Source of the DNA: Methanosalsum zhilinae DSM 4017 | Lineage (GTDB): Archaea > Halobacteriota > Methanosarcinia > Methanosarcinales > Methanosarcinaceae | Direction of reading: 5' to 3' | Length of the DNA stretch: 64,000 nt | NCBI RefSeq assembly: GCF_000217995.1 | Contig: NC_015676.1 | Location: 2,029,708-2,093,707, forward strand | Shown here: positions 1 through 64,000 of the stretch, in pieces | Position numbering within the stretch: the stretch's first letter is position 1 | Layout: every line of letters starts with the position of its first letter | Translations under genes and position numbers: made by a program | Notes under the pieces: model-generated | The model's input: only the letters and a program-made list of their open reading frames with translations | What the model was told of the DNA's origin: nothing | Databases searched by the model: none

Positions 1-530
1 CGATCAACCTCGTCATCCCTCTGGATCACATCCAGAGCAAGATCCACATCACTGTTCTTGAGGGCCCGAACTGCATCCTTGTGCATGCTGCTGGATATGA
101 GGAACATTCTGCGAACGCCTTTTTTAATAGAGATCTCCTGGGGATTCAAAAGGTCCTGTATAATTACATTTTTTGCAGTCTCTTCAATGATCTCAGGCCC
201 CATGAGTTTATAACATACCTGCCGAATAGTTTTTTTCTGTTCTGCAAGGATCCTTTTTGAACTCAGGTTTATTATATCATATCCTGTAAGGTATGCTGCG
301 ATAATATCCCTGGTAAGTGAATCACCCATAATACCAGTTACATCGATCTTTTTTTCCTTGAGCTTTGGGGATTCGTTGGTAGGATCGATCACAAGCGTTC
401 CATCTGACTGGGGGTGCAGGTACACACAGGTTCCGGTCCGGATTCCTGCCTTGTTTGCCCATTGTTTGGGAAGGGAAATGACATAGGTCGAACCACCTGT
501 CTGCTGAACTTTTCGTGTTTCTATGGCCAT
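1..530 (-). CDS. PhoU/AbrB-type phosphate-uptake regulator, cut by window edge
   Basis: About 176 residues are readable before the frame leaves the window at base 1. The N-terminus (MAIETRKVQQTGGSTYVISL) is a SpoVT/AbrB-type swapped-hairpin DNA-binding domain, and the part after it is helical and resembles PhoU. Archaeal proteins with this layout are taken to be regulators of phosphate or other transport. An in-frame ATG at 551 adds seven residues. Neither start has a well placed ribosome site, since the GAGGT lies directly against the 530 ATG, so the start is uncertain. The target cannot be told from this end of the gene. Confidence 0.8.
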   Translation of the reverse strand, partial: MAIETRKVQQTGGSTYVISLPKQWANKAGIRTGTCVYLHPQSDGTLVIDPTNESPKLKEKKIDVTGIMGDSLTRDIIAAYLTGYDIINLSSKRILAEQKKTIRQVCYKLMGPEIIEETAKNVIIQDLLNPQEISIKKGVRRMFLISSSMHKDAVRALKNSDVDLALDVIQRDDEVD

Positions 531-624
531 ACCTCGTTGGGTGTCAATCATATTAATATATAGAATTGGATATGAATATATATTGGCAATGAATTAATAC
601 ATAATATATCTAACGATCGAACAA

Positions 625-1818
625 TCATGATCTATTACCGAATTTATTCCATGCAGCTTCCTCGGCAATCCTTATAACATCCTTAACCGGGATCCCTGAA
701 TCCAATGAAACTCTGCGGCAATCCTCAAATTCTGCACCGATGTTGAGAAGTGAGCCATTTCTGTCACTGGCTATTTTTACTTTGATGTCAAATTCGTTCA
801 TATTCAGTGAAATCCTCACAGATTCCATTCTACGATCCGCGATCAGACGATGGCGTGTTGGTATGACCCGCACTCCAAGAGATCCGGTCTCACAGATGAT
901 GCGGTGCGCCAGCCTGTAAGTATCTCTGCTGCGTGCAATGACATGTATCACATGCCCGGGCCTTCCCTTCTTCATTATGGCTGGCGTAATGGTGACATCC
1001 CTTGCACCCATTCCCATCAGTTCATCCACAAGATTGCCAAGCACCTCACCAGTAACATCATCTACATTTGTTTCAAGCAATTCAACATGATCCTGTATAA
1101 GGGCTGCTTCAATATCTACCAGAACACTTCGCAATACATTGGGATGGATAGGATCCATATCTCCTGCCCCGTAGCCGGTTTTTAGAGGAATTGACTGAGG
1201 ATATGAATTTACAGGTGTTGCAAAGTAAGATATGATGCCAGCACCGGTAGGGGTCAGGTATTCTCCTTCAACATTTCCACCCCTGAATATCATCCCTTTA
1301 TTCTGCAGTATGTTCAGTGTTGCAGGTGCAGGTACTGGTAATTTTCCATGAGCTGTATTCACATATCCGCTCCCGGTGGTGATCGGGGTACAATATATGA
1401 GGTCACATCCAAGCTCGTTTATCGCAAAAGCAGCTCCTGTGACATCAGCTATCGCGTCATTCTGGCCCACCTCATGAAAATGTAGCTCATCCAGAGGTAC
1501 ATTGTGGACCTTTGATTCGGCTTCTGCAAGCAGAGAAAATATAGACAGTACACTTGTTTCAACCTCAGGTTCCATACATGCAGATTTTATGCGATCGACC
1601 ATCTCAGGGTAGAGTACCGGCGATTCCTTTTCAGATATCACATCCACATGTACAGAATCAATACCACGTCTGTTGACACGGCCAATACTGACTGATACAT
1701 CCGCTACAGACTCCATTATTTCACGCGTTCTGCTGGCATCTGCACCAATATCAATCAGGGAAGCAACTATCATATCACCTGAGGCTCCGGAGAATGGATC
1801 GAATATGAGGGCTTTCAT
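625..1818 (-). CDS. larC: LarC family nickel-pincer cofactor biosynthesis protein
   Basis: The 397-residue protein begins MKALIFDPFSGASGDM, the conserved opening of the LarC (COG1641/DUF111) family, and has the family's histidine-containing stretch DELHFHEVGQNDAIAD and a VETNVDD-type segment (LLETNVDDVTGE). LarC inserts nickel into the pyridinium dithiocarboxylate precursor of the nickel-pincer cofactor in a CTP-dependent reaction. In some lactobacilli larC is split by a programmed frameshift; here it is one frame of normal length. No larB, larE or larA is in the window, so the client enzyme is unknown. It stands alone between the PhoU-like gene and the divergent cdc48. Confidence 0.9.
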   Translation of the reverse strand: MKALIFDPFSGASGDMIVASLIDIGADASRTREIMESVADVSVSIGRVNRRGIDSVHVDVISEKESPVLYPEMVDRIKSACMEPEVETSVLSIFSLLAEAESKVHNVPLDELHFHEVGQNDAIADVTGAAFAINELGCDLIYCTPITTGSGYVNTAHGKLPVPAPATLNILQNKGMIFRGGNVEGEYLTPTGAGIISYFATPVNSYPQSIPLKTGYGAGDMDPIHPNVLRSVLVDIEAALIQDHVELLETNVDDVTGEVLGNLVDELMGMGARDVTITPAIMKKGRPGHVIHVIARSRDTYRLAHRIICETGSLGVRVIPTRHRLIADRRMESVRISLNMNEFDIKVKIASDRNGSLLNIGAEFEDCRRVSLDSGIPVKDVIRIAEEAAWNKFGNRS

Positions 1819-2026
1819 AAAAAAATCACTTGTTTACCTGATAATCAACCATATATTTATAGACTATGAAAACAGAAAACAATGACCATAAAAACAGTTC
1901 AGTAAGTATTGAGACTATAAAAAAGATTAAGTAACAGGATAAGAATTCCAGTAATTATAATATACTGAAATACCAGATTATAACTATATAAATTCACAGT
2001 TACAGCATAAATTATCAAAGATCAGG

Positions 2027-4258
2027 ATGACTTCGATGGATGAAGTACAGCTAAAAATTGAGAAAGCACATCCCAGTGACTTTGGGAGAGGTATTATTCG
2101 CCTAGATCCCAATACCTTGCTAAACCTTCAGCTTTCACCAGGGGATATTGTAGAGATAAAAGGAAAGAAGAGAACAGCTGCAAAGGTATGGAGAGCTGAC
2201 AGGCAGGACTGGGGACAGGGACTCGCCCGGATTGACGGTTTTATCAGACAGAACGCAGGAGTCAGTATTGGTGAGAAGGTCACCATAAAAAAGGCCAATG
2301 TTGTACCTGCTGAAAAAGTGGTCCTTGCACCTCCAGAGGGAGTGGTTATTGAATTTGGAGAAAATACCAGTGAGGTTATCAAGCACAATTTGCAGAAACG
2401 GCCCCTGGTCATGGGAGATGTTGTACCGATCATAAGTTCAATGACACAGCCAATGACAGGACCTATGGCAGGTGGGCAGGCAGTGCCCCTGATTGCTGTA
2501 GAGACCGATCCTATGGATATGGTAGTTATCATTACAGAAACCACCGAGGTGGAACTTCGCCAGAAGCCAGTCAGAGGTTATGATACTGCACGCGGGATCA
2601 CCTATGAGGATATAGGCGGACTTGGAGATGAAATCCAGAGAGTCAGGGAAATGATCGAACTTCCCATGAAGCACCCGGAACTGTTCCAGAGACTTAACAT
2701 AGACCCCCCGAAGGGAGTTATATTATATGGACCACCAGGTACTGGTAAAACACTTATAGCCAAGGCTGTTGCAGGCGAAGCAGGTGCAAATTTCCTGTAT
2801 ATAGCAGGCCCGGAGATCATGGGAAAATATTATGGAGAGAGTGAAGAGCGTATCCGCAATATATTTGAAGATGCAACGGCAGATGCCCCATCGATCATTT
2901 TCATAGATGAGATTGACTCTATTGCCCCAAAACGTGAAAATGTGACAGGAGAGGTAGAGCGACGTGTGGTTGCCCAGCTTCTTACAATGCTTGACGGCAT
3001 GGAGGAAAGGGGACAGGTTATTGTCATAGGTGCAACTAACAGACTGGATGCCATTGATCCGGCCCTTCGCCGCCCTGGAAGATTTGACAGAGAGATTGAA
3101 ATAGGAGTTCCTGATCTTTCAGGAAGGCTTGAGATACTGCAGATACACACCAGAGGAATGCCCCTTGATGAAGATGTAGACCTTGATGAACTTGCAGGAA
3201 ACACCCAGGGTTTTGTAGGAGCAGATATGCTGGCGCTTGTTCAGGAATCTGCTATGAAGTCATTGAGAAGATGTCTTCCGGATCTTGATCTGGATGAAGA
3301 AATACCGCCTGAGACGCTGGAAAAGATTAATGTCTCAGCCCTGGATTTTGAGAACGCCCTGAAGGAAATCGGACCTTCAGCACTCAGGGAAGTATTTGTA
3401 GAAGTCCCCACTGTCAGCTGGACCGATGTGGGAGGACTTGATAGTGTTAAGCAGGAAATTGTAGAAACCGTTGAATGGCCGCTCAAAAAACCTGAAAAAT
3501 TCGTGGAGATGGGAATCAAACCACCCAAAGGAATACTGCTGTTTGGACCACCGGGTACAGGTAAGACACTGATAGCCCAGGCCGTTGCAAATGAATCAAA
3601 TGCCAACTTCATCAGCATAAAGGGTCCACAGATGCTGTCCAAATGGGTGGGTGAATCAGAGAAAGCTATACGTGAAATGTTCAAAAAGGCAAGACAGGTA
3701 TCTCCCTGCATCATCTTCTTTGATGAGATAGATTCCATTGCAGCTGTCAGAGGTGCAACAACAGAAGGCGGAAAAGTTGCAGAAAGGGTGGTAAATCAAC
3801 TACTTACAGAACTTGATGGACTTGAGACGCTAAAGGAGATAGTTGTTATAGCTGCAACCAACAGGCCCGATATTATGGACCCTGCATTGCTGCGCGCAGG
3901 AAGATTTGACAGAATGGTACTTGTAGGAGCACCCAATAGGAGCGGCAGAATCAATATTTTCAAGATACACGCCAAGAATATTCCACTGGAAGATGATGTG
4001 AATCTGGAGGAACTTGCCGATATGACAGAAGGATATGTTGGTGCAGATATAGAATCAGTGTGCAGAGAGGCGGTTATGCTTGCACTCAGGGAAGATTTTG
4101 GAACCAGAAAAATAAGCATGAAATACTTCAGAGAAGCTCTTAAAAAGGTGAGACCAACTATTTCAGAGAGCCTGATTGAATACTATCAAAAGATAGAAAA
4201 TCAATTCAAGGGTGGAGCAGTACCTGAGGAGCCAACTTCATATATAGGATATAGATAA
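2027..4258 (+). CDS. cdc48: Cdc48/VCP-like AAA+ ATPase with two ATPase domains
   Basis: The 743-residue protein has the N-terminal double-psi barrel substrate domain (about 1-180) and two AAA domains. Walker A GPPGTGKT occurs near residue 235 (D1) and again near 506 (D2), each followed by a Walker B with DEID and a conserved second region of homology. This is the layout of archaeal VAT/Cdc48, a cytoplasmic hexameric unfoldase that feeds proteins to the proteasome. A second in-frame ATG nine bases on could be the true start. The C-terminal YIGYR matches no HbYX motif exactly, but a tyrosine lies near the end. The PRC-barrel gene follows 36 bases later. Confidence 0.95.
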
Positions 4259-4294
4259 ATAATTCACAATTAAGGAATTTGAGGGAGATCATAA

Positions 4295-4579
4295 ATGTCA
4301 AAAGTTTTTGCAAAAAACCTGTCCAACAAACAGGTGATGGCAACTGATGGAAGTGAAGTAGGAATCCTATTCAATATTGTGATGGATATAAAAACAAGCA
4401 ATCTGATAAGTCTTATTGTCAAACCTGATATGGCACTTGACACATCAAAGTACAGGCAGGAAGGAGAATACATTATACTGCCCTTTGAATCAGTTCGCGC
4501 CATCAAGGATTATATAGTAATCGACAAGGCTATTGCAAAAGGTACCAAAGGCCCCCAGAAGGAAACAGCAGATATCTGA
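4295..4579 (+). CDS. PRC-barrel domain protein
   Basis: A 94-residue protein whose whole length fits a single PRC-barrel: a short beta-rich fold with the ATDGSEVGILFNIVMD pattern typical of the archaeal family. Related domains occur in photosynthetic reaction centre H subunits and in RimM. Archaeal stand-alone copies have been linked to cell division and to RNA-related roles, but the function of this one is not known. The ribosome site GGGAG lies eight bases before the ATG. It is probably co-transcribed with cdc48. Confidence 0.85.
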   Translation: MSKVFAKNLSNKQVMATDGSEVGILFNIVMDIKTSNLISLIVKPDMALDTSKYRQEGEYIILPFESVRAIKDYIVIDKAIAKGTKGPQKETADI

Positions 4580-4603
4580 GCCAGTACACCTACAAAAAGT
4601 TTA

Positions 4604-4623
4604 AGGTCAGAAATTTCTGACCT
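4604..4623. terminator. Perfect 20-bp palindrome between convergent genes
   Basis: Arms AGGTCAGAAA and TTTCTGACCT form a perfect palindrome in the 55-base gap between the converging PRC-barrel and phosphatase genes, with A/T-rich sequence on both sides. It probably ends transcription from both directions. Confidence 0.6.
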
Positions 4624-4634
4624 CATTTCAAAAT

Positions 4635-5318
4635 TTATATCATTTTTTTGGATATCAGGTAATCTATCGCTTCAGATGTACCCTCTCCATAGGCTCTGGA
4701 TGTGACAAGGTCTGCATTTTTTTTTGTATCAACATCTGCGTTGGATACTGCAATTCCAAATCCTGATACCTGTAGCATTTCTCTGTCATTTTCAGAGTCA
4801 CCGATTGCAATAAAATCCCCGGGAACAAAATCCAGAAGCCGGGCCAGTTCAATCAGGCCGGTACCCTTATCCACCCTGCTGTTTTTCACATGAATTGCAT
4901 AATTGGTATCAATGATCTCCACTTCAAATTTTTCCTTCCTGAGAATCCGGCGGGCCTCTGATGCATCAAAATCCCTCCTAAGGGCAACTTCGGTCTTTCT
5001 GTACTCAGCATCAAGTCGGGTTATATCAAAGAAAGTTGAAAGGTACTCTACTGCCCTTTCACATTCTTCCAGTGTCCCTTCAACAATATGTGGCTTATTG
5101 TCGTATGCAGTGGAAAAAATACCGCCATTTTCTGCAATTGTAGCTCCACTGAGTCCTATAAGCTTAGAGGTTGCACGGGCATAGCACAGTATATTTCCAG
5201 TTGCAAGAACAACAGGTACCTTCAATGAACGAAGTTTTTCGGCTGCTGTAAAATCAAGCCTTCTGTCAGGATAGGTGATCGTTCCGTCAATATCCACTAC
5301 AATAGCTTTGAAAACCAT
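4635..5318 (-). CDS. pgp: Archaeal phosphoglycolate phosphatase (HAD superfamily)
   Basis: This is a HAD hydrolase of the Cof/TA0175 type, about 227 residues. Motif I is DIDGTIT near the N-terminus, the ATGN motif II follows, and motif IV is GDSENDREML. It removes phosphate from 2-phosphoglycolate in archaea. I place the start at the ATG encoding MVFKAIVVDIDGT; three more codons back there is a TTG. There is no clear ribosome site, so the message may be leaderless. It is a single gene between convergent prc and the downstream end of radA. Confidence 0.85.
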   Translation of the reverse strand: MVFKAIVVDIDGTITYPDRRLDFTAAEKLRSLKVPVVLATGNILCYARATSKLIGLSGATIAENGGIFSTAYDNKPHIVEGTLEECERAVEYLSTFFDITRLDAEYRKTEVALRRDFDASEARRILRKEKFEVEIIDTNYAIHVKNSRVDKGTGLIELARLLDFVPGDFIAIGDSENDREMLQVSGFGIAVSNADVDTKKNADLVTSRAYGEGTSEAIDYLISKKMI

Positions 5319-5367
5319 AAATATCAATTACATACATAAAATATATGATTTGCTTTCATTTTTCCTT

Positions 5368-6345
5368 TCATGGATCCTGCAACCCTTCAGTTGTGACAGC
5401 GATTATGGATTCGCCATCAGGAAGGTTGGGAGAATCTACAAGTCTTACAATTCTCTTATCACCCTTTGATTTTCTCAGATATAGCCTGAAAGTTGCAGTA
5501 TGTCCCAGAATATGACCTCCAATAGGCTTGGTGGGATCCCCGAAAAACGCATCCGGTTTTGACATGACCTGATTGGTAACTATCACGGCAGCATTGAAGA
5601 GATCACCCAGGCGCTGGAGATCATGCAGATGCTTGTTCAGTTTCTGCTGTCTGTCTGCCAGTGTACCTCTGCCCACATACTCTGCCCTGAAATGTGCTGT
5701 TAAAGAATCAACTATGAAAAGTCTTACAGGCCTTTCTGTATTCTTAAGTTCATTGGCAAGCTCTGATGCAGAATCTGAAAGCAATATCTGATGATTAGAA
5801 TTGTAGGCACGTGCCACATGGATATGTTTCAGGAACTCTTCAGGATCATAATCCTCCCCATGTTTCTGGGAAAGGCCATCCACCATCTGGGCAATCCTTT
5901 CGGGTCTGAATGTGTTCTCAGTATCTATCATTATTACAGAGCCGTTCAGACCTCCTTTCTCCTTTGGAAGCTGAACATTGACAGCAAGCTGATGGGCAAC
6001 CTGTGTTTTTCCAGAACCAAACTCCCCATAAAGTTCAGTAATGGACTGGGTTTCAACGCCTCCGCCAAGCATTTCATTGAACTCGGTGCACCCAGTTGTA
6101 AGTTTACCAACAAGTTTTCTTCTATCCAGTACCATATCTCCTGTTTCAAATCCTCCAATATCAGCTGATTTTCTTGCTGCGTTGATAATCTTTGCAGCGG
6201 TTGACTCTCCAATATCTGCACTGGTAGCTATTTCAGCAGGTGATGCAACAGCTATTGCTTCAATTGTATTAAAACCAGCATCTATTAGCTTTTGAGCTGT
6301 TGCTGGTCCAACATGATCCAGATCTTCTAAAGACATTTCAGACAT
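5368..6345 (-). CDS. radA: DNA repair and recombination protein RadA
   Basis: The 325-residue protein has an N-terminal helix-hairpin-helix domain (about 1-65, with the [13 protein letters not shown] opening), Walker A GEFGSGKT near residue 105 and Walker B LFIVDSL. It is the archaeal Rad51/RecA homologue that pairs strands in homologous recombination. No intein interrupts the ATPase motifs. The start ATG is preceded by GGAG at a normal distance, and the promoter to its right holds two GTGCAC sites around a TATA-like box. Confidence 0.97.
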
Positions 6346-6361
6346 AGGTTATAACTCCATT

Positions 6362-6389
6362 TGGTGCACATGCTTATATCCGGTGCACT
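6362..6389. promoter_or_regulatory. Paired GTGCAC sites around the radA TATA box
   Basis: GGTGCAC occurs at 6363-6369 and again at 6382-6388. Between them, on the minus strand, lies GATATAAG, which is at the expected distance upstream of radA to be its TATA box. GTGCAC is itself a palindrome, so a dimeric regulator could cover the promoter from both sides. Confidence 0.45.
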
Positions 6390-6517
6390 ATTTATGCAAA
6401 GCCTGATAACTTATTCCATCTATATATACATAAGCTTAGGACAGTGAAAGTAATTTCTCAGCAGTGAAGGATCAATCCATCCAAAAACTTATTTCATAGC
6501 AGCACCTTCTCAAATCA

Positions 6518-6979
6518 ATGGCTAAGGTAGCAGTAGGCGGAACATTTGAATACCTTCACGATGGGCACAAAAAGCTCATCAATAAAGCCTTTGAACTTGC
6601 ATCCGATGGTGAAGTTCATATAGGGATCACATCCGACAGAATGGCCCGAAGACCTGATCGCAGAGTAAGTGACTACAATACCCGTAAAAACTTACTGATC
6701 AGATATATCAGTGATTCATCACTCTCAGAGACTGATTACCACATATATGAATTGAATAATCCCTACGGACTCACACTAAAAGAGGATTACGACTGCATTG
6801 TGGTATCACCTGAAACTTATGATACGGCTTTAAAAATAAATGATTTAAGAATTAATTCAGGCTATAAGCCAATTGAGATCATCAGAATCGACTATGTAAT
6901 GGGCCAGGACGGACTTCCGATCTCTTCAACACGCATTAGCCAGGGAATAATTGACGCTCATGGAAGATTGCTGAAATAA
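6518..6979 (+). CDS. coaD: Phosphopantetheine adenylyltransferase, archaeal type
   Basis: The 153-residue protein is a nucleotidyltransferase with GGTFEYLHDGHKKLI near the N-terminus (the HxGH signature as HDGH) and ISSTRI near the C-terminus. This is the archaeal/eukaryotic form of the enzyme that makes dephospho-CoA from 4'-phosphopantetheine and ATP. It is divergent from radA with 172 bases between them. There is no strong ribosome site, so translation may be leaderless. Confidence 0.92.
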   Translation: MAKVAVGGTFEYLHDGHKKLINKAFELASDGEVHIGITSDRMARRPDRRVSDYNTRKNLLIRYISDSSLSETDYHIYELNNPYGLTLKEDYDCIVVSPETYDTALKINDLRINSGYKPIEIIRIDYVMGQDGLPISSTRISQGIIDAHGRLLK

Positions 6980-7094
6980 TTATCATTCACATTGTTCAAT
7001 TCTCTATTTATTCGATTTTTGAAAGTTTTAAAAAATATCTGACTGAATGTCAGGAACATAAGATATAAACATCTTAAAATCAGAAATAGATTGT

Positions 7095-7427
7095 ATGGGA
7101 AGAAAGTTTACAAACAAAGATATTGAAATATTCAATAAGCTAGCTCCTGAGACCGGAGGAAACACAACATCTGCCATGGGTCATCAGTATCCCTATATAC
7201 TAAGGCCCATATCGCACAGAATAGCACAGTCTTCTGATGATTTTAAAAATCGGCTCAACAAACTTAGCAGTGAGGAACTTGATTATCTTGTGGATCTTGC
7301 ACTAAAAGACATGGAAGATATCAGATCACTTGATCCCGGGGACATCGACGCTTTGATGGATGTGATCTCAGAAAAGATATCTTCCGAAAGGGCCAGTGAG
7401 CTCAAAAGACATGCAGGGATAATCTAA
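7095..7427 (+). CDS. Conserved hypothetical protein, 110 residues
   Basis: I do not recognise a named domain. It is a soluble, mostly helical protein with many charged residues and the phrase GHQYPYILRPISHRIA near the middle, which looks constrained. It ends two bases before the endonuclease IV-like gene on the same strand, so the two are probably translated together. That might point to a DNA repair link, but this is only context. Confidence 0.75.
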   Translation: MGRKFTNKDIEIFNKLAPETGGNTTSAMGHQYPYILRPISHRIAQSSDDFKNRLNKLSSEELDYLVDLALKDMEDIRSLDPGDIDALMDVISEKISSERASELKRHAGII

Positions 7428-7429
7428 CA

Positions 7430-8278
7430 ATGGCTCATAGTAAACTCCTGTTTGGTACGGCAGGAACACCCCACAGTTCTAGAAAAAAGAGCAGTATTGA
7501 AGGTATTAGAAGGATTCATGAACTGGGTCTGGGCTGTATGGAACTGGAGTTTGTGCGTGGGGTCAAAATGGGTGAAAAGACAGCCAGAAAGATACATGAC
7601 ACATCCCGGTCTGAAAATGTAAAGCTCAGTGTTCATGCCCCATATTACATAAATCTCAACTCAATGGAAGAAGATAAGGTCAAAAGCAGCATAGAAAGGA
7701 TATACAAATCTGCCAGAATCGGTGCATTATGTGGTGCGGATTCTATTGTATTCCATCCTGCATATTACCAGAAAACGGATCCTGTAAAGGTATACCAGAA
7801 AGTTGCACAGATGCTGGTTGAGATCAGGACAATCCTTGATGATGAAGGGATCAATGTTACACTAAGACCAGAAAGTACTGGCAAAGGAACTCAGTTTGGA
7901 TCAATTGATGAAATACTGCAGCTGAGTGCAGAAATTGAAGGTGTGCTGCCATGTATTGATTTTTCCCATCTCTATGCAAGAAGCAAAGGAAAGGTCAATT
8001 CATATAAGCAATTCTATAATGTGATGACCATGACAGAAGAATTTCTGGGAAGAGAAGGACTTGACAATCTGCACATGCACGTATCCGGCATTGAATATGG
8101 GAATGGCGGAGAAAAAAAACATCTAAATCTTGAGGATGCGGATTTTAATTATATGGACCTTCTGAGAACATTCCATGAATTCGATATAAAGGGTCTGGTA
8201 ATATGCGAGAGCCCAAACCTTGAAACCGATGCTATGATCTTGAAAAACAAATATCAGGAACTCAAAAAACAGCAATGA
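7430..8278 (+). CDS. Endonuclease IV-like TIM-barrel protein
   Basis: The 282-residue protein fits the AP-endonuclease family 2 (Nfo) fold. Metal ligands of the family can be matched to LSVHAPYYINL (His), SIVFHPAYY (His), LRPESTG (Glu), CIDFSHLYA (Asp, His), HMHVSG (His) and VICESP (Glu). Endonuclease IV cuts DNA 5' of abasic sites using three metal ions. The match to nuclease ligands is good, so repair is likely, although some archaeal relatives act on sugars. It ends three bases before the converging cbiO. Confidence 0.8.
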   Translation: MAHSKLLFGTAGTPHSSRKKSSIEGIRRIHELGLGCMELEFVRGVKMGEKTARKIHDTSRSENVKLSVHAPYYINLNSMEEDKVKSSIERIYKSARIGALCGADSIVFHPAYYQKTDPVKVYQKVAQMLVEIRTILDDEGINVTLRPESTGKGTQFGSIDEILQLSAEIEGVLPCIDFSHLYARSKGKVNSYKQFYNVMTMTEEFLGREGLDNLHMHVSGIEYGNGGEKKHLNLEDADFNYMDLLRTFHEFDIKGLVICESPNLETDAMILKNKYQELKKQQ

Positions 8279-8281
8279 GGA

Positions 8282-9640
8282 TCAGGTAATAACGTTATAT
8301 TTCTCCTTGATATTTCCTTTTTCCATCAGATTGTTGCTTCCATCTATGATACTTACATTCAGTTCAATACCACTCTTGTGAGCATATCGCTCAATTCTAC
8401 TCTTTGCATGATCCACCATTCCACCGTTTGTGAGTATCAGGCATCTTTTACCACACAGAGCCATCAAAATGGACTTATCTATGACACTGGATGTTACATT
8501 GAGATATATCCCATCATTTTCGGCAATTATTTTACTTTTCTTACCCATTGCACCTACAATCTCGATATCAGCACTCTTTATTAGCTGGCGTATCCCGGCA
8601 GGATCATAGTACTCAACATCAAAGATAATGATACCGCCTGCTTTAATTCCATGGCGTTTCATTTCAACAATGGCGCGGCCATCATCATGTATGTAGACCA
8701 CCTCTGCATTAACTGCTTCATATGGAGAATGTTCTGCAAATTCTCCATACATTATTCCAAGATTTAGAGAATCGCCTACCTTTGTACCGGGGGTTACATC
8801 AACCCACATAAGTTCAGGAGGCTTCAGGGTCCCTACAAGCTCAAGGACACTTGCAGGAGATTTTTCCCCTACCGCAAGGCCTCTGCGCCTCATCTCATGA
8901 TATATCTCCAGTGTAACCGGCTGTCTCATGTGTGCCCTTTTTAGGAGTTCAGGTTCATTGAATGCTTTCTGAGGCGGCCCTTCCCCTATAATTGTACCCT
9001 TTGAGAGGAAGTATACATAGTCTGCCCATCTATAGGCAAGGTCCACATCATGGGTTGAAATCAGGATTGTTTTTCCGGCTTCATTCAGTTCATTGAGAAG
9101 ATCCATGATCTCATCGGCACCCATTGGATCAAGATTTGAAAGAGGTTCATCGAGTATTATGATCTCAGGCTCCATGGAGATAACACCGGCAATAGCAACT
9201 CTTTTCTTCTGGCCCCCACTCAGGTGATGTGGAGGCTTTTCTCTCAGATGTGTTAATCCAACATATTCCAGAGCACCATCCACAAGCCTTTCAGTTTTCT
9301 CCTTTGAAAATCCAAGATTTGCAGGTCCAAAAGCAATATCCTGATAAACAGTGGGTGCAAATATCTGATCATCGGAGTTCTGGAAAACGATTCCAATGTT
9401 CTTCCGGATCTCCCGGAGGGATCTTGAATTGTATTTTATAGGCTTTCCATTGAATAGCACCTCACCTGTCTCTGGCTTGAGTGTACCGTTTAAAAGAAGA
9501 AAAAGAGTGGATTTACCTGATCCGTTATGGCCTACAAAAGCCACTTTCTTACCTTTCTTGATTTCAATATTGACGTCCCTGACACCCGGGCTGCCATCCA
9601 TGTAGGAGTAATTAAGGTCATTTGTTTCCAGAATCATCAT
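8282..9640 (-). CDS. cbiO: Cobalt ECF transporter ATPase CbiO with extra C-terminal domain
   Basis: Residues 1-240 are a complete ABC ATPase: Walker [11 protein letters not shown]-loop [12 protein letters not shown], signature [14 protein letters not shown], Walker [14 protein letters not shown] and a switch His in STHD. This is the energising subunit of an energy-coupling factor transporter for cobalt. About 210 more residues follow, which is well beyond the usual 270-280 total. The last 110 are probably an alpha/beta fold with [19 protein letters not shown] cannot name this extension. cbiO is on the opposite strand from cbiM and cbiQ, separated from them by the His-rich repeat gene. The ATG is preceded by GAGGT, which lies inside a TACCTCAGGTA palindrome. 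Confidence 0.9.
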
Positions 9641-9647
9641 TATATGA

Positions 9648-9658
9648 TACCTCAGGTA
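9648..9658. promoter_or_regulatory. TACCT/AGGTA palindrome over the cbiO ribosome site
   Basis: TACCT-C-AGGTA is a perfect inverted repeat lying 8 to 18 bases before the cbiO ATG. It covers the GAGGT ribosome site on the minus strand. TACC/GGTA half sites also occur before cbiM and btuF, so it may be a shared operator or an RNA control site. Confidence 0.4.
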
Positions 9659-10184
9659 ATTATTATAAAATCTTCCATCACTATCAGAAGATCATTTCTG
9701 TTCTGATATCCAGATCAGATTTCATGCACTGATAGACAGGACACATACAGATATCATATAATGCCATTAATGGCATCCTTTGAACATGATCTGTCACTTA
9801 TCGATCTTCTTTTTAGTACAATAGAAGATAATTTTAAACAAGCAAATTTGATTTATAACAAGTTGATTGGTATAAACCTTCAGTTATATAAATATATTGT
9901 GAAGCATGCTGAAAAATAAACTACCCCCATTCAGATAATAAAGAAAAACTGTCTTTTTTTAACAATTATTAATACAAAATTTGCAAATCTGGACAATCTT
10001 TTTCTTTGTTCCGGAAGCAGTTATCTTCAAGGATAATGATTATGAGCTTTTTGAGCATTTTTAAATACTACAATATTACTTAGTAATCAATTACACAATA
10101 TAAGTGCTATTTATTGATATCAAAGTTGGAGATTATGAATAAACCCAGAATATTTTTTAAACATATTAAAGAAGAGTGATATTC
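9659..10184. promoter_or_regulatory. Divergent control region between cbiO and the His-rich gene
   Basis: This 0.5 kb AT-rich stretch contains no frame that looks coding. It holds a perfect 16-bp palindrome (ATGCCATTAATGGCAT, 9761-9776), 121 bases before cbiO, and several TATA-like runs on both strands. I looked for a cobalamin riboswitch core and did not see one. It probably drives both cbiO and the His-rich repeat gene. Confidence 0.45.
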
Positions 10185-11615
10185 ATGAGAATAACAAAAC
10201 AAATAGTTGCAATAACCTGTGCAGTGCTTCTTTTACTGTGTATGCCGGTATCAGCACATACAGATGAAGAGCTAAATGAAATGAGTGGTGAGTTCTTAGA
10301 TATTCGAAATGAAATAAGAGCTCTGGCCCAGAACATCCATGATGAATCTGAATATATTGCAGACGATGAAGCACTTGATCCCGAAATAAGGGACGTTGCT
10401 GAAGAAGTGCATCAGATGGCACACAGAATAGACAGATCTGCACATGACATAAGACACTACATCGATGATGGAGATTATAATCAAGCTAAGGCAGAATTAG
10501 AGGTCCTTAAAGGATTGATAATAGATTTAAACAATCCTGTGCACAAGCTTGATGACATCGCTCCGGAATCACATAAACACCATGCAGATGAAGTGCACCA
10601 TGACCTACATGACCTGCAGCGCAAATATCAGGATTTTGAAGGACTCTTTTATGAGTTTCTGACAGATAGGCTTCTGGAACTTCGAAATGAGATCAGGGCC
10701 ATAGCCCAGGACATCCATGATGAATCAGAATACATAGCAGATGATGAGTCCCTTGATACTGAAATAAGAGATCTGGCAGAATGGATACACCAGCAGGCCC
10801 ATAAGATCGATAGATCTGCACATGATATAAGACACTACATCGATGATGGAAATTATAACGAAGCTAAAGCAGAACTTGATAACCTGAAATCGTTTATAAT
10901 TGAACTGAATGGACCTGTACATGAACTGGACCATGAAGTACCTGAATCACACAAACAGCATGCAGATGAAATTCACCATGACCTGCACGATCTGCAGCAT
11001 GTTTTCCAGAAGTTTGAAAGTCTGTTCTATACATATATTGGTGACCGTGAATATACTGAAGAGACCAATGCAGATTCCGGTGATGTGCCAATAAATGAAA
11101 GATTACTGGAAATCAGAAATGAAATAAGAGCTCTGGCCCAGAACATCCATGATGAATCTGAATATATTGCAGACGATGAAGCACTTGATCCCGAAATAAG
11201 GGACGTTGCTGAAGAAGTGCACCAGTTGTCACATAAAATTGACCGGTCTGCACATGATATCAGACACTACATCGATGATGGAGAGGTCGATAAAGCCAGG
11301 AACGAAATGACAAATTTAAGAAGCCTTGTTGTTTCTTTAAACAGCCTTGCACATGAACTGGATGATATCACTCCGGAATCACATAAACATCATGCAGATG
11401 AGGTACACCATGACATGCATGCGCTGCAGCATAAACTGGATGATTTCAGCCAGCTGTTTGATGAATGGGTGCAGATGAATCATGCAGACTATCAGGGACA
11501 CGCAGTTGCAGAGGAGATTCCAGAAGAATCTCAGGCAGAGTCTATGCCTGGATTTGAAGCCATATTTGCCATTACCGGACTGCTTGCAGTGGCATTCCTG
11601 ATCAGAAAACTTTAA
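10185..11615 (+). CDS. His-rich triple-repeat surface protein with PGF-CTERM anchor
   Basis: A 476-residue exported protein. It has a Sec signal peptide (hydrophobic AITCAVLLLLCMPVSA), then three repeats of about 135 residues, and ends with PGF followed by a hydrophobic helix and RKL, the PGF-CTERM sorting signal read by archaeosortase. Each repeat opens with RNEIRA(L/I)AQ(N/D)IHDESEY, passes through IDRSAHDIRHYIDDG and ends in a dense histidine/acid segment such as HHADEVHHDLHDLQ. The fold is probably helical bundles. I know of no named family for it. Lying between cbiO and cbiMLQ, it is likely to bind cobalt or another metal at the cell surface; this is inference. The start is the ATG with GAGTGA before it, not the GTG nine bases earlier. 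Repeats 1 and 3 share 106 identical bases. Confidence 0.85.
   Translation: MRITKQIVAITCAVLLLLCMPVSAHTDEELNEMSGEFLDIRNEIRALAQNIHDESEYIADDEALDPEIRDVAEEVHQMAHRIDRSAHDIRHYIDDGDYNQAKAELEVLKGLIIDLNNPVHKLDDIAPESHKHHADEVHHDLHDLQRKYQDFEGLFYEFLTDRLLELRNEIRAIAQDIHDESEYIADDESLDTEIRDLAEWIHQQAHKIDRSAHDIRHYIDDGNYNEAKAELDNLKSFIIELNGPVHELDHEVPESHKQHADEIHHDLHDLQHVFQKFESLFYTYIGDREYTEETNADSGDVPINERLLEIRNEIRALAQNIHDESEYIADDEALDPEIRDVAEEVHQLSHKIDRSAHDIRHYIDDGEVDKARNEMTNLRSLVVSLNSLAHELDDITPESHKHHADEVHHDMHALQHKLDDFSQLFDEWVQMNHADYQGHAVAEEIPEESQAESMPGFEAIFAITGLLAVAFLIRKL
10306..10411 (+). repeat. 106-bp exact repeat, copy 1 (in repeat unit 1)
   Basis: The 106 bases are identical to 11116-11221, exactly 810 bases (270 codons) downstream in the same gene. 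The middle unit at the equivalent place differs at many silent positions, so this pair reflects recent gene conversion or duplication of two units. Confidence 0.9.
11116..11221 (+). repeat. 106-bp exact repeat, copy 2 (in repeat unit 3)
   Basis: This is the partner of the stretch at 10306-10411. Identity stops abruptly at both ends, after which the two units differ by ordinary substitutions. Confidence 0.9.
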
Positions 11616-11625
11616 ACAATCAAAT

Positions 11626-11646
11626 TCAGGGATTTTAAATCCCTGA
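11626..11646 (+). terminator. Hairpin terminator after the His-rich gene
   Basis: Arms TCAGGGATTT and AAATCCCTGA with a single central base begin 10 bases after the stop codon and are followed by TCCTATTTTTAAAT. This fits a terminator that separates the repeat gene from cbiM. Confidence 0.6.
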
Positions 11647-11659
11647 TCCTATTTTTAAA

Positions 11660-11692
11660 TTACCCATTGGGGTAATATTTGTTTCCCCAATG
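11660..11692. promoter_or_regulatory. Nested inverted repeats upstream of cbiM
   Basis: TTACCC-ATTG-GGGTAA is an inverted repeat at 11660-11675. It overlaps a second one: CATTGGGG at 11665-11672 pairs with CCCCAATG at 11685-11692. A TATA-like AATATTATAA follows at about 11700, some 55 bases before the cbiM ATG. The place and symmetry suggest an operator just upstream of the promoter, alternatively a small switch between two hairpins. Confidence 0.5.
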
Positions 11693-11759
11693 CAAAGTAT
11701 TAATATTATAACTCTAAGTAAATAACTACTCCATCGATAAACACAGAAGAGGAAAATAT

Positions 11760-12380
11760 ATGCATATATCAGACGGCGTACTGTCAGCACCTGTGATTGC
11801 CGCCGGATGGGCAATCACCATTATCTTTTTACTGGTGACATTCAGATTGAAAATGAAAGAATCTGATATGGTAGAGGAAATACCCAAGTTCTCAGTTATG
11901 ACCGCTGCTTTCTTTGTTGCATCACTGATACACCTTCCCATGGGACCCACAAGCGTACATCCGATGCTTAACGGGCTTGTAGGAATTGTACTCGGGCCAA
12001 TGGCCTATGTAGCAATGTTTGTTGGCCTCATACTTCAGGCATTCCTTTTCCAGCATGGAGGGGTTACAACAATAGGAATAAATGCAGCACTTGTGGGCAT
12101 ACCTGCAATAATTGTATTCTATCTGTTCAAAAGAGGATATGATAGAGGGATTTCAGAGAAACTCCTTGGCCTGGTTTGCGGAGGACTTGCAATAGGTCTT
12201 TCAGCACTGCTGCTTGTAATAGTACTTATTTCAACAGGGCAGGAATTTCTTGGGCTTGCACAGGTTGCTGCTGTAGCACATCTGCCCCTGATATTAATAG
12301 AAGGGATCCTTACAGGAACAATTGTTGCATATATTGCAAAAGTAAAACCAGAACTTCTACCAGTACAAATGAAGAAATAA
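11760..12380 (+). CDS. cbiM: Cobalt transporter substrate-binding membrane subunit CbiM
   Basis: The 206-residue membrane protein starts MHISDGVLS. In CbiM/NikM the free amino group, His2 and a downstream His bind the metal, and His2 is kept here along with SLIHLPMGPTSVHPMLNG. Six or so membrane helices follow. It is the S component that binds Co2+ (or Ni2+) in the ECF transporter. There is a GAGG ribosome site before the ATG. It starts the cbiM-NikL-like-cbiQ operon. Cobalt rather than nickel is inferred from the nearby corrin genes. Confidence 0.92.
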   Translation: MHISDGVLSAPVIAAGWAITIIFLLVTFRLKMKESDMVEEIPKFSVMTAAFFVASLIHLPMGPTSVHPMLNGLVGIVLGPMAYVAMFVGLILQAFLFQHGGVTTIGINAALVGIPAIIVFYLFKRGYDRGISEKLLGLVCGGLAIGLSALLLVIVLISTGQEFLGLAQVAAVAHLPLILIEGILTGTIVAYIAKVKPELLPVQMKK

Positions 12381-12393
12381 AGGTGTATTCAAT

Positions 12394-12855
12394 ATGAAGA
12401 AATTGCTTATCCCATTAGTATTGCTCTGCATACTATCCATATTTTTTACAGCACCTGTATCTGCACATGCTGTACATATGGATGTTACACAGAAAGTAGA
12501 GATCGAAGTAAAAGGATATTTCAGTGAAGCTGAACGTATGTCATTTGGAAATATAGCTATCTATACTATAGATGAAGACGGCAGTGAAGAATTATATATT
12601 GAAGATAAACTAAATGAACAGGGAATATATACTTTTGAGCCTGTCGAAGGATATGAGGAATACAGGATCAAGATATATGATGACTGGGGACATCAGGAAG
12701 AAGCAACCATAAACGTTGAAGGTGGTGCAGGACAGCTACATTCCTCAGGTGGCTTTGATACTGTTACAAGAATAATTGCAGGACTGGGATACATGCTGGG
12801 TCTTGCAGGGTTTGGTATGCTTTTATCTGCAAGAAAAATGAAGCAGCAGGATTGA
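12394..12855 (+). CDS. NikL/CbiL-like accessory subunit of the metal ECF transporter
   Basis: The 153-residue protein has a signal peptide (LCILSIFFTAPVSA) and then an exposed beta-rich domain of about 95 residues. The mature N-terminus would be HAVHMD, giving two histidines near the new amino end. A single membrane helix closes the protein. This matches the NikL-type extra component found with CbiM/NikM instead of CbiN. It lies 13 bases after cbiM and 25 before cbiQ. The biochemical role of NikL is poorly known; metal handling outside the membrane is likely. Confidence 0.75.
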   Translation: MKKLLIPLVLLCILSIFFTAPVSAHAVHMDVTQKVEIEVKGYFSEAERMSFGNIAIYTIDEDGSEELYIEDKLNEQGIYTFEPVEGYEEYRIKIYDDWGHQEEATINVEGGAGQLHSSGGFDTVTRIIAGLGYMLGLAGFGMLLSARKMKQQD

Positions 12856-12880
12856 ATATATTTGATGAAGGTGCAAGTGA

Positions 12881-13642
12881 ATGAGCTATCCTGGAATTGA
12901 TAAATATTCATCTCTCAATTCACCTCTGCATAGCTTTGACCCAAGAGCAAAGGTGGTCACATTCACTGCCCTTATCTTTTCCTTTGCCTTTATACCTGAG
13001 CTGATCATTGCGATATTTGCGGTCCTTTTTTCAATCGCTATGATATTTATATCAAAGATTCCGCCAGTTTTTGTGTTCAGATATCTTCGATTTCCTGCCC
13101 TGTTCATTTTTACGATCATTGTTGTAATGGCCTTTACTGTTGAAGGCAGACCATTGCTTGACCTGCATTATATCAGTATAACACAGGAAGGGATCGATAT
13201 AGGCAGTCTCATTTTTTTCAGGGCAATAGCAGCACTCATACTTGCATTTCTCATGCTTGCAACCAGCAGGTTTGATGAGATCATAAAAGCCATGTACATG
13301 TTAAAGGTACCCGGTGTCATGGTGCAGATCATAACCTTCTCATACAGATATATCTTCGTAATACTGGACGAACTGCATACTCTTAAAAGATCCATGTATG
13401 CAAGAGGATTTAATTTAAAACTCAATATGTACAGTCTCTCAGTGCTTGGAAATATGGTAGGGATGTTACTGATAAAAAGTTATGACAGAGGAGAAAGGGT
13501 ATACAGGTCCATGATAGCCAGAGGATATACTGGAAATCCCAGACTATTCACCAGTTTCAATATGATTACTAAGGATTACATATTATCCGCAGTAATGCTC
13601 GCAACTGCAGTCTCGGTTCAGCTGATCCCATTATTAACCTGA
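12881..13642 (+). CDS. cbiQ: Cobalt transporter transmembrane coupling subunit CbiQ
   Basis: The 253-residue membrane protein is the T component of the ECF transporter. The family's Ala-Arg-Gly motifs, which contact the ATPases, appear as YARGFNLK near residue 170 and ARGYTGNPR near residue 215, and the N-terminal region has the SPLHSFDPRAKV pattern typical of CbiQ. It closes the cbiM operon. It would work with the CbiO encoded on the other side of the repeat gene. Confidence 0.93.
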   Translation: MSYPGIDKYSSLNSPLHSFDPRAKVVTFTALIFSFAFIPELIIAIFAVLFSIAMIFISKIPPVFVFRYLRFPALFIFTIIVVMAFTVEGRPLLDLHYISITQEGIDIGSLIFFRAIAALILAFLMLATSRFDEIIKAMYMLKVPGVMVQIITFSYRYIFVILDELHTLKRSMYARGFNLKLNMYSLSVLGNMVGMLLIKSYDRGERVYRSMIARGYTGNPRLFTSFNMITKDYILSAVMLATAVSVQLIPLLT

Positions 13643-13655
13643 GTGAATCATAACC

Positions 13656-14243
13656 TTATTCAGGAATCACCATGATACAATACAATCCAGATTCGGGCTC
13701 TGGAGGATTAGACGGTGTTCCGCATACAATTCTCTCATTCGAATAGCCCAGGTTCTCACATATACATATTTTTGAGTTTACTAACTTATCTGATAATATC
13801 TCTGCAATTTCCTGTGTACCAAAGGAATCTGCAGGCAATAAAAAAATAGTCTTTCCAAGTTCAAGTTCCTGGATAAATGATTTTTTCGCAGGGGTGGGAT
13901 CACGTCCATGTGCGGTAATTGCTGCAAGGTCATTATCCATATTAACTCCAAGCCTTGCACAGGTAATCTGAAGGGACGATATGCCAGGTACTATGCGATC
14001 ACCTTTCCGGGCAAACTTACCAAGGCCTGAGAACATGGGGTCACCTGTGGAAAGAACAACCGCATCATCAGGAAGGAGATTGAGTTTCGTATAATCCCTG
14101 ATCTGTTTTGACTCACATTGAATGTATTCTGAGACCATTTCGATCGAACGTCTTGAACCATATACTACCGATGCATTGCGTATAGTTTCTATTGCTTCCT
14201 CTGTCAGCATTCCAGGGCCTACACCAACACCCACAATGATCAA
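13656..14243 (-). CDS. cbiE: Cobalt-precorrin-7 (C5)-methyltransferase CbiE
   Basis: The 195-residue protein is a tetrapyrrole methylase: [13 protein letters not shown] at the N-terminus and [12 protein letters not shown] binding S-adenosylmethionine. It adds the methyl group at C5 of the corrin ring in the anaerobic (early cobalt) pathway. No CbiT domain is fused. Its start overlaps the end of cbiD by four bases (ATGA), so the two are translationally coupled. Confidence 0.9.
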
Positions 14244-15256
14244 TGTTTCACCCCACTGTCAAGCAATACCGTACCATCACGATCAACAATCACAACCCTT
14301 GCACCATTAGCCTTTTCAATCGTTCTTTCAAAAGCCTTACGTACCCTTGAACCATCCAATTCCTTTTCTATCATCTCAGACACCGATGCATAACCGCTGT
14401 CCTTTAGTACTTCAGGATCACCCCATTTCAGGATAAGTCCTGGAAGTCCGCATATCACAACATCACCAGAAGCTGCTGCAAGAGATTCTGAAATACGGCT
14501 TCCTGCAAGTACCACTGTATAGTCCGGGAAAAGCATTGTTGAATAGCGTATTCCAATACGTCCTGTGGTCAGCACAACTTTGCTGGATTCCTTTATCAGA
14601 TCATCCTTCATTTCACCCAGATGATCATTCCAGGGTTCCACAAAACCAGTCGTTCCCGCTATTGAGATGCCACCCTCTATACCAACCCTGCTGTTGAGGG
14701 TCTTTTCTGCGATTTTTGCACCTCTGGGCAGGGAGATCCTGACCAGTGCACCCTTTATTCCGGTTTCTTTCACAGCTTCCCTGACAGAATCCCTTATTTG
14801 CTTCATTGGTACAGGATTGATTGCAGGTAGACCTTTTTTTATCTGCAGACCGTCGCGGTGAACAATTCCTACACCATCACCGGCAGTGATGATTATATCA
14901 TCTGCCTCCTCTGCCCGTGCTTCGAACTCAAGTCCCCGGGTAATATCAGATTCATGATCATTATGTGGCTTTATTGCTACAGCAAAACCGTCTCTGGCCT
15001 CTACATCCATGCATGCCCTGAGACCAACGGGAGTTGGGACTGAAACATGATTGATCTTTTGCTTTATTGACAGTACTGCAGCTTTTGCAGCAATTGCTGC
15101 CGTTGTTCCGGTGGTATAGCCTCTTCTGAGTACAGAACCGTCACTCAGGACCACCAGCATTCCATTCTTTATGCCTTCGATCAGTTCACTGGAATCCATG
15201 GATGAGCTTTCAATCCACTCATCTGGAATCCTGGATTTATTTACCGGATCAATCAT
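14240..15256 (-). CDS. cbiD: Cobalt-precorrin-5B (C1)-methyltransferase CbiD
   Basis: The 338-residue protein has the CbiD signature [18 protein letters not shown] and the later [11 protein letters not shown] and TTGRIG motifs. It methylates C1 of the corrin ring in anaerobic cobalamin synthesis. It is the first gene of a two-gene cbiD-cbiE operon converging on cbiQ. An N-terminal extension of about 40 residues precedes the core, with [14 protein letters not shown]. The mutL gene ends 46 bases upstream on the same strand. Confidence 0.92.
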
Positions 15257-15302
15257 GCTTTTTGTATTCTAATTGTTTAGATATAAAACCAGCGAGTTTT
15301 TA

Positions 15303-17078
15303 TTATGTTCTTTTAAACATCCGGTCCATCCTATCCTTTCCAAAAGATATGATTGTCGGACGTCCGTGGGGACATGAATATGGATTCGAAACCTTACGAA
15401 GCTGCTGCACCAGTGAAACCATCTGTTCCATACTGCATGCCGCACCTGCTTTGATCGCGCCTCTGCATGCCATTGTCTTTCGAATATGTTCAGATATACC
15501 GGTTTCATCCTGTATTCTGCCTGCAGAAAGTATATCAGAGATTATATCAGGGATCACAGCAGGATCCTCAAGCGCATCAGATACTCCCGGTACTGCGTTC
15601 ACCGCATAGGTAGAAGGTCCAAATTCAAATATCTCAAACCCTGCAGATTCAAGATACGGAATGTATTCTTCGACCAATGCTCTCTCTTTTGGACTAAGGT
15701 CCAGTGTCACAGGTGCGATCAATTCCTGAGATGAGATATTTGGTTTTACCTTAAGCTGTTCATACAAGATTCTCTCATGTGCTGCATGCTGATCAATTAT
15801 CACAAGTTGATCTTCCATCTTCCCGATAATATAGATTTCATCGACCTGGCCCATTACTTCAATGTCAGGAAGATTGTTTTCATTACTATTTTCATCAGAA
15901 ACTGATTCAGATATCAGTCTTTCACTCTTTTTAAGCCTTCTCTGGGTGTCCCTTGCAGAATATCTGTAAGGTTGTTTTCTCTCCTGTACAGTTTCATTCC
16001 TGGGAATGCCTGAATAGGTGTTGTCCAGTACAGACTGCACCCCTTTACCTGAAGGTTCCGGTATATCACCGGATCTGGATAATGTACTCTCTACTGCCAT
16101 ACTCACAAAATCTATAACCTCATTTTCATTGCTGAGGCGTACCTTGCTTTTTGTGGGATGGACATTAAAATCAATATTTTTTGGATCTGCATCCAGCTTT
16201 ATGAACGCAACAGGGTACCTTCCTTTAGGAATTTTTGTATAATACCCAAGCCTTATAGCATTGCTGATACTTGCAGAAGAGACACATCTTCCATTTATGA
16301 ATATGAACTGATGATCATTGTTTCCTTTTGTCAGCTCAGGCCTGGATATATAACCAGATAATTTCATACCATTGCTCTTAGCTTCTATCGGAATCAGTGA
16401 CTTTGCAATATCACCTCCAAATAGATGAATAATAGTATCCATGCCGGATTTGGCTTTCGGAGCTTTCAATATCGTTTTCCCCTCGTTTTTCAGGAAGAAA
16501 GATATTCCCGGATTTGCAAGCGCCTGCTTTGTCACCACATCAATTATATGTGAGATCTCAGTACGCCTGCTCTTGAGATATTTTCTGCGAGCCGGGGTAT
16601 TATAGAAAAGATCCTTCACACATATTCTGGAGCCTACAGCAGCCCCCACCTGAGATACTTCATCAATTTCTCCGTTAGTTACAACAAGTTTTGTACCAGA
16701 CACAGAGTTCTTCTGGCGTGTTATCATCTCAACCTTTGCTACTGCAGCAATCGAGGATAGTGCCTCTCCCCTGAACCCAAGGGTAGAGAGATTGTTCAGG
16801 TCATCTATTTCCTTTATTTTACTTGTTGCATGTTTCATAAAAGCAAGTGATGCATCTTTTTCTGACATACCACAGCCATTGTCTGATACCATAATCTTTC
16901 CGGCACCTGCCCCCTCAACCTCCACACTTATCTGGGAAGAGCCTGCATCAATTGCATTATCTATCAGTTCCTTTACCACAGAAGCAGGCCTTTCAATAAC
17001 CTCGCCGGCTGCAATCTTATTTACGGTTGCTTCATCCAGTATATGTATTCTGGATTCTGAATTATTCAAGCTGATCAC
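15303..17078 (-). CDS. mutL: DNA mismatch repair protein MutL
   Basis: The 591-residue protein has the GHKL ATPase motifs ELIDNAIDAG, DNGCGM and TLGFRGEAL at the N-terminus. The C-terminal dimer domain keeps the nuclease motif DQHAAHERILYE, together with ACRGAIKAG and CPHGRP, so it is likely to be a nicking MutL. Its start overlaps the mutS stop by four bases. Bacterial-type MutSL is rare in archaea but is known in Methanosarcinales and haloarchaea, where it is read as an old transfer from bacteria. Confidence 0.95.
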   Translation of the reverse strand: MISLNNSESRIHILDEATVNKIAAGEVIERPASVVKELIDNAIDAGSSQISVEVEGAGAGKIMVSDNGCGMSEKDASLAFMKHATSKIKEIDDLNNLSTLGFRGEALSSIAAVAKVEMITRQKNSVSGTKLVVTNGEIDEVSQVGAAVGSRICVKDLFYNTPARRKYLKSRRTEISHIIDVVTKQALANPGISFFLKNEGKTILKAPKAKSGMDTIIHLFGGDIAKSLIPIEAKSNGMKLSGYISRPELTKGNNDHQFIFINGRCVSSASISNAIRLGYYTKIPKGRYPVAFIKLDADPKNIDFNVHPTKSKVRLSNENEVIDFVSMAVESTLSRSGDIPEPSGKGVQSVLDNTYSGIPRNETVQERKQPYRYSARDTQRRLKKSERLISESVSDENSNENNLPDIEVMGQVDEIYIIGKMEDQLVIIDQHAAHERILYEQLKVKPNISSQELIAPVTLDLSPKERALVEEYIPYLESAGFEIFEFGPSTYAVNAVPGVSDALEDPAVIPDIISDILSAGRIQDETGISEHIRKTMACRGAIKAGAACSMEQMVSLVQQLRKVSNPYSCPHGRPTIISFGKDRMDRMFKRT

Positions 17079-19720
17079 ACCTCTTTGCTGTTTAATTCAT
17101 TCTTAATCTCGTTCAGGGTATTCAGGGCTTCAAGTGGAGTCATTTCATCCAGGTTCATATTTCTGATTCGATCAGCAACCGGGTCATACATCTGCGGTTT
17201 CCTGGAACTTCGATCAATATCAAAGATCAGCTGGGTATAGCCCGATCTTTTTCGGGTTGCGTTATCCTTTTCTCCAAGTGAACTTTCATTCTCAATACCC
17301 TCAAGAATCTCCTTTGCCCTCTGGGTAACCCTGCGGGGAACACCAGCAAGCCTTGCCACATGTATACCATAGCTTTTGTCAGTAGCTCCAGGGATTATTT
17401 TTCTGAGAAATACAAGGTCATCACCTTCCTCTCTGACAGCTATATGGTAGTTGTTAACCCTCTCCAGCCTCTCTGAGAGATCTGTAAGTTGATGATAATG
17501 AGTTGCAAACATGGACCTTACACCGGCCCTGTCCTTATTGTGAATATACTCAACCACTGCCTTTGCGATACTGTATCCGTCATAGGTACTTGTGCCCCTT
17601 CCAATCTCATCCAGAAGTATAAGGCTTTTAGGGGTTGCATTGTTTAGAATGTTTGCAAGTTCTACCATCTCAACCATAAAAGTACTCTGTCCGCTTGCAA
17701 GATCATCAAAGGCTCCAACCCTTGTAAATATCCTGTCAACCAGACCAATCGAGGCATGGGATGCAGGCACAAAGGATCCTGCCTGTGCCATGATAACTAT
17801 CAAAGCTACCTGTCTCATATAAGTAGACTTACCTGCCATGTTTGGCCCAGTGATCAGTGCAAACTGATTCTTAGAACAATCCATCTCGGTATCATTGGGT
17901 ACAAATCCTCCGGGAACACTGCTCTCAACTACGGGATGCCTGCCATCCCTTACCAGTATTCGACAGTCAGCAGTAACGGCAGGTCTTGTATAGTTCCTGT
18001 TAACTGCGATCTCTGCAAGATTTGAAAGAACATCCATTTTACCTATAACATCTGCAGTTTTCTGAAGTTGCTTTGAATAATCTGATATTTTAGAGTTTAT
18101 TTCTGAAAAAAGTTCATATTCAAGAGTGGTTATCTTTTCATCCGCTGAAATGATAGCCTCTTCCCATTTTTTAAGTTCGGGAGTATAGAAGCGCTCTGAA
18201 TTGGCCATTGTCTGTTTGATTATATAATCCTCTGGTACCTGAGACGAATTGGCTTTCGTAACCTCTATGTAATAACCAAAAACCTTGTTGTAGCCTACCT
18301 TAAGGGATTTTATACCTGTTCTCTCCCTTTCACGCTTCTGAAAAGAGGCTATCCATTCTTTTCCATGCCTGGACATACCCCTTATTTCATCCAGCTCAGT
18401 ACTGTAACCTGACTTTATCAGGCCACCATCCCTGACACTTACAGGAGGTTCATCTACAATTCCGCAATCTATCAGATCAATCAGGGATTCCAGCTGAGAA
18501 AAATCATAAAGCTGGCCTGTCAGGGAAACAATCATTTCTGAGTCCATCTCTTTTTGCAGAGACCTGATTTCAGGTACAGCTTCCAGTGATTTCTTAAGTG
18601 CCACAAGATCTCTTGCATTGGAATTACCATAGACTATCCTGCCTGTAAGCCTTTCAATGTCCCTAACCCTGGAAAGATGTGATCTGATATCGTACCTTAG
18701 CAGAGTATTGTGAGTAAATTCTTCAACTGCATCCAGGCGTTTATTGATATCACTGGTTGATATGAGAGGTTTGAGTATCCATTTCTGTAATATCCTGCTA
18801 CCCATAGGTGTCATTGTGTCGTCCAGTACACCCAGGATAGTGGCGCTCTTTCCTTCACCCCTGACATTCCTTACCACTTCGAGATTTCGCAGGGTTATGG
18901 AATCAAGTATCATGAAATCAGAATCTGAATAGGTTCTGAGGGTATGTACATGCCCGAGTTCCCTCATCTGGGTATCCATTGCATATGCCAGTGCAGCCCC
19001 TGCTGCAGATATTGAATAGGTCAGCCCTTCACATCCCATTCCTTCCAGGGTACTGACCTTAAAATGGTCCTTCAGATTCTTTTCTGCATTTACAGGATCA
19101 AAAGTCTCTGTATCAAAATGATTTATCACTATATTGAGTTCATTCAGTCTTTCTGAAAGGTCCGGATCCTCGGCAAGTGAGGGACAAATAATACACTCTG
19201 CAGGACTCATTCTGGCAACCTCACCTGCAACCCTGTCATAGGGAGGTGAATCACTAAACTGAGTGGTCAGGAATTCTCCGGTGGATACATCAAAGAAAGA
19301 TAATCCAAAATCATTTCCATTACCTGATATTGCCATGAGATAATTGTTGGCAGCATTCTCAAACATTGAAGAATCAATGGCAGTTCCGGGTGTAACAACT
19401 CTCACAACTCCCCTTTTCACAACACCCTTTGCCTTTTTTGGATCCTCCAGTTGTTCACATATGGCAACTTTATACCCTTTTTTTATCAAACGGGGAAGGT
19501 AATTATCAATGGAATGGTAAGGGATTCCTGCAAGAGGCATCTTTTCACCACTTTTGCCCTTACCCCGGCTGGTCAGGGTTATATCAAGCTCTCTTGAGAC
19601 CGTCTTTGCATCCTGGTCAAAAGTTTCATAGAAGTCTCCCATCCGGAAAAATATAATACAGTCACTGTACTCCTTCTTAAATTGATAATACTGGCTCATT
19701 GCAGGTGTTAGCTTACTCAT
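17075..19720 (-). CDS. mutS: DNA mismatch repair protein MutS
   Basis: The 881-residue protein carries the mismatch-reading Phe-X-Glu motif in FRMGDFYETF near the N-terminus, the connector, lever and clamp domains, and a C-terminal ABC-type ATPase with Walker A GPNMAGKST near residue 625, DEIGRGTSTYDG and TMFATHYH-like ATHYHQLT. This is full-length MutS1, which recognises mismatches and small loops. It is the first gene of the mutS-mutL operon. Confidence 0.97.
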   Translation of the reverse strand: MSKLTPAMSQYYQFKKEYSDCIIFFRMGDFYETFDQDAKTVSRELDITLTSRGKGKSGEKMPLAGIPYHSIDNYLPRLIKKGYKVAICEQLEDPKKAKGVVKRGVVRVVTPGTAIDSSMFENAANNYLMAISGNGNDFGLSFFDVSTGEFLTTQFSDSPPYDRVAGEVARMSPAECIICPSLAEDPDLSERLNELNIVINHFDTETFDPVNAEKNLKDHFKVSTLEGMGCEGLTYSISAAGAALAYAMDTQMRELGHVHTLRTYSDSDFMILDSITLRNLEVVRNVRGEGKSATILGVLDDTMTPMGSRILQKWILKPLISTSDINKRLDAVEEFTHNTLLRYDIRSHLSRVRDIERLTGRIVYGNSNARDLVALKKSLEAVPEIRSLQKEMDSEMIVSLTGQLYDFSQLESLIDLIDCGIVDEPPVSVRDGGLIKSGYSTELDEIRGMSRHGKEWIASFQKRERERTGIKSLKVGYNKVFGYYIEVTKANSSQVPEDYIIKQTMANSERFYTPELKKWEEAIISADEKITTLEYELFSEINSKISDYSKQLQKTADVIGKMDVLSNLAEIAVNRNYTRPAVTADCRILVRDGRHPVVESSVPGGFVPNDTEMDCSKNQFALITGPNMAGKSTYMRQVALIVIMAQAGSFVPASHASIGLVDRIFTRVGAFDDLASGQSTFMVEMVELANILNNATPKSLILLDEIGRGTSTYDGYSIAKAVVEYIHNKDRAGVRSMFATHYHQLTDLSERLERVNNYHIAVREEGDDLVFLRKIIPGATDKSYGIHVARLAGVPRRVTQRAKEILEGIENESSLGEKDNATRKRSGYTQLIFDIDRSSRKPQMYDPVADRIRNMNLDEMTPLEALNTLNEIKNELNSKEV

Positions 19721-19823
19721 CTTGATACCGCTCAGCTAGAATTGGATAGGTTCCATAAATTAATTTCTGTATTGATATATTTGTTTTTTCATACAAATAT
19801 AAATATACAACAATAAAACCTGA

Positions 19824-20354
19824 TCATTTCGAGCTATTGCGAACCATTATATTGAGTTTGAGTTTTGTAACTGGTTCCAGTTTTTTCCATTCAACAACTG
19901 CATCATCTTCAAATGTGCACTCCTGAACTGTACGATCCAGAAGTTTTCCATCGACCTCATAGACAAAAAAGCCTTCTTCACCATCTGTAGATACGATCAC
20001 TTCCCTATCTCCTACTTTCCTCATTTCAATAGAAGAAACCCTCTTCAATGCATCCAGCAGGCTTTCACCAGGATTTACCTCAACATCCTTTTCCGGAGCA
20101 AAATGATCAAGTACATGATAGAGACCCTTTGTATCCGCTTTTAGAATATGGGAATTTCCAAATATTTCTCTTGTAACAAGTCCTGCATCTTCAAGTATCC
20201 TTACATGCTTCAATGCAACAGGTACTGAAATATTGAGTTTTTTTGCAATTCCTGTTATATGCATTTCATTATTGCATACAATATGCAAAATATTCAGACG
20301 GGTGACACATCCAAGTGCTTTGAATATCTTTTTGGTTTTTTCAGATTCGTTCAT
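19824..20354 (-). CDS. Winged-helix regulator with C-terminal DUF4430-like domain
   Basis: A 176-residue protein. Residues about 5-75 form an ArsR-like winged helix (FKALGCVTRLNILHIV, then ITGIAKKLNISVPVALKHV). Residues about 95-170 match the pattern of DUF4430, a beta-grasp domain related to the C-terminal domain of transcobalamin and intrinsic factor: ESLLDALKRV, IVSTDGEEGFFVYEVDGK and FEDDAVVEWKKLEPV. No metal-binding cysteine cluster is seen. Its start overlaps the TIM-barrel gene by four bases, and that operon is divergent from the btuFCD-like importer. A corrinoid- or metal-responsive regulator of importer genes is a fair guess but is not shown by sequence. Confidence 0.8.
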   Translation of the reverse strand: MNESEKTKKIFKALGCVTRLNILHIVCNNEMHITGIAKKLNISVPVALKHVRILEDAGLVTREIFGNSHILKADTKGLYHVLDHFAPEKDVEVNPGESLLDALKRVSSIEMRKVGDREVIVSTDGEEGFFVYEVDGKLLDRTVQECTFEDDAVVEWKKLEPVTKLKLNIMVRNSSK

Positions 20355-21079
20355 GCCAGGACCATACCTTCATTCTCAATCGACTCAAGGCTCAACATTA
20401 CATCATTGTCAGAGTGATGCTCGAGTATTTTCATTGCCCTGTTATTTCTCAGTGCGCTGGCTATAGCTTTAAAATCAATACTACCTGACCCAACCGGAAG
20501 ATGTTCATCAGAGAGTCCGTTGTTGTCATGTACATGAAAGTGAGACACCGGCATCTCCAGAAACTCATTCAATCTTCCGGTTGTTGCTGCATGCCCTATA
20601 TCAAGTGCAAGATGGTGAGCCTTAAGATCCAGATCTGGTTGCTGGAAAACAAAGCAGTTCCAGTCAGCTGGCATATTTTCAATACATATTTTTACACCGG
20701 TTTCCTGTGTAAATGACTCCATTTCTTCAAGTGACCTGCTAAGCGAATCAAGGGCCTGTTCAACATCAATGGAATAGGTGAAATAGCCTGGGTGCAGAAC
20801 CATCACATCTGCATCTATCCTCTGGCAGGCATCCAGCATCTGCCCTACAAGTTCCACACTTGCTTTTCGTATAGGCTCCCTTATACATGCTATGTTAAGA
20901 TCAGTGCAGGGTGCATGCACTGCATATTTGAGATTAAAAGAGAGAGGGGTTTCTGTATCTTTTAGAATATCATGTGGACCTTCAGAAAATATTTCTGCGC
21001 ACTGGACCTTTCCCTCAATAGTTTCCAGTGCCTGATAAAGAGGAAACTGGCGATATGCATACGTTGAAATACCGATCAT
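20351..21079 (-). CDS. Sugar phosphate isomerase/epimerase-like TIM barrel
   Basis: The 242-residue protein belongs to the xylose-isomerase-like/AP-endonuclease 2 superfamily. Candidate metal ligands lie in YAVHAPCTDLN, VLHPGYF, CIENMP, LALDIGHA, HFHVHDNNG and ILEHHSD. The substrate cannot be named. It is the first gene of a two-gene operon with the winged-helix regulator and is transcribed away from btuF. Such pairing may mean it handles a ligand the regulator senses, or may be chance. Confidence 0.75.
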   Translation of the reverse strand: MIGISTYAYRQFPLYQALETIEGKVQCAEIFSEGPHDILKDTETPLSFNLKYAVHAPCTDLNIACIREPIRKASVELVGQMLDACQRIDADVMVLHPGYFTYSIDVEQALDSLSRSLEEMESFTQETGVKICIENMPADWNCFVFQQPDLDLKAHHLALDIGHAATTGRLNEFLEMPVSHFHVHDNNGLSDEHLPVGSGSIDFKAIASALRNNRAMKILEHHSDNDVMLSLESIENEGMVLA

Positions 21080-21176
21080 TGAAAATCTCCTGAATCTAAT
21101 TGGTGAAGTTGCTATGAGACACTAAATGTTATTTATTACTGAAAATTGGCTACCAAGTAATATAATGAATTGTTCA

Positions 21177-21269
21177 GGTAATAACCATTATCTTTAAGGG
21201 TAAAAATGTTGCCAGGTAACATATTTGATAATCATTGATAATTACCCTGCAGGATAGTGTATCTTACCC
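21177..21269. promoter_or_regulatory. Cluster of GGTAA/TTACC sites in the btuF control region
   Basis: Within 93 bases of the divergent spacer there are GGTAAT (21177), GGGTAA (21198), GGTAAC (21215), TTACCC (21242) and TTACCC (21264). The third lies in a near-perfect 15-bp palindrome, TGTTGCC-A-GGTAACA (21207-21221), and the fourth abuts CCTGCAGG. A TATA-like TTTATACC follows at about 21282. The same half sites occur before cbiM and cbiO, so this looks like an operator array. Confidence 0.5.
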
Positions 21270-21342
21270 ATAAAATGAGTGATTTATACCAACTGCTGAA
21301 TCCATATATACATACCAGATTGCAGCCAAGGGGTTTTGCAGA

Positions 21343-22356
21343 ATGAAAATTATCACATTAATCACAGTTTTACTCATAGCAGCAGCAATGATTCCTGCAG
21401 TACAGGCAGATAGTAGCCATTTTCCCATAACAATCACTGATGAAATGGGTAATGAGGTTACAATTGATAAAAAACCAGAAAGAATTGTATCGCTCTCACC
21501 CAGTAACACCGAGATTCTCTTTGCTGTTGGTGCAGGTGATCAGGTAGTTGGAGTTACCGATTATTCAGATTATCCACCTCAGGTAGAGGAACTGCCACTT
21601 GTGGGAGGATTCTACAGTCTCAGCATTGAAAGGGTAGTCTCCCTTGAACCGGATCTGATTGTTGCACAGGTTGGCAACGGTGAGGATACAGTGAACATGC
21701 TAAAGGATATCGGTTTTCCTGTGATTGTTCTCAATCCTGAAACTGTTCATGATATAATTACAGGAATAGAGATTGTGGGAGATGCAACCGGCAACAGTGA
21801 AACTGCGAGGGTGCTTGCAACAGGCATGAGTGAACATATTGATAGCATTTCCAGTAAGAACAAACATATTGCAGAGGAAGATAGGCCAGGTGTACTCTAT
21901 GTTGTCTGGTTTGATCCAATCTATGTTGCTGGAAAGAATACATATCCAGGTGATCTTATCGAAATGGTGGGAGGTAAAAATATAATTACTGCAGAGGGAT
22001 GGCCAATAGCCAGCCTGGAGGATATTGTTGCAGCCAACCCGGAAATCATTATATGTTCAAGCATGGCAACAGGGTCTGATGTTATTGCAGAAACCATAAA
22101 GAAAAATCCACTTATGGCACAGACAGATGCAGTCAAAAATGGAAATGTGTTTGCAGTTGAGGAGCCCAGTACCATAGAACGACCTGGGCCAAGAATAGTC
22201 CAGGGTATAGACAGTCTGCATGAATACATGTCATCCTACAAGCAGCAGAACAATAACAGTGCTGATGCCGATATTCCACGGATGAATGGTGCTGGTATAC
22301 TTGCAGCACTGTCCATGATGTTGCTGGTATATACTGCAAAATGCAGAAAAAAATGA
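21343..22356 (+). CDS. btuF: Corrinoid/cobalamin ABC transporter substrate-binding protein (BtuF type)
   Basis: The 337-residue protein has a signal peptide (ITVLLIAAAMIPAVQA), a class III binding-protein body with the family opening PITITDEMGNEVTIDKKPERIVSLSPSNTEILFAVG, and a C-terminal membrane helix with a CRKK tail that anchors it to the cell. This fold serves BtuF and siderophore/heme receptors. Corrinoid is preferred because of the nearby cobalt and corrin genes. It is the first gene of a three-gene importer operon. Confidence 0.8.
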   Translation: MKIITLITVLLIAAAMIPAVQADSSHFPITITDEMGNEVTIDKKPERIVSLSPSNTEILFAVGAGDQVVGVTDYSDYPPQVEELPLVGGFYSLSIERVVSLEPDLIVAQVGNGEDTVNMLKDIGFPVIVLNPETVHDIITGIEIVGDATGNSETARVLATGMSEHIDSISSKNKHIAEEDRPGVLYVVWFDPIYVAGKNTYPGDLIEMVGGKNIITAEGWPIASLEDIVAANPEIIICSSMATGSDVIAETIKKNPLMAQTDAVKNGNVFAVEEPSTIERPGPRIVQGIDSLHEYMSSYKQQNNNSADADIPRMNGAGILAALSMMLLVYTAKCRKK

Positions 22357-22383
22357 TCAAATTAAAAGTTTTCAAGAGGCCTC

Positions 22384-23421
22384 ATGCTCAAGTCCAGAAA
22401 AACAGCTATTCCTGTACTATTACTGCTTCTTACAGTAACAATAACAGTAAGTACAGCTATCGGCTCCACAAAAATATCTCCATTTATCACGGCACAGATA
22501 ATGCTCAATTCATTTCTTGAGTTGCTGCTACTGTCAAAATATACGGGCATATATGTCAGTATTCAGGGTGCCTGGAGTACAAGTCAGGAAATCATTGTGA
22601 CACAGATACGCATGCCCAGAGTGATACTTGCAGTTCTTGTGGGAGCCTCACTTGCTACTGCAGGATGTGTAATGCAGGCACTTTTCAAGAATCCAATGGC
22701 AGATCCATATATAATAGGCATGTCATCCGGAGCTGCACTTGGTGCATCGGTTGCATTCTTTTTCAACATGCCAGTCCAGGTCACCTCATTTATTGTTACT
22801 GCAGTTACCATATTTGTGGTTTATAACATAGCCAGAGTTGATGGAAAGGTCCCCACAGATACACTTCTGCTGGCTGGAATTGCTGTAGGATTTTTCCTAT
22901 CTGCGATCACATCCTTTATAATATACCTCTCCCACTCCCCGCAAAACATAATATACTGGATGATGGGAGGATTCTGGAATTCCACATGGAACCGAGTATA
23001 TATCACAGCAGCTCTGGCAATTATAGGAATAGTGGCCCTGTACCGGCATTCATGGAGTCTTAATGTCATGCTCCTGGGTGAGGAGCAGGCCCATCATCTG
23101 GGAATCAATATAGAGTATGTGAAAAAAGAGGTTTTGATATTTTCAGCCCTTATAACCGCTGCTGCAGTGTCAGTCAGTGGAATCATAGGATTTGTAGGCC
23201 TTATTATACCTCATATTATGCGAATAATAGTAGGACCCGATCATCGGATTCTTCTGCCAGCCTCAACCATTGCAGGAGCTATTTTTCTGGTATTTTCAGA
23301 TACCATAGCCAGAACTGCGATGAATTCAGTGGAACTTCCTGTAGGAATAATTACAGCCATGTTCGGTGCACCATTTTTCATATATCTTTTAAGGAAGAGG
23401 AGGAAAAAAATCTATGCTTGA
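22384..23421 (+). CDS. btuC: Corrinoid ABC transporter permease (BtuC/FecCD family)
   Basis: The 345-residue membrane protein has about nine or ten helices. Family marks are the IRMPRVILAVLVGASLATAGCVMQ stretch near residue 80, PLADP-like NPMADPYIIGMSSGAALGA and the late GFVGLIIPHIMR. It pairs with the binding protein upstream and overlaps the ATPase gene by eight bases. The substrate is inferred from context, as the family also moves iron chelates. Confidence 0.85.
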   Translation: MLKSRKTAIPVLLLLLTVTITVSTAIGSTKISPFITAQIMLNSFLELLLLSKYTGIYVSIQGAWSTSQEIIVTQIRMPRVILAVLVGASLATAGCVMQALFKNPMADPYIIGMSSGAALGASVAFFFNMPVQVTSFIVTAVTIFVVYNIARVDGKVPTDTLLLAGIAVGFFLSAITSFIIYLSHSPQNIIYWMMGGFWNSTWNRVYITAALAIIGIVALYRHSWSLNVMLLGEEQAHHLGINIEYVKKEVLIFSALITAAAVSVSGIIGFVGLIIPHIMRIIVGPDHRILLPASTIAGAIFLVFSDTIARTAMNSVELPVGIITAMFGAPFFIYLLRKRRKKIYA

Positions 23422-24217
23422 GGTCAGAGATTTATGTATTGGTTACTCAAACAAACCAATCCTGAAAAATATCAATATCAGTGTAAAGAAAGGGGAAATG
23501 CTGGGTATAGTCGGACCAAATGGTACAGGTAAGACAACACTTCTCAGATCCATCAACAATTTTCTAAAGCCTGAATCCGGGGCTGTTCTGATAGATGGAA
23601 AAGATATCAGAAATATGCAGCCCAGGGAAATTGCCAGCAAAATAGCAGTGGTTTCACAGAATATCACTGTAAATTTTGAGTTTACAGTTGAGGATATAGT
23701 AATGATGGGACGCACTCCCTATATAAAGGGATCTGAAACCAGTAAGGATTTTGAAATAGTTCGGGATGCAATGGAAAAAACAAATACCTACAGTTTCAGG
23801 GAAAGGATTGCAACTACCTTAAGTGGTGGTGAATTGCAGAGAGTGATAATTGCACGAGCTCTTGCCCAGACCCCTGAGATTCTGCTTCTTGATGAACCCA
23901 CTTCACATCTTGATATTGCACATCAGGTAGAGATACTCAATCTTGTCAAAAGCATTGCAAGAAAAGACATTGCTGTGATAACTGTGATCCATGACCTCAA
24001 TATGGCAGCTCATTACTGTGATAAGATCTGCATGCTCTATGGTGGAGAGATTCTTGCAAATGGTGAAACCTCCCAGGTTCTCTCACCTGTCAATATAGAA
24101 CATGCATTCAAGATTCCGGTAGAGGTTAAAATACTGGAACATACAAATTCAGTTCATATATTCCCTGTAATATCTGCAATGGACCAAAACTGCAGAACAA
24201 CGGTCAACCCGCTATGA
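23414..24217 (+). CDS. btuD: Corrinoid ABC transporter ATPase (BtuD/FecE family)
   Basis: The 267-residue ATPase has Walker A GPNGTGKTT, Q-loop VVSQNI, signature TLSGGELQRVIIARAL, Walker B ILLLDEPTSHLD and a switch His in VIHDLN. It energises the BtuFC-type importer. It ends eight bases before the converging wrbA gene. All motifs are intact. Confidence 0.87.
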   Translation: MLEVRDLCIGYSNKPILKNINISVKKGEMLGIVGPNGTGKTTLLRSINNFLKPESGAVLIDGKDIRNMQPREIASKIAVVSQNITVNFEFTVEDIVMMGRTPYIKGSETSKDFEIVRDAMEKTNTYSFRERIATTLSGGELQRVIIARALAQTPEILLLDEPTSHLDIAHQVEILNLVKSIARKDIAVITVIHDLNMAAHYCDKICMLYGGEILANGETSQVLSPVNIEHAFKIPVEVKILEHTNSVHIFPVISAMDQNCRTTVNPL

Positions 24218-24225
24218 AACAGAAT

Positions 24226-24837
24226 TTATTCCACCATTTTTTTGGTGATCTCTGCCACATGTCTTCCCTGAAATTTTGCAACTGAGAGTTCATTCTCACT
24301 GGGATATCTGCTGCCATCGGGTGCTGCAATGGTAGAAGCACCATACGGACCACCACCGCTCACCTCATCCATTACAGATATTCCAGGTACTGAGTAAGGA
24401 ACCCCAGCTATAATCATTCCATGATGCAGCAAGGTTGTATGAAAGCTGAGAATTGTTGCCTCCTGGCCGCCATGCTGGGTTGCAGTGGATGTGAATACAC
24501 TTCCAACCTTGCCAACAAGCGCACCTTTCTGCCACAAACTGCCTGTAGCATCAAGAAAAGCCCTCATCTGGGCAGTCATCATACCATACCTGGTCGGCAC
24601 GCCAAAAATTGTTGCATCGCCTTTTGCAAGATCATCTACTGTTGCAACAGGGATATGGGAGAACATTCTTTTGGTCTCTGTTGCCCCCATTTTATCCAGA
24701 ACCTCCTCTGAAAGCATTTCCTCGACCTGCATCAGTTTGACATCGCTTCCTTTAACCTCTGCTGCCCCTTCTGCTACAGCTTCTGCCATTCTGTATATAT
24801 GGCCGTATATACTGTGAAATATCACGTTTATCTTCAT
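24226..24837 (-). CDS. wrbA: WrbA-type NAD(P)H:quinone oxidoreductase
   Basis: The 203-residue flavodoxin-like protein has the phosphate-binding loop [31 protein letters not shown] and the ATQHGGQE loop typical of WrbA. Such enzymes bind FMN and reduce quinones by two electrons, limiting oxygen radicals. The gene is monocistronic, with a possible RBS before the ATG. Confidence 0.92.
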
Positions 24838-24889
24838 TCCAAACCCCCAGTAAATTTGAAAAAGCGGGTCATTTATCTACCAGTCTGAT

Positions 24890-26827
24890 TTACTTTTTTC
24901 CAATATCAGGAATTCCAACACCTACCACCACAACATGAGTCTCCATTGGAGGATGGGGCCAGCCTTCAGGTGACAGTCTTTTCTCTCTTGTTTTAATTTC
25001 AATCTGATCATCGTTGAATCCACATTCTGACATGTATCTGGATATAATATCCCTCCCATGGCTTCTTGCAAAATCAAGTGCCTGAATATACTCATCAAAT
25101 TTGTACCTTCCAGCACTTGAAAAAACCAGGAAATTTTCATCCGGATGAGTCATGGATTCAGGTTTGATCATTATCTCGACTCTCTTGATACCTTTTCCAA
25201 AAAGTGCACCTGCAGCATTACCAACATGAGCAAACTCAGGGACAGTGATATCAGCATCAATTATATTCTTCAGGTCCTGATCATATGCTTTCACAGGTCC
25301 TCCAAGAAGCACTACAGGTAAATCCAGTTTGAACCGTACATGTTCACTTTCAGCAAGCATTTCCTCAATTCCCTCACAAGGAATCATTGGCAGCATAAAG
25401 GTCAACAGATGGTATGCCATGTTTTGGGTGAATCTCTTCTTCACATAGGTACAGAATTCATATTTCTGCATGTGGGCCAGTTTGGATATTCTGTCAGCTC
25501 CAGCAAGTGAAGCATCCCTGCTCCATTGTGTATATTCTCCGAGAACATGGAGAACATCTGTTGGGGTAAAACCAATTGCCTGGACCAGTCTTTTTCTGAT
25601 CAGTGCATCCATCACCTGTGAGGCAGGAGGTTTTGAGGTCAGATTTGCAATATCTCCAAAGGAGAGAGGGTCATCACCTATAACCCTTAAAAGGTTCTTT
25701 TCTGAAGTTGTCAACTCCCCTGCTTTCCTTCCAGTTCTTACAAAAAATTTCGTTGGCTGGATATTCTCATCAAGTGTACTTCTTGGGGTGGGTTGATCAC
25801 GTTTGAGTTTTTCCAGAAAGCCCTGATATTTAACAGCAGCATAGCATAGAGGGATAACCCTTTTTGGGCCTATAAAAGCCTTCCTGTCCTTGACCCAGAT
25901 ATGACTGTCTCCTCCCATGGCCGAAGTTTCCATTCTTGTGGCCCGGACTCGGGTCTTCCAGCCTCCAACAACAGCACCAGTTTCGCTCAGTTCAGGTACG
26001 CCCTTTGACAGAATGGATACATCTGTACTGGTACCCCCCACATCAATAACAGCACATGTGTCCATTCCGGTAAGAAAAGATGCCCCTACCAGGCTTGCAG
26101 CAGGACCTGAAAAAATGGTTTCTATAGGTTTTTCAAGTGCATCTTTGATCCCTATCACCGACCCATCACATTTGAGCATCAACATCCTGGCATCGATTCC
26201 GCGATTTTTTACTGCTGAGATGGTGGCCTGTATGAATTTCTGGGTTATGGGAATGAGACGGGCATTGAGGGTGGCGGTTACTGCCCTTTCATATACTCCA
26301 ATATCCTGGGATAGTTCATGACCGCATACCACCGGCATATCCGTCATTTCCTGAACTATTTTTTTAGCTTCCAGTTCATGTTCAGGGTTTCGTATACTGA
26401 AATAGGATGATACTGCAAAGGCAGAAACCTTGCTCTTTGTTTTTTTGACAAATGATCTTATATTGCCTGGGTCAAGGGATTCGAGTTCTTCACCATTACT
26501 ATCATGTCCTCCACTGGAATGCAGAATATCTGCTGCAGGGTACTGCCTGTGAGGGTGATCTCCCAGCAGAATCAGTGCCACAGGATCTCCTGTCCCCTCA
26601 AGCACAGTATTTGTTGCCAGAGTAGTGGATACAGAAACAAGATGCACATCTGAAAGCATTGAGGGATCAAGCCCATCGATTGCATTCTCTATACCTTCAA
26701 GCATATCAGGGTAGGTTGTCATTGATTTGTTATATTCGACTATCGACCCATCAGAATCTCTTACTATAATAGCATCAGTATACGTGCCTCCTGCATCTAT
26801 ACCCAGACTGTATTGCATAAATTTCAC
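24890..26827 (-). CDS. Hydantoinase/oxoprolinase family protein
   Basis: The 645-residue protein is of the HyuA/oxoprolinase-A group: LGIDAGGTYTDAI at the N-terminus (phosphate-1 loop of the ASKHA fold), STTLATNTVLEG, SGPAASLVGASF and CAVIDVGGTSTDVSI. Family members hydrolyse hydantoins or 5-oxoproline with ATP, often with a HyuB partner, which is not here. Similar stand-alone genes occur in methanogens and their substrate is not established. It has no obvious operon partner; wrbA follows 52 bases downstream on the same strand. Confidence 0.8.
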   Translation of the reverse strand: MKFMQYSLGIDAGGTYTDAIIVRDSDGSIVEYNKSMTTYPDMLEGIENAIDGLDPSMLSDVHLVSVSTTLATNTVLEGTGDPVALILLGDHPHRQYPAADILHSSGGHDSNGEELESLDPGNIRSFVKKTKSKVSAFAVSSYFSIRNPEHELEAKKIVQEMTDMPVVCGHELSQDIGVYERAVTATLNARLIPITQKFIQATISAVKNRGIDARMLMLKCDGSVIGIKDALEKPIETIFSGPAASLVGASFLTGMDTCAVIDVGGTSTDVSILSKGVPELSETGAVVGGWKTRVRATRMETSAMGGDSHIWVKDRKAFIGPKRVIPLCYAAVKYQGFLEKLKRDQPTPRSTLDENIQPTKFFVRTGRKAGELTTSEKNLLRVIGDDPLSFGDIANLTSKPPASQVMDALIRKRLVQAIGFTPTDVLHVLGEYTQWSRDASLAGADRISKLAHMQKYEFCTYVKKRFTQNMAYHLLTFMLPMIPCEGIEEMLAESEHVRFKLDLPVVLLGGPVKAYDQDLKNIIDADITVPEFAHVGNAAGALFGKGIKRVEIMIKPESMTHPDENFLVFSSAGRYKFDEYIQALDFARSHGRDIISRYMSECGFNDDQIEIKTREKRLSPEGWPHPPMETHVVVVGVGIPDIGKK

Positions 26828-27113
26828 TCCTATAAGTATAATGTAATCATATAATAAAAATGTAAATATAATAGTATGATTTCAGTAACAAAAAGGCAAC
26901 TATATAGATATTTTACATTGATATACATCAGCTATGGTAAGCAATTCGTTTCCCCTTCATCTCTCTTCAGATAGCTGTCACTCATTAATAGCCTCAGGCT
27001 ATATACAAAGAAAATTGAACAATTTTGTTATTACAATGCGTCGAATAGTAGTAAGATATAAAGATGTTTCTATTACATTCAAAATGGAATTCATTGCCAA
27101 AAATATATAATAA
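26828..27113. other. Non-coding spacer with a short inverted repeat
   Basis: This is AT-rich sequence between the hydantoinase start and the mtaB1 terminator. It contains the inverted repeat ATAGCCT-C-AGGCTAT (26988-27002) and TATA-like runs close to the hydantoinase gene. I see no coding frame. Confidence 0.4.
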
Positions 27114-27135
27114 CTGCAATCCATAAGGATTGCAG
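27114..27135 (-). terminator. Terminator hairpin of the mtaC1-mtaB1 operon
   Basis: Arms CTGCAATCC and GGATTGCAG with a four-base loop form a perfect nine-pair stem 37 bases after the mtaB1 stop codon. On the minus strand it is followed by TTATTATATATTTTT, which fits transcription termination. Confidence 0.7.
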
Positions 27136-27171
27136 TTTTCTTCTGGTAGGAAATACAGGTTCAAGCAAGGA

Positions 27172-28560
27172 TCAGAGTCCGTAGTTCTTCTCAGGACGGA
27201 AGACCTTGACCTCTGATTTATATTTCTCCATGGAGTCGCTCATGAACTGATCCTTGTCATCTGTAAGAGCCTCCAGGTCTGCCTTGGCTTTTGCAAGTGC
27301 ATTGTCCTCGAATCTGGTCAGTTCAAGGTTGCCTTTCTTACCCTGATCCAGAAGCTTGCAGCATTCCAGAGCTGCATTCTTTGCACGCAGGTACAGGTCA
27401 TCCCCGTTCTTTGCAATTGCCTGACCAATCTTGAAAGCATTGTCGTAAGCAAGGATATAGCCCTGTGGATCTCTGTATCTGTCAGAAGCAACAAACATGT
27501 CCCTCAGGATTTTTTCATTGCCTGATTTGAGTGCAACATTCATCAGTGTACAGTCATAGCCAAGGGTTTCTGCCCAGCACTGTACTGATGTACCACCAAA
27601 TTCTCCGTGATATTCAACGGATTCATTGGACCACAGGTCACAGCACTGCATGATCAGGTTACCGACCACATCTGAGTGTGCATCTGTTGAGGTCTTACCT
27701 TCCTGAGATATTGGAACACCTGCTATTGATTTGACAATTGTGTTCTCATAACCACAGTCCTTTCCTGGGCCTGTTGCACCTGCTTCATATGCCACAAGTG
27801 ACCTTGAGGCAGCAACTGAACGGGCAATGATTGCCAGAGTGTGGGCAAGGTTCTTGTCAAGCAGACCACCTGCTATAAACATAGCAGTATTTGCCTGGGC
27901 ACAGTCTGTATCACCGGCTGGAACAACATTGTTTTTCTTTGCGACTTTTGCAATGTCCTGCCAGATATATTCCATATCCATTGCACCCAGACATCCAATA
28001 CCATACAGTACACCCTGCATGTCGTTTCTCAGGATTGCGTGGTCAAATACCTCTTTACCTCCCATTGTTTCAATGGACAGTAGGTCGGCTCCCTTTGAAG
28101 CAACCTCATCAAATGCCTCCATGAGTACTGAGTATTTGTCACCCCTTAATTCAAGGTAGTCACGGTCCTCACGAATGTCACCTGGTGTGTGTCTTAGTGC
28201 ACATTTGATACCATACTCTTCATGGAACTCTTCCATGATGGTTTTCTGGGCATGTGCAACTTCTCCACCCCACTTGGGGTTGTTGGTCATCTGCTGGACA
28301 TGTTCGGTTTCCAGAACAACTCCCGGGAATCCTACCTGAACCATTCTGGACATAATGTCTGTGGTGATTTTTTCATATTCCCTTACAAGCTTTTCCTTGG
28401 ATTCACCTGCAGCAGGTCTTGGGGCATAGTTCACCTCGGGTGTGGTATATCCTGCTCCGATCTCAAGACCAAGTCCGGCTTTAACAGGTTTTGGAGATTT
28501 TCCAAAGATCATTTCGTCGGCACTGCCATAGGCCATCTTAGTAAATCTTTTAACTGCCAT
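27172..28560 (-). CDS. mtaB: Methanol:corrinoid methyltransferase MtaB, copy 1
   Basis: The protein of 462 residues is a full-length MtaB, a TIM-barrel zinc enzyme that moves the methyl group of methanol to the corrinoid on MtaC. Zinc ligands known from the Methanosarcina barkeri enzyme can be placed as Glu in LLSIETMGGKE, Cys in DTDCAQAN and Cys in GKDCGYEN. The start is the ATG encoding MAVKRFTKMAY, with GAGGTGA five bases before it; the GTG three codons earlier is part of that site. It follows mtaC1 by 12 bases. It is closely related to mtaB2 (29844-31229). Confidence 0.97.
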   Translation of the reverse strand: MAVKRFTKMAYGSADEMIFGKSPKPVKAGLGLEIGAGYTTPEVNYAPRPAAGESKEKLVREYEKITTDIMSRMVQVGFPGVVLETEHVQQMTNNPKWGGEVAHAQKTIMEEFHEEYGIKCALRHTPGDIREDRDYLELRGDKYSVLMEAFDEVASKGADLLSIETMGGKEVFDHAILRNDMQGVLYGIGCLGAMDMEYIWQDIAKVAKKNNVVPAGDTDCAQANTAMFIAGGLLDKNLAHTLAIIARSVAASRSLVAYEAGATGPGKDCGYENTIVKSIAGVPISQEGKTSTDAHSDVVGNLIMQCCDLWSNESVEYHGEFGGTSVQCWAETLGYDCTLMNVALKSGNEKILRDMFVASDRYRDPQGYILAYDNAFKIGQAIAKNGDDLYLRAKNAALECCKLLDQGKKGNLELTRFEDNALAKAKADLEALTDDKDQFMSDSMEKYKSEVKVFRPEKNYGL

Positions 28561-28572
28561 TTTGATCACCTC

Positions 28573-29337
28573 TTAATGTTGATGGAACTGCTCCCTCAGC
28601 TTACCAATATCTCCACCACTCTTGAGTATAGCATTGGCCATCTTTACAGCATCATTTGCTTCCTCGCCATATACTCCGAGTTCGTACTGTTCCACAAAGT
28701 CCTGGTTGACTGCTCCGCCACCACACTGGAATGGAACCTTCACACCACTCTCAACCAGTCTGTCATTGATCTGTTTGAAAGCGAACATGGTGGTTGTCAT
28801 CAGGGCTGTGCCAGTCAGCATCAGAGGTTTCTCTTTCTTGACAGCAGAGATGACTTCCTCTACAGGAACATCTCTTCCAAGGTCCACAACATCATATCCT
28901 GCTGCTCTTAACAGTGCAGCAACGATGTTTTTACCGATGTCGTGTACGTCACCCTCTGCCACATGGCAGACGACTTTACCTTTTGCCTCATGTGTTTTGC
29001 TTGATTTGGATTTACAGTAGTCAATACCTTCAAGCATTGCATCTGCAGACATCATCACGTTTGGCAGGAATATTACACCGTCATCATATAGCTTGCTGAC
29101 AACGTTCATTCCTGTCATCAGATCCTTTATAAGATCAATCGGATCCTTCCCGCCACTTATAGCCTTATCAAGACCTGCAATTACTTCATCTTCATCGCCC
29201 TCAAAGATTGCCTGTGCAATCGAGCGAACTGGCTCTTCTTTTGGATAAAGTTCTGCAGCAGCCTCTTCGGGTGCCATTTCCTTTTCCAATTTTACATTGT
29301 ATCGTACCAGAATATCACTGGGTTTTACTTCTATCAT
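28573..29337 (-). CDS. mtaC: Methanol corrinoid protein MtaC, copy 1
   Basis: The 254-residue protein has a helical cap (about 1-115) and a B12-binding Rossmann domain. EGDVHDIGK places the cobalt-ligating histidine at residue 132, and SGTALMTTTM-like LTGTALMTTTM and CGGGAV line the nucleotide tail. It carries the methyl group between MtaB and MtaA. The ATG has GGGAG before it, and the long leader upstream carries the hairpin and two sequence blocks described separately. Confidence 0.97.
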   Translation of the reverse strand: MIEVKPSDILVRYNVKLEKEMAPEEAAAELYPKEEPVRSIAQAIFEGDEDEVIAGLDKAISGGKDPIDLIKDLMTGMNVVSKLYDDGVIFLPNVMMSADAMLEGIDYCKSKSSKTHEAKGKVVCHVAEGDVHDIGKNIVAALLRAAGYDVVDLGRDVPVEEVISAVKKEKPLMLTGTALMTTTMFAFKQINDRLVESGVKVPFQCGGGAVNQDFVEQYELGVYGEEANDAVKMANAILKSGGDIGKLREQFHQH

Positions 29338-29341
29338 GCCA

Positions 29342-29444
29342 ATACTCCCTTTCGTTTATTTATATAGTCTGAGGTCCATGTGGGTTCACGGCCTCTTTTT
29401 AAAGTTTTCCAATCTACTCGTTGAGATTCCTGACTAGGAATCTC
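29342..29444 (-). promoter_or_regulatory. mtaC1 5' leader with end hairpin and two conserved blocks
   Basis: On the minus strand the leader of about 107 bases starts with a perfect hairpin: arms GAGATTCCT and AGGAATCTC around a four-base loop (29423-29444). Three bases later comes GAGTAGATTGGA (29408-29419), and just before the start codon GAAAGGGAGTAT (29342-29353), which includes the ribosome site. The TATA box at 29468-29475 puts the transcription start at the first base of the hairpin. The same layout is found before mtaA. Confidence 0.65.
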
Positions 29445-29467
29445 TGATAATAGATTAGAATTCATAG

Positions 29468-29475
29468 TATATAAA
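29468..29475 (-). promoter_or_regulatory. TATA box of mtaC1-mtaB1
   Basis: TTTATATA on the minus strand lies 23 bases before the leader hairpin, which is the standard archaeal TATA-to-start distance. Upstream, 29476-29843 is very AT-rich and non-coding; it contains the 3' end region of mtaB2 and probably the binding sites for the regulators of this operon, but I see no clear repeat in it. Confidence 0.6.
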
Positions 29476-29843
29476 TATCACTGCCATACATTTCTGCTAT
29501 ATATAGTTATTTTAACATAATAAAATAATTTTTATTTATGTCTTCAACCAAATAACGTCTTTTGATACGTATTATTGAACAAATATAAAAAAAATTATAT
29601 TAAGTATGTATAATTAGTTCGATATCTTTATATATAATTAATTGATGGAGGCTTTTTAAATCTAATATATATACATTATCCAGAAATGATGAGCAAATAT
29701 CTGAATGCAGAAAAAGATATTAGTTAATTTCCGGAGGTTGTGATCGTTTTAGGGTTTGAGTTGATTCAATATATGGAAAAAATCTGTAAAAATCTATAAA
29801 TAGCAGTCTAGAAAAGCAATATCAAGAGACTTATTTTGATAGA

Positions 29844-31229
29844 TCAGAGTTGATAATTAGCCGGAATGAAGCTCTTTACCTCTGCCACATATTTATCCAG
29901 ACACTCCAGCATGAACTGATCACCATCATCTGTAAAGGACTCAAGTTCCATGCGTGCCTTATGAAGTGCACTACACTCAAAACGTGACATTTTGAGTTTA
30001 TTCTCAGGAGCCTGTGTAAGCAATCTGCAACATTTGAGAGCTGCATTCTTTGCACGCAGATAAAGGTCATCCCCATCCTTTACAATTGCCTGGCCTATCC
30101 TGTATGCATTGTCATATGCAAGGACATATCCCTGGGGATCCCTGTATCGATCTGAAAGCATCAGGATATCTCGCAATATTTTAGCGTATCCGGTCTCTAT
30201 TGCCACATTAAGCATACTGCAGTCATAGGAGAGTGTTTCTGCCCAGCACTGTACAGACATTCCACCAAATTCACCATGATACTCTACCGATTCATTGGAC
30301 CACAGATCACAGCACTGCATCATCAGGTTGCCCATTATGTCAGAATGTGCACAGCTTGAGCTTTTGCCTTCCTGGGATATGGGTACACCTGCTATGGACT
30401 TGAGAATTGTGTTCTCATAGCCACAATCCTTTGCAGGACCTGTTGCACCAGCCTCATGTGCCACAAGTGATCTCGAAGCTGCAATAGAGCGGGCAATAGT
30501 TGCCTGGGTATGGGCAAGGTTCTTGTCAAGCAGACCACCTGCTATAAACATGGCAGTATTTGCCTGGGCACATCCGGGATCTCCTGAGGCAACAGCCCTG
30601 TTCTTCTCTGCGATCTTTACAATATCGGTCCACAGATACTCCATATCAATCGCCCCAAGACATCCGATTGAGTACAGTACGCCTTTCATATCGTTTTTGA
30701 GAATTGCATGGTCAAATATTTCTTTACCACCCATAGATTCTATAGACAGCATGTCTGCACCACTTGATGCTATCTCTTCAAAGGACTCCATGAGAAGGGA
30801 ATACCTGTCACCCCGTAGACGCAGTTGATTGTGTTCTTCACGTATATCCGCTGCAGTATGCCTCAGTGCACATTTAATTCCATATTCCTCATGGAACTCT
30901 TCCATTATGGTTTTCTGTACATGTGCCACCTCTGCACCCCAGCCGGGATTGCGGGTCATCTGCTGGACATGTTCGGTTTCCAGAACAACTGCCGGAAAAC
31001 CCAGCTGGATCATTCTCTGCATTATGTCTGTTGTGATCTTCTCATATTCCCTAACAATCTTTTCCCGGGTTTCTGCTGCAGCAGGTCTTGGAGCATAATT
31101 TATTTCAGGGATGGTGGATCCTGCCCCAATCTCAATACCAAATCCGGCCTTTACAGGCCTTATGGCACTTCCAAAGACCATTTCATCTGCGTTTTCATAG
31201 GCCATTTCAGTAAATCTTTTAAGAGTCAT
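29844..31229 (-). CDS. mtaB: Methanol:corrinoid methyltransferase MtaB, copy 2
   Basis: The 461-residue MtaB keeps the zinc ligands: Glu in LLSIESMGGKE-like MLSIESMGGKE, Cys in DPGCAQAN and Cys in AKDCGYEN. It differs from copy 1 throughout, so it is an isozyme and not a recent duplicate. It starts MTLKRFTEMAY with GAGG upstream and follows mtaC2 by 10 bases. Multiple mtaCB isozymes with different regulation are usual in Methanosarcinaceae. Confidence 0.96.
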   Translation of the reverse strand: MTLKRFTEMAYENADEMVFGSAIRPVKAGFGIEIGAGSTIPEINYAPRPAAAETREKIVREYEKITTDIMQRMIQLGFPAVVLETEHVQQMTRNPGWGAEVAHVQKTIMEEFHEEYGIKCALRHTAADIREEHNQLRLRGDRYSLLMESFEEIASSGADMLSIESMGGKEIFDHAILKNDMKGVLYSIGCLGAIDMEYLWTDIVKIAEKNRAVASGDPGCAQANTAMFIAGGLLDKNLAHTQATIARSIAASRSLVAHEAGATGPAKDCGYENTILKSIAGVPISQEGKSSSCAHSDIMGNLMMQCCDLWSNESVEYHGEFGGMSVQCWAETLSYDCSMLNVAIETGYAKILRDILMLSDRYRDPQGYVLAYDNAYRIGQAIVKDGDDLYLRAKNAALKCCRLLTQAPENKLKMSRFECSALHKARMELESFTDDGDQFMLECLDKYVAEVKSFIPANYQL

Positions 31230-31239
31230 ATTTTAAGCC

Positions 31240-32007
31240 TCAGTGCCTGTGGAATTTGTTTCTGAGCTGTTCTATACTCAGACCTTTAAGTATGGCATCT
31301 GCAATTTTTGGTACATCTGCAGCTTCCTCACCATAAATTCCAAGGTCATAATGGGATACAAAATCCTGTGTAACCGCCCCCCCGCCGCATACGAAAGGAA
31401 CGTTGACCCCATCTTGTTCAAGTTTTTCCTTAATCTGCTTGAAAGAGTGCATTGTCGTGGTCATCAGAGCTGTTCCACTCAGAAACAGGGGTTTTTCTCG
31501 TTTAACAGTATCCACAACTTCCTCGACCGGTACATCCCTGCCAAGATCGATCACATCATAACCATTCGCACGAAGAAGTATTGTCACAATCGTCTTTCCA
31601 ATATCATGAATATCTCCCTCCACCACAAAGGATACCACCTTGCCTTTATTGAACTCCAGAGGTATATGCGACATCTCCTTACAGAACTCAATACCATCGA
31701 TCATTGCGTGTGCTGAAATGATCACATCCGGAAGATAGATAACACCTTCATCATAAAGCCTGGATACGATCTCCATACCTACCATCAGAGCTTCGTTTAT
31801 AAGATAAAGCGGATCCATTCCTGAATCCATTGCCCTTTGCAGGCCCTCTATGACTTCATCCTCATCACCTTCAAAGATAGCCCTGGTGATCGGGCGGATC
31901 ATTTCATCTGCTGGATAGAGTTCTTCAGCGGCTTCCTCAGGAGTCATGCACTCTTCCAGTTTGACATTGTATCTTACAAGAATTCGGTCAGGATTTATAT
32001 CAAGCAT
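31240..32007 (-). CDS. mtaC: Methanol corrinoid protein MtaC, copy 2
   Basis: The 255-residue corrinoid protein has the cobalt-ligating histidine in EGDIHDIGK, followed by SGTALMTTTM and CGGGAVTQDF. I start at the ATG encoding MLDINPDR; the codon before it is TTG. GGGA lies nine bases upstream. The TATA box TTTATATA is at 32115-32122, giving a leader of roughly 80 bases that lacks the hairpin and the GAGTAGATTGGA block seen at mtaC1 and mtaA. Confidence 0.96.
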   Translation of the reverse strand: MLDINPDRILVRYNVKLEECMTPEEAAEELYPADEMIRPITRAIFEGDEDEVIEGLQRAMDSGMDPLYLINEALMVGMEIVSRLYDEGVIYLPDVIISAHAMIDGIEFCKEMSHIPLEFNKGKVVSFVVEGDIHDIGKTIVTILLRANGYDVIDLGRDVPVEEVVDTVKREKPLFLSGTALMTTTMHSFKQIKEKLEQDGVNVPFVCGGGAVTQDFVSHYDLGIYGEEAADVPKIADAILKGLSIEQLRNKFHRH

Positions 32008-32114
32008 CAAAATACGTCCCTATGATTAATCCATGCCAACAGGCTCTTAGTATCATTGACCCCGCTGTTAGTATTATTTTTGATGATCGTTTCCAATATA
32101 GTCTTACTGAAAAC

Positions 32115-32122
32115 TATATAAA
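32115..32122 (-). promoter_or_regulatory. TATA box of mtaC2-mtaB2
   Basis: TTTATATA on the minus strand in the 148-base gap after the PAS sensor gene. The expected start is near 32090. A weak look-alike of the mta leader block (ACTATATTGGA) falls across the start site, so it is not in the same position as at mtaC1 and mtaA. Confidence 0.5.
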
Positions 32123-32155
32123 ATCTGTGCATCAGCATGGAAAAAAGATAAGAAC

Positions 32156-35100
32156 TTATAATGACCTTTCTCTACAGACAGCAACAATGACATCCTGAGC
32201 ATTCCAGTTCCCACGACTGAACTTTGTTTCCTTGTAAACAAGTGTCCCATCCCTGCTCATGAGAGGACAGGTGCATATTGAAGATTTGCCTTTAATGACA
32301 TCAGAAAGCATTGTAGCAACTTCAAGCTGGTGGTTATGCGAATGCAGGGATACCAGATTCATGCCTGTCAACTCATCAGAACGATACCCTAATCTTCTGA
32401 GCGCTGAAGCGTTTGTATAAAGGATCCTGCCACTGTAATCCATTATAAAAAGAAAATCCTCAATGGATTCAAGAATATTCTGTATCTCTTTCTGACTCCT
32501 TCTTGTATCGGATTCATCCTTGATCTTTCCTATAAGTGTTCCTATTCGAACAGCCACGGCTTCTATGGAATTGCGGGTTCTGGAAGGGATCTCATATTCA
32601 CTGTATGACGCAAGAAACATAACTGCAACAAGTTTTGCATCTGATAGAATGGGGATAATAGCAGTGGATGCCAGTCCTTCATCTTTCAAGTGGTTTTCCC
32701 TTGTAATAGATATTACCTCTGAGTGCAATTTGTATATGGGATATCCGGTCTTGAAAAGTCTTGCAGGCATTGAATTTGCATCATAATGGGATGTATGTTC
32801 AATAAAATTGGGAGATAGTCCACTATGAACAACTATATTCAGGTCACCTGTAATCTCATCTACAATGTAAAGGGCGCCACAATCAATCTCATTCATCTGC
32901 AGGGTAAATTCCAGAAACTGTTCAAATGTTTCCTGAAGGTTTCCAGTTGGACTGAACAGACACCCTACATCAGATTCAATATTCATAAAGCTGTTTGTCC
33001 GCTTGCGGTCAGTTATATCAACAATTATACCCTGATAGTGATCTAAATTTCCTTCTTCATCTGCCTGCATGAAGGTCCTCTCATCAACCCATCTGACCTC
33101 TCCTGAACGGGTGATTATTCTATACTCCTGTGAAAAATCAGTATATCCTTTCTCAAAACGTTTTGCTATTTCGGTCTGGACATTCTCAAGATCGTCAGGA
33201 TGGATTATATCTCCATACAGGAGCTTTCCTGATGTGAAGTCTTCAGCAATGTATCCAAATTTTTCAATATTTTCAGATACAAACACCACAGGCCAGTTTT
33301 TTTCAGCCTTCCACATAAAAACAATTGCAGGGCTTGTTTTGATCACATTCTGGAGCATTTTCTGGACTTCGAGGGAATCAATCAGTTCATCTTCCTTTTC
33401 TTTCTGTTCTGTCACATCCCTTATTGTAATCATTACAGCAGGTTTTCCCTCATGGTGTATCGAAGAAAAATTGATCTCAGCTGGAATCCTTGTACCGTCG
33501 GTGGATAACAGTTCTACCTCATAATGGCGTACCGGGTCATTATCGCTTTTCAGGCACTTGTTGTATCTTTTAAGGATCATCCTTCCATATTCAACAGGAA
33601 AGAAGTCAAGAAAGGGCCTGCCAATCAATTCCTCTTTTGTACTTCCAGTGATTTCACAGAACTTGGAATTCACAAAATTCAGCTTATCTTCCTGTACGAT
33701 TACAATCCCATCATTACCTTTTTCCACAAGTGTGGAGTACTTTTTCTCAGAAGCCCTGAGTGCCTCCTCCGCCAATTTATTATTAATTATTCTCCACATA
33801 TCCTGCACAATCAGGGTCACATTCTTTGTATCTGACTGTAAATACTGATTCTCCCGGTCCCATACGCAAGCAACCACTGTCAGGTCCCCCTCATCAAAAA
33901 CCGGGACACTCAGTGTCCTGTTAACAGGGAGATGACCGGGAGAAAACATTTTCTCAATTACAGGGGACAATTTACATTTTTCTGAACAGCCATACGGTTC
34001 TTGTATGACATCTTTTAGAAAATCAGAAACCTGAGATTTATCAGATACACGTTCCTGATAGAAAATATTCTTCCCATGATTTTCATAGAAAATGTATATA
34101 TTTATTTTTTCATTGTTGTTATCAATCAGTGCCATATATCCTGCCCGACTGCGGGTAAGATATACAGATTTTCTAAGGGCAAAGCCAGCAATGTCATCAA
34201 CTGACGAATCTGTCATCTGATTGAGTTCAAGTAGTGCTTCAGTTCTGGATTCATCAAGAAGAAGAGCGTCCTCAGTGTTTTTTTTCTCGCTAATATCACG
34301 TATCGTGACCATCACAGCAGAACGGGCCTCGTGGTCAATGGATGAAAAGGTAACTTCAGCAGGTATCAACCTGTTATCTTTGGAAATTATCTCTATTTCA
34401 TATACCCGTGAAGGGGTGCTCTCCTTATTCAGCCTTTTTTGATACCTTTTTGTTACCATTCTAAAATAGTCAACAGGAACAAAATATAGTAATTGTTTGC
34501 CGAGAGTTTCTTCTTTACCATAACCTGTAATCTCACAGAATTTCGAATTTACAAATTTGAGTACATCATCCTGAACAATAATTATCCCATCATTGGCACT
34601 TTCAACCAGTGTGGAATATTTCTTCTCAGAAGACTTTAGTGCTGCTTCAGTTTCTTTCCACTCAGTAACATCCTCAAGCGCCAGTAGTATTGATTCCGGT
34701 TCGCCTGTAACCGGAGTGACTTTTCTGGCATTGATGAGCATTATTCTTTTACCGATATTCTCAAATTCAAATTCTATCTCAAAATTATCAAAACTTTTAT
34801 CCTGGGGTAGTATTTCATCAAGAAGCTGTCTAAGCTTTGGGATGTTCCATTCACCATTGCCAAGATCATATAATAATCTGCCCTCAGTTTCCTGTAGAGT
34901 TGTCCCAAATAACCGGTAGAATGACCTGCTTGCAAAAACAATACGCAGGTCCCTATCAAGGATCAGTATCGGTTCTCTGATGGTATTGACAATACTCTGG
35001 AAATACTCATTACTTTCCTTTTGACACATTTCCATATGTTTTTTTCCTGTAATATCAATCAGTATACTCTCATAGTGTGTTATCTTACCTTCGCTGTTTC

Positions 35101-35398
35101 TGCATGGAAAAGTCCTGATACTGGCCCAGCGGATACTTCCATTGTTGGTCAGGATCCTGCATTCAAAGGAAAGTTCAGGTATTTCACCAAACCTGAGTCT
35201 CATCATTTCATCTGCAAGAAGGTCAAGATCATAAAATATATCGGCATAGGACATTCCTGAAGTTACAAAATCATCAGGCGAATAGCCCAGGTGACATATA
35301 TTTTCTGACACGGATTCAACAGATAAGTCCGGATCTGCCTTAAGGACAAAAATAATCATAGGGCTGTTTTCGATTATTTTCATCAGTTCTTCCTGCAT
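32156..35398 (-). CDS. Multi-PAS/GAF sensor protein without an output domain
   Basis: The 1080-residue cytoplasmic protein has no signal peptide or membrane helix. I read six PAS/PAC modules (about 1-110, 125-245, 255-370, 550-670, 680-795 and 965-1080) and two GAF-like regions (about 375-540 and 800-960). PAS 3 and PAS 4 are near copies of each other (EKKYSTLVE, NDGI, KFCEITG). The first GAF-like region has CSEKCKL, whose cysteines could bind a cofactor. No histidine kinase, ATPase, HTH or cyclase domain follows the last PAS, so signals must pass through a partner. It lies between the COG0523 gene and mtaC2 on the same strand, with its own TATA-like box near 35555. A methanol or redox sensing role is inferred from context. 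Confidence 0.85.
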   Translation of the reverse strand: MQEELMKIIENSPMIIFVLKADPDLSVESVSENICHLGYSPDDFVTSGMSYADIFYDLDLLADEMMRLRFGEIPELSFECRILTNNGSIRWASIRTFPCRNSEGKITHYESILIDITGKKHMEMCQKESNEYFQSIVNTIREPILILDRDLRIVFASRSFYRLFGTTLQETEGRLLYDLGNGEWNIPKLRQLLDEILPQDKSFDNFEIEFEFENIGKRIMLINARKVTPVTGEPESILLALEDVTEWKETEAALKSSEKKYSTLVESANDGIIIVQDDVLKFVNSKFCEITGYGKEETLGKQLLYFVPVDYFRMVTKRYQKRLNKESTPSRVYEIEIISKDNRLIPAEVTFSSIDHEARSAVMVTIRDISEKKNTEDALLLDESRTEALLELNQMTDSSVDDIAGFALRKSVYLTRSRAGYMALIDNNNEKINIYIFYENHGKNIFYQERVSDKSQVSDFLKDVIQEPYGCSEKCKLSPVIEKMFSPGHLPVNRTLSVPVFDEGDLTVVACVWDRENQYLQSDTKNVTLIVQDMWRIINNKLAEEALRASEKKYSTLVEKGNDGIVIVQEDKLNFVNSKFCEITGSTKEELIGRPFLDFFPVEYGRMILKRYNKCLKSDNDPVRHYEVELLSTDGTRIPAEINFSSIHHEGKPAVMITIRDVTEQKEKEDELIDSLEVQKMLQNVIKTSPAIVFMWKAEKNWPVVFVSENIEKFGYIAEDFTSGKLLYGDIIHPDDLENVQTEIAKRFEKGYTDFSQEYRIITRSGEVRWVDERTFMQADEEGNLDHYQGIIVDITDRKRTNSFMNIESDVGCLFSPTGNLQETFEQFLEFTLQMNEIDCGALYIVDEITGDLNIVVHSGLSPNFIEHTSHYDANSMPARLFKTGYPIYKLHSEVISITRENHLKDEGLASTAIIPILSDAKLVAVMFLASYSEYEIPSRTRNSIEAVAVRIGTLIGKIKDESDTRRSQKEIQNILESIEDFLFIMDYSGRILYTNASALRRLGYRSDELTGMNLVSLHSHNHQLEVATMLSDVIKGKSSICTCPLMSRDGTLVYKETKFSRGNWNAQDVIVAVCRERSL

Positions 35399-35551
35399 AT
35401 TGAAAGAAATGATCCGGATCCTATTTTCAGCTTGCCCCTGATCAAATACATTATTAGCGGAAATACTAGCACCCCTTTTGAACCATTATATTAAACCGGA
35501 CAGTTCGTAGCTTTAATATAAGGAAATACATAAAACTATGTTTGCACAAAC

Positions 35552-35559
35552 TATATATA
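35552..35559 (-). promoter_or_regulatory. TATA-like box of the PAS sensor gene
   Basis: TATATATA, downstream of the structured element and about 155 bases before the PAS gene start. If used, the structured element is not part of the PAS transcript. Confidence 0.4.
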
Positions 35560-35583
35560 TTATTATGATTTTCAGATATTAAG

Positions 35584-35652
35584 GTTCACACCTGAGGCGA
35601 TACTTCCTTTCAATCCAATCTACTCAGAATATCGTTTTTATTAGGTGTGAAC
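35584..35652 (-). ncRNA. Structured element with nested stems and mta leader blocks
   Basis: On the minus strand, an outer perfect 10-bp stem (GTTCACACCT at 35643-35652 with AGGTGTGAAC at 35584-35593) encloses an inner stem CGATA/TATCG (35630-35634 with 35598-35602). The inner loop displays GAGTAGATTGGA (35614-35625) and then GAAAGGAAGTAT (35600-35611), the same two blocks as in the mtaC1 and mtaA leaders. It begins 24 bases after the COG0523 stop codon. It may be a 3' structured RNA of the mtaA operon, a terminator or a leader remnant; typing it as ncRNA is tentative. Confidence 0.45.
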
Positions 35653-35676
35653 ATTATCCTTTAGAGAACATAAATT

Positions 35677-36723
35677 CTAATGATCGTGATCATGTGTATG
35701 TAGCTGTTTAATATGTATTCCCTTTTCTTCAAATATTTCTTTTATTGATGATTCAACGATTTCTATAAGTTTCTCAGAAGAGATATTCGAAATTGCAGAC
35801 AGGATGTTAAGTTTTGAAGAAGAAGGCCCGTCTTGGGGTTCTATCACCTCTATCTGGGGAGATTCATAATAAGCGGTAACACTTGCCTTTATTACCTCAT
35901 TACCGGTATTTAGATAGATTTTTATGTGGCCCACAAATTCAGGATTCAGAGCCTCTACCCTGGCCTTGATTGTCATTATAATGCTCTCAGCCATTTCATC
36001 TGCTCTCAGGTCATCAATTCCTTCATCTATCACAAATTCACGGGCATAGGTAGCAATACCAGAACATGCAATTGAATCCAGCTCTTCACTGGACAGCTCA
36101 CTTATAGCCTCAAGCTGCATTTTCTGGTCTTCAAACAGCATTTCTATAAATTCTCTGAAATCCTCATCTTCCTCTTTTGCAGAAAGTGCCATTACTCTTG
36201 CATCTGGATTGAGCTGATGAACCGATTCTTTGATTATTGGTAGTTCTATTGGATCTATCAGGTCCCTCTTATTGATCACCAGTATTTCGGCATCGATGAT
36301 CTGGCGCTGGGAAAAGTGTTTTACTTCTTTTAGAAGATGTTTGAACCTGCTGCCATCTATCAGTGTTACAAGGGGAGCAAATTTTACATCAGGTATATCC
36401 ATTAGCATGATCTCATTTCTGATAACATGAGGAAATGCAATACCTGTTGGCTCGATCAAAAGAAAATCAGGATTATAGGTATTTCGAAGCTTTGATACCG
36501 TGAATTTCATATCTCTTTTCAGACTGCAGCATATACAGCCACTGGTCAGTTCAGTAGTATCAAAGCCATACTTTGAAATCACCTCGCCATCTACACCAAC
36601 CTCTCCGATCTCATTTACGATGATAGCCACACGATGTCCCAGCTTGTTGAGATACTTTCCAAGCTTGAGTACTGTCGTTGTTTTACCGCTTCCCAGAAAT
36701 CCACCAATTATCAGAACTCTCAT
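35677..36723 (-). CDS. COG0523 (CobW-like) GTPase, probable metal chaperone
   Basis: The 348-residue GTPase has Walker A GGFLGSGKTT, the CXCC metal motif in SGCICCSL, a Glu-rich switch, and NKRD for guanine. The protein ends with a histidine tail, HTHDHDH. COG0523 proteins deliver metals (zinc, cobalt, others) to target enzymes. It is the third gene of an mtaA-activase operon, with a 39-base gap from the activase. Both MtaA and MtaB are zinc enzymes and MtaC needs cobalt, so zinc or corrinoid delivery is the likely job; this is inference. Confidence 0.88.
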   Translation of the reverse strand: MRVLIIGGFLGSGKTTTVLKLGKYLNKLGHRVAIIVNEIGEVGVDGEVISKYGFDTTELTSGCICCSLKRDMKFTVSKLRNTYNPDFLLIEPTGIAFPHVIRNEIMLMDIPDVKFAPLVTLIDGSRFKHLLKEVKHFSQRQIIDAEILVINKRDLIDPIELPIIKESVHQLNPDARVMALSAKEEDEDFREFIEMLFEDQKMQLEAISELSSEELDSIACSGIATYAREFVIDEGIDDLRADEMAESIIMTIKARVEALNPEFVGHIKIYLNTGNEVIKASVTAYYESPQIEVIEPQDGPSSSKLNILSAISNISSEKLIEIVESSIKEIFEEKGIHIKQLHTHDHDH

Positions 36724-36762
36724 GATCTATTAATTCTCCGGATAAACTATTAATTATTTAAA

Positions 36763-38382
36763 TTAAACTTTTGCAACCACCAGATTCTCCCACCTAAACT
36801 TCTCAGGAGGACAGGCACGTATACATTTCTGACAGTTTGAACCATCACACAAGTCTGTTCTTATAAGTACAACTCCCTCCTCATCCATCTCAATGGCATC
36901 GTTTGGACAGACCAGGATACATTTACGACATTCCTCGCAATCTTCGATCTTCATGGTAAGATAGGTACCAACCCTTTCGATAACTGAAAGGCCTTCATCT
37001 CCAAGATCTGCAATGTCCCTCTCAACAAGTTTTGAAACCTGAGGAGCTTTTGCAGGTTCATCCAGATTTGAAAGGTTCTTCTTTTTCAGATATTTCTTGA
37101 ACATCTTAAAGGGCATACCTTCACCCCAGTATGCAAGCTCAAGGACATAGGTATCCTGGAATGCCTTATCCATTGCAAACATCACATGATTTCCGACTAT
37201 CTTTTGAGATATATCCTGCAGTTCCCACAGTCGGTCCTCTGATAGAAGTATTTCCCGTGCAAGGGTCAGGGACGTATTTCCTATCTGATATACATCATTC
37301 ACTCCAAAGGGGATCATTCCTATCCTGTGAGCCTTTACTGCATCCATATAAGTACCCGCTGCCCCGGACATATATGCAGTTTTGATATCCTGCATTTCGA
37401 TACCTGCAACATTGCATAGGGTGATGTGACCTGCCCTTATGGCTCCTATGGCCCTTCCGGCTTCTATAAGGTCTTTTTCTGAAAAGCGGATATTGTCCTG
37501 CAAATGTAGGATCTTATCAGTGGTGTTGATCCTTGGCAGCTGTATCAACCCTTTCCCCATGGATTGTTCAATCAGGGCAATAACACCTGTTCCGGTGATC
37601 CCCTTTGCCCTTATATCCCCTTTCTGGACAACCTCACCGCTTTTTGGATCAACAAGGTCCCCTTCTACAGCAGTCAGTTCATCGTCCAGAACGTAGTTGC
37701 GAAGAGAATCATTTTCGAATTTCACATCAGATATTGCATTTGGTGATGCCAGTATACCATCCCGTATCTGCTGGCCCTCAAGTGCAGGGCCTGCAGCAGC
37801 TGAGCCAGTATAGATTACATTGTCCACCTTCAGGGCCATTTCTGCATTTGTACCATAATCCGTGGCTATTGATATATCATCACTGTCAAGCATTCCGGAT
37901 TTTACAATCAGGGCCAGGGCATCGGCTCCGACCTCATGCTTTATTGCAGGAGGAATCATAACCTGACAATCCCCGAAATCTTCAAGACCCGGTATATCAC
38001 TGGAACTTATAATAGCAGCTTTTCTCTCCTGCTCCTTTATATTGAGTTTTTTCTTCTTTCTCTCACCTGCATATGCAAGGTCTTCAACAGGAATTCCCTG
38101 GAATAATGATAACTGGATAGGGTTACCACATACTGCAATACGATCAATTGAACTCTGGTCTGTCCTGAGCATATCAGATATGTTTTTAAAGGCGTTTATA
38201 ACCAGCTCATGAGCTATGTCCTGTCCGTAGTTTACCGCAAAATCAAGGTGATCCATCACATTTGCACCCGGAAGAGGGTTTCTTAGAGAAATTACAGTCT
38301 TTCCAATATTCCCACTCTCCAGATCAATTCTCTGTGCCCTGAACCCGCTGGTTCCAAGATCAATTGCAATTCCCTGTTTCAT
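36763..38382 (-). CDS. Corrinoid protein reductive activase, RamA family (methanol type)
   Basis: The protein of about 539 residues joins an ASKHA-type ATPase domain (GIAIDLGTSGFRAQ at the N-terminus, ISIATDYGTNAEMAL, GTGVIAL) to a C-terminal pair of [4Fe-4S] clusters: CEECRKCILVCP and CDGSNCQKCIRACP. RamA uses ATP and these clusters to reduce inactive Co(II) corrinoid to Co(I). Between mtaA and the COG0523 gene, it is most likely the methyltransferase activation protein for MtaC. The start is the ATG with AGAGGGA six bases before it, not the ATG six codons upstream. Confidence 0.9.
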   Translation of the reverse strand: MKQGIAIDLGTSGFRAQRIDLESGNIGKTVISLRNPLPGANVMDHLDFAVNYGQDIAHELVINAFKNISDMLRTDQSSIDRIAVCGNPIQLSLFQGIPVEDLAYAGERKKKKLNIKEQERKAAIISSSDIPGLEDFGDCQVMIPPAIKHEVGADALALIVKSGMLDSDDISIATDYGTNAEMALKVDNVIYTGSAAAGPALEGQQIRDGILASPNAISDVKFENDSLRNYVLDDELTAVEGDLVDPKSGEVVQKGDIRAKGITGTGVIALIEQSMGKGLIQLPRINTTDKILHLQDNIRFSEKDLIEAGRAIGAIRAGHITLCNVAGIEMQDIKTAYMSGAAGTYMDAVKAHRIGMIPFGVNDVYQIGNTSLTLAREILLSEDRLWELQDISQKIVGNHVMFAMDKAFQDTYVLELAYWGEGMPFKMFKKYLKKKNLSNLDEPAKAPQVSKLVERDIADLGDEGLSVIERVGTYLTMKIEDCEECRKCILVCPNDAIEMDEEGVVLIRTDLCDGSNCQKCIRACPPEKFRWENLVVAKV

Positions 38383-38477
38383 ATTAGTTCCCTCTGCCAT
38401 TTGTTATCTATGATCATTAAAAAAGGAGAGGAATATTGATTATATCCCCCTCTTAAAAAAAGGTGACAAAATAGCCA

Positions 38478-39497
38478 TTATTTATAGTACTCATCCCTCC
38501 CCTCAACAAGTGCCTTTACATTATCAAGCGGAGTATTTGGAGCGATACCACATCCTGGAGCGACTACATCTATTCCACCATCCAGGGCCTTTCTGACATC
38601 CTCCCGCACTTTCTCGGGGGTACCGCTAAGCAGTGAGAACGGACTTGATACATTACCCACCAGTGTCACCCGATCACCAACGGTGTCCTTTGCAGCCTTT
38701 ACATCAGCAACCTTCTCCTCAATACTTAGAGCCTCAAATTTACAGTCTGCCATCATATCCAGTATAGGGGTCACATTACCACAGACATGCAGAACAGTGG
38801 CAGAATTTACACTCTCTGCGAATTTTTCAAGTCTTGGTTTGAGTCTGGTCTTGAAATCATTGGGGTTCATAAGGTCAGGTGAAGCTACCGGATCTGCAAC
38901 ACATATAACATCTGCTCCGTTTTTGACAAGACCATTTGCATATTCAATGCATGCATCTGTAGCAAAATCAAGTATAGCTTCAAAATCATCAGGTTTTTTT
39001 ATTGACCATTTCATGAACTTGCTCACACTGCAAAGATCAGAAGCAAGAGTCACTGGTCCTTCCATACCGGCAATCAGTGGTACATTTTCACCTACCCTGT
39101 CTCTGGCTATCTTTGCAGCCTCAAAAACTGCAGGTATCCTGCCAGTTTCCAGGAGATTGTCAGGCATTTTCAGATCATCTGTCCCGCGTGTATATGGATG
39201 ATCTGTAATCGATGGCTGTCTGTTCTTTGTGCCCATGTTCACCCCGCACCCCATAGCTTCAGCAAGTACTGTAAGACAGTAGGGATAACGCACTGCCTCA
39301 AGTCCTGCAATCTCATGAGAGGCAAGTGCAAGCTTTGCCATTTTTTCAGGGTCACTGTGTGCCTCAGGCCATGCAGCATCTGTTGCATCCATCAATTCTA
39401 CTATAGCGGTCTGTGTAACTGAAACCGCAGGTGCTTTATCTACAGGTTTTGCCTGTAATGCATTCAACAGTCTTTCTTTAAGATTTAAATCAGTCAT
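38478..39497 (-). CDS. mtaA: Methylcobamide:coenzyme M methyltransferase MtaA
   Basis: The 339-residue protein is of the uroporphyrinogen decarboxylase-like fold. The zinc site is His and Cys in TVLHVCGN and Cys in APGCGIAP. It moves the methyl group from MtaC to coenzyme M, making methyl-CoM for methanogenesis. Its position, next to the activase and the mtaCB copies, favours MtaA over the methylamine-specific MtbA. GGAG precedes the ATG. It is the first gene of the mtaA-activase-COG0523 operon. Confidence 0.93.
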   Translation of the reverse strand: MTDLNLKERLLNALQAKPVDKAPAVSVTQTAIVELMDATDAAWPEAHSDPEKMAKLALASHEIAGLEAVRYPYCLTVLAEAMGCGVNMGTKNRQPSITDHPYTRGTDDLKMPDNLLETGRIPAVFEAAKIARDRVGENVPLIAGMEGPVTLASDLCSVSKFMKWSIKKPDDFEAILDFATDACIEYANGLVKNGADVICVADPVASPDLMNPNDFKTRLKPRLEKFAESVNSATVLHVCGNVTPILDMMADCKFEALSIEEKVADVKAAKDTVGDRVTLVGNVSSPFSLLSGTPEKVREDVRKALDGGIDVVAPGCGIAPNTPLDNVKALVEGRDEYYK

Positions 39498-39549
39498 TAT
39501 AACTCCTTCTCCTAGACTATATCCTTGATCTAAAAGAAGTACATATAGT

Positions 39550-39610
39550 ATACTTCCTTTCTTATTAGGTAATATTCAATCCAATCTACTCACAATGAAC
39601 ATATGTTCAT
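39550..39610 (-). promoter_or_regulatory. mtaA 5' leader with end hairpin and two conserved blocks
   Basis: On the minus strand the leader begins with the perfect 16-bp palindrome ATGAACATATGTTCAT (39595-39610). After three bases comes GAGTAGATTGGA (39580-39591, extended by TTGAA), then GAAAGGAAGTAT (39550-39561). The TATA box at 39636-39643 places the start of the message at the palindrome. The spacing of hairpin and first block is the same as at mtaC1. Confidence 0.65.
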
Positions 39611-39635
39611 CATTACATAAACTGTAATTTAATTA

Positions 39636-39643
39636 TATATAAA
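39636..39643 (-). promoter_or_regulatory. TATA box of the mtaA operon
   Basis: TTTATATA on the minus strand, 25 bases before the leader palindrome. From here to the CysRS-like gene at 40093 the sequence is about 450 bases of very AT-rich DNA with no coding frame; it probably holds regulator sites for mtaA and the promoter of the next gene. Confidence 0.6.
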
Positions 39644-40092
39644 TATTTCTTTTGTGCATTTTTAATATATAAAGATATCCATACATATTTAACAAATTGA
39701 CATTCCTGTTTATCTTCAAAAAGTAGTCTTTTGCTATTGAATTTTAAGATGAGAATTAATATTCAAATATAATTCAAGATTATTAAACCGAATGTTTTAT
39801 ATAATATTGTTGAAAATTCTGATTTAATTAGACATATATATTCATTTCTATATTTATATGAATATAAACAAATATAATCATATAGTAAAGTGTAGTTAGA
39901 ATCATATTTTCAGATCATTGCTCACACTACATAAATATTATATAGCAAATTATATATATCTAATTGGCTCAGATTTCGATTTTAATTTGAGAGCACATAC
40001 CTTACCATATCCTTTCGGATAAATATTAGCAAAAGGTCATATTTTTTGAAAAAATATAACTCTACATACCACCAGATTAAAAATAACAGCTA

Positions 40093-41361
40093 ATGCATAT
40101 TTCAGGAGATCAGACCATAACACTCAAAATATACAATAGCCTCACCGGCAGAAAAGATAATTTCCAGCCATTAAATGGCAATACAGTGGAAATGTTTACC
40201 TGTGGACCTTCAATATACAGGATTCCACATCTGGGCAATTACAGAACACTGCTGCTGGCAGATGTTCTGGCAGAGTATCTTAAATACCGGGGATTTAGTA
40301 CCATACATGCACTCAACTTTACTGATATCGAAGATAAAGCCATCAAAGAAGCAGAAAGCAATAACATGGCAATGTTAGAACTTGTTGACTATGTTGCCGA
40401 TAGAACCCTAAATGAAATGGAAACCATCGGAGTCAAGCCAACCTATAACCCCAGATCCTCAAAAAGCATAGATGCTGCAGTAGAGATTATTGAGGGATTG
40501 CTCAATAAAGGATATGCATACTGGTATAAAGGCAATGTGTATTTCAGGCTGGAAAGGTTTGCTGAATACGGTAAACTTGCGGGTATAAAAAAATCTGAAA
40601 TTCCTGAACAGAAAAAAAGATTTCACAGGGATACCTATCCAGGCAATCCCCGAAATATCGGGGATTTTATTCTCTGGCATGGATACAGAAAAAACGATAA
40701 CGTTTACTGGGATACACCGATAGGAAGAGGAAGACCATCATGGAATGTCCAGGACTCTGCAATGATACTGAAAACAATGGGTTCTTCAATCGACATAATG
40801 TGTGGTGGAGAGGACAGCCTGGCAAGACATCATGATTACAATATAGCAGTTATGGAATCATATACTGATAAGAAAATGGCCCGATACTGGATACATTGCA
40901 GTCATCTTCTGGCTGGTGGAAAAAAAATGTCAAAAAGCAGAGATAATATTATTCTTCTGGAAGATCTGCTCAAAAATGGATATACGCCTGAGGAAATAAG
41001 ATTCTTCCTTATATATGGCCACTACAGGCAAAAACTCAATTTCACATACAAAAATATAGATAAGTCCAGTGAAAAACTCAAATCTGCACATGAGATGATC
41101 AGGAAGATACAAGCCATCACAGAAAATAAAGGAAGACAGGTTCATAGAACTCAGAAAGAAGACGAAATTGAAACTGCTTTCATTCAGATGATGGATGATG
41201 ATCTGAATGTAGGGGAAGGTTTTGATACTATCTTCAGAAAACTTTCACAGATCAGGAAATCGGGATACAATATCAGTGTCAGGGAGGCTGGGGAACTTAT
41301 CGATTCTGTACAAAAAATTGATCAGGTGCTCAAGATAGGTCTCTTAGATATTAGACAATAA
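40093..41361 (+). CDS. Divergent cysteinyl-tRNA synthetase-like protein
   Basis: The 422-residue protein is clearly a CysRS relative: CGPSIYRIPHLGN at the front (HIGH as HLGN), GRPSWNVQDSAM, HHDYN and KKMSKS. Two of the four zinc ligands that select cysteine in CysRS are changed: Cys37 and His246 remain, but Asp221 stands where GWHIECSAM has Cys, and Asn250 where HHENE has the last Glu. It stops after the DALR-type helical domain and lacks the C-terminal anticodon-binding part, so it is about 50 residues short. It could therefore be an amino-acid ligase, like MshC in mycothiol synthesis, or a synthetase with another substrate. Normal CysRS function is doubtful. Confidence 0.75.
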   Translation: MHISGDQTITLKIYNSLTGRKDNFQPLNGNTVEMFTCGPSIYRIPHLGNYRTLLLADVLAEYLKYRGFSTIHALNFTDIEDKAIKEAESNNMAMLELVDYVADRTLNEMETIGVKPTYNPRSSKSIDAAVEIIEGLLNKGYAYWYKGNVYFRLERFAEYGKLAGIKKSEIPEQKKRFHRDTYPGNPRNIGDFILWHGYRKNDNVYWDTPIGRGRPSWNVQDSAMILKTMGSSIDIMCGGEDSLARHHDYNIAVMESYTDKKMARYWIHCSHLLAGGKKMSKSRDNIILLEDLLKNGYTPEEIRFFLIYGHYRQKLNFTYKNIDKSSEKLKSAHEMIRKIQAITENKGRQVHRTQKEDEIETAFIQMMDDDLNVGEGFDTIFRKLSQIRKSGYNISVREAGELIDSVQKIDQVLKIGLLDIRQ

Positions 41362-42133
41362 GTCTTCTTTTCATGAGATTTATCGACAGAACGAAAAATA
41401 TCACAGTCACTATAATGATCCATCCCAGATTTAAAAGAAGAGACATATCAGCTACTCCAAAAGTCAGTGATCTTGCAATGATCACCAGATGCGTAAGTGG
41501 TAGAAATATCAGTGCAAAATACTGAACCGGTACAGGTAAAAGGTCCAGGGGAAAGAAGGTACCGCTAAAGAGGAACATGGGGGTTATGAACAGTGTTGCC
41601 GGATATGTAAGCGATACAATATTTGGAGCAATTGCAGTAAAGCACATGGCAATACCTGCAAAAAGCAGTCCTGCCAGAAAGGCCAGGGGAATGATCAGCA
41701 ATGATGCAGGAAGATCGATCAGACCAAATGCTGCAAGTACAGGCAGCATGATGGTGGCACTGATGAAACTTCGTGTGGCACCCCAGATAAGTTCACCCAC
41801 AATCACCTCATCAATGTTAAGTGGAGTGGCTATAATTGCATCAAAAGTCTTCTGAAAATACATTCTCACATAGGAAGCATATGTACATTCAAAAAACGAG
41901 GAATACATTATAGATACTGAGATCAGGGCAGGAGCAATGTACTGGGCATAGGACACACCTTCAATTTCATCAACAAATACCCCAAGGCCAAATCCCAGTG
42001 CAAGCAGGTACATTATAGGTTCCAGAAACGGTGGAATTACATTCAATTTTATTGTTTTCCTGAAAACATCCCAGTTCCTGAGCCAGACCTTGAACACACG
42101 ATAGCTTATGTCAGGCAGCTGAAAATATCGCAT
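41351..42133 (-). CDS. ABC-2 type transporter permease
   Basis: The protein of 260 residues, starting MRYFQLPDISYRVFKVWLRN, has six predicted membrane helices and the DrrB/NodJ family layout, with FFECTYASYVRMYFQKTFDAIIATPLN between helices 2 and 3. It forms the membrane part of an exporter with the ATPase upstream. The ATG follows AGGGAG at a good distance, five bases after the ATPase stop; the reading frame continues upstream inside the ATPase gene. Its 3' end overlaps the CysRS-like gene by 11 bases in convergent orientation. The substrate is unknown. Confidence 0.88.
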   Translation of the reverse strand: MRYFQLPDISYRVFKVWLRNWDVFRKTIKLNVIPPFLEPIMYLLALGFGLGVFVDEIEGVSYAQYIAPALISVSIMYSSFFECTYASYVRMYFQKTFDAIIATPLNIDEVIVGELIWGATRSFISATIMLPVLAAFGLIDLPASLLIIPLAFLAGLLFAGIAMCFTAIAPNIVSLTYPATLFITPMFLFSGTFFPLDLLPVPVQYFALIFLPLTHLVIIARSLTFGVADMSLLLNLGWIIIVTVIFFVLSINLMKRRLIV

Positions 42134-42138
42134 CTTTT

Positions 42139-43047
42139 TCACTCCCTGAGTTTTCTTCCTGTAATCTTTAAGAATACATCCTCCAGGGTTGCCTGACGGG
42201 CAGTTATCCTGCTCAAAGAACACTGACCCATGATCTGCTTCATAACCTTTTCAGGATCATTGGTATAAACATGTATCATCTCCCCTGCTATATCAAATGA
42301 CATGCCATTTTTATTGAGGCATTTCAGAGCCTGGGGATCATAATTCAGTTCAAGTATATCAGTTCCTATATGCTCATTCACAATTTCCTTAGGTTTTCCT
42401 TCGATCAGGATCTTTCCATGATCCATTATTACCAGTCTGTCACACAGATATGATGCTTCTTCCAGATAATGGGTGGTAAGAACAATTGTAACTTTTCTAT
42501 GTTTAAGGCCCATTATCCTGTCCCATAATATATGCCGTGCCTGGGGATCCAGGCCAACAGTAGGTTCGTCCAGCACCAGCAGTGATGGATTATTTATCAG
42601 AGATCTTGCAAGAATCAGACGCCTTTTCATTCCACCTGAAAGGCTTTCTGTCATTGTATCCTTCCTGTCCTGGAGATGAACAAAATCCAGCAATTCATTG
42701 ATTCTCTTTTCAGCTTCTTGTGGTGGAATATCAAAATACCTTGAATAAACCAGCAGGTTTTCATATACAGTAAAATCCGGATCCAGATTGTTTTCCTGGG
42801 GAACAACACCCATCTTATGTTTTATCTTCCTTTCATTTGATTCCACATCCAACCCCATTACCTCCAGTCTGCCGGATGTCTTAGGAGATACGCACTGGAT
42901 CATTTTCATAACAGTGGTTTTACCTGCTCCGTTTGGCCCCAGAAAGCCATATATTTCCCCTTCCTCAACAGTGAAATCTATCTGATCGACAGCTATAAAA
43001 CTATCAAATTTTTTAATCAGCTTTTGAGCAACAATTACAGAAGATAT
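42139..43047 (-). CDS. ABC-2 exporter ATPase, apparently starting at ATA
   Basis: A protein of about 302 residues with Walker A GPNGAGKTT, signature SLSGGMKRRLILARSL, Walker B LLVLDEPTVGLDP and switch TTHYLEEA, as in DrrA/CcmA exporters. The first ATG in the frame (42909) would cut off Walker A. Reading back, coding sense continues (VIVAQKLIKKF) up to a TGA at about 43053, with no ATG, GTG or TTG between. GGGGTG sits seven bases before an ATA at 43047, which would give MSSVIVAQKL. So the start is ATA, or a start codon has been mutated. Confidence 0.8.
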   Translation of the reverse strand: MSSVIVAQKLIKKFDSFIAVDQIDFTVEEGEIYGFLGPNGAGKTTVMKMIQCVSPKTSGRLEVMGLDVESNERKIKHKMGVVPQENNLDPDFTVYENLLVYSRYFDIPPQEAEKRINELLDFVHLQDRKDTMTESLSGGMKRRLILARSLINNPSLLVLDEPTVGLDPQARHILWDRIMGLKHRKVTIVLTTHYLEEASYLCDRLVIMDHGKILIEGKPKEIVNEHIGTDILELNYDPQALKCLNKNGMSFDIAGEMIHVYTNDPEKVMKQIMGQCSLSRITARQATLEDVFLKITGRKLRE

Positions 43048-43144
43048 ACAGCGTCACCCCTTTACAACATATCACAAAGACACTTTCACCCGAATACCTT
43101 TATTTTTAGATGGTATCCAGGAATCCAATATCAAATACAATTTA

Positions 43145-43474
43145 TTATTCAATCTCATGGAACGGGACCTGTTCCAGCTTTTCAGGGTCTGTAACATCCT
43201 TATGTACATAAAGTTGGCACCAGCAGGTCTTCATAGCATCAAAGTGCTTGCGATGATAGGGTATGCAGGGACAGACAAGTTTCATCCTCTCCTCCCTTGA
43301 TTCCGGTAGTGCCTGACATGGACAGAAAGGTGCTCCCATCTTCTGCTCAATTTTTACTTCCTGCTCCAGTAAAAAATCAACAAGTTCTTCATCCGGGTTG
43401 AATTTATAGCCCAGTGGATCAATGATTCTCTGGAACAATTCTCTCAGTTTCTTTTTACGTTCCCGGATACTCAT
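43145..43474 (-). CDS. Ferredoxin-thioredoxin reductase catalytic subunit-like protein
   Basis: The 109-residue protein has the three FTR motifs CPC, CPC and CWC (FCPCQ near 52, VCPCIP near 69, TCWCQ near 84), which hold a [4Fe-4S] cluster and the redox disulfide. FTR passes electrons from ferredoxin to thioredoxin-like proteins. It is the last gene of a three-gene operon and overlaps the glutaredoxin gene by four bases, so the glutaredoxin-like protein is the likely partner. No plant-type variable subunit is present, as usual in archaea. Confidence 0.9.
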   Translation of the reverse strand: MSIRERKKKLRELFQRIIDPLGYKFNPDEELVDFLLEQEVKIEQKMGAPFCPCQALPESREERMKLVCPCIPYHRKHFDAMKTCWCQLYVHKDVTDPEKLEQVPFHEIE

Positions 43475-43734
43475 TCAACCTCTTCCTCCAGGCCAAGAAG
43501 CTGTGCATATTTTTTGGGATTGTAACCAACCACAACCTCATCTCCAATTTTCACAAAAGGAGTTGCAGTCGTGCCACCTGAATTTTTCATATCACTGAGT
43601 ATCTCTTTACGGCTTTCCTTATCTTCCAGGTCATAATCCACATATTCATAAGGAATATTTTTCTCCTCAAAGAATTCCTTTGCCTTTTTACACCATGGAC
43701 AGGTACTTAAGGTATACATAAATACTTTTTTCAC
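43471..43734 (-). CDS. Glutaredoxin-like protein
   Basis: The protein of 87 residues has the active site CPWC (STCPWCKKAKEFF) and the family's TATPFVKIGDE cis-proline region. I start at GTG, which overlaps the Rieske stop (GTGA) and has GGTG eight bases upstream, giving VKKVFMYTLS. An open frame continues 17 codons upstream within the Rieske gene and is less likely. It probably exchanges disulfides with the FTR-like protein encoded next. Confidence 0.9.
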   Translation of the reverse strand: MKKVFMYTLSTCPWCKKAKEFFEEKNIPYEYVDYDLEDKESRKEILSDMKNSGGTTATPFVKIGDEVVVGYNPKKYAQLLGLEEEVE

Positions 43735-44081
43735 AGTTTTACACCTTCCATATCGATCATTATCTTCTGGTTGGATACCATGCATCTGAAAACCGGGATT
43801 TTTATCTCCTTTGCCACCAGAAACTCGCCAGTCCTGATATCAAATATCCAGTCATGGCAGGGACATTTGATTGTATATCCATCAAGAGTTCCTCTTGAAA
43901 GGGGACATTCCATATGAGCGCATTTATTGGAAACCGCGTATATTTTCCCAGACTTTTTAACAAGCATGATGGAAGTTCTGTTAACAGAAACAGATACCGG
44001 TGATTCTTCCTTCAGATCCTTTTCATCCATTACATAAACCCATGATCCTGCAGATATTACCTGCACCCCCTTTATATCCAT
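43731..44081 (-). CDS. Rieske [2Fe-2S] protein
   Basis: The 116-residue soluble protein has a single Rieske domain: CAHMECPLSRG and CPCHDWIFD supply the two Cys and two His ligands. It resembles NirD and Rieske ferredoxins rather than membrane bc-complex subunits, since there is no membrane helix. It starts the Rieske-glutaredoxin-FTR operon. The partner enzyme is not in the window. Confidence 0.9.
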   Translation of the reverse strand: MDIKGVQVISAGSWVYVMDEKDLKEESPVSVSVNRTSIMLVKKSGKIYAVSNKCAHMECPLSRGTLDGYTIKCPCHDWIFDIRTGEFLVAKEIKIPVFRCMVSNQKIMIDMEGVKL

Positions 44082-44252
44082 GTTAAACTGGTATTTCTGT
44101 ACATATTAATGTTTCCACAAACGTATGAAATAGATCTGCCGCAAACAATATATCATCTGTAGCCAATATTGACCTCAGGGACGTCAGGGGATAATTAGTG
44201 GTTTCACAATTTCATATTCCAGATTCCGATTAGTATCTATGGGGTAATTGAT

Positions 44253-46367
44253 ATGAGATCCGGTAGCAGCAATAAGCCAAACAGGCTCATTCATGAGAAC
44301 AGTCCGTACCTGCTCCAGCATGCCTATAATCCAGTTGACTGGTATCCATGGGGAAAAGAAGCATTTCAGACAGCCAGACAGAAGAACATTCCTGTCTTTC
44401 TTTCAATTGGATATTCTACATGCCACTGGTGCCATGTAATGGAAGAGGAGTCATTTGAAGACCCTAAAATCGCAGATATGATGAACAGGACCTTTATCTG
44501 CATAAAGGTGGACAGAGAAGAGAGGCCTGACATTGATAGTATGTACATGAAGATCTGCCAGCAGATGACAGAAAGATGTGGCTGGCCAATGACAGTAATA
44601 ATGACCCCTGGAAAGGTACCATTTTTTATATCCACGTATGTTCCAAAAAAGAGCGGTCTTGCAGGAATAGGTATGGCTGATCTGATTCCACAGATAGCCG
44701 AGATCTGGAAGACACGCCAGGATGAAATTGTGAATAAGACCGAAGAGATCAAACAGAGACTGAATAGAATAACTGCAGCCCCTGAAGGAGCAGAATATAT
44801 TTCACCCAAAGATGTCATTCAAAAGGGCTACCATTTACTTGCCCATTATTACGATCAAAATTATGGGGGATTTGGCAGGGCACCTAAATTCCCGGCTCCC
44901 CATAACATAATGTTCCTGCTTCGCCACTGGAATTACACCGGCAACACTGATGCTCTGAAAATGGCAGAAACGACCCTTACATCCATGCAGCTTGGAGGCA
45001 TATTTGACCATGTAGGATATGGTTTTCACAGGTATTCAACCGATGAAAAATGGAAACTACCCCATTTTGAAAAAATGTTAAATGATCAGGCACTGCTCGC
45101 ACTTGCATACACTGAAGCCTATCAGGCCACCGGAAAGAAAGTATATGAAAATACAGCCAGAAAGATCCTTAGATATGTCCTGAGGGACATGAGATCAGAG
45201 AAAGGTGGTTTCTATTCTGCAGAAGATGCAGATAGCGAAGGGGTGGAAGGCAAATTCTATCTATGGACAGAAGATGAAATCCGCTACATACTGACCCCAG
45301 AAGAGGCGGATCTGGTATGCAGGGTATTCAATGTGAAAAGGGAAGGAAACTTTGCAGAAGAATCTACCGGCAAACTTACAGGAAACAATATTCTCTATAT
45401 GAAAGGTGAAACGTCAGAAATAGTTGAACCTACTGAAAAAGAAAATGAAGAGATACAAAAATTGCTTAATCAGGCCCTTGATAAGCTATATGAAGTACGT
45501 TCTGCCCGTGTACATCCACTTAAAGATGATAAAATATTAACCGACTGGAACGGGCTTATGATTGCAGCACTGGCAAAGGCCAGTGGAGCATTTCAGGAAC
45601 CAGAGTATGTAGAATATGCAAAAACATGTACCAAATTCATTCTTGATAATATGTATGATGGATCCGGCAAGCTGTTACATAGATATCATCGGGAAAACGC
45701 TGGAATCGATGGATTTGTTGATGATTACGCTGCATTTGTCTGGGGCCTTATAGAGCTCTATGAAGCAACCTTTGAGGAAAAATATCTTCAGAAAGCCCTG
45801 GAAATCAATGATTATTTTATATCACATTTCCAGGATGAAAAGGGCAGAGGATTCTATTTTACATCTAATGACAGATCTGGAGACCTAATCGTGCGCAGCA
45901 TGGAAATATGCGACACTTCCATGCCTTCAGGAAACTCTATGGCAGTTCTCAATATTCTAAGACTTGCAAAAATGACTGGCGATCATAATCTCGAATCAGT
46001 TGCCTCAGAGGCTATCAGACATCTGGCAGCTGCTATTTCTCATAATCCGATTTCTTCCACATATCTGCTTTCAGCCTTTTATTTTGCATCTGAACCCGGC
46101 TGCGAGGTTGTTATTGCAGCAGAGATAGATAATGCAAAAGATATGATCGAAGCATTACAGACAAATTTTATTCCACAATGTGTATATCTTCTCAGACCTG
46201 CAGATTCGTCGGAATCGTTCACCGAAACTATCGGATATTTGAAAGAAATGAAAGGTATCAATGGCAGACCTGCCGCATATGTATGCAGAAACTATACATG
46301 CAGTAGTCCAGTTACTGATGCTGTTGAGATGATGGACCTTATTGAATATGGAAAAAAGAACCATTAA
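44253..46367 (+). CDS. DUF255 thioredoxin-domain protein (YyaL/SSP411 family)
   Basis: The 704-residue protein starts with a thioredoxin-like domain (about 1-180) bearing [17 protein letters not shown] and the active site CHWCHVM, followed by an (alpha/alpha)6 barrel resembling GlcNAc 2-epimerase. This is the conserved SPATA20/YyaL family, whose activity is unknown. Its position, divergent from the Rieske-glutaredoxin-FTR operon, suggests a redox link. All family motifs are intact. Confidence 0.92.
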
Positions 46368-46411
46368 CGAATTTTAAATCGATCAATTGAGAATGAACCG
46401 GAAAATATTGA

Positions 46412-46486
46412 TGGGGCCGCGGAGATTTGAACTCCGGTCGCAAGACCCCCAGCCTTACAGGATCGTCCAGGCTACCCTACGGCCCC
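46412..46486 (-). tRNA. tRNA-Pro (anticodon GGG)
   Basis: On the minus strand the cloverleaf has acceptor arms GGGGCCG and CGGCCCC, D stem GGGT/ATCC, an anticodon loop CTGGGGG giving anticodon GGG after U33, and T arm CGGAG-TTCAAAT-CTCCG. The discriminator base is A and CCA is not encoded. It lies 44 bases after the DUF255 gene in the convergent sense. I see no intron. Confidence 0.88.
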
Positions 46487-46550
46487 TCGACAGTTAATCA
46501 TATCGAAGGTATTACTACAGATATATCTTTCACTATTTCATCTTTTCTAA

Positions 46551-47273
46551 TCAGGACTGCATTCTATTCCATGTTCTGTAGGCTTCGAGTATCTCTTTGC
46601 CTTCAACAAACACCAGTCCATTATCCTCTGCATACCGGATGGCATCTTCTTTTGACAGGGCAAGGCCATTATGATCATCCAGCATCTCACATATAGCCAT
46701 TGCAGGTGTTATACCTGCCATCTTTGTAAGTGCAACAGATAGTTCGGTTTGTCCGCACCGATCATCCAGCAAATCCTCTGCAGCTCTCAGTAATGCAACA
46801 TGGCCTGGGGTTCTAAACTCTGAACCAAATTTAACATCTATCCCTTCCATTACATCACGAACAATTTCTCCAATTCGGGATATTGTCAGTGCCCGGTCAT
46901 TATCAGGTATGCCTGTCCGGGTATTTCTGTGGTTTACCCATAGAGAGAAAGATGAGCGTGAATCATATTCTATGTCACCACTTTTTTCAATAATTCCTGC
47001 AAGTGCGGGATTGACCGTTGCAGCATCACGCAGCATGTCTGCCATAAATACAAGCCCGAGCTTTTCAGAAGCATCCGGACCTACTGAAACACATATCAGC
47101 CCCCCTCCGTCCTTGCGCATAACTCTTACATCAGAAGGATTTACTGAAAGGGCAGGTATTGCAAAATCAGTTTCTTCCTCCCTCCCTTCCATATCAAATA
47201 GCAGAATCATCTTTCCTTGTCTGAGTGACTCAAGTGCTCTCTTAACATTTTCACTGAAACTATCATAGTTCAT
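46551..47273 (-). CDS. ribB: 3,4-dihydroxy-2-butanone 4-phosphate synthase
   Basis: The 240-residue protein has the RibB motifs LLFDMEGREEETDF (metal and substrate acids) and SEFRTPGHVALLRAAE. It makes the four-carbon unit for riboflavin from ribulose 5-phosphate. It lies 13 bases after ribK on the same strand, so flavin genes are grouped. The stand-alone domain without GTP cyclohydrolase II is the archaeal form. Confidence 0.95.
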   Translation of the reverse strand: MNYDSFSENVKRALESLRQGKMILLFDMEGREEETDFAIPALSVNPSDVRVMRKDGGGLICVSVGPDASEKLGLVFMADMLRDAATVNPALAGIIEKSGDIEYDSRSSFSLWVNHRNTRTGIPDNDRALTISRIGEIVRDVMEGIDVKFGSEFRTPGHVALLRAAEDLLDDRCGQTELSVALTKMAGITPAMAICEMLDDHNGLALSKEDAIRYAEDNGLVFVEGKEILEAYRTWNRMQS

Positions 47274-47286
47274 ACTTTCAATCTCC

Positions 47287-47955
47287 TCACAGGCAGTGGA
47301 ATGTATTTGCCACTATCCTGACCCTGTTCCCATCCTCCAGGTCAAGTGTCTCCCGAAGTCTAACCGGTGAAATGATCTCCAGTAGATCCGGAGGATAATG
47401 TGATCTTTCGGGAACAATAACTGCAGCCTGTATGTTCTCAATGACCACAGGGTAGCAGACCCCACCGCCAAATGTACGCTCCCTGTCTGTGAACCCCTCT
47501 ATTTTCATTGCATGGGTATCTTTCAATTTCTGATGCAGGGATGAACCGGAGCCATCCAGGCGGACATTCAAAGTACCTGGATAGGGAACAAAACCAAGTA
47601 TCTCCCTGAACTGGGACCTATATCCCTCTTTGCTCATGTAGTACTGTCCTTCACCCAGCCCTGTTATCACAGTACCGTGCAGTTCCACATGTCCGGAATA
47701 TCCTGAAAAAATGAACTGATAATCTGCATATTCCTTTTTCAGCAATTCAGTACCCTTATCCGTAAGACAGACAATCTGACCACCTGAAACAATATTTCTC
47801 CTGATCAGACCCTGATCTTCCAGATTTTTCAGGACCCGTGCAGCTGTTTTTGAGCTGGTGGATATATGATCCTTGAATTCTGCAGACGAAATTTTTATTC
47901 CTTTGTTCATTGCACCGATCAGTGCCAGTTTTTTCAGGGGCTGGATGATATTCAT
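47287..47955 (-). CDS. ribK: Riboflavin kinase, CTP-dependent, with N-terminal winged helix
   Basis: Residues about 1-90 are a MarR-like winged helix (ISSAEFKDHISTSSKTAARVLKNLEDQGLI) and the rest is the archaeal RibK (DUF120) domain, with GLGEGQYYMSKEGY and PYPGTLNVRL. It converts riboflavin and CTP to FMN, and the HTH may let it control riboflavin genes, as in RbkR. I place the start at MNIIQPLKKLAL. An in-frame ATG at 48039 overlaps the flpA stop and would add 28 residues. Confidence 0.88.
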   Translation of the reverse strand: MNIIQPLKKLALIGAMNKGIKISSAEFKDHISTSSKTAARVLKNLEDQGLIRRNIVSGGQIVCLTDKGTELLKKEYADYQFIFSGYSGHVELHGTVITGLGEGQYYMSKEGYRSQFREILGFVPYPGTLNVRLDGSGSSLHQKLKDTHAMKIEGFTDRERTFGGGVCYPVVIENIQAAVIVPERSHYPPDLLEIISPVRLRETLDLEDGNRVRIVANTFHCL

Positions 47956-48035
47956 ATGAAAATAACCTTTGATCTCATTTTTGAGATACATCTCATATAT
48001 GAGAAGAAAATTAATAAACCTTTTTACCCTGCCAA

Positions 48036-48716
48036 TCATCTCTCAAATCGTGCAATTACTGCAAGATGATCCTGATGAAAAGGAGAAAGTTCACTTTTTT
48101 TTATTATCTCAAACTTTCCTTCTTCTACATTCATCAGCTCTCTTAGCTGAGATTGATAGATCTTTTTTGGGTCTGCTACAGTATCAACACTTCTGGCTTT
48201 AATTGTGAGCATGAGCAATCCCCCGTCTTTGAGATAATGATAGGAATTTATTGCCGCAATCTCTGCCTGGTTTGGCTGGGCTATATCCTGAAATATGACA
48301 TCCACCATCTCAACAGTGCCGGAATATGAAAGAGGTCTGGAGGCATCTGAGAGTACAGGAATTATGTTTGAACGCATCTCACACAGACCAACAAGATCCC
48401 TCATGACACGGGATGAGAATTCAACTGCATATACAATACCCTCAGAAACAATATCAGACACATGACTTACTGTGGTACCTGCTGATGCTCCAAGGTAAAG
48501 TATCTTCGAGTCCTGTGTTATATGAACCGGAAATTTTTTGATTGCCATTGCTGCAAGTTTGCTTCTGCGAGGATTCCATTCCCTGTATTCCCTGCCTTCG
48601 ATCTCTACCAGCTTTTCACCATACACACTGGTACCAGGCACCATATTACAGGTAGCAAGCTTTCGATTTCCATCATTTATTTCAAAAATTCCAGGATATA
48701 TTTGATTCAGATACAT
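48036..48716 (-). CDS. flpA: Fibrillarin-like rRNA/tRNA 2'-O-methyltransferase
   Basis: The 226-residue protein is archaeal fibrillarin: WNPRRSKLAAMA, the S-adenosylmethionine loop LYLGASAGTTVSHVSD, VYAVEFSSRVMRDL and VDVIFQDIAQPNQ. It methylates ribose in rRNA and tRNA within C/D box RNPs together with Nop5 and L7Ae. The ATG overlaps the nop5 stop (TGATG). An extra GTG sits directly before it. Confidence 0.95.
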   Translation of the reverse strand: MYLNQIYPGIFEINDGNRKLATCNMVPGTSVYGEKLVEIEGREYREWNPRRSKLAAMAIKKFPVHITQDSKILYLGASAGTTVSHVSDIVSEGIVYAVEFSSRVMRDLVGLCEMRSNIIPVLSDASRPLSYSGTVEMVDVIFQDIAQPNQAEIAAINSYHYLKDGGLLMLTIKARSVDTVADPKKIYQSQLRELMNVEEGKFEIIKKSELSPFHQDHLAVIARFER

Positions 48717-49747
48717 CACTTACGCCTGCCTGCCCTTCCTGATGATTTCTTTTTTGGTTTCTTCGATTTGGGAGGAGAAGAAGATGATCTTTTGATCTCT
48801 TCTATTTTTGCCTCAAGCCTTTTTGTTAGCTGCGCATCCTTTTGCAGATTTTCAGAATACGAGTCCTTGCGTGCTGCCATGGCAATGGTGGATGCAAATG
48901 CCCTTGCAATCCTCCCCCTCTGCCACCATGGACTGCCTTTGATAAGCGGATGATTGAATATTACACCATGTTTGGGCGATGGTGCTCTTGACCTTAGATG
49001 TTTGAAAAGGGCCCTGTTTGCTCCCAGTACCTGAATTGTACTTGAAGGCATTTTTGCCAGTTTTTCAAGTCCTCCTGCAATACTTATCAAACGCGCGCCA
49101 AGGAGAGGTCCTGCAATTTCAGTCAGGTTTGGAGCTGTCTTTTCCATACTATCCCGGATATATTTTTCAATATCCCTGCGATTCCTGTACAGGTCAGAAA
49201 TTGTCTGTCCAAGGTCCTGCATGATCGCTTCGTCTTCCGGTGTAAGACTGATTCCCATCGAGGTCCTTGCTTTTTCAAAATAGACACTGTCTGTATTAAT
49301 ATTTGTTCTGGACCCATGCTCTGCTACAAATTTTGCAAGTTCATCACCTGTCAGTTTTAATTCCGGAAAGTGTGCACCATACCATTCCAAAAGTCTTTCT
49401 GAAAGTGCATTTGAGGTTTCATCAATATCATCAAGGGCATTTATTGCCTGCACGATCCTTATATCAGGAGATTCCATAGAGGATATCTCAAGCTTTACTG
49501 CCCTGATACAAACCCTGCGCAGCAGATCATAGTATTCACTGCTGGAATTTATAAATCCGCAGTGAATGGCATCTGATACCAGGTTCCTGCCTGCAGGGCG
49601 ACTGTCATGACAGGAAGGAACCGGAAGATGCATTAGCCTTCTGCCAAGTATCTGTATATCCTTTTCAGCTACATCGCACCTGAGGATGGCACTATCGTCA
49701 TCCAGTAAAAGCGATCCAAACCAGGCAGGATGTTCCATAGTATCCAT
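48716..49747 (-). CDS. C/D box RNP scaffold protein Nop5/Nop56
   Basis: The 343-residue protein has a fibrillarin-binding N-terminal domain, a coiled coil, and the Nop domain: TEIAGPLLGARLISIAGGLEKLA and STIQVLGANRALFKHL, then KHGVIFNHPLI. The tail is rich in Lys, Arg and Ser. It forms the scaffold that links guide RNA, L7Ae and fibrillarin. It is coupled to flpA. Confidence 0.95.
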   Translation of the reverse strand: MDTMEHPAWFGSLLLDDDSAILRCDVAEKDIQILGRRLMHLPVPSCHDSRPAGRNLVSDAIHCGFINSSSEYYDLLRRVCIRAVKLEISSMESPDIRIVQAINALDDIDETSNALSERLLEWYGAHFPELKLTGDELAKFVAEHGSRTNINTDSVYFEKARTSMGISLTPEDEAIMQDLGQTISDLYRNRRDIEKYIRDSMEKTAPNLTEIAGPLLGARLISIAGGLEKLAKMPSSTIQVLGANRALFKHLRSRAPSPKHGVIFNHPLIKGSPWWQRGRIARAFASTIAMAARKDSYSENLQKDAQLTKRLEAKIEEIKRSSSSPPKSKKPKKKSSGRAGRRK

Positions 49748-49749
49748 TT

Positions 49750-50709
49750 TCAGATCTCCTCTATAACAGCTCCACTATTATTTCCCCTGGTGATCATAAC
49801 ATCTCCTCCAATACCTTCATTCAGCACCTGTCCTGCCTTCTTTGCAATCCGTTCTGAATTGGTCCTTCGGTCTGAGATTGCATATACTGCAGGTCCAAAA
49901 GAACTCATGCCTGCACCTTCTGCTCCATGTTCGATCATGGTTTCCATAAGCTCACTCACAACCGGAGACTGGATCGCAATTTCACGTTTCTTGAATCCTG
50001 TGGTTTGCAGATGATTTACAGCCCTGCCAAATGCCTCAATATCCTTTTCCATTATAGCAGGTATCATCTGCATAAGGATTGTGTGAGATACTGCCTGCAC
50101 TTCAGCCAGGGGTATGGGACATTCTCTACTGAATATATTCATTTCTTCCTTATCATGTGCACCTTTTATACGGGGAATAGCAAGGATTATATCCCAGTCA
50201 GGAAAATCATGCCTGAATATCACAGGTGCAGGAGGTTCCCGGCTGGCTGCAGAAGGTGAAAATGATTTTTTTCTGCTGAACCTGTGGCCGGCATCAACAA
50301 TGAATCCTCCATGTTCAAATCCTGCAACTCCAATCCCTGATGTGCCTCCTCTTCCAGCCATCTCAGCCAGTTCCCTTACTGTATATTCCAGGCCATAGAG
50401 CCTGCAGGCAGCCATTGCAGCACACAGGGCAGCCTGGGTACCTGAACCAAGACCTACATGGGATAAAACATCCTCTTCCACATGAATACATATGCCCCCT
50501 CTGCCCTTTAGAACAGAATCTGCAGCCTGTTTCATCTTATTCTTCAGATGGGAACCATCATGCACCTCTAAGGTATCGGATTTTTCAGCCACGATCCTTA
50601 TACAGGGATAATCAAGTGTAATTCCAGCCCCACCATCCACCCTTCCAAATTCTGCATTAAGATCTATAAGTCCAAGATGTAATCTGGAGGGAGAGGTTAT
50701 TCTGATCAT
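49750..50709 (-). CDS. Beta-ribofuranosylaminobenzene 5'-phosphate synthase
   Basis: The 319-residue protein is a GHMP-kinase-fold enzyme: SPSRLHLGLIDLN at the N-terminus and the glycine-rich LSHVGLGSGTQAALC. It joins 4-hydroxybenzoate or p-aminobenzoate to PRPP with loss of CO2, the first committed step to methanopterin. It ends two bases before the nop5 start on the same strand. The start has no strong ribosome site. Confidence 0.92.
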   Translation of the reverse strand: MIRITSPSRLHLGLIDLNAEFGRVDGGAGITLDYPCIRIVAEKSDTLEVHDGSHLKNKMKQAADSVLKGRGGICIHVEEDVLSHVGLGSGTQAALCAAMAACRLYGLEYTVRELAEMAGRGGTSGIGVAGFEHGGFIVDAGHRFSRKKSFSPSAASREPPAPVIFRHDFPDWDIILAIPRIKGAHDKEEMNIFSRECPIPLAEVQAVSHTILMQMIPAIMEKDIEAFGRAVNHLQTTGFKKREIAIQSPVVSELMETMIEHGAEGAGMSSFGPAVYAISDRRTNSERIAKKAGQVLNEGIGGDVMITRGNNSGAVIEEI

Positions 50710-50762
50710 AGAATTACATCAATGCAACATAATATTAAACATTGATGCCAGTTTCAGGCATC

Positions 50763-52190
50763 TTATCCCTCAAGACCCATGTGCTCCAGCATATGGTGAT
50801 AATGTTCTGGTTTGGCCAGCGAATAAAAAGCTCTTCTTACAACTTCACTCAGTGATGGATGGATATCAATGCATCGCATGATAGGATCAGCACTCCGGGT
50901 CAATGTATACATCAAAGGGATGATCTCATGAATGAGAACTGATGCCTGGGGTCCAATAATATGTGCCCCTACTATCCGGCCATCCTTTGTAAGAATAACC
51001 TTTACAAAATAATCCCTCACCTTCATGGCCTGACCCTTTGCAGTATCCTCAAATCTGCTAAACCCTATGATCACATTGTCCCTGCCATAGGCACTTATGG
51101 CTTCGTTCTCAGCCATCCCCACACCGGCAATTTCAGGATGAGAAAAAACTGCATGAGGAACAGCATGATAATCGGCCTTTATTTTCTTGTTTTTGAATGC
51201 ATTGTAGTATACCACCATTGATTCATAGTTTCCCACATGCTTGAACAGATACTTTCCATTACAATCCCCCATAGCCCAGACATTCTCCATTGAAGTCTCA
51301 AGATACTCATTAACCTTGATCCAGCCGCTATCGTCGGTATCAATCCCTCCTTTATCAGGATGGAGAATATCACTGTTGGGAATACGGCCAGTTGCAACCA
51401 GTATCTCATCAACTATAATCTCTTTGTGGTCTCCTGTATCTCGATCACGCGCCACTGTTTTTTTCTGTCCGTCCCCTGCATCCTCTATCTCAACAATTTC
51501 ATGATTGGTCCAGATATCCATGTATCCGGACATGACCTTTCTGGCAAGAACAGATATCTCCCGCTCCTCACCAGAGAGCAAAAAGGGATTTCTGCCGGCA
51601 ATTGTAACCTGCGTGCCCATTGAAGAGAAAAAATGACCATATTCTGCTGCAACATACCCGCCACCAATTATCAGAATACTGGAAGGCCTCTCTGTGAGAT
51701 TGATGATGGAATCACTTGTATGGTAATTTACCTTATCCAGTCCCTTAACAGGAGGAACAGAAGGACGTGACCCGGTACAGAGAAATATTTTTTCCGCTGA
51801 AATAGTCTGGTCACCCACTTTCATGGTATAGGGTGCAACAAATTCCGCAGTTTCCCTGAAATAGTCCACATCATCAGAGTGGATAAGACTCTGGCGTATC
51901 AGTTCAATATCTTCCCCAATCTTGCCCCTCATATCCTCCATGACCTGTCTGAAATCAATATTCTCGATCCTGGCATCTATTCCAAATTCTGCGGATCTCT
52001 GGACATTGCGTATAAGTTCCGCCGGGTACAGCAGGAGCTTTGATGGTATGCATGCACGTGTAAGACATATCCCCCCGGGTTCATCCCTGTCAATTACTGC
52101 AATCTTCATCTCAGGGTGATCCTGAAGTATGTGGTCAATATAGTTCATTGCAGAGCCTGTTCCAACTACAATAAGGTCATATTTGTTCAT
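50763..52190 (-). CDS. FAD-dependent disulfide oxidoreductase, dihydrolipoamide dehydrogenase-like
   Basis: The 475-residue flavoprotein has an FAD-binding GTGSAM near the N-terminus, redox cysteines in GGICLTRACIPSK, an NAD(P) loop IGGGYVAAEYGHFF, ATGRIPNSD and a C-terminal HIHPSL-like DIHPSLSEVVRRAF with the catalytic His. These are the class I pyridine nucleotide-disulfide reductases. Neither 2-oxoacid dehydrogenase genes nor mercury genes are near, so the substrate is open. Confidence 0.85.
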   Translation of the reverse strand: MNKYDLIVVGTGSAMNYIDHILQDHPEMKIAVIDRDEPGGICLTRACIPSKLLLYPAELIRNVQRSAEFGIDARIENIDFRQVMEDMRGKIGEDIELIRQSLIHSDDVDYFRETAEFVAPYTMKVGDQTISAEKIFLCTGSRPSVPPVKGLDKVNYHTSDSIINLTERPSSILIIGGGYVAAEYGHFFSSMGTQVTIAGRNPFLLSGEEREISVLARKVMSGYMDIWTNHEIVEIEDAGDGQKKTVARDRDTGDHKEIIVDEILVATGRIPNSDILHPDKGGIDTDDSGWIKVNEYLETSMENVWAMGDCNGKYLFKHVGNYESMVVYYNAFKNKKIKADYHAVPHAVFSHPEIAGVGMAENEAISAYGRDNVIIGFSRFEDTAKGQAMKVRDYFVKVILTKDGRIVGAHIIGPQASVLIHEIIPLMYTLTRSADPIMRCIDIHPSLSEVVRRAFYSLAKPEHYHHMLEHMGLEG

Positions 52191-52255
52191 TGTTTACCCC
52201 ACCTGATCTAGGTTTTCTTTAGATGTTATTTATTTTTTGTTATGGATTGTGTGGA

Positions 52256-52420
52256 TGTGAACTACACCACGCTTACGCATGGTGCTTCTTGCTTCATTCT
52301 TTTCTCTTTTGAGAACAAGTCCACAAGCTCTTCCCGTAGTTCCTACGGTGCTAAATACCTATTAAGTTCTGCTTATCTAAAGCAAACTTTTTGATATTAA
52401 TAGCGGCATTAATATCTCTG
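52256..52420 (-). ncRNA. Predicted omega/re-RNA at the 3' end of tnpB
   Basis: TnpB guide RNAs come from the 3' end of the gene through the right end of the element. Here this stretch contains the stem CCGTAG-GAA-CTACGG just after the tnpB stop, then the right-end hairpin. The guide would be the flanking DNA below 52256. Boundaries are inferred from the family. Confidence 0.5.
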
Positions 52421-53463
52421 TCGTGATTGGTTTTACAATCGGGACATTGCCATTTTCTATCTGTAAGTGTTAACTTTCCGTTGTGGTAGCCACAAACATT
52501 ACAGATTTTTGTACTTGGCTCGAATCTTCCGATACGGAGTATGGTTTTTCCGTACCATTCGGCTTTATATTCGAGTTTTTTTACGAAAGAACTCCATGAT
52601 GCATCTGCTATACTTTGTGTAAGACAGTGGTTTTTCAACATACCGCTAACGTTCAAAGTTTCCAATGCTACCGCTTGATTCTCGCTTATGAGCTTAGAGG
52701 ATAACTTATGTTGAAAATCATTTCTTTGGTTGGCAATTTTTTCATGGAGTTTTGCTACTGCTAATTTTGCCCTTTGTCTATTAGCTGAACCTTTTTTCTT
52801 TTTGGAAAGTCTTTTCTGCAAAACTTTCATTCTTTTCATCGAGTTTTTAAGATATTTCGGATTATCAATTTTCTCACCAATTGAAGTAATGGCAAAGTCT
52901 TTGATTCCAACATCAACACCAACCGTTGTATCAATATTGAATGATTTATTTACAGGATTTTCTTTTTCATCATCGATGAGAATACTAATATAGTATTTTC
53001 CAGTAGATGTTCTACTTACTGTTGCTGTTTTCTCTTTACCTTCATATCTACGATGTAGTTTCGCATTTATCCATCCAATCTTAGGTAGTTTAATTTTATT
53101 ATTTTCAAAATCCACTTTGTAATGTTGAGGAACAGAAAAGGATTGAACTGGATTTTTCCTTGATTTGAACTTAGGAAAACCTTTCTTTTCCCTGAAAAAT
53201 TTTGTAAATGCATTGTCAAGATTAAGTGTTGCTCCCTGTAATGATTGAGAATTAATATTTTTCAACCAAACATGTTCTATTTTTAATTCAGGTATCATTT
53301 TGTTCAATGCAAACCTTGATATAGAATTACCTTCTGCTTCATATGATTTTATCTTATTTTCTAAAGCCCAATTATAGATGAATCTACTAGCACCAATATG
53401 TTGTGAAATCATTTCTTCATGATTTTTATTCGGATACAATCTATATTTATAGGCTTTCAACAT
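52351..53463 (-). CDS. tnpB: RNA-guided endonuclease TnpB
   Basis: The 370-residue protein opens MLKAYKYRLYPNK, as TnpB does, and keeps the RuvC triad: Asp184 in VGVDVGIKD, Glu268 in ALETLN and Asp350 in HDRDINAA. The zinc finger is CNVC (321-324) and CPDC (340-343). It is thus full length and apparently active. TnpB cuts DNA next to a short TAM under guidance of RNA from its own 3' end, helping the element persist. No tnpA is present. Confidence 0.93.
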   Translation of the reverse strand: MLKAYKYRLYPNKNHEEMISQHIGASRFIYNWALENKIKSYEAEGNSISRFALNKMIPELKIEHVWLKNINSQSLQGATLNLDNAFTKFFREKKGFPKFKSRKNPVQSFSVPQHYKVDFENNKIKLPKIGWINAKLHRRYEGKEKTATVSRTSTGKYYISILIDDEKENPVNKSFNIDTTVGVDVGIKDFAITSIGEKIDNPKYLKNSMKRMKVLQKRLSKKKKGSANRQRAKLAVAKLHEKIANQRNDFQHKLSSKLISENQAVALETLNVSGMLKNHCLTQSIADASWSSFVKKLEYKAEWYGKTILRIGRFEPSTKICNVCGYHNGKLTLTDRKWQCPDCKTNHDRDINAAINIKKFALDKQNLIGI

Positions 53464-53660
53464 ACACTTTATCTAATGACTTTAACATTATTTATAATAT
53501 GCGTTAAAAAGATGATGCTTTCTCATTAGTACGCATTCATCTCCTAGCTTACGCAAGGAGTCTTCTGCTAATTAAGATAAAATTTCCAGAACATTTTATA
53601 GAGTATGAACCAAAATGTATAAATATTCATACCTGATAAGATATTTTGGGGGTTAAAAAA

Positions 53661-53924
53661 ATGACAGAGATAATACAGTCTCCATCTGTGTACGAATGTT
53701 CAGACGAATCAAACAGGAACCTTAACATTGAGATCAAGATTCCTGGAGTAAAGAAGGAAAATGTTGTTTGTCAGATAAATGAGAACAGCTTTTCTCTGAG
53801 AACAGTAAATGGTGAAGATAAAATAGGGGGTACCTATCCGATATTCTGTCCGGTGGATGCAAAAAGAGCAATCTGCAGATATTCCAATGGCAAAATAATC
53901 ATCACAGCTCCAAAATGGGCATAA
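53661..53924 (+). CDS. Small Hsp20/CS-domain-like protein
   Basis: The 87-residue protein fits an alpha-crystallin/CS beta-sandwich: LNIEIKIPGVKKENVVCQI near the start and KIIITAPKW at the end. It is shorter than normal Hsp20 proteins, lacking the long N-terminal arm and the I-X-I tail needed for large oligomers. I start at ATG after GGGGG; a TTG five codons upstream is less likely. Function as a chaperone is not certain. Confidence 0.75.
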   Translation: MTEIIQSPSVYECSDESNRNLNIEIKIPGVKKENVVCQINENSFSLRTVNGEDKIGGTYPIFCPVDAKRAICRYSNGKIIITAPKWA

Positions 53925-53957
53925 TCTGATAATTATTGAGCATTGCGAATCTAAAAT

Positions 53958-53999
53958 CTACAAAAGTTGAGATTTTTACTTTTTTACTTTTTTTTGTAG
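53958..53999 (+). terminator. T-rich terminator after the Hsp20-like gene
   Basis: CTACAAAA (53958) and TTTTGTAG (53992) flank long T runs (TTTTTACTTTTTTACTTTTTTTT). Oligo-T tracts end transcription in archaea, and the arms may add a weak stem. Confidence 0.5.
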
Positions 54000-54082
54000 G
54001 GAAATCCAAATTCTCGAATTTCTAAAGATTGAGATTATATAATCATATATATATCATTTAATTCACAGTTAATGTTTTGATC

Positions 54083-56263
54083 TCATCCATTTTCCATAAA
54101 AAAGTTCATGAGTGAATTTTTCATCTTATCCAGTTCAACATCAACTATCTCCTTCTGTTCTTCCGGTGGAAATTCTTTAAAAACGGAGAACTTACCAAAT
54201 CGTTTCTTTGAGTCAGTCAGAAATCTTCCATCCAGAAGTATTCGGGCACCATAATCAGATGGCGAGCGAACAACCCTTCCCATTGCCTGTCGAATCTTCC
54301 TTATTGTAGGGATCTGGACAGCATACTCCCAACCAGATCCGTAACCAAATGCATGATCATAGGCAGATTCCACTGCCCTCATCCGATCATCCAGTCCCGG
54401 ATATCCAACACCAACTATCACCACGGTCCTGGCCCTCTCATCGCGATAATCAATGCCCTCACTTAGCGTACCCCATAGGTACGATATAAGGACAGCCTTC
54501 TCTCCACTTTCTCCGATCCTGAAGAATTCGGTCCTCACGTTCTGGGCAGACACTCCAACCTCGTCCAGAAACACAGGTATATCTTCCATCTTTGACTGGA
54601 TCTTTTCATAGTATCTTGCAGCTTCAAAGGAATTCTGGAAAAAGATGATTACATTTCCTGCAGAATACTCTATTGAATCCAGCAGTCCTTTTTCGATAGC
54701 CTCAGAAGCCTGAATATCATCTCTGTTCTTTGAAAAGAGGGGAGGTATGGAGACTGCTATTGTAAGTCTTTTTTCCAGTGGAAATGACGTGGCGTAGGCA
54801 ATCTCACATGTATTGCGATTTATTCCACATGTGGTTTTTACCATATTGAATGGGCGAAGGGTTGCAGACATGAGAATCGCAGAATACAGCGATTCAAAGA
54901 GTGGCTGGGTTACATTTTTAGGTATACAGGTAAACAGTTCAAGACGACCGTATATTTCATTATTTGAATCCCTTCTGACATTGAGAACAGGATAGTAATT
55001 TGGATTATTGGAAAGGTACAGGTAGCTTGACAGAAATGCAGCTGTCTGGTGTATATGTGAACGTTTGAGAACAGTTGTCAGTCCCTTCTTATACTGATCC
55101 CTGTAAGTTTCATCAAGCTGTGAGCCAAATTCTACTGCAGTTGCCAGAAGTTCCTGAATGCTTTTTTCATCGGCAAATCCATTCTCACGTGCACTGCGCA
55201 GGAACCTGGCTCTTATGATATCATTCCTTTCATAGGGATCACTTATACGTATATCATACCATCTGCGACCAACTCTTTCCCTTTCACCGAACCTGAACCT
55301 GGAATTGTAGGTGTCCTGTATTGTTGAAAGAAGAAGGGAGAACAGGTTATGAAGTCCTTCCTCAGGTATCTGATCAGAATTTGCATCTATTTCAGATATG
55401 GTCTTCTCAACAGTATGTTCGGTCAGGGTGATGGAAGAATGGGAACGTGCAGAGGATTCGATATTGTGAGCTTCATCAAATATCACAATTACATCCCCGG
55501 GTTCTTTTTCCAGCCATCCAAGGAGTGTTGAGAAGATGTCGCCATTGAGTATATGATGGAAATTGCATATGACAAGATCTGCATATTTTAGTTCCCTTTT
55601 CAGCAGTTCGTATCCACACATCCCCTTTCCAAATGCAAAATCGTTCACCTCTTCCGGTGTGCGTACATCATCAAATAGCCAGTTCCTGAACATTTCACTG
55701 TCATATCTGAGCACCTCATACAGTTCATTGCATGAACGGTTGCGAACGGTCCTGGCCTTTTCCTGTGCAGCATCAAGTTCCTTTACCAGCTCATCTCTAA
55801 GGGACACCATTGAGGGATCCCTTGACTCTTTATAATTCTGGGATGCTGATTTGATCTCCTGTTTTTTTAACTGGATCTCTTTTTCAAGTTCCAGTACCTC
55901 AAATGTGTTTTCCCGCCTTAGATTGCATTCCTCATAATCCAGTTCATGGGGGCATACGGCAGCCTTTCCTTTGACAACTGCCACCCTGATATCATTATTC
56001 TTTTTGATCTCCCGGGCCTCATTTACAAACTGAACCATCTGCTGGTGTACATTGGTTGCTATAATCACAGTTTTATCTTGCTGTCTGCCCACATGCAGGG
56101 CCGGAGCCAGGGCACTGAGAGTCTTTCCTGTGCCGCAGGCACCTTCAAACAGTACGATTTCCTTCTCAAGCAGTGCTGAGTATATCCTATCCATTGCATC
56201 CTTTTGGTTTGGATAGCAGCTGCTTTTCGGGAAATATTTCAAATATCCTCCTCTCTGGGCCAT
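54083..56263 (-). CDS. XPD/Rad3-family DNA helicase
   Basis: The 726-residue protein is a superfamily 2 helicase with Walker A GACGTGKT near residue 43, DEAH in VIFDEAHNIE, and the late motif AMGRVVRSPSDYG. Cysteines in AVCPHELDYEEC, RSCNELYEV and KGMCGYELL can hold the [4Fe-4S] cluster of the XPD/DinG group, between motifs I and II. It unwinds 5' to 3' and is linked to repair. A coiled-coil-like stretch at about 120-165 corresponds to the Arch region. Confidence 0.9.
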   Translation of the reverse strand: MAQRGGYLKYFPKSSCYPNQKDAMDRIYSALLEKEIVLFEGACGTGKTLSALAPALHVGRQQDKTVIIATNVHQQMVQFVNEAREIKKNNDIRVAVVKGKAAVCPHELDYEECNLRRENTFEVLELEKEIQLKKQEIKSASQNYKESRDPSMVSLRDELVKELDAAQEKARTVRNRSCNELYEVLRYDSEMFRNWLFDDVRTPEEVNDFAFGKGMCGYELLKRELKYADLVICNFHHILNGDIFSTLLGWLEKEPGDVIVIFDEAHNIESSARSHSSITLTEHTVEKTISEIDANSDQIPEEGLHNLFSLLLSTIQDTYNSRFRFGERERVGRRWYDIRISDPYERNDIIRARFLRSARENGFADEKSIQELLATAVEFGSQLDETYRDQYKKGLTTVLKRSHIHQTAAFLSSYLYLSNNPNYYPVLNVRRDSNNEIYGRLELFTCIPKNVTQPLFESLYSAILMSATLRPFNMVKTTCGINRNTCEIAYATSFPLEKRLTIAVSIPPLFSKNRDDIQASEAIEKGLLDSIEYSAGNVIIFFQNSFEAARYYEKIQSKMEDIPVFLDEVGVSAQNVRTEFFRIGESGEKAVLISYLWGTLSEGIDYRDERARTVVIVGVGYPGLDDRMRAVESAYDHAFGYGSGWEYAVQIPTIRKIRQAMGRVVRSPSDYGARILLDGRFLTDSKKRFGKFSVFKEFPPEEQKEIVDVELDKMKNSLMNFFMENG

Positions 56264-56308
56264 GCATCAACTATGAACATCTGTGTATTTAAACAGTTTT
56301 TGATGAAA

Positions 56309-56959
56309 TTATTTTAATGGGTCAACAACAGATGTATCCTCGGCAATTATACGCCCCGTATAAGTATCAATTATTCGCAAGGTTATGTAACTGCCTTCTT
56401 TGAATGCATAATTGTTCCTTGTGTCGGTATTTCCATCCACGGTAACTATAACACTTGAAGCATCAGTGCCATTTATACTATCATCACCACAAAGAATCAG
56501 ATATTCACCTGTTGAAAAGAACCCATCGTTTAGGGCTCCATTCCTTGATCCATATTTGGAGAGTTTATTCTCAGGAGCAAGATTGCGATACTTTACCACA
56601 ACATCACCATCCACACGATATGTATGCGGCACGATACCTATATGACTGCGTCCCCTGCCCTGTATGACAATTGATGTAGATCCAGTATCCAGTGACTCTC
56701 CTCCTCTATGTTCGATAACTATCCTGTTTCTTGCATAGGATATCAAATGTGCAGAGCCTCCTTCGGCATGCTTGATACCAATGTTTACTACAGGAGAAGA
56801 TGTTAATGATGTAGACATTACCCTGGAATCATCATACTGAAGTGTAGCTACAGTCACACCACTTACCAGAACTATAAGGAAAACCATTATCACAGAACCG
56901 ATCACTGGAGAAACTGCCAGATCGTCCCAGAATACTGTATTAATTTTTTTATGATTCAT
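56309..56959 (-). CDS. Archaeal type IV pilin-like protein
   Basis: The 216-residue protein has a class III signal: DDLAVSPVIGSVIMVFLIVLV near residue 12, the N-terminal pattern of archaeal pilin/DUF1628 proteins, with the hydrophobic helix straight after the likely cleavage site. The rest is a beta-rich exposed domain. It may be a pilus subunit or a surface protein using that export path. No pilus assembly ATPase is near. Confidence 0.82.
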   Translation of the reverse strand: MNHKKINTVFWDDLAVSPVIGSVIMVFLIVLVSGVTVATLQYDDSRVMSTSLTSSPVVNIGIKHAEGGSAHLISYARNRIVIEHRGGESLDTGSTSIVIQGRGRSHIGIVPHTYRVDGDVVVKYRNLAPENKLSKYGSRNGALNDGFFSTGEYLILCGDDSINGTDASSVIVTVDGNTDTRNNYAFKEGSYITLRIIDTYTGRIIAEDTSVVDPLK

Positions 56960-57149
56960 ATGCTGAAATCAGACTGCAACTATATTAAACATTTGAAATA
57001 AAATTATTAATTTGGGAATATTATTTATTAGGTTTCCTCAGCCAGCATTTAGTCTTTGAACTCCGATAGGTTTTTATTTGATTTGCGATAGTAATAGAAT
57101 TGACTTGATAGACAGAATCAAGATCAACAACAAATAGGAGAATATAAAC

Positions 57150-57326
57150 ATGGTAGCAATAGTTGACCCAGATGAATGTCTTGGATGCGGACCTTGTGTC
57201 GATGCATGCCCTGTCGATGCGATTACAATTAATGACGACGACCTTGCAATTATTGACCCAGATCTGTGCACAGATTGTGGGGAATGTGTCGATGCATGCC
57301 CAACTGAGGCAATCTCAATGGAATAA
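57150..57326 (+). CDS. 2[4Fe-4S] ferredoxin
   Basis: A 58-residue ferredoxin with two clusters: CLGCGPCVDACP and CTDCGECVDACP. It is very acidic. It carries low-potential electrons in the cytoplasm. It has its own promoter region and GGAG about 10 bases before the ATG. The gene is short but unambiguous. Confidence 0.96.
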   Translation: MVAIVDPDECLGCGPCVDACPVDAITINDDDLAIIDPDLCTDCGECVDACPTEAISME

Positions 57327-57390
57327 ATAAATTTTATTCCTTTTTTAATTTTTCAATTAACTTAATTTAATTTTATTAGAGGTCATTATA

Positions 57391-58422
57391 ATGACAGAGA
57401 AAATAAGAGCAGGAATACTGGGAGCTACAGGTGCAGTTGGACAGCGTTTTGTTCAGGCACTGGCAGACCACCCCTGGTTTGAACTCACTTCCCTTGCTGC
57501 ATCTGAGCGCAGTGCTGGCAAAACATACAGCCAGGCATCAAACTGGAAACTGGATGTACCGCTTCCAGAGAATGTGGCAGATATTGAGGTAGTTCCTGTT
57601 GATCCAGCAAAAGTAGATGCAGATATCGTATTTTCAGCACTTCCTTCAGATCATGCAAAGACTGTAGAGCCCGTTTTTGCAAAAAATGGATTTGCCGTTG
57701 CCAGCAATGCATCAGCATATCGAATGGGAGAGGATGTACCTCTGGTAATACCTGAGGTCAACGAGGACCATCTTGAAATGATAGAGATCCAGCAGGACAA
57801 CCGCGGATGGGACGGATACATAATAACAAATCCAAACTGCTCAACCATTGTGATGACCGTTACCCTGAAACCACTGATGAAATTCGGACTCAGTTCTGTT
57901 AATGTAGCCACCATGCAGGCCATATCTGGTGCAGGATACAATGGAGTACCTTCAATGGCAATCCTGGACAATATCATACCCTACATCGGTTCAGAAGAAG
58001 ATAAGATGGAAACTGAGCCCTGCAAGCTGCTGGGTGAATTTAATGGCAGTGAGATAGACTTTGCGGATATCAGTCTGAGTGCATCATGTCACAGGGTGCC
58101 AGTAATGGATGGCCATACAGAGGCCATATGGGCTACAATGGACGAAAATCCTGCACCTGAAGACGTTAAAAGAGCGTTTTTTGACTTTGATCCGAAGATA
58201 GACGACCTTCCAAGTAAGCCTGATAAATCAATAGTTGTTCGGGAAGAGCCTGATCGCCCCCAGCCCAGGCTGGACAGAAATATGGGTAATGGCATGAGTG
58301 TGAGTGTAGGAAGGATTCGTGAGGGTATCAGATATATTGCAATGGGACACAATACCATTAGAGGAGCAGCCGGGGCAAGTGTCCTGAATGCTGAACTACT
58401 CTGTAAAAAAGGAAAAATCTAA
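57391..58422 (+). CDS. asd: Aspartate-semialdehyde dehydrogenase
   Basis: The 343-residue protein has the NADP loop [13 protein letters not shown] at the N-terminus and the catalytic cysteine in [10 protein letters not shown]; the later HRVPVMDGH holds the active His. It reduces aspartyl phosphate to the semialdehyde for threonine, methionine and lysine synthesis. It is of the archaeal/fungal type. The gene starts after a 64-base gap from ferredoxin and is 18 bases before the OB-fold gene. Confidence 0.95.
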
Positions 58423-58440
58423 GTCCATAGAGGGAGTTCA

Positions 58441-59184
58441 ATGAGGAAAGCCATCCTGTTCTCCTGCATACTCCTCCTCTCTATTCTATATGCATGTTGT
58501 TCTCCTGCTTCTTCTGCTAATTCAGTGTTTGAAGCTGATATTGTATCTATTGAAGAATTGCAGCAAAACCCAACAAGATATGACAGTACAACTGCATACC
58601 GCAGGATAAGTATTGTCAGTAACATCAATGAAATTAGCACACATTCTGTGTATGTTGGCGATGAATCATATTCCCTTAAAATCGACCCCACAAGAAGGGA
58701 TATGCTTCTGGGTTTTGAGAAAGGGGACGAAGTTAAGATGACCGGACATTTCATATACCGACCACTTGATGAGGATATGTTCCTGCCGAAGTATGTAATG
58801 CACCACCCTGTAGAACATGTTGCAGATGTGCAGATAGAAGATGTACTGAAACATCCGGAAAACTTCAATGGAAAATACCTTAGAATAAAAGGAAATCTTA
58901 CAGATATCAGAGAATATTCAACCAACTATATTATTTATATAACAGATACCGAATCTGAAGAAAGGATCAAAGTTGTCTTTCATGGAGTTACCATACTGGA
59001 GCCAGGTACACTGGTGGAAGCTGAAGGATTGTTCAATGAAAATACGCTCCATAGTGAGCAGGTAAAAAAATACAGGGATCCACTCTCAATAAATACCGTA
59101 TTGCCAGGATTTTCATCCCCTGCAGCAATTGTGGCTCTGGTTCTTTCAGGGATAGCTTTAATGCTTAAGAAACATAGGGACTGA
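58441..59184 (+). CDS. Exported OB-fold protein with PGF-CTERM-like anchor
   Basis: The 247-residue protein has a signal peptide (ILFSCILLLSILYACCSPAS, with two cysteines that could carry a lipid) and two beta-barrel domains that look like OB folds (about 35-125 and 130-205, including ENFNGKYLRIKGNLTDI and GTLVEAEGLF). It ends LPGFSSPAAIVALVLSGIALMLKKHRD-like: PGF, a hydrophobic helix and a basic tail, as for archaeosortase. CcmE-like folds share this shape, but no heme histidine motif is clear. Confidence 0.75.
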   Translation: MRKAILFSCILLLSILYACCSPASSANSVFEADIVSIEELQQNPTRYDSTTAYRRISIVSNINEISTHSVYVGDESYSLKIDPTRRDMLLGFEKGDEVKMTGHFIYRPLDEDMFLPKYVMHHPVEHVADVQIEDVLKHPENFNGKYLRIKGNLTDIREYSTNYIIYITDTESEERIKVVFHGVTILEPGTLVEAEGLFNENTLHSEQVKKYRDPLSINTVLPGFSSPAAIVALVLSGIALMLKKHRD

Positions 59185-59192
59185 GGATTATC

Positions 59193-59897
59193 ATGCTAGT
59201 TGTAATATCTATTGGAGGATCAATACTTGCCAGGGATTTGAACCCTGAAAGATTTGCACAGTATGCAGACGCCCTTGAAAGAATTTCCCAGGAACATGAG
59301 GTAGTGGTGGTAACAGGAGGAGGGGCTGCTGCCAGAGAATATATTAAAGCTGCAAGGGAGATCGGTGCAAACGAGGTGGTATGCGATTATGTAGGAATAG
59401 AGATTACCCGCCTTAATGCTCATCTGCTGATAGCATCACTAGGAAAAGAGGCATATCCACAGCCACCCAGTACATATAGGGAAGCAGAGAATGCACTTTC
59501 TTCCGGAAAAATAGTTGTCATGGGAGGTGTGATCCCCGGCCAGACCACTGATGCGGTATCTGCCATTCTTGCAGAATATCTGGGGGCTGATCTGCTTGTA
59601 ATTGCCACCTCTGTGGACGGAGTATATTCAAGTGATCCTGGAACAGATCCTGGTGCTGTCAGGTTTGAAAAAATGACTGCAAAAGAACTGATAGAGGTGG
59701 TCATGTCCGTAGAGATGAAGGCAGGATCAAAATCCCCTGTAGACCCCCTGGCAGCAAAAATGATTGAGAGATGTAATATAGAAACTATTGTGATGGATGC
59801 AAAGGATCCCCGGAACCTGATAGACGTGATTTTCCAGAGAAATCTGAAAACGGAACCATTGGATCGTATCCAGAAAGGGACCATTATCATAGGGTGA
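59193..59897 (+). CDS. pyrH: Uridylate kinase
   Basis: The 234-residue protein is an amino-acid-kinase-fold UMP kinase: VISIGGSILA, VVTGGGAAAREYI and the later MGGVIPGQTTDAV, with VDGVYSSDPG. It makes UDP from UMP. The archaeal form lacks the GTP-activation extension of bacterial PyrH. It lies eight bases after the OB-fold gene. Confidence 0.95.
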   Translation: MLVVISIGGSILARDLNPERFAQYADALERISQEHEVVVVTGGGAAAREYIKAAREIGANEVVCDYVGIEITRLNAHLLIASLGKEAYPQPPSTYREAENALSSGKIVVMGGVIPGQTTDAVSAILAEYLGADLLVIATSVDGVYSSDPGTDPGAVRFEKMTAKELIEVVMSVEMKAGSKSPVDPLAAKMIERCNIETIVMDAKDPRNLIDVIFQRNLKTEPLDRIQKGTIIIG

Positions 59898-60028
59898 AAG
59901 TGATACTAGTCTGATGACTGCTATTACATACGGTATTCCTCTCTCAGCTACTCCTTCCTCACGGAAAGATACCCTTGCTCTAAAAGTTGAAAAAGAGAGA
60001 TCAATTATCATTTTTCAAAAATCAGACC

Positions 60029-60958
60029 TTACCTGAGATCAGCCAGTTTCCATCCAAGATGCTCTTTTATGATGGTATATGCCATTCCCGGGGGAATTGC
60101 TCCGATCTCGGTTATTATAAGATCAATATATTCAGCTGGTGTAAAGTCAAATGCCGGATTTTTTACAGTTACATTTTCCATATCTTTTAGTACCCCAGGA
60201 TCAATGACCTCATCTTTTGATCGTTCTTCAATATCAATCAGCTGACCCAGTATTGTATCTGGACTGAACTTATAGGTCTCTGCAGCAACTAAAAAATTGA
60301 CCCTTGCCTCATGGGCCATGAGTGCAATCTGGGACGTCCCGATCTTGTTCACAAGAGTACCGTTAACAGCAATAGCATCTGCACCCACTATTACAATATC
60401 CACATCCTTTATGACAGACCGGACTGCAGAATCAACAATAAGAGTGGCAGGAATGCCATAATCATTCAATTCCTTTATTGTCAGAAGACCCTGTTTTCTT
60501 GGCCGGGATTCGGTTGCAATTACAGATATATTCTTACCCTGATCAAAGGCCTTTTTTATGGCAGCCAGTGCGGCATGGGAATTGCAGTGTGTCAATACTA
60601 CATCCGAGTCCCTTATCCTGCGGGCGCCAATCTCACCAATTCTACCAAGGGCTTCCTGTGCCTGCTTAATAAAATTTTCAGCATTTTCAATAATTTCAGC
60701 CCTGGATTCCTCCACTGAGCCGGATGAATGCGAACTGGCAATTCTCACTGCATTTGGTAGTGAAACTGCCGTTGGACGGGTGTTTATCAGGACATCTGCT
60801 GCTTCCTGAATCTTTCTGCTGAACTCTTCCATCGAATCTGCCTGCAATTCAGCAGCATAGTCTCTTATAGCAGATGCTGCAGCAACTGCGATTCTTCCTG
60901 CACCCCTTATCTCCATGGTCTGGATCTTCTCTGCAGTATCAAATATTCTTCTATGCAT
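60029..60958 (-). CDS. Ribose 1,5-bisphosphate isomerase
   Basis: The protein of about 309 residues belongs to the eIF2B-alpha-like isomerases. It has TMEIRGAGRIAVAAA near the N-terminus, VLTHCNSHAALAA (catalytic Cys), VDIVIVGADAIAVNG (catalytic Asp) and a family C-terminus. It makes ribulose 1,5-bisphosphate for archaeal type III RuBisCO in AMP recycling. I choose the ATG of MHRRIFDTAEKI because TATAAATT lies about 30 bases before it, giving a leaderless start. An open frame continues 38 codons upstream. Confidence 0.88.
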   Translation of the reverse strand: MHRRIFDTAEKIQTMEIRGAGRIAVAAASAIRDYAAELQADSMEEFSRKIQEAADVLINTRPTAVSLPNAVRIASSHSSGSVEESRAEIIENAENFIKQAQEALGRIGEIGARRIRDSDVVLTHCNSHAALAAIKKAFDQGKNISVIATESRPRKQGLLTIKELNDYGIPATLIVDSAVRSVIKDVDIVIVGADAIAVNGTLVNKIGTSQIALMAHEARVNFLVAAETYKFSPDTILGQLIDIEERSKDEVIDPGVLKDMENVTVKNPAFDFTPAEYIDLIITEIGAIPPGMAYTIIKEHLGWKLADLR

Positions 60959-61092
60959 GTATCCAGTATAAGGGCTCCAAAAATTTATAGATAACCGATC
61001 ATCCATTATGGAACTGAATATATTTAATACCAGCAAAGATAAAACTAGTTTGATAAAATAAGCAATATTCAAAATGAGTAAGGTAATGGATT

Positions 61093-61264
61093 TTAAGGCA
61101 CCTTAATTTTGATCAGCTTCCCGACACCCCCGGTGAACCCCACTATTTGTCACCTGTCGGACCAATCATAATTGGTGTCCCAGCACTGTCAATCGCAGAA
61201 ACCTTCAGTGGTTCATGAGTTTTTACGCCCAAATTTGCGAATGACGAACCTTTTCCATTACCAA
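61093..61264 (-). pseudogene. Possible gene remnant
   Basis: A minus-strand frame of about 44 codons (61143-61274), without a start codon, reads NLGVKTHEPLKVSAIDSAG and TPIMIGPTGDK before its stop. The composition looks like real protein. A short inverted repeat (TTAAGG-CA-CCTTAA, 61093-61106) follows it. I cannot name the family. It could be the end of a broken gene, or chance. Confidence 0.25.
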
Positions 61265-61409
61265 ATAGTAATATGTATTAAGTTGTATTAAAAGCTGTTG
61301 ATTGATATGTACATATCTTAATAATTGATCTAGTGGAATGCACAAAATATTATACCAATACAGTTTAGAATAATATATGATAGCAATGGACAGTTGATAG
61401 TTTAATGAT

Positions 61410-61511
61410 ATGCCTGCCATAGAAGAGACCGTTTTGCAGCAGGCATACACTCAAAATCAAAGTGAGCGGGATGGGGAACGGGGTAGTACAAAAAGTCGTG
61501 CTCACTTTGAT
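61410..61511. repeat. Two tandem long-range inverted repeats
   Basis: ATGCCTGC pairs with GCAGGCAT (within 61410-61447), and nine bases later ATCAAAGTGAGC (61456-61467) pairs exactly with GCTCACTTTGAT (61500-61511). The second loop has GGGGAACGGGG. No coding frame covers both. It could be a structured RNA, a small mobile element or a regulatory region of the aldehyde dehydrogenase. The rest of 60959-61661 is AT-rich with TATA-like runs. Confidence 0.6.
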
Positions 61512-61661
61512 ACTTACAAACATTAAGATTTGTTGAGCATATATATATAGTACATGGAAACAGATTATCAAAATATGAGGACAAATATATTAAAAATCGC
61601 CTGCATAAAGCATGTACACATAATAAATACCATACTCACAAATATTTAGTAGAGGATCATC

Positions 61662-63029
61662 ATGGCAACCATAGCTTCAATCAATCCTGCAACAGAAGAA
61701 ATATACAAAGAATTTGAGATGTTCAGTACAGATCACACATCCAGATGCATAGAAAAGGCTACCTGTGCATTCAAGGAATGGAGAAATACAGACATTGTAC
61801 TCAGATCTGAACATCTCAGCAACACAGCCCGGGTACTGAGAAAAGGAAAGAATGAACTTGCATCTGTTATCACAGAAGAGATGGGCAAGCCTATCAAACA
61901 ATCAGTTCGAGAAATTGAGAAATGTGCATCTACCTTTGAATATTTTGCAAATGAAGCAGAGAATCTCCTACAGCCCATTGAGCATGGAGCGGGTGCAAAA
62001 AAATCATATATAAGGCCTGAGCCTCTGGGACCCCTTCTCTGTATCAAGCCATGGAATTTTCCTTTCTGGCAGGTGCTCAGTTTTGCATCGTATGCACTGA
62101 TGAGTGCAAACGTGGTTCTGTTAAAGCATTCAAGTTATGTACCCATGTGTGCACAGAAGATAGAGGATGTATTTCTGGATGCAGGAGTGCCTGAGGGAGT
62201 ATTTCAAACCCTTATGATCGATGGAAAATGTGCATCTTCCCTCATAGGCCGGGATGAAATCAGAGGAGTTTCATTTACTGGAAGCACGCTCACAGGTGAG
62301 AAAGTTGCTGAAAAAGCAGGACGACATATGAAAAAAGCAGTTCTTGAACTTGGAGGAAGCGATCCATTCATTGTGCTTGAAGGCTCAGATATTGAAATGG
62401 CTGCAAGTACCGCTGCATCTGCCAGGTTTCTCAACTGTGGCCAGGTCTGCATATCAGCCAAAAGAATAATTGTCCAGGAGAGCATAGCAGACGATTTTAT
62501 TCCTCTTTTTGCAGAACACACAGAAAAAATGAAAATTGGAGATCCAATGGACAGCAGTACAGATATTGGACCACTTGCATCCAAACAGCAGGTTGAGACA
62601 CTGGATGTGCAGGTCAATGATGCACTTGACCATGGTGCAAATGTAGTGCTTGAAGGTGGAAAGATGGACGGAGATGGATATTTCTATTCACCTGTAATCC
62701 TTACAGACATTACCAGGGATATGAAGGTGTACAGGGAAGAAACATTCGGACCGGTGGCTCCCATCATCACAGTAAATGACGAATCTGAGGCCATACAGAC
62801 TGCAAATGATAGTGATTTTGGTCTGGGTGCAACCCTCTGGTGCAGTGATGATGAAAAGGCAATGAAGCTGGCGGGTGAAATAGAGTCGGGAATGGTAGGA
62901 ATTAACGGCTTTTTCAGACCAGAGCCTTCAATGCCATTTGGAGGGACCAAGAAGAGCGGAATTGGCCGGGAATTATCCAGCTTTGGCATGTATGAATTCA
63001 TGAATCTCAAATCAGTGAAGCTGTACTGA
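61662..63029 (+). CDS. NAD(P)-dependent aldehyde dehydrogenase, succinate-semialdehyde type
   Basis: The 455-residue protein has the catalytic Cys in FLNCGQVCISA and the general base Glu in AVLELGGSDPF; PWNFPFWQV near residue 125 binds the cofactor. The length and the SFTGS, KKSGIGREL motifs match the GabD1/SSADH group. The true substrate is uncertain in a methanogen. GAGG lies before the ATG. Confidence 0.88.
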   Translation: MATIASINPATEEIYKEFEMFSTDHTSRCIEKATCAFKEWRNTDIVLRSEHLSNTARVLRKGKNELASVITEEMGKPIKQSVREIEKCASTFEYFANEAENLLQPIEHGAGAKKSYIRPEPLGPLLCIKPWNFPFWQVLSFASYALMSANVVLLKHSSYVPMCAQKIEDVFLDAGVPEGVFQTLMIDGKCASSLIGRDEIRGVSFTGSTLTGEKVAEKAGRHMKKAVLELGGSDPFIVLEGSDIEMAASTAASARFLNCGQVCISAKRIIVQESIADDFIPLFAEHTEKMKIGDPMDSSTDIGPLASKQQVETLDVQVNDALDHGANVVLEGGKMDGDGYFYSPVILTDITRDMKVYREETFGPVAPIITVNDESEAIQTANDSDFGLGATLWCSDDEKAMKLAGEIESGMVGINGFFRPEPSMPFGGTKKSGIGRELSSFGMYEFMNLKSVKLY

Positions 63030-63031
63030 GT

Positions 63032-63441
63032 TTCTCCCTGATGGACCAGCAATAGTTCTAAGAGCACTGCTGCCGATCATTAAGAACACTTATATTGGAC
63101 TGCTCAATGTCGACCCTCTCCTGATAGATTATGGCCGGGGAATAGGACTTACAAAATGGCAGATTAATCGATATATCAAGCTTCCCAATGCATATCCTGC
63201 GATATTTGCCGGAATAAAGTTTTCAGCGATACTGGCAAACAGCATTGCAGTACTTACCGCCCTTATAGGCAGTGGAGGGCTTGGAGAGATCATATTTGAA
63301 GGACTTATCGGATACAATACACAGATGGTTGTTGCAGGTGCAGTACCTGCAGTTGTGCTTGCAATATTTATAGACCATTCATTTACCCTTCTTGAGAGAA
63401 AACTGACCCCACAGAATATCAAATATCTTGATACCGGCTGA
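63032..63441 (+). pseudogene. Remnant of a glycine betaine ABC transporter permease (ProW/OpuBB)
   Basis: An open frame without a start codon codes for the last 133 or so residues of an OpuBB/ProW permease: LLPIIKNTYIGL, YGRGIGLTKWQ, the EAA-loop-like RYIKLPNAYPAIFAGIKF, LIGSGGLGEIIF, and the ending LLERKLTP. The first half of the permease and its partner genes are missing. The remnant begins right after the aldehyde dehydrogenase stop, so a deletion probably joined the two. No internal stops are seen, which suggests the loss is recent. Confidence 0.8.
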
Positions 63442-63491
63442 AAAGGTTATTACCATTAAAGGAATATCTCAGCAATATTCAGGGTCCTAAT

Positions 63492-64000
63492 ATGAAAAAA
63501 ATGGAACAGATAATAGCAGAAACAGTGTCATCAGATATGGCACACCTCATCCCTGCAAGATTTGATGTGCTGGGAGATATTGCAGTTGTCCAGATACCAC
63601 CTGATATTGGACCATACAAAAGAGCTATTGCAGAAGCTATAGTTGAAAATCGCAGGGACATCAATGTTGTACTGAACAAGATTACAAAACTTACCGGTGA
63701 CAGCAGAACAGCGTCTTTTGAATGTCTGCTTGGAAACAGGTTCACAACTGATTACCGTGAGTATGGATATGTATACAGGATCGACCTGGCAAATGCATTT
63801 TTTAACAGCCGTCTATCCTATGAAAGACAGAGAATACAATCTCAGGTAAAGACAGATGAGATGGTCGTTGTACCTTTTAGTGGGGTGGGTCCTTTTGCTA
63901 TACCTGCTGCAAAAAAAGCAACTGTGGTTGCAGTTGATAGTAATCACAGAGCCTGCAGACTTTTGAAATACAATTCCAGGATAAACAGTGTTGAAGATAA
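63492..64000 (+). CDS. Trm5-like tRNA (guanine37-N1)-methyltransferase, cut by window edge
   Basis: The first 169 residues are readable. FDVLGDIAVVQIP, RFTTDYREYGYVYRIDLANAFFNSRLSYERQRI-type and VVVPFSGVGPFAIPAAKKA (SAM loop) match archaeal Trm5. It methylates N1 of G37 in tRNA, preventing frameshifts. A second ATG three codons on could be the start. The C-terminal part of the catalytic domain lies beyond the window. Confidence 0.85.
   Translation, partial: MKKMEQIIAETVSSDMAHLIPARFDVLGDIAVVQIPPDIGPYKRAIAEAIVENRRDINVVLNKITKLTGDSRTASFECLLGNRFTTDYREYGYVYRIDLANAFFNSRLSYERQRIQSQVKTDEMVVVPFSGVGPFAIPAAKKATVVAVDSNHRACRLLKYNSRINSVED

Follow-up and report, generated by a model that had tools for sequence, protein, structure and literature searches.

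The methanol gene cluster and its recurrent motif

The stretch of DNA analysed here (the window) comprises 64,000 nt of Methanosalsum zhilinae DSM 4017 (NC_015676.1, positions 2,029,708-2,093,707, forward strand). It contains the following methanol genes and neighbours:

35677-39497, minus strand: mtaA (39497-38478), ramA (38400-36763) and a gene for a COG0523/cobW-like GTPase (36723-35677), from gene calls
32156-35398, minus strand: gene for a multi-PAS/GAF protein of 1080 aa, directly downstream of a hairpin described below; assigned by Pfam, synteny and phylogenetic profile
29844-32010, minus strand: mtaC2 (32010-31240) and mtaB2 (31229-29844), downstream of the PAS gene
27172-29337, minus strand: mtaC1 (29337-28573) and mtaB1 (28569-27172), matching NF040655 and NF040651 above cut-off

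An earlier note on this DNA had placed two sequence blocks before mtaC1, before mtaA and at a third site, and on re-checking all six of its coordinates were exact. Block 1, GAGTAGATTGGA, has three exact matches in the window, all on the minus strand, where 0.02 are expected from dinucleotide shuffles; a count of three was reached in 0 of 100 shuffles. The block 2 pattern, GAAAGGRAGTAT, likewise has three exact matches against 0.02 expected. In the whole genome (2,138,444 bp) the three copies in the window are the only exact GAGTAGATTGGA sites, and sites with one mismatch are not commoner than those of a reversed control pattern. The three-fold recurrence of both blocks is not due to chance. 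The 18 bases said to be common to the mtaA copy and the third copy around block 1 were also found, and read TGAGTAGATTGGATTGAA. The third copy does lie after the COG0523 gene; it is better described as lying before the PAS gene (35398-32156), because the latter is the neighbour that is conserved across genera.

A structured leader precedes mtaC1

Four elements were recognised upstream of mtaC1:

29423-29444, minus strand: hairpin P1, GAGATTCC TAGTCA GGAATCTC; fold z = -4.6; at the same position in five genera, with compensatory changes
29408-29419, minus strand: block 1 (GAGTAGATTGGA), whose GATTGG core is conserved in the leaders of genera g1 (Methanosalsum), g7, g10, g11 and g12
29371-29395, minus strand: hairpin P2; fold z = -4.4; present in all of these genera with differing sequence
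29342-29353, minus strand: block 2 (GAAAGGGAGTAT), overlapping the Shine-Dalgarno region of mtaC1 (ATG at 29337)

The order of elements is the same in all five genera: a TATA box, P1, GUAGAUUGGAU, P2 and AAGGARGU at the Shine-Dalgarno site of mtaC. In g7, g10, g11 and g12 the leaders read TATA-like box, P1, GUAGAUUGGAU or GAUUGGAU/G, P2, an A-rich stretch, AAGGAAGU or AAGGAGGU, and the start codon. In each of the 28 mtaC1 leaders that were aligned, block 2 occupies the Shine-Dalgarno position. Two further genomes of the same genus as the window, G072 and G073, carry both blocks in their mtaC1 leaders at different spacing.

A covariance model (R1) built from the g11 and g12 leaders only recovered the mtaC1 leaders of g1, g7 and g10. 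When whole genomes were searched with R1 behind a strict prefilter, at which weak sites are lost, a single strong match per genome was obtained directly before mtaC in 33 genomes (23 of g11, 4 of g12 and 6 of g10). Changes on both sides were seen at all 13 base pairs of P1 and P2, with 67 such cells among 38 distinct rows compared to 15 in shuffles, and 93% of cells were paired compared to at most 58% when the arms were slid; no shuffle reached the observed values, in statistics for which the alignment (A5) was fitted to the model and the shuffles ignore shared ancestry. The P1 and P2 segments also fold better than their shuffles in most leaders, the weak cases including P1 of L068, L120 and L121.

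As judged by promoter prediction, the TATA-like box lies 53-57 bases upstream of GATTGG in most mtaC1 leaders and about 61 bases upstream of it in Methanosalsum. Block 1 therefore falls inside the predicted transcript, at about +25.

Two simpler pairings were considered and set aside. In some Methanosalsum leaders block 1 could pair with the 5' end of the transcript (CUAAUCUA), but this is not general. The two blocks are both purine-rich and not complementary, which rules out that they pair with each other.

The mtaA leaders

Upstream of mtaA the corresponding features are:

39595-39610, minus strand: hairpin P1, ATGAAC ATAT GTTCAT, aligned to P1 by model R1 (39610-39544, E = 3.6e-6)
39580-39591, minus strand: block 1, exact match
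39550-39561, minus strand: block 2, 53 nt before the mtaA ATG

The full motif, P1 with both blocks, is found before mtaA only in Methanosalsum, and in G072 it is diverged yet recognisable (TGTAGATTGGATTAA ... GCAAGGAAGTTT). Leaders of mtaA in g10 carry P1 and block 1, CATAGATTGGAG, at the Shine-Dalgarno position of mtaA itself. The motif is absent from the mtaA leaders of most g7 genomes and from all of those inspected in g11; in a few of the g7 leaders GATTGATTGGATGG occurs at a different position.

Soon after block 2 of the mtaA leader in the window there is a mini-ORF, ATG TAC TTC TTT TAG (39550-39520, minus strand). The g11 mtaA upstream regions L141, L146, L147, L154 and L156-L159 share two other conserved words that resemble the complement of block 1. 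One, AATCCAATAG, immediately precedes the TATA box, and the other, AATCTACTC, falls within the predicted 5' UTR.

A hairpin with the fused motif lies before the PAS/GAF gene

The third copy differs in form from the mtaC1 leader, as its two blocks are fused into one motif, GAUUGGAUYGAAGGAAGC, within a single hairpin:

35584-35652, minus strand: stand-alone hairpin with a 10-bp outer stem (GTTCACACCT/AGGTGTGAAC) and an inner CGATA/TATCG stem; conserved in seven genera, with covariation in the outer stem
35600-35625, minus strand: blocks 1 and 2 inside this hairpin, GAGTAGATTGGA TT GAAAGGAAGTAT; identical in three genomes of the genus, including G072 and G073

A single fold for the three copies in the window was rejected; those of mtaC1 and mtaA are of the P1 type, whereas the one before the PAS gene is of the fused type. 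Across genera the outer stem follows GYTCACAYC/GRTGTGARC, with changes on both sides at six pairs, and the fused motif GATTGGAKYGAAGGAAG (GATTGGATTGAAAGGAAG in Methanosalsum) lies in the apical part.

Searched with a one-mismatch pattern, the hairpin was found in 11 of 11 g7 genomes, 23 of 27 g11 genomes, six of g10, three of g12 and G030 (g9), mostly once per genome; G038 has a variant hairpin. In the annotated clusters of g1, g7, g9, g10, g11 and g12 it is immediately followed by an orthologous PAS/GAF gene, whichever gene stands on its other side (cobW, ramA, mtaA, mtaC2 or a divergent one). A search in which the C-terminal 540 aa of the PAS protein in the window served as query gave at least 520 bits for orthologues and at most 452 bits for paralogues, the second copies found in G022, G026 and G064 excepted. 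The genomes with the hairpin have an orthologue, as do two that the pattern had missed, G029 and G003. On inspection a diverged hairpin was seen at the corresponding site in both, so that g3 joins the list and brings the number of genera to seven; at a stem position that is mismatched in G030, G029 carries a compensating G. The PAS/GAF protein is orthologous across seven genera and is always encoded beside mtaC genes; no kinase, DNA- or RNA-binding or output domain was recognised in it with Pfam.

The start codon of the PAS gene is about 90-230 nt from the hairpin and both blocks are nevertheless kept, which argues that block 2 is conserved beyond its role at the ribosome site. Only in g12 and G038 is the hairpin immediately preceded by a good TATA box. 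It may therefore belong to a 3' UTR or form an RNA of its own and not be a PAS leader. In g11, T-rich tracts follow the hairpin by about 30-50 nt.

Complementarity of the pyrimidine arm of the hairpin to the mtaC Shine-Dalgarno sequence was noticed in g11 and dropped, as it is not seen in g7 or g10.

In the upstream region of mtaC2, behind a TATA-like box, GACTATATTGGA (32092-32103) has two mismatches from block 1. It is also present in G073 and not in G072, and is possibly a degenerate fourth copy.

Co-occurrence and taxonomic range

By pattern or inspection the hairpin is present in 48 genomes, and leader and hairpin occur together in 47; either is found alone in one genome each. In G070 the mtaC1 leader is present and neither the PAS gene nor the hairpin was detected. 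Of the 27 g11 genomes, 23 have both leader and hairpin, and the other four have neither. The g9 genomes have kept the hairpin and the PAS gene, and no mtaC1 leader was found in them.

In a class-wide search all exact matches to the motif but two were inside this clade. The two exceptions outside the family, G208 and G228, belong to a distant genus, and scattered one-mismatch matches were also seen. In g13, presumed to be Methanosarcina, the mtaC upstream regions that were inspected are without the motif and the pattern search of the family gave no exact site in the genus. The earlier note had made the occurrence of the blocks in leaders of related species the measure of its proposal; they are present across this clade, but the Methanosarcina leaders inspected are without them. 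Its wider claim, that methanol operons share a leader element, has strong support and can be extended: the element stands before orthologous mtaC1 genes in five genera, before mtaA in two and, as the fused hairpin, before the PAS gene in seven, and its helices covary. The note's further suggestion, that the element binds an RNA-binding regulator or belongs to a switch, may hold.

No family in Rfam 15 matched the element in the window or its relatives, the only matches being weak ones elsewhere, far below gathering scores, and no description of it was found in open-licence full texts. Archaea have few known RNA control elements that act in cis, and we know of none of this kind for methylotrophic methanogenesis. 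Judged by comparison of the genomes, methanol-using methanogens of seven genera carry a previously uncatalogued, conserved element, predicted to be a folded RNA, before methanol genes and the linked PAS genes, a pattern that suggests common control of methanol use at the level of RNA.

A candidate cis-regulatory RNA of the methanol regulon

The comparative data establish the motif, its two architectures, the base-pair covariation, the linkage to mtaC1, mtaA and the PAS gene, and the taxonomic limits. Compensatory changes in its helices together with a constant gene association place the element among predicted structured cis-regulatory RNAs, of which the two blocks first described are the visible part; the larger RNA includes P1, P2 and the PAS-linked form.

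We consider it somewhat probable that a cis-regulatory RNA marks the methanol regulon in this clade of Methanosarcinaceae, that the blocks form its invariant and mostly single-stranded portion, and that a trans-acting factor binds to it near the ribosome-binding site of mtaC. P1 would stand at the predicted 5' end of the mtaC1 mRNA, followed by GUAGAUUGGAU, and P2 would bring block 1 near the AAGGARGU that overlaps the Shine-Dalgarno site of mtaC1, whereas the PAS/GAF hairpin would present both halves of the motif together. A factor that needs both halves is suggested because the conserved letters are unpaired or apical, and are either split by the variable P2 or fused. This factor, most likely an RNA-binding protein, would recognise the bipartite motif and thereby adjust both the translation or stability of the methanol mRNAs and the expression of the PAS/GAF sensor; control at this level appears most likely because block 2 overlaps the mtaC1 Shine-Dalgarno site. 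Transcription as drawn, binding of a protein and action at the ribosome-binding site are what we infer from these features.

Another possibility is that the stand-alone hairpin is a small RNA, or an RNA derived from a 3' UTR, which copies the mtaC1 leader motif and titrates the binding factor in trans, much as CsrB titrates CsrA. The motif is indeed in sense and not antisense to mtaC1, and the T-rich tracts beyond the hairpin in g11 and the TATA-like box just upstream of it in g12 and G038 would suit a separate transcript. Moreover, G026 has a second, duplicated hairpin (L281:7760-7856) that lacks a PAS gene and adjoins a decayed fragment of ramA. This hairpin is 99% identical to the PAS-linked copy (90 of 91 positions) while the ramA remnant is 70% identical with gaps; the next 60 nt are 87% identical and homology then ends. 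Its retention suggests selection on the RNA itself, although this is a single duplication that gene conversion could explain. The constant placement before PAS genes suits a role in cis equally well, and the g9 genomes retain hairpin and PAS gene where no mtaC1 leader was found for a decoy to copy. We regard titration by the hairpin as unlikely on present evidence. Slightly more doubtful is its fuller version, in which the hairpin would be a decoy for an archaeal RNA-binding regulator and the PAS/GAF protein the sensor or regulator. If true, this would be a Csr-like circuit for methanol use, built independently in Archaea.

It could also be speculated that P1, block 1, P2 and block 2 form the ligand pocket of a small-molecule riboswitch that gates the ribosome-binding site of mtaC1. 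A structured leader with invariant nucleotides, the Shine-Dalgarno overlap and the linkage to one pathway are all consistent with this. The conserved letters, however, are confined to two short purine-rich stretches, the P2 insertion is free in length and sequence and is absent from the hairpin form, and no Rfam family matches, which makes a riboswitch improbable.

Msr regulators of Methanosarcina are transcription factors with DNA operators, and the blocks might likewise be operators of a transcription factor. The nearly fixed distance from TATA box to GATTGG in most mtaC1 leaders would fit, as would the words in the g11 mtaA promoter regions that resemble the complement of block 1. We find operators quite improbable, as P1 and P2 change in sequence yet keep their pairing, the outer stem of the hairpin shows compensation, the spacing between the blocks ranges from 2 to more than 50 bases, and the orientation relative to the gene is the same in every confirmed copy.

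Long 5' UTRs are reported to help stabilise the mtaA and mtaC transcripts at low temperature (PMC5378194). With P1 at the predicted 5' end, that report would agree with a general stability feature composed of 5' hairpins and an ordinary Shine-Dalgarno site, but such a feature leaves unexplained why GAUUGGA is invariant, why it is fused with AAGGAAG in the hairpin before the PAS gene and why each genome has one specific target set, and is very improbable as the only function. Finally, a search of both strands for a trans-encoded antisense sRNA gave no long complementarity beyond the hairpins, only sporadic one-mismatch sites, and the one such site checked as an antisense locus, G000:790805, lies inside an open reading frame; an antisense RNA with a short pairing may exist.

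The element is well enough delimited, by its bipartite motif and two hairpins, its recurrence in about 50 genomes, its three target genes and the linked sensor gene, to serve as bait for the proposed binding factor and for the design of reporter mutations. It would be a first handle on the coordination of methanol genes in genera without the Methanosarcina arrangement.

Comparison with known systems

In architecture the element resembles the Csr/Rsm system, where target leaders have two GGA-containing sites, one overlapping the Shine-Dalgarno region, and a separate hairpin displays the same motif as the targets. Paired GGA sites were found in the mtaC1 leaders, a likeness of architecture only, and two g1 leaders have UUGAA in block 1. 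On the other hand, the methanol motif is much longer and more specific than the GGA site of CsrA, and the PAS hairpin has one composite site and not many. CsrA (PF02599) was found in none of the 112 genomes of the family, while three bacterial control genomes were positive. Membership in Csr/Rsm is rejected because CsrA is absent; a likeness in the way the two systems work is possible.

The mta leaders and Msr regulators of Methanosarcina share with the element the same target genes and long leaders, and differ in that the inspected g13 regions lack the motif. The sRNA162 of Methanosarcina mazei is likewise archaeal and is linked to the choice of methanol or methylamines, but it base pairs with target mRNAs, has another structure and lies at another genomic place (PMC3510493). 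Its homologues were reported only in M. acetivorans and M. barkeri (PMC3510493).

Downstream of mtaB1 the window encodes a protein (24890-26827) resembling hydantoinase-type ATPases (caprolactamase and acetophenone carboxylase subunits). Relatives of this protein are encoded near mta clusters in g7 and g10 (L167, L168 and L282).
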